A stretch of 13,138 bases of DNA, from NCBI GenBank assembly GCA_006247105.1, contig VDLU01000042.1, positions 1-13,138 on the forward strand. The letters run 5' to 3'. This document shows positions 1 to 13,138 of this stretch, piece by piece. The position numbers and the translations under genes were made by a program. The first letter of the stretch is position 1. Each line of letters opens with the position of its first letter. The notes beneath the pieces are model-generated. The model had not been told where the DNA came from. It searched no databases and saw nothing but the letters and a program-made list of their open reading frames with translations. This DNA is from Giardia muris (Eukaryota; Fornicata; Diplomonadida; Hexamitidae).

Positions 1-1548
1 TGAGAGCACTGACCATTGGAGGCCGATGCACAGCTTGCTCCCGACGGAGCCCGTGGTCGTGGGATAGCAGCCCCCCTCGAAGAGGAAGTAGCTGACGCTC
101 CCAACAGTCGAACAGTTCTCGCACCTCGTGGCGGTTCCGTCGACAGGAGTCGTCCCGTCGGCCTTCTTGCAGACGTCGTTGGTGGTCGTCCTCGAGATGG
201 TCGAGCTGACCTCGAGGCACGTCCCGTCGATCGGAACGCTTCCCTTCTTGCACTCCTTGCACACCAGGGCCTCCCCGACGAGAAGCTGGTTGCTCCTGGC
301 ACAGAGGCCCGTCTTGTCCGCATCGAAGGAGAGCAGGAGGAGTTGGAGAGCATGCATCCGTTGAGGCAGGACGTGCAGGAGAGAGACGTGGAGTAGGTGC
401 AGGTGTTGCAGTTCGCCTTCCCGTTCGTCGCGTCTCCGCAGAGATAGAGCTTCTTGTCCTTGAGGAAGGCGATGGAGGTCGGGGTCGAGCAGGTCCCGTC
501 TGCCGTCCGAGTCGTCATTGCCGTGCACAGCTTGTTCCCGACCCCATCTGCCTGTTTGTAGCACCCCCCGTTGAAGAGGAAGTGGGTGCTCGAGGACCCA
601 CAGGAGTTGCAGACCCCGACCTGAGTGTCCTTTTGGCTCGTCGTGCATGAGCTGGTCGGATCGGCCGTCCCTTCCACCTTCAGACACCTCCCATCGAGCC
701 CCTTCCCGCACTTACCGCAGAGGACCTCAGACCAGCCCGGGACGGAGAAGGACTCGAGGCAGATCCCGAGGCTCTTGAGGCTCTCGGGGCTGAAGCAGCC
801 GTCGTGGAAGAAGAGGCTCCCCTCCTTGCAGGCCGTGCACTTCCCGGCATTGGAGGCAGGAGTGCAGGAGGAGGCACTGTCCTTGAGGACGCACTTCCCG
901 TCGACGGGACGTGAGTGGCATCCTTGCACTCGAGACACACGAAGCTGTCCCGATCTGCATGCAGCTCTTGCAGTTCTCGTTCGATGAGCAGTTGACGCAG
1001 GAGGTGATCGTTGGTGCATCGAGGCTCTCCACGACAGCCCGAACCCGGAGGCGCACTCCGTGCAGGTCGGCTTGTTGGTGGCGGGGGAGTGCAGGTCTTG
1101 CAGTGGGAACCCGTTCGTCTTATCATCACAGGTGTAGAGGCCTGAGGGGTTGGACTCACTCCCCTTCACGAAGATGCCCGTCGCAGTATCAGCCCTCTTT
1201 GAGCACTGCCCGTTCGATGCCGCCGAGCAGAGAGCAGCGCCCTCTGTTCCTGCCTGGTTGTAGCACCCCCCGTAGAAGAGGAAGTAGGTGTTGGCAGAAG
1301 CGTCCCTGCTACTACTGGTCGCTTTGCAGTCCGTGCAGGCCCCATTGTTGCCCTTCGTACAATGATCCGTCGCCTCTGTTGGGGCCTTGCATGTCCCGTC
1401 GATCGAGGCCTCGTTCGCGGTCGCGCACTCCTTGCAGACCTTCCCAGCGTCCCGAGGTCGAGGCAGCTCCCCGCCTTGCAGTCGCCTGATGCCGTCCCTT
1501 CCGTGCACGAGAGGGCCCTCGCGTTCTTCCCTCCCCTTCACCATTCAC
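1..1548 (-). pseudogene. VSP unit A (type 1), 5' and middle part, heavily frameshifted, 3' end outside window
   Basis: This is a VSP body closely related to unit D. Recognisable blocks in transcription order are the leader NARALSCTEGTASG, VCKECATANEASIDG, FYGGCYNQ, SNGQCSKRADTATGIF, CTECASGFG, and the CKEC region near position 260. The membrane span and CRGK tail lie beyond the left edge. Compared with D there are at least ten frame-breaking deletions: near 1528, 1442, 1101 (two), 1089, 1037, 947, 908, 325 (4 bp) and 28 (2 bp). There is also an in-frame 9-bp loss near 689. No in-frame ATG starts the unit; its frame begins straight after the stop of unit B. Unlike H it also carries many substitutions relative to D and E, so it is a diverged copy and not only a badly read one. 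It is either a decayed pseudogene or a diverged copy with added sequencing error. It cannot encode a full VSP as written. Confidence 0.85.
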
Positions 1549-1549
1549 T
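1543..1549 (-). promoter_or_regulatory. Poly(A) signal AGTGAAT of unit B
   Basis: The minus strand reads TGAGTGAAT at the end of unit B. The last base of the TGA stop is the first base of AGTGAAT, which fits the Giardia consensus AGTRAAY. Unit A begins immediately after it. Confidence 0.7.
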
Positions 1550-3092
1550 CACTTCCCCCTGCATCCGAACCACCAACCGAGGAAGCCCCCGAGGCCTCCC
1601 AGGACCAGCAGGACGGCGATGACGATCCCCGCAATGGCACCCCCCGAGAGTCCCGAGGAGCTGGAGGAGGGGGGAGAGGGGCAGACATCGTTGGTGGGAG
1701 TGGAGCCGTCCCAGCAGAGGTCGCACGTCCCACTTGGACAGGAGGTGCACCCACTGGGACAGGCCGTGCAGTTGGAGGGGCCGGTCACAGTAGTAGTGTT
1801 GTAGTACCCCACTGAGAGGCACTTGGTGCAGTCCGTCCCACTCGTGCAGGTGGCGCACCCGGGGGCGCAGGAGACGAGGACGGTTCCATTGAGGTAGAGG
1901 CCCGAGGCGGGATTGACAGCTGTGCAGACCCCACCAGAGGCCGTGGTGCAGGCGCTCTTCCCGACCTCCGTGGAGGCGTTGTAGCAGCCCCCGTTGAGGA
2001 GGAAGAACTGAGTAGCCGGGGTCCCGGTCACGTCCTGGCACTTCCCGCACCTCGTGGAGGACGCGTCGGGGGCGGTTCCGTCCTCCTTCTGGCAGATCTG
2101 GGTCGCCCTCGTCACGTTCGTCGAGGCGACCAGAAGGCATTCTCCGTTGATCGGGACGAAGCCCGGCTTGCACTCGGAGCAGACGGTCGTGTTCCCGACC
2201 AGGAACTGCTTCTCCTTCGCACAGACGCCCAGCTCGGCGGCCTTGAAGGTCGAGTAGCATCCATCGAGGTAGGGGACGTATCCATTGAGGCAGGACGTGC
2301 AGGTGCCGGAAGAGTCGGTGCAGACCTTGTCGTTCTTATCCACGCACCCCCCGTCGATCGGGACCTGATCAGTCGGACACTCGGTGCAGACGAGCCCCGG
2401 ACCGAGGTTGGTGCAGGAGGTGCAGTTCTTGGGACAGGAGTCGCAGGACGTGATGGCAAGGGAGGAGCTGTAGGTCGGGCCGAAGGAGGGGAGGCAGGCC
2501 GAACAGGTCTTCTCGTTCGTGTCGCACGTCTTGCAGTCCTTGATGGTGCAGGCCTTGCAGGTCGAGTCAACAAGGCCGAAGCCGGGGCTGCAGGCGGAGC
2601 AGGTGTCGGCAGCACTCACCTGGGCACAGTTGGAGCACTTGGAGGTGTCACTACAGGAGACGCAGCTCCCGTCCCCCTTGGGGAGGTAGTCCTTGGCACA
2701 GGAGGTGCACTTGAAGGTCGAGTCATAGGTGCAGGTCTCGCAGTTCGCCTTCCCGTTCGTGCTGTCACTGCAGAGGTAGAGGATGTCACTCTTGACGAAG
2801 GTGACCGCGTCCTTGTCCGGGACGGCCGTGCACTTCCCCCGGTGGCCGTCTTGCAGAGCTTGTTCCCGGGAGAGGTGTCCGTCTTGTAGCACCCCCCGTT
2901 GAAGAGGAAGTACGGATCTGGGCAGACTGTGCAGGCGCCATCAGCACAAGTAGCACCATTCCCAATCGTGGTGGCCGCAGCAGTGTCACAGAGCCCGTTG
3001 ACAGGGGCGGAGTCAGTGTTAGTCGAGACATCGCACTTCTTGCAGAACTCTCCATCAACCCCCGGGATGGTGAAGGTCGAACCACCCCCGTC
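1549..3092 (-). pseudogene. VSP unit B (type 2), one frameshift, no start codon
   Basis: A cysteine-rich VSP body. The frame opens after an in-frame TGA at 3093-3095 and reads TFTIPGVDGEFCKKC, then a GGCY motif near 2890. A G-tract near 2841 is one base short and breaks the frame within TGGKC. From there it is open to the stop at 1549, about 430 codons, with CxxC pairs (CSAC, CTSC, CTEC, CSEC, CGKC), a second GGCY near 1985, a PSSSSSG linker, one membrane span and the CRGK tail. The frame contains no methionine codon at all, so it cannot be translated alone even if the indel is an assembly error. Its closest relative here is unit F, from leader to near the C-terminus. VSPs coat the trophozoite surface and are swapped during antigenic variation; this copy most likely serves only as silent sequence. 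Confidence 0.88.
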
Positions 3093-3112
3093 TCATCCTT
3101 CCCCTTCACCAT
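3067..3112 (-). repeat. Inverted repeat at the start of unit B
   Basis: ATGGTGAAGG (minus strand, 3112-3103) is the exact reverse complement of CCTTCACCAT (3076-3067), with 26 bases between. The first arm lies just after the poly(A) signal of unit C. The second arm encodes the FTI of the leader TFTIPGV. The RNA could form a 10-bp hairpin. The same structure occurs at the starts of C and E. Confidence 0.6.
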
Positions 3113-3117
3113 TCACT
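3111..3117 (-). promoter_or_regulatory. Poly(A) signal AGTGAAT of unit C
   Basis: It overlaps the TGA stop at 3117-3119 by one base. A second in-frame TGA follows at 3093-3095, before the body of unit B opens. Confidence 0.7.
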
Positions 3118-3238
3118 CACTTCCCCCTGCATCCGAACCACCAACCGAGGAAGCCCCCGAGACCTCCCAGCACCAGCAGGACGGCGATGACGATCCCCGC
3201 AATGGCACCCCCCGAGAGCCCCGAGGAGCTGGAGGAGG
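3117..3238 (-). repeat. Conserved 3' anchor cassette (Ser linker, membrane span, CRGK tail), copy of unit C
   Basis: About 122 bp encode the Ser-rich linker, a hydrophobic span of about 24 residues (codons about 3206-3135) and the cytoplasmic tail GCRGK. The other copies are at 1549-1670, 4647-4768, 6558-6679, 8430-8550, 10190-10311 and 12203-12322. They are nearly identical at the DNA level, including silent sites; the last roughly 40 bases match in all seven apart from one base missing in H. In G. intestinalis the equivalent tail is CRGKA, and its cysteine is a known palmitoylation site. The cassette could act as a homology anchor for recombination between units. Confidence 0.9.
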
Positions 3239-4622
3239 GGGGAGAGGGACACTTCCCATTGGCGTCGGGGCCGCTTCCATTCCAGCAGGTCGTGCAGGCG
3301 TCCTTCGTGCAGACCGTGCATCCTGAAGGGCAGGCCGTGCAGTTAAAGGTGCCCCCAGAGGCCGAGTTGTAGTATCCGATGGAGCAGCCAGTGCAGGTGA
3401 GGGCATTGTTGTTCGAGGTGCACGTCCCGCACCCGGCCGGGCAGAGGGTGAAGGTCCCTGAGGTCGTGTCGAGAGGGAAGGGGGCGTTGGTGGCAGCCTG
3501 AGTGCACTTCCCATCGGCATCGGCCGTCTGGCACAGCTTGCTCCCGACCGAGGTCCCGGAGGTGGGGGTTATGGGATAGCAGCCTCCGTTGAAGAAGAAG
3601 TAGTTGTTGCTCCCGGCCGGATTCTTGCACGCCTCGCACTTCGTGGCGGTCTTCTCGACAGGATTCCCGTCCGCCTTCATGCAGACGTTGTCCCCGGCTG
3701 CTCTCGTCCCCGTGTTGACGTCCCCGATCGGGGTGCAGGTCCCATCAATCGGGACGAACCCGACCTTGCACTCCTTGCAGACGAGGGCCTCCCCGACGAG
3801 GAACTGGTTGTCCTTGGAGCAGATCCCCATCGAGCTCGCCTTGTAGGGGGAGAGGCAGGCCCCGTGGTAGAACATGTATCCATTGAGGCAGGAGGCGCAG
3901 GAGCCGGAGGAGGGGTCCTTTGTGCACACCTTGTCGTTCACGTCGACGCACTCATCGTCGACCGGGATCTGATCGCTCTTCGAGCACACGTCGCAGACGA
4001 GCCCGAGGCCGAGGTTGAGGCAGCTCTCGCATCCCGTCGAGCACTGGTTGCAGGCCGTGATGGCGGAGCCGTTCTTGACAGGCCCGAACCCCGCCTTGCA
4101 GCCCGTGCACACGTCCTTGTTCGTCCCGCACGTCCCGCAGTTGGAGAGGGCGCAGGGGACGCAGGCCTGGGAGGAGTCGAGGCCGAAGGAGGGGAGGCAG
4201 GAGGTGCAGGTGAAGACTTCTCCGGCACGGGAGTTGGATGGAGTTGGAGATGGAGTTGTTGTTGTCGTGTAGGTGCACGTCCCGCAGTTCTCTTTTCCTC
4301 CATTTGTCGCATCGCTACAGAGGTAGAGCTTCCCGTCCTTGAGGAAGGCCCCAGATGCCGCCGTCCCGCAAGCACCGCTGCTGGCCGCTGAGCAGAGAAT
4401 GCTCCCGGGAGAGGACGCCTGGTCGTAGCACCCCCCGTTGAAGAGGAAGTAGTCACCCGTCCCACACGACTCACACGTGCCATCGGCAGTTGGGGACTTC
4501 TGAGTACAGTCACTGCCTGGAGTCCCACACACCCCATCGATCGGGGCCTGACTCGTGTCACTGCACTCCTTGCAGAACTCTCCTTGAACCCCCGGGATGG
4601 TGAAGGTCGAACCACCCCCGTC
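3117..4622 (-). CDS. VSP unit C (type 3): intact but start-less VSP frame
   Basis: A continuous frame of about 501 codons opens after an in-frame TGA at 4623-4625 and ends at the TGA at 3117-3119. It begins DGGGSTFTIPGVQGEFCKEC. It holds about 18 CxxC pairs, GGCY motifs near residues 65 and 353, and a Thr/Pro-rich stretch (TTTTTPSPTPSNS, about residue 130). It ends in a PSSSSSG linker, one membrane span and CRGK. There is no frameshift. No ATG precedes the cysteine-rich body: the first in-frame ATG is at 3875-3873 (in NGYMFYHG), deep in the gene, and no signal peptide exists. The family role is as a surface coat antigen held by its C-terminal span. Here the frame is probably a silent donor and could equally be called a pseudogene. 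The leader matches unit E, while the second half matches G and H, so the unit is a mosaic. Confidence 0.85.
   Translation of the reverse strand, partial: DGGGSTFTIPGVQGEFCKECSDTSQAPIDGVCGTPGSDCTQKSPTADGTCESCGTGDYFLFNGGCYDQASSPGSILCSAASSGACGTAASGAFLKDGKLYLCSDATNGGKENCGTCTYTTTTTPSPTPSNSRAGEVFTCTSCLPSFGLDSSQACVPCALSNCGTCGTNKDVCTGCKAGFGPVKNGSAITACNQCSTGCESCLNLGLGLVCDVCSKSDQIPVDDECVDVNDKVCTKDPSSGSCASCLNGYMFYHGACLSPYKASSMGICSKDNQFLVGEALVCKECKVGFVPIDGTCTPIGDVNTGTRAAGDNVCMKADGNPVEKTATKCEACKNPAGSNNYFFFNGGCYPITPTSGTSVGSKLCQTADADGKCTQAATNAPFPLDTTSGTFTLCPAGCGTCTSNNNALTCTGCSIGYYNSASGGTFNCTACPSGCTVCTKDACTTCWNGSGPDANGKCPSPPSSSSSGLSGGAIAGIVIAVLLVLGGLGGFLGWWFGCRGK
4230..4268 (-). repeat. Short imperfect repeat encoding a Thr/Pro linker in unit C
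   Basis: The plus strand shows imperfect repeats of GGAGTTGGA followed by GTTGTTGTTG. On the minus strand this encodes TTTTTPSPTPSNS between CTY and AGEVFTC. Unit F has a related but different linker, TPTPPTPGS, at the same place (about 9739-9768). The run is free of cysteine, low in complexity and likely prone to length change. Confidence 0.7.
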
Positions 4623-4642
4623 TCATCCTTCCCCTTCACCAT
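4597..4642 (-). repeat. Inverted repeat at the start of unit C
   Basis: Arms at 4642-4633 and 4606-4597 (minus strand ATGGTGAAGG and CCTTCACCAT) are perfect 10-base complements with a 26-base loop, identical to the one leading unit B. Confidence 0.6.
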
Positions 4643-4647
4643 TCACT
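4641..4647 (-). promoter_or_regulatory. Poly(A) signal AGTGAAT of unit D
   Basis: It overlaps the stop of unit D at 4647-4649. The frame of unit C lies in the same phase, separated by this stop and a second TGA at 4623-4625. Confidence 0.7.
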
Positions 4648-6557
4648 CACTTCCCCCTGCATCCGAACCACCAACCGAGGAAGCCCCCGAGGCCCCCCAG
4701 GACCAGAAGGACGGCAATGACGATCCCCGCAATGGCACCCCCCGAGAGCCCCGAGGAGCTGGAGGAGGGGACGGCACTGCACTTCCCGTCGGTCGGGGCA
4801 CTCCCGTCCCAGCACGTGATGCAGGCCGAGGCGGAGCACGTCGTGCAGCCACTGGGGCAGGCCTTGCAGTCAGAGGAGGAGGCGACGGAGGTCGTGTTGT
4901 AGTACCCGAGACCGCAGGACGTGCAGGCGGTCGCGTTCGTGCAGGCCCCACAACCGGCCGGACAGAGGGTGAAGACGCCTGAGGTCGTATTGAGAGGGAA
5001 GGGGGAACCAGCAGCAGCAGTAGTGCACTGACCATTGGAGGCCGATGAGCACAGCTTGCTCCCGACGGAGCCCGTGGTCGTGGGGTAGCAGCCCCCCTCG
5101 AAGAGGAAGTAGCTGACGCTCCCAACAGTCGAACAGTTCTCGCACCTCGTGGCGGTCCCGTCGACAGGAGTCTTCCCGTCGGCCTTCTTGCAGACGTCGT
5201 TGGTGGCCGTCCTCGAGATGGTCGAGCTGACCTCGAGGCACGTCCCGTCGATCGGAACACTTCCCTTCTTGCACTCCTTGCACACCAGGGCCTCCCCGAC
5301 GAGAAGCTGGTTGCTCCTGGCACAGAGGCCCGTCTTGTCCGCATCGAAGGAGGAGAGGCAGGAGGAGTTGGAGAGCATGCATCCGTTGAGGCAGGACGTG
5401 CAGGAGAAGGACCCGGAGTAGGTGCAGGTGTCGCAGTTCGCCTTCCCGTTCGTCGCGTCCCCGCAGAGGTAGAGCTTGGTGTCCTTGAGGAAGGCGATGG
5501 AGGTCGGGGTCGAGCAGGTCCCGTCTGCCGTCCGAGTCGTCATTGCCGTGCACAGCTTGTTCCCGACCCCCTTTGACTGGGCATAGCACCCCCCGTTGAA
5601 GAGGAAGTGGGTGCTCGAGGACCCACAGGAGTTGCAGACCCCGACCTGAGTTCCATCTTGGCTCGTCGTGCATGAGCTGGTCGAATCGGCCCCCCCTTCC
5701 ACCTTTATACACCTCCCATCGACGGGGGCGAGCCCCTTCCCGCACTTACCGCAGAGGACCTCGGACCAGCCCGGGACGGAGAAGGACTCGAGGCAGATCC
5801 CGAGGCTCTTGAGGCTCTCGGGGCTGAAGCAGCCGTCGTGGAAGAAGAGGCTCCCCTCCTTGCAGGCCGTGCACTTCCCGGCGCTGGAGGCAGGGGTGCA
5901 GGAGGAGGCACTGTCCTTGAGGACGCACTTCCCGTTGACGGGGACGTGAGTGTCAGCATTGCACTCGAGACACACGAAGCTGGTCCCGATCTGCATGCAG
6001 CTCTTGCAGTTCTCGTTCGATGAGCAGTTGACGCAGGAGGTGATCGTTGGTGCATCGAGGCTCTCCACGACAGGCCCGAATCCGGAGGCGCACTCCGTGC
6101 AGGTCGGCTTGTCGGCGGCGGGGGAGGTGCAGGTCTTGCAGTTGGGAACCCCGTTCGTCTTATCATCACAGGTGTAGAGGCCTGAGGGGTTGGAGTCGCT
6201 CCCCTTCACGAAGATGCCCGTCGCAGTATCAGCCCTCTTTGAGCACTGCCCGTTCGATGCCGTCTTGCAGAGAGCAGCGCCCTTGTCGGCAGACCCCTGG
6301 TCATAGCACCCCCCGTAGAAGAGAAACTTCGTCCCGGACGTGTCGCATGCCGTGCAGACACCATTGGAACACGTGTTGCTCCCGACGGTCGAGCTGCACG
6401 TCCCGTCGATCGAGGCCTCGTTCGCGGTCGCGCACTCCTTGCAGACCTTTCCCAGCGTCCCGAGGTCGAGGCAGCTCCCCGTCTTGCAGTTGCCTGATGC
6501 CGTCCCTTCCGTACACGTGAGGTCTCTCGCGTTCTTCACCTCCCCTTCACCATTCAC
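4647..6557 (-). CDS. VSP unit D (type 1): intact but start-less VSP frame
   Basis: A frame of about 636 codons opens directly after the stop of unit E, in the same phase, as GTG AAT GGT GAA. It reads VNGEGEVKNARDLTCTEG and runs without frameshift to the TGA at 4647-4649. About 19 CxxC pairs are spread along it, with three GGCY motifs near residues 82, 306 and 511, then AVPSSSSSG, the membrane span and CRGK. The only codon near the front that could be called a start is GTG. The first in-frame ATG is at 5996-5994 (CMQIG), past residue 185, and has no signal peptide. The three GGCY blocks, each followed by a short variable region and SNGQC or DGTC, suggest internal triplication. It is near-identical to unit E over 5023-6262. 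The leader, however, is shared with unit A and not with E. Probable role: silent VSP donor; a pseudogene label is also defensible. Confidence 0.85.
   Translation of the reverse strand: MNGEGEVKNARDLTCTEGTASGNCKTGSCLDLGTLGKVCKECATANEASIDGTCSSTVGSNTCSNGVCTACDTSGTKFLFYGGCYDQGSADKGAALCKTASNGQCSKRADTATGIFVKGSDSNPSGLYTCDDKTNGVPNCKTCTSPAADKPTCTECASGFGPVVESLDAPTITSCVNCSSNENCKSCMQIGTSFVCLECNADTHVPVNGKCVLKDSASSCTPASSAGKCTACKEGSLFFHDGCFSPESLKSLGICLESFSVPGWSEVLCGKCGKGLAPVDGRCIKVEGGADSTSSCTTSQDGTQVGVCNSCGSSSTHFLFNGGCYAQSKGVGNKLCTAMTTRTADGTCSTPTSIAFLKDTKLYLCGDATNGKANCDTCTYSGSFSCTSCLNGCMLSNSSCLSSFDADKTGLCARSNQLLVGEALVCKECKKGSVPIDGTCLEVSSTISRTATNDVCKKADGKTPVDGTATRCENCSTVGSVSYFLFEGGCYPTTTGSVGSKLCSSASNGQCTTAAAGSPFPLNTTSGVFTLCPAGCGACTNATACTSCGLGYYNTTSVASSSDCKACPSGCTTCSASACITCWDGSAPTDGKCSAVPSSSSSGLSGGAIAGIVIAVLLVLGGLGGFLGWWFGCRGK
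5023..6262 (-). repeat. Near-identical block shared with unit E (6934-8173)
   Basis: Aligned at a constant offset of 1911 bases, the two 1240-base blocks differ at only about four positions by eye: two near 5317 (R versus N) and two near 5706. No gaps are needed. Sequence on both sides diverges abruptly: D has GGAACCAGCAGCAGCAG where E has GGAGTTGGTGGCCTTTG at the left border, and the right border falls before the FYGGCYDQ region. Confidence 0.85.
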
Positions 6558-6558
6558 T
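6552..6558 (-). promoter_or_regulatory. Poly(A) signal AGTGAAT of unit E
   Basis: It overlaps the stop of unit E at 6558-6560. Unit D continues in the same reading phase straight after this single TGA. Confidence 0.7.
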
Positions 6559-8405
6559 CACTTCCCCCTGCATCCGAACCACCAACCGAGGAAGCCCCCG
6601 AGGCCCCCCAGGACCAGAAGGACGGCAATGACGATCCCCGCAATGGCACCCCCCGAGAGCCTGGAAGAACTGGAGGAGGGGACGGCACTGCACTTCCCGT
6701 CGGTCGGGGCACTCCCGTCCCAGCACGTGATGCAGGCCGAGGCGGAGCACGTCGTGCAGCCACTGGGGCAGGCCTTGCAGTCAGAGGAGGAGGTGACGGA
6801 GGTCGTGTTGTAGTACCCGAGACCGCAGGACGTGCAGGCGGTCGAGGAGGTGCAGGCCCCGCACTCCTTCGGACAGGCCGTGAAGGCGCCTGAGGTCGTA
6901 TTGAGAGGGAAGGGGGAGTTGGTGGCCTTTGTTGTGCACTGACCATTGGAGGCCGATGAGCACAGCTTGCTCCCGACGGAGCCCGTGGTCGTGGGGTAGC
7001 AGCCCCCCTCGAAGAGGAAGTAGCTGACGCTCCCAACAGTCGAACAGTTCTCGCACCTCGTGGCGGTCCCGTCGACAGGAGTCTTCCCGTCGGCCTTCTT
7101 GCAGACGTCGTTGGTGGCCGTCCTCGAGATGGTCGAGCTGACCTCGAGGCACGTCCCGTCGATCGGAACACTTCCCTTCTTGCACTCCTTGCACACCAGG
7201 GCCTCCCCGACGAGAAGCTGGTTGCTGTTGGCACAGAGGCCCGTCTTGTCCGCATCGAAGGAGGAGAGGCAGGAGGAGTTGGAGAGCATGCATCCGTTGA
7301 GGCAGGACGTGCAGGAGAAGGACCCGGAGTAGGTGCAGGTGTCGCAGTTCGCCTTCCCGTTCGTCGCGTCCCCGCAGAGGTAGAGCTTGGTGTCCTTGAG
7401 GAAGGCGATGGAGGTCGGGGTCGAGCAGGTCCCGTCTGCCGTCCGAGTCGTCATTGCCGTGCACAGCTTGTTCCCGACCCCCTTTGACTGGGCATAGCAC
7501 CCCCCGTTGAAGAGGAAGTGGGTGCTCGAGGACCCACAGGAGTTGCAGACCCCGACCTGAGTTCCATCTTGGCTCGTCGTGCATGAGCTGGTCGAATCGG
7601 CCCCCCCTTCCACCTTCAGACACCTCCCATCGACGGGGGCGAGCCCCTTCCCGCACTTACCGCAGAGGACCTCGGACCAGCCCGGGACGGAGAAGGACTC
7701 GAGGCAGATCCCGAGGCTCTTGAGGCTCTCGGGGCTGAAGCAGCCGTCGTGGAAGAAGAGGCTCCCCTCCTTGCAGGCCGTGCACTTCCCGGCGCTGGAG
7801 GCAGGGGTGCAGGAGGAGGCACTGTCCTTGAGGACGCACTTCCCGTTGACGGGGACGTGAGTGTCAGCATTGCACTCGAGACACACGAAGCTGGTCCCGA
7901 TCTGCATGCAGCTCTTGCAGTTCTCGTTCGATGAGCAGTTGACGCAGGAGGTGATCGTTGGTGCATCGAGGCTCTCCACGACAGGCCCGAATCCGGAGGC
8001 GCACTCCGTGCAGGTCGGCTTGTCGGCGGCGGGGGAGGTGCAGGTCTTGCAGTTGGGAACCCCGTTCGTCTTATCATCACAGGTGTAGAGGCCTGAGGGG
8101 TTGGAGTCGCTCCCCTTCACGAAGATGCCCGTCGCAGTATCAGCCCTCTTTGAGCACTGCCCGTTCGATGCCGCCGAGCAGAGAGCAGCGCCCTCGCCTC
8201 CACTGGCCTGGTTGTAGCATCCCCCGTAGAAGAGGAAGTAGGTCCCTGTGCATGCCGTGCAGACACCAGTGGTTGTGTCCTTCGTACAATCATCGGCTGT
8301 TGGGGCCTTGCACGTCCCGTCGATCGAGGCCTGACTCGTGTCACTGCACTCCTTGCAGACCTTCCCCTCAACCCCCGGGATGGTGAAGGTCGAACCACCC
8401 CCGTC
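6558..8405 (-). CDS. VSP unit E (type 1): intact but start-less VSP frame
   Basis: A frame of about 615 codons is open from just after a TGA at 8406-8408 to the stop at 6558-6560, with no frameshift. It begins DGGGSTFTIPGVEGKVCKECSD, a leader shared with unit C, then passes into a type 1 body: FYGGCYNQ, SNGQCSKRADTATGIF, CMQIG, FNGGCYAQ, FEGGCYPT. It ends with an AVPSSSSSR linker (Arg where the other units have Gly), the membrane span and CRGK. About 19 CxxC pairs are present. The first in-frame ATG is at 7907-7905, far inside the gene, and no signal peptide is encoded. The body is about 99.7% identical to D over 1240 bases, so duplication or conversion was recent. As with C and D, it looks like a well-kept coding body without the parts needed for expression. 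Confidence 0.85.
   Translation of the reverse strand, partial: DGGGSTFTIPGVEGKVCKECSDTSQASIDGTCKAPTADDCTKDTTTGVCTACTGTYFLFYGGCYNQASGGEGAALCSAASNGQCSKRADTATGIFVKGSDSNPSGLYTCDDKTNGVPNCKTCTSPAADKPTCTECASGFGPVVESLDAPTITSCVNCSSNENCKSCMQIGTSFVCLECNADTHVPVNGKCVLKDSASSCTPASSAGKCTACKEGSLFFHDGCFSPESLKSLGICLESFSVPGWSEVLCGKCGKGLAPVDGRCLKVEGGADSTSSCTTSQDGTQVGVCNSCGSSSTHFLFNGGCYAQSKGVGNKLCTAMTTRTADGTCSTPTSIAFLKDTKLYLCGDATNGKANCDTCTYSGSFSCTSCLNGCMLSNSSCLSSFDADKTGLCANSNQLLVGEALVCKECKKGSVPIDGTCLEVSSTISRTATNDVCKKADGKTPVDGTATRCENCSTVGSVSYFLFEGGCYPTTTGSVGSKLCSSASNGQCTTKATNSPFPLNTTSGAFTACPKECGACTSSTACTSCGLGYYNTTSVTSSSDCKACPSGCTTCSASACITCWDGSAPTDGKCSAVPSSSSSRLSGGAIAGIVIAVLLVLGGLGGFLGWWFGCRGK
6934..8173 (-). repeat. 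Near-identical block shared with unit D (5023-6262)
   Basis: This is the partner of the block in unit D. It is gap-free with about four substitutions, and both borders are sharp. Confidence 0.85.
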
Positions 8406-8425
8406 TCATCCTTCCCCTTCACCAT
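8380..8425 (-). repeat. Inverted repeat at the start of unit E
   Basis: Arms at 8425-8416 and 8389-8380 are perfect 10-base complements with a 26-base loop, as at units B and C. Unit F keeps only a core of about 8 bases (ATGGTGAA) separated by a longer, unrelated leader. Confidence 0.6.
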
Positions 8426-8430
8426 TCACT
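8424..8430 (-). promoter_or_regulatory. Poly(A) signal AGTGAAT of unit F
   Basis: It overlaps the TGA stop of unit F at 8430-8432. A second in-frame TGA at 8406-8408 precedes the body of E. Confidence 0.7.
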
Positions 8431-9425
8431 CACTTCCCCCTGCATCCGAACCACCAACCGAGGAAGCCCCCGAGACCTCCCAGGACCAGAAGGACGGCAA
8501 TGACGATCCCCGCAATGGCACCCCCGAGAGCCCCGAGGAGCTGGAGGAGGGGGGAGGGGGCAGGTCCATTGAAGGACGACCCGTCCCAGCAGGTCGTGCA
8601 GGCCGTCGTGTTGCATCCCGTGCAGCCCGAGTGGTAGATCGAGCACGCCTTGCAGTCGGGGGTGGCTCCAGCTGTGGTGTTGGCGTTGTAGTACCCGAAG
8701 CCGCAGGACGTGCAGGTGACGGCACCGCTCGAGGAGGTGCAGGCCCCGCACCCCGGGACCTTCGAGGAGCAGGAGGTGAGGACGGTCCCATTGAGGTAGA
8801 GGCCCGAGGTGGCATTGACAGCTGTGCAGACCCCACCAGAGGCCGTGGTGCAGGCGCTCTTCCCGACCTCCGTGGAGGCGTTGTAGCAGCCCCCGTTGAG
8901 GAGGAAGAAGTTAGTGGTCGAGGACCCGGTCACGTCCTGGCACTTCCCGCACCTCGTGGAGGACGCATCGAGGGCGCTTCCGTCCTCCTTCTGGCAGATC
9001 TGGGTCGCCCTCGTCACGTTCGTCGAGGCGACCAGAAGGCATTCTCCGTTGATCGGGACGAAGCCCGGCTTGCACTCGGAGCAGACCGTCGTGTTCCCGA
9101 CCAGGAACTGCTTCTCCTTCGCACAGACGCCCAGCTCGGCGGCCTTGAAGGTCGAGTAGCATCCCTCGAGGTAGGGGACGTATCCATTGAGGCAGGACGT
9201 GCAGGTGCCGGAAGAGTCGGTGCAGACCTTGTCGTTCTTATCCACGCACGTCCCGTCGATCGGGGCCTGACCAGTCGGACACTCGGTGCAGACGAGCCCC
9301 GGACCGAGGTTGGTGCAGGAGGTGCAGTTCTTGGGACAGGAGTCGCAGGACGTGATGGCAAGGGAGGAGCTGTAGGTCGGGCCGAAGGAGGGGAGGCAGA
9401 CCTTGCAGGTCTTCTCGTCCTTGTC

Positions 9426-9449
9426 GCACGTCTTGCAGTTCTGGACGGT
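9426..9449 (-). repeat. 24-bp direct repeat, copy 1 (copy 2 at 9621-9644)
   Basis: The plus-strand string GCACGTCTTGCAGTTCTGGA plus four more bases occurs exactly twice in unit F, 195 bases apart. It encodes the TVQNCKTC core of two furin-like modules. The spacing is exactly 65 codons, so it marks an in-frame internal module duplication. Confidence 0.75.
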
Positions 9450-9620
9450 ACAGGCCTTGCAGGTCTTGTCAGTCTCTCCAACAAGGCCGAAGCCGGGGAG
9501 GCAGGCTGAACAGGAGGAGGTACTCGTGCACGTCTTGCAGCCCGAGGAGCAGGCCTTGCATGATTTGTCGGTCGTGTCGAGGAAGTAGCCAGACTTGCAC
9601 TCTGAGCAGGCGGAGGAGGA

Positions 9621-9644
9621 GCACGTCTTGCAGTTCTGGACGGT
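9621..9644 (-). repeat. 24-bp direct repeat, copy 2 (copy 1 at 9426-9449)
   Basis: Identical to the copy at 9426-9449. Neighbouring bases differ slightly, which gives CTACTVQNC-like and CKACTVQNC-like contexts. Confidence 0.75.
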
Positions 9645-10183
9645 GCAGGCCGTGCAGTTGACGGGGTCGGAAGTGGTGGTGGTGTTGGGGTAGAAGCCCT
9701 CGAGGCACGAGTTGCAGGTGAGGACTTCTCCAGCACGAGAGCCGGGAGTAGGTGGAGTTGGTGTCGCATAGGTGCAGGTGCTGCAGCCCGGTTCCCCGTT
9801 TGTCGCATCGCTACAGAGGTAGAGGTTGCTGTCCTTGATGAAGGTGATGGCATCGGTAGTTGGAGCCGTCTTGCAGGTTCCGTTCTTTGCATCCTGGAGG
9901 GCGGAGCACAGCTTACTCCCAACCCCCTGTGTCTGGTCATAACAACCCCCGTTGAACAGGAAGTAGTTCCCCGTTCCACATCCTGTACAGACACCACTAC
10001 CACAAGTAGCACCATTTCCAATCGTAGTGGCCGCAGCAGTGTCACAGAGCCCGTTGACAGGGCGGAGTCAGTGTTAGTCGAGACATCGCACTTCTTGCAG
10101 AACTCTCCCTCAACCCCCGGGATGGTGAACTTTGAGTTTGCCTCGCACTCTCCGTGGCTCGAGCCTTCACCTCCCCCTTCACC

Positions 10184-10190
10184 ATTCACT
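10184..10190 (-). promoter_or_regulatory. Poly(A) signal AGTGAAT of unit G
   Basis: It overlaps the TGA of unit G at 10190-10192. The frame of unit F opens directly after it in the same phase, with no second stop. Confidence 0.7.
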
Positions 10191-11135
10191 CACTTCCCCC
10201 TGCATCCGAACCACCAACCGAGGAAGCCCCCGAGACCTCCCAGCACCAGCAGGACGGCGATGACGATCCCCGCAATGGCACCCCCCGAGAGCCCCGAGGA
10301 GCTGGAGGAGGGGGGAGAGGGACACTTCCCATTGGTGTCGGGGCTGTTTCCATTCCAGCAGGTCGTGCAGGCGTCCTTCGTGCAGACCGTGCATCCTGAA
10401 GGGCAGGCCGTGCAGTTGAAGGTGCCCCCAGAGGCCGAGTTGTAGTATCCGATGGAGCAGCCAGTGCAGGTGAGGGCGTGGTTGTTCGAGGTGCACGTCC
10501 CGCACCCGGCCGGACAGAGGGTGAAGGCCCCCGTGTTCGTGTCGAAAGGGAAGGGGGTGTTCTGGGCAGCCTGAGAACACTTCCCATCGGCATCGGCCGT
10601 CTGGCACAGCTTGCTCCCGACCGAGGTCCCGGAGGTGAGGGTTGTGGGATAGCAGCCTCCATTGAAGAAGTAGTTGCTGTTCGTGTCCTTGCACGCCTCG
10701 CACTTCGTGGCCTTCGCATCGATGGGAGTCCCGTCCGCCTTCATGCAGACGTTGTCCCGGCTGCTCTCGTCGTTCCCTTGTTAATGTCCCCGATCGGGGT
10801 GCAGGTCCATCAATCGGGACGAACCCGGCCTTGCACTCCTTGCAGACGAGGGCCTCCCCGACGAGGAACTGGTTGTCCTTGGAGCAGATCCCCATCGAGC
10901 TCGCCTTGTAGGGGGAGAGGCAGGCCCCGTGGTAGAACATGTATCCATTGAGGCAGGAGGCGCAGGAGCCGGAGGAGGGGTCCTTTGTGCACACCTTGGC
11001 GTTCACGTCGACGCACTCGTCGTCGACCGGGACCTGGCTGCTGTTCGAACACACGTCGCAGACGAGCCCGAGGCCGAGGTTGAGGCAGCTCTCGCATCCC
11101 GTCGAGCACTGGTTGCAGGCCGTGATGGCGGAGCC
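10190..11135 (-). repeat. Recent duplicate segment, matching unit H (12203-13138)
   Basis: The 946 bases align to the 936 bases of unit H with one visible substitution (near 10315 / 12326). Of 17 single-base gaps, H lacks 13 bases, G lacks two that C and H keep (near 10758 and 10806), and H has one extra base near 12728. Confidence 0.85.
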
Positions 11136-12202
11136 GTTCTTGACAGGCCCGAACCCCGCCTTGCAGCCCGTGCACTTGGTCACGTCGTCGTTACAGATCC
11201 CGCAGTTCTTGATGCTGCAGGCGGTGCAGGTCTTAGCGGTGTCTCCAACGAGGCCGAAGCCCTCCTTGCAGGCGGTGCAGGCTGTAGATGAGCAGGTTTT
11301 GCAGTTCTCAACGGTGCACTTCGTGCAGGTTCCGTAGTTCTTGGTCGTATCGCTGTTAGCAGTATAGAAGAACCCTTCAGAGCACTTGTCGGTATCACAG
11401 TTTTGATGATTCGTGTCGGTGTCGCACTGATCGCACCCAGTGGGGCAAGTCCCACAAGTTGCCGAGGTGCCCGACCCGAAAGGAAGAAGGCGGGCCCGCA
11501 CTTGGAGCAGGTGTTGGCAGCACTCGCCTGGACGCAGTTCTCGACCGAGCAGGAGAAGCAGTTGGCGTTGTTCGCATCTGGGAGGTAGCCCGAAGCGCAG
11601 GCGTCGCACTTCCCGGTTCCGAGGAGATATCCGGCTTGCAAGTCTGACAGGTGTTGGCGTTCGTGCAGGTCGCACAGTTGGTTGGACAGGCCGTACAAGT
11701 CTTGGTATTGCTATCGAAGTAGTACCCCTCATAGCAAGTTTCGCACTTCGTCTCACTTTCTTTCTCGCTGCACGTCTTGCAGGTCGAGTCGCAGAGGTCG
11801 CAGGCGTCGGTCGTCGCAGACGCAGCTGTGTTTGGAATCAGCCCGTCCTTGCACGTGCCACATTTCCGGCATCTGTAGAGGTGGTGGCACAGATGAGGGA
11901 GGTTGCGGGGTCTTTGGCGTAGCAGCCCCCTGGAAGAGGACGAAGGCGTTTCCGCACTTCCCGCACGTCTGGGAGGTGTCATCGAGGGCAGAGCCGTCCG
12001 CTTCGTGCACCCCGCCGCGGTCACGGAGGAATCGTCTTTTGACGCGCAGTTTCCATTGATGGGACGTTCCCGCATCGCACTCCGTGCAGACCTGCGTGCT
12101 CCCGAACTTCAGGCACTTGTCCGTTCCGCAGTTCGTTATGGCAGGACTGCAGGCAGCTGGAGCGGGAGCGGCTCGAGCCTTCCCTCCCCCTTCACCATTC
12201 AC
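10190..12202 (-). pseudogene. VSP unit G (type 3), multiple frameshifts, no start codon
   Basis: The longest unit. Its leader is unlike the others (NGEGGGKARAAPAPAACS, then CGTDKCLKFGSTQVCTEC). VSP coding similarity moves between frames at about eight places: near 12055, 12010, 11932, 11880, 11630, 11478, 10806 and 10758. Where a related copy or an obvious phase exists, each break looks like a missing base in a short run. Between the breaks are clear VSP pieces: CRKCGTCKDG, furin-like modules (CTVENCKTC, CTACKEGFGLVG), NGYMFYHGACL, FNGGCYPT, then PSSSSSG, the membrane span and CRGK. The longest clean stretches are about 11478-10806 and 10757-10190. The second half matches unit C and is almost identical to unit H. 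It is non-coding as written; some indels could be sequence error. Confidence 0.87.
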
Positions 12203-12203
12203 T
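12197..12203 (-). promoter_or_regulatory. Poly(A) signal AGTGAAT of unit H
   Basis: It overlaps the TGA of unit H at 12203-12205. Unit G starts immediately after it. Confidence 0.7.
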
Positions 12204-13138
12204 CACTTCCCCCTGCATCCGAACCACCAACCGAGGAAGCCCCGAGACCTCCAGCACCAGCAGGACGGCGATGACGATCCCCGCAATGGCACCCCCCGAG
12301 AGCCCCGAGGAGCTGGAGGAGGGGGAGGGGGACACTTCCCATTGGTGTCGGGGCTGTTTCCATTCCAGCAGGTCGTGCAGGCGTCCTTCGTGCAGACCGT
12401 GCATCCTGAAGGGCAGGCCGTGCAGTTGAAGGTGCCCCAGAGGCCGAGTTGTAGTATCCGATGGAGCAGCCAGTGCAGGTGAGGGCGTGGTTGTTCGAGG
12501 TGCACGTCCCGCACCCGGCCGGACAGAGGGTGAAGGCCCCGTGTTCGTGTCGAAAGGGAAGGGGGTGTTCTGGGCAGCCTGAGAACACTTCCCATCGGCA
12601 TCGGCCGTCTGGCACAGCTTGCTCCCGACCGAGGTCCGGAGGTGAGGGTTGTGGGATAGCAGCCTCCATTGAAGAAGTAGTTGCTGTTCGTGTCCTTGCA
12701 CGCTCGCACTTCGTGGCCTTCGCATCGGATGGGAGTCCGTCCGCCTTCATGCAGACGTTGTCCCCGGCTGCTCTCGTCGTTCCTTGTTAATGTCCCGACG
12801 GGGTGCAGGTCCCATCATCGGGACGAACCCGGCCTTGCACTCCTTGCAGACGAGGGCCTCCCCGACGAGGAACTGGTTGTCCTTGGAGCAGATCCCCATC
12901 GAGCTCGCCTTGTAGGGGGAGAGGCAGGCCCCGTGGTAGAACATGTATCCATTGAGGCAGGAGGCGCAGGAGCCGGAGGAGGGGTCCTTTGTGCACACCT
13001 TGGCGTTCACGTCGACGCACTCGTCGTCGACCGGGACCTGGCTGCTGTTCGAACACACGTCGCAGACGAGCCGAGGCCGAGGTTGAGGCAGCTCTCGCAT
13101 CCCGTCGAGCACTGGTTGCAGGCCGTGATGGCGGAGCC
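12203..13138 (-). pseudogene. VSP unit H (type 3), 3' half, heavily frameshifted, 5' end outside window
   Basis: The C-terminal part of a VSP cut by the right edge. Blocks in order are CDVCSNSSQVPVDDECVD, NGYMFYHGACL, CKECKAGFVP, FNGGCYPT, CTACPSGCTVC, CTTCWNG, Ser linker, membrane span and CRGK. Compared with G and C it has about 13 single-base deletions and one insertion, so the frame changes roughly every 70 bases. The deletions fall mostly in C or G runs, including one inside the otherwise invariant anchor cassette near 12240. There is essentially no substitution relative to unit G. That mix is unusual for evolutionary decay and suggests poorly corrected sequence near a contig end. Confidence 0.85.

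Follow-up and report, generated by a model that had tools for sequence, protein, structure and literature searches.

Open, constrained reading frames in a head-to-tail psiVSP array of Giardia muris suggest a silent donor archive

VSP units and junctions

The window, that is, the whole stretch of DNA analysed, is the entire 13,138-bp contig C35 (VDLU01000042.1, assembly GCA_006247105.1) of Giardia muris. Its minus strand carries six complete VSP units and two cut ones, each running from stop to stop, with the 3′ stops of the complete units at 10190, 8430, 6558, 4647, 3117 and 1549. A previous sequence-only reading had these six bodies entered straight from the preceding unit's stop and poly(A) signal, and this is what we find: all seven window junctions start with TGAGTGAATGGTGA, a sequence that includes the stop and an AGTGAA poly(A)-like signal.

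12203..13138, minus strand: VSP unit truncated at the contig end, representing the 3′ portion of another A-type unit, the second; differs from the C4 copy by many single-base indels
12192..12205, minus strand: junction TGAGTGAATGGTGA, with stop, poly(A)-like signal and ATG at +4
10190..12202, minus strand: unit A, complete VSP body, its frame interrupted in the window
10179..10192, minus strand: junction TGAGTGAATGGTGA
8430..10189, minus strand: unit B, complete VSP body; the C4 and C3 copies are open over 584 codons, the window copy over 545
8419..8432, minus strand: junction TGAGTGAATGGTGA
6558..8429, minus strand: unit C, complete VSP body; 615 open codons (8405-6558)
6547..6560, minus strand: junction TGAGTGAATGGTGA
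4647..6557, minus strand: unit D, complete VSP body; 636 open codons, the frame continuing directly from the previous stop
4636..4649, minus strand: junction TGAGTGAATGGTGA
3117..4646, minus strand: unit E, complete VSP body; 501 open codons
3106..3119, minus strand: junction TGAGTGAATGGTGA
1549..3116, minus strand: unit F, complete VSP body, its frame interrupted in the window and open over 514 codons in the C3 twin
1538..1551, minus strand: junction TGAGTGAATGGTGA
1..1548, minus strand: unit G, truncated at the contig end; 1-1293 lie outside C4

The letters C, D and E are presumed to match those of the sequence-only reading, whose 500-636 open codons for these units agree with the 615, 636 and 501 found; B, which it had not counted among the open frames, is also open in the window (545 codons). 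The same 14 junction bases follow 53 of the 58 VSP tails examined. A tandem repeat finder run on the window returned a single 42-bp row only.

The PF03302 VSP domain was found in all four ORFs scanned (88.6-107 bits against a curated cut-off of 31.4), and the C-terminal transmembrane segment and GCRGK tail of Giardia VSPs are present. The nearest deposited relatives are labelled 'pVSP [Giardia muris]', in agreement with the earlier identification as a G. muris psiVSP array, and more than three psiVSPs without signal peptides stand in tandem, as in a linear array. The array is already known: the text of Xu et al. (2020; PMC7641422) presents such psiVSP arrays as telomere-adjacent and essentially untranscribed.

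Relation to chromosome ends

Window positions 1294-13138 differ from C4:1-11871 by 0 substitutions and 40 single-base indels over the roughly 11.8 kb compared; homopolymer runs (length 2 or more) account for 38 of the indels, and 17 lie within window 12000-12999. C35 is therefore a second assembly of the C4 left end, which it overlaps and, with positions 1-1293, extends, its VSP tails pointing leftwards. No telomere repeat was seen at the C35/C4 end. On the best explanation, C4, which is taken as chromosome 4, carries a psiVSP array at its left end, and the window covers the telomere-side portion of that array.

The right end of C3 holds open twins of units A to F (672, 584, 615, 636, 501 and 514 codons) and shows 7 substitutions across window 1-8499, these C3 units being near-copies of the window units and not independent data points. 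Unit order is identical on C35 and C4, and likewise on C3 with one unit more. Because all six C3 twins are open and the C4 comparison gives mainly homopolymer indels, the frame breaks of A, B and F in the window are doubtful and probably are assembly errors; true pseudogenization of the three is unproven and unlikely. Frame breaks close to contig ends in the G. muris assembly should not be taken for pseudogenization.

Tracts shared with intact genes and between chromosome ends

The window units were compared with 15 signal-peptide VSPs (24 sites were located, the other 9 being taken as partner copies). Core 100-nt tiles at 95% identity or more to an intact gene make up 11/17 of unit A and 6/12 of unit E, and none of B (0/14), C (0/15), D (0/16) or F (0/12), which, the 3′ end aside, have no long tract in common with any of the 15. 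The longest identical runs with intact genes reach 324 nt in A and 190 nt in E (0/1000 shuffles). A tract test went beyond uniform divergence for A with three intact genes and for E with two of three partners (0/1000 shuffles), and failed for E with the partner at C2:601387 (174/1000 shuffles). The 3′ 0.9 kb of E is near-identical to signal-peptide VSPs, while its 5′ 0.5 kb has no match to them. Between A and the type II intact genes, the one family in which the 5′ border was compared closely, alignment starts at the residue following the signal peptide. Over the last 150 nt, silent units have a median 95.7% identity to the best of the 15 intact genes (at least 95% in 34/58, at least 90% in 51/58). 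The sequence-only reading suggested that the bodies are preserved by exchange with expressed VSPs, with long tracts shared by C, D or E as the sign to look for; the tiles agree with this for A and E, and not for B, F or the named C and D.

Silent units also resemble one another: near-identical multi-unit blocks lie at two chromosome ends, and several units are near-identical, with protein identities up to 1.0.

Open frames and coding constraint

We sampled 57 array units outside C35, from about 254 VSP tails, and in 53 of them the frame is fully open, reaching back to 25 nt or less from the preceding stop (37/39, 4/4 and 12/14 across three unit sets). Of the two exceptions among the 14, one has a frame starting with the junction residues after a tail missed by the pattern, and the other lies within about 2.6 kb of a contig end.

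The dN/dS set consists of open units only, the broken C4:3355 and C4:1827 being dropped from the 39 and the C35 units, broken or identical to C4, being left out as well. Pooled dN/dS over 20 disjoint silent pairs is 0.705, compared with 1.2 (1.06-1.36) under random placement. Within one array it is 0.62 against a control of 1.19, and on the recent edges of that array 0.57 against 1.15, with 0/200 controls as low in each case. It lies below 1 in 202/204 silent pairs, the pairs compared diverging up to dS 0.3. In the C/D family (18 units), variants private to a unit have N/S 1.90 where 2.98 is expected (0/1000) and are as constrained as shared ones (1.86). Cysteines are kept at 1261/1276 positions between silent pairs, compared with 8850/10057 for other residues.

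The 2,644 substitutions in the 20 disjoint pairs would give 60.9 stops if randomly placed, and the zero seen follows by construction, both pair members having been chosen open; the free test is the 53/57. Weaker too, as only open frames were compared, are the excess of indels in multiples of three between silent units (97/112) and the absence of stops among private C/D variants (6.2 expected). The lack of stops and a large share of the three-fold indel excess follow from this choice, which leaves dN/dS, cysteine retention and the 53/57 unaffected. Since 53/57 units are open and pooled dN/dS is 0.7 against 1.2 at random, the array bodies are not decaying. Their coding frames look to be kept by selection, and the units therefore look more like an archive that is being maintained than like genes in decay.

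The array could instead be a by-product of unequal crossing-over, a signal-peptide-less VSP having been tandemly amplified at chromosome ends so recently that frames are open for want of time, with the constraint being old variation shuffled by conversion. We consider this unlikely: it would account for the near-identical blocks at two chromosome ends and for the near-identical units, but silent pairs reach dS 0.3 with dN/dS almost always below 1, private variants are no less constrained than shared ones, and nearly all units are open. The earlier suggestion that the bodies might be recent holds in that they are near-identical to another chromosome end, and not for the divergence of the silent pairs.

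Start codons and expression

An ATG stands 4 nt past the previous stop in 57/57 array units checked outside C35, in frame with the body in 13 (including the unit A copies on C4 and C3) and out of frame in 44. It is also found behind each window stop, out of frame with the body as given. The reported lack of an in-frame ATG thus applies to the window letters and not to those 13 units elsewhere, and to say that no unit can start translation was too strong, as this ATG opens a 672-codon frame in the C4 and C3 copies of A. All five deposited pVSP proteins that were fetched begin at it.

The units appear to lack the N-terminal signal peptide of a bona fide VSP, as had been read, by our own hydropathy rule (threshold 2.3 over 10 residues; not SignalP). 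Met-led in-frame stretches of the window units have a mean hydropathy of at most 1.19 over 12 residues, compared with 2.79-3.06 over 10 residues in the signal peptides of intact VSP genes; under this rule internal Mets of silent units reach 2.14, and one broken C4 unit has out-of-frame pieces above the threshold. The units have no AT-rich initiator, as also noted before, but nor do the MFVSLLLVV-type intact genes shown. A spliced 5′ exon, which would have supplied a start, is unsupported: the published trans-splicing motif TCCTTTACTCAA has 0 matches at up to 2 mismatches (0.34 expected), and an acceptor-like pattern of G. intestinalis has 4 matches, fewer than the 8.1 expected by chance. Read-through into a polyprotein is ruled out as a general route because the gap from the previous stop to the next body frame varies (0, 4, 11, 24, 25) and fixes no frame relation.

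Translation of some units from the +4 ATG, or after a frame change there, into non-secreted or conditionally expressed proteins is improbable. The ubiquity of this ATG, in frame in 13 units, its place at the start of the deposited proteins and the coding constraint would all suit such products, but they would have no signal peptide, the ATG is out of frame in 44/57 units, the frame of a body is not fixed relative to that of the unit before it, and essentially all psiVSPs are non-transcribed according to the published text (PMC7641422).

A probable silent donor archive

Mis-assembly of the contig and its units is very improbable: C35 does duplicate the C4 end with many homopolymer indels, but the same unit order recurs on C4 and, with one unit more, on C3, the same junction stands behind 53/58 tails, and the idea is refuted for the array, surviving only where C35 is counted as a locus of its own and, probably, for the frame breaks in it.

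The array is probably best read as a silent donor archive under coding constraint. Each unit is a mature VSP body that starts directly behind the place of the signal peptide, a 5′ border compared closely in the type II/unit A family, and ends with the stop and poly(A) signal; these bodies are joined head to tail with neither a signal peptide nor room for a promoter. Taken with published RNA data, this suggests that the units have no useful translation in place. Archive segments would pass by homologous exchange to roughly 26 signal-peptide VSP genes, and exchange would also occur between units and between chromosome ends; shared tracts are seen between A or E and intact genes and between chromosome ends, the direction and timing of transfer being our inference. 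Bodies that lose their frame would be removed or overwritten, and this may be how the observed constraint persists in silent copies.

Some points count against the archive. Donor use of B, C, D and F is unproven, as none of them has a long tract in common with the 15 signal-peptide VSPs; for E the tract test failed with one partner of three; some translation is possible, given the in-frame ATG of at least 13/57 units; and low dN/dS is no evidence of present selection if what exchange shuffles is old variation that had already been filtered.

More tentatively, the 'pseudogenes' may as a whole be a maintained archive, with cassettes trimmed at the signal-peptide border and frames and cysteines under purifying selection though expression is not evident, including the B, C, D and F families that have no close counterpart among the genes examined. 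In that case the silent copies would be selected for their later use as donors. If this is a maintained archive and not a set of decay products, the antigen repertoire is much larger than the roughly 26 intact genes alone would give, and recombination would operate in Giardia alongside epigenetic switching, which is known in G. lamblia. The open frames and the dN/dS values provide a sign, open to testing, that silent genes are under selection in a eukaryote. Giardiasis has a natural model in the G. muris infection of mice.

Comparison with known systems

The G. muris linear arrays described in the text of Xu et al. (2020; PMC7641422), from the same genome, are head to tail, signal-peptide-less and telomere-adjacent, with tails toward the chromosome end and the GCRGK tail. 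Exchange of psiVSPs with intact VSPs is likewise proposed there, and the sequence-only suggestion that the array may work like silent donor arrays fits this published view. The psiVSPs are described there as pseudogenized and under relaxed pressure, whereas we find frames open and constrained, and shared tracts in part of the units.

In G. lamblia, linear arrays hold over half of the vsp genes, and downstream members, which lack the initiator, were proposed as recombination cassettes (Adam et al., 2010; PMC2996952). Some G. muris runs are similarly headed by an intact gene (C1:2762960, C3:599945). The same source gives an initiator in 12/25 first members and only 3/218 genes without an in-frame ATG; in G. 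muris, by contrast, 44/57 array units have no in-frame junction ATG, and the ten heads classed carry a common module and no signal peptide, a statement limited to those ten, two run heads being intact genes.

The silent vls cassettes of Borrelia are also unexpressed, with conserved reading frame and selection in unexpressed copies (Graves et al., 2013; PMC3828179); they are bacterial, serve one expression site and show positive selection on antigenic loops, whereas in G. muris some 26 genes are possible targets and dN/dS is below 1 overall. The VSG archive of Trypanosoma brucei resembles the present array in its subtelomeric silent antigen genes and segmental conversion, but many of its donors are damaged pseudogenes (43/103; PMC3708902), while 53/57 G. 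muris units are frame-open.

Published background and the units of the window

The array in the window is already known. The G. muris genome (9.74 Mb in 52 contigs, of which C35, at 13,138 bases, makes up the whole window) was described as holding 265 VSP homologues, of which 26 have a signal peptide and 239 (psiVSPs) lack one; 183 psiVSPs sit within 17 linear arrays, and an array is present at 9 of the 10 main contig ends, tails facing the chromosome terminus (PMC7641422). The nearest deposited relatives of unit D are named 'pVSP [Giardia muris]'. According to the genome paper psiVSPs are essentially all non-transcribed and may exchange with intact VSPs, a system that it likens to T. brucei and Pneumocystis (PMC7641422), and Adam et al. 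2010 proposed downstream array members of G. lamblia as unexpressed cassettes (PMC2996952). Since these papers proposed both, the donor idea and this kind of object are already in print. We found no report of coding constraint on G. muris psiVSPs in the open literature, as covered by titles, abstract openings and some passages or sections.

Six complete units lie between successive stops, with incomplete VSP units beyond them at either window end:
12203 to 10190, minus strand, unit A
10190 to 8430, minus strand, unit B
8430 to 6558, minus strand, unit C
6558 to 4647, minus strand, unit D
4647 to 3117, minus strand, unit E
3117 to 1549, minus strand, unit F

PF03302 was assigned to four scanned ORFs of the window. 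All seven junctions, where one unit's stop and poly(A)-like signal meet the next body, open with TGAGTGAATGGTGA, and the same 14 bases come after 53 of 58 VSP tails at loci that include the window and the C4 copies. Past the last VSP tail, sequences at eight loci fall largely into two classes common to intact genes and silent units; 3′ homology thus extends past the stop codon.

By their signal peptides, which stand at the start, the intact genes divide into an MFVSLLLVV type (15 sites) and an MLV-VGLLI type (9 sites). A signal-peptide VSP at C1:2372200-2374400 ends in RCRGK, not GCRGK. Alignment of unit A with the type II intact genes starts at the residue after the signal peptide (KARAAPAPAAC in the unit, KSRATPTPGAC in the genes). 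In this family, the only one whose border was compared base by base, the silent body reads as the mature protein minus its signal peptide.

The heads of arrays

A common 5′ module of about 78 nt and 67% G+C, AVLGTIDRSSGRAVPEIDVLEGSVEV in the body frame, occupies the signal-peptide position in many array heads and solitary psiVSPs. A 26-mer from it occurs at 58 genome sites (reversed control, 0), and the module leads into a VSP body at all 14 of these that were examined, including the C4 array head. Sequence upstream is unlike between loci, a pattern resembling that of a dispersed element whose 5′ end is fixed. Judged by eye and by motif, some flanks contain putative antisense kinase and ankyrin-repeat coding sequence. 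Two runs are led otherwise, by signal-peptide VSPs with silent units directly behind (two at C1:2762960, one at C3:599945), like first members of G. lamblia arrays.

Copies at chromosome ends

Window 1294-13138 matches C4:1-11871 with no substitutions and 40 single-base indels, 38 of them in homopolymers of at least two bases and 17 within window 12000-12999; judged by this alignment, C35 assembles the C4 end a second time. The dense indels of window 12000-13000, free of substitutions, are most likely contig-end consensus errors that give units a pseudogene look. Units D and E have open frames in C35, while their C4 copies, close to C4's own end, are broken. The right end of C3 keeps the window's units in order, plus one extra between B and C. 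Its substitutions relative to the window number 7 over positions 1-8499 and 11 over 8500-13138, a count omitting indels and stretches where BLAST crossed the extra unit. Because A and B have open copies in C4 (672 and 584 codons) and all matching C3 units are open too (A to F: 672, 584, 615, 636, 501 and 514 codons), the frame breaks of A, B and F are most likely sequencing errors.

Extra unit aside, window 1-13138 and C3:1278975-1293740 are near identical over about 13 kb. Part of the block shared by C3 and C4 is 7.4 kb at 98.4%. The likeness of the C4 left and C3 right ends suggests that sequence was recently exchanged or duplicated between these two chromosome ends.

Translation start

The sequence-only reading held that no unit can start translation. 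This stands as regards the signal peptide, of which our own hydropathy rule found none in 57 array units outside C35. It is too strong as regards the start codon: all 57 have an ATG 4 nt past the previous stop, which shares the body's frame in 13 of them (9 of 39, 2 of 4 and 2 of 14 across three unit sets), and the five deposited pVSP proteins that were fetched all begin there. Read-through as a route serving all units is ruled out, because the frame relative to the previous stop varies.

Tracts shared with signal-peptide genes

We compared units in 100-nt tiles, dropping the last three of each, with 15 intact genes; the remaining nine (there are 24 signal-peptide sites in all) were treated as copies within identical pairs or a four-copy set, which they look like from the published table, their positions and equal or near-equal scores where listed. 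Tiles at ≥95% to one of the 15 number 11 of 17 in unit A and 6 of 12 in E, and none in B (0/14), C (0/15), D (0/16) or F (0/12). The suggestion that bodies are kept by exchange with expressed VSPs thus finds support in E, and also in A, and none in C and D, nor in B and F. In five of the six pairs tested (A with three genes, E with two of three) the longest identical run surpassed every one of 1000 shuffles; that of E with C2:601387 was not exceptional (174 of 1000 shuffles). Outside the window, some silent units, for example those at C1:2774634, C1:301660, C4:23055 and C1:2105069, have long tracts in common with intact genes; most of the further units compared have little in common with them except at the 3′ end. 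Across 58 silent units, identity to the best intact gene over the final 150 nt has a median of 95.7%. Because sharing differs by unit, the archive splits into bodies common with signal-peptide genes and private bodies.

Open frames and coding constraint

Of 57 array units outside C35, 53 are open from at most 25 nt after the previous stop (37/39, 4/4 and 12/14); the two non-open among the 39 are C4-end units whose C35 copies are open. Silent pairs with 70-99.5% protein identity number 209, and dS exceeds 0.02 in 204; dN/dS in the latter has a median of 0.68 and is below 1 in 202 (medians for comparison: 0.63 in 16 intact-intact and 0.65 in 7 silent-intact pairs). Pooled dN/dS for 20 disjoint silent pairs is 0.705, against 1.2 (1.06-1.36, 100 repeats) with changes randomly placed. 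The C1 right-end array gives 0.62 over 14 tree edges (607 substitutions; control 1.19) and 0.57 over its 11 recent edges (284 substitutions; control 1.15); none of 200 controls reached so low a value in either case. Across the 18 distinct units of the C/D family, private variants, those present in a single fetched unit, have N/S 1.90 against 2.98 expected (0/1000), the same as shared variants (1.86). Part of the low dN/dS could be mimicked by conversion among old variants. Random placement would yield 60.9 stops over the 20 pairs and 6.2 among private variants, and of 112 indels 97 have a length divisible by three; these figures partly follow from sampling, because only open frames were compared.

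A probable silent donor archive

From the observed lack of signal peptides, the junctions, open frames, low dN/dS, A and E tracts and chromosome-end block, we consider it rather probable that the psiVSP array is a silent donor archive. Silent segments would be exchanged with signal-peptide VSP genes, presumably from the former to the latter, anchored on one side by the conserved 3′ end and on the other by internal homology. The archive may be drawn on during infection, and selection would then act on silent copies through their use as donors. The closest behaviour is that of the unexpressed vls cassettes of Borrelia, described as having conserved reading frames under selection (PMC3828179); the T. 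brucei archive, with its many damaged donors, is less close (PMC3708902).
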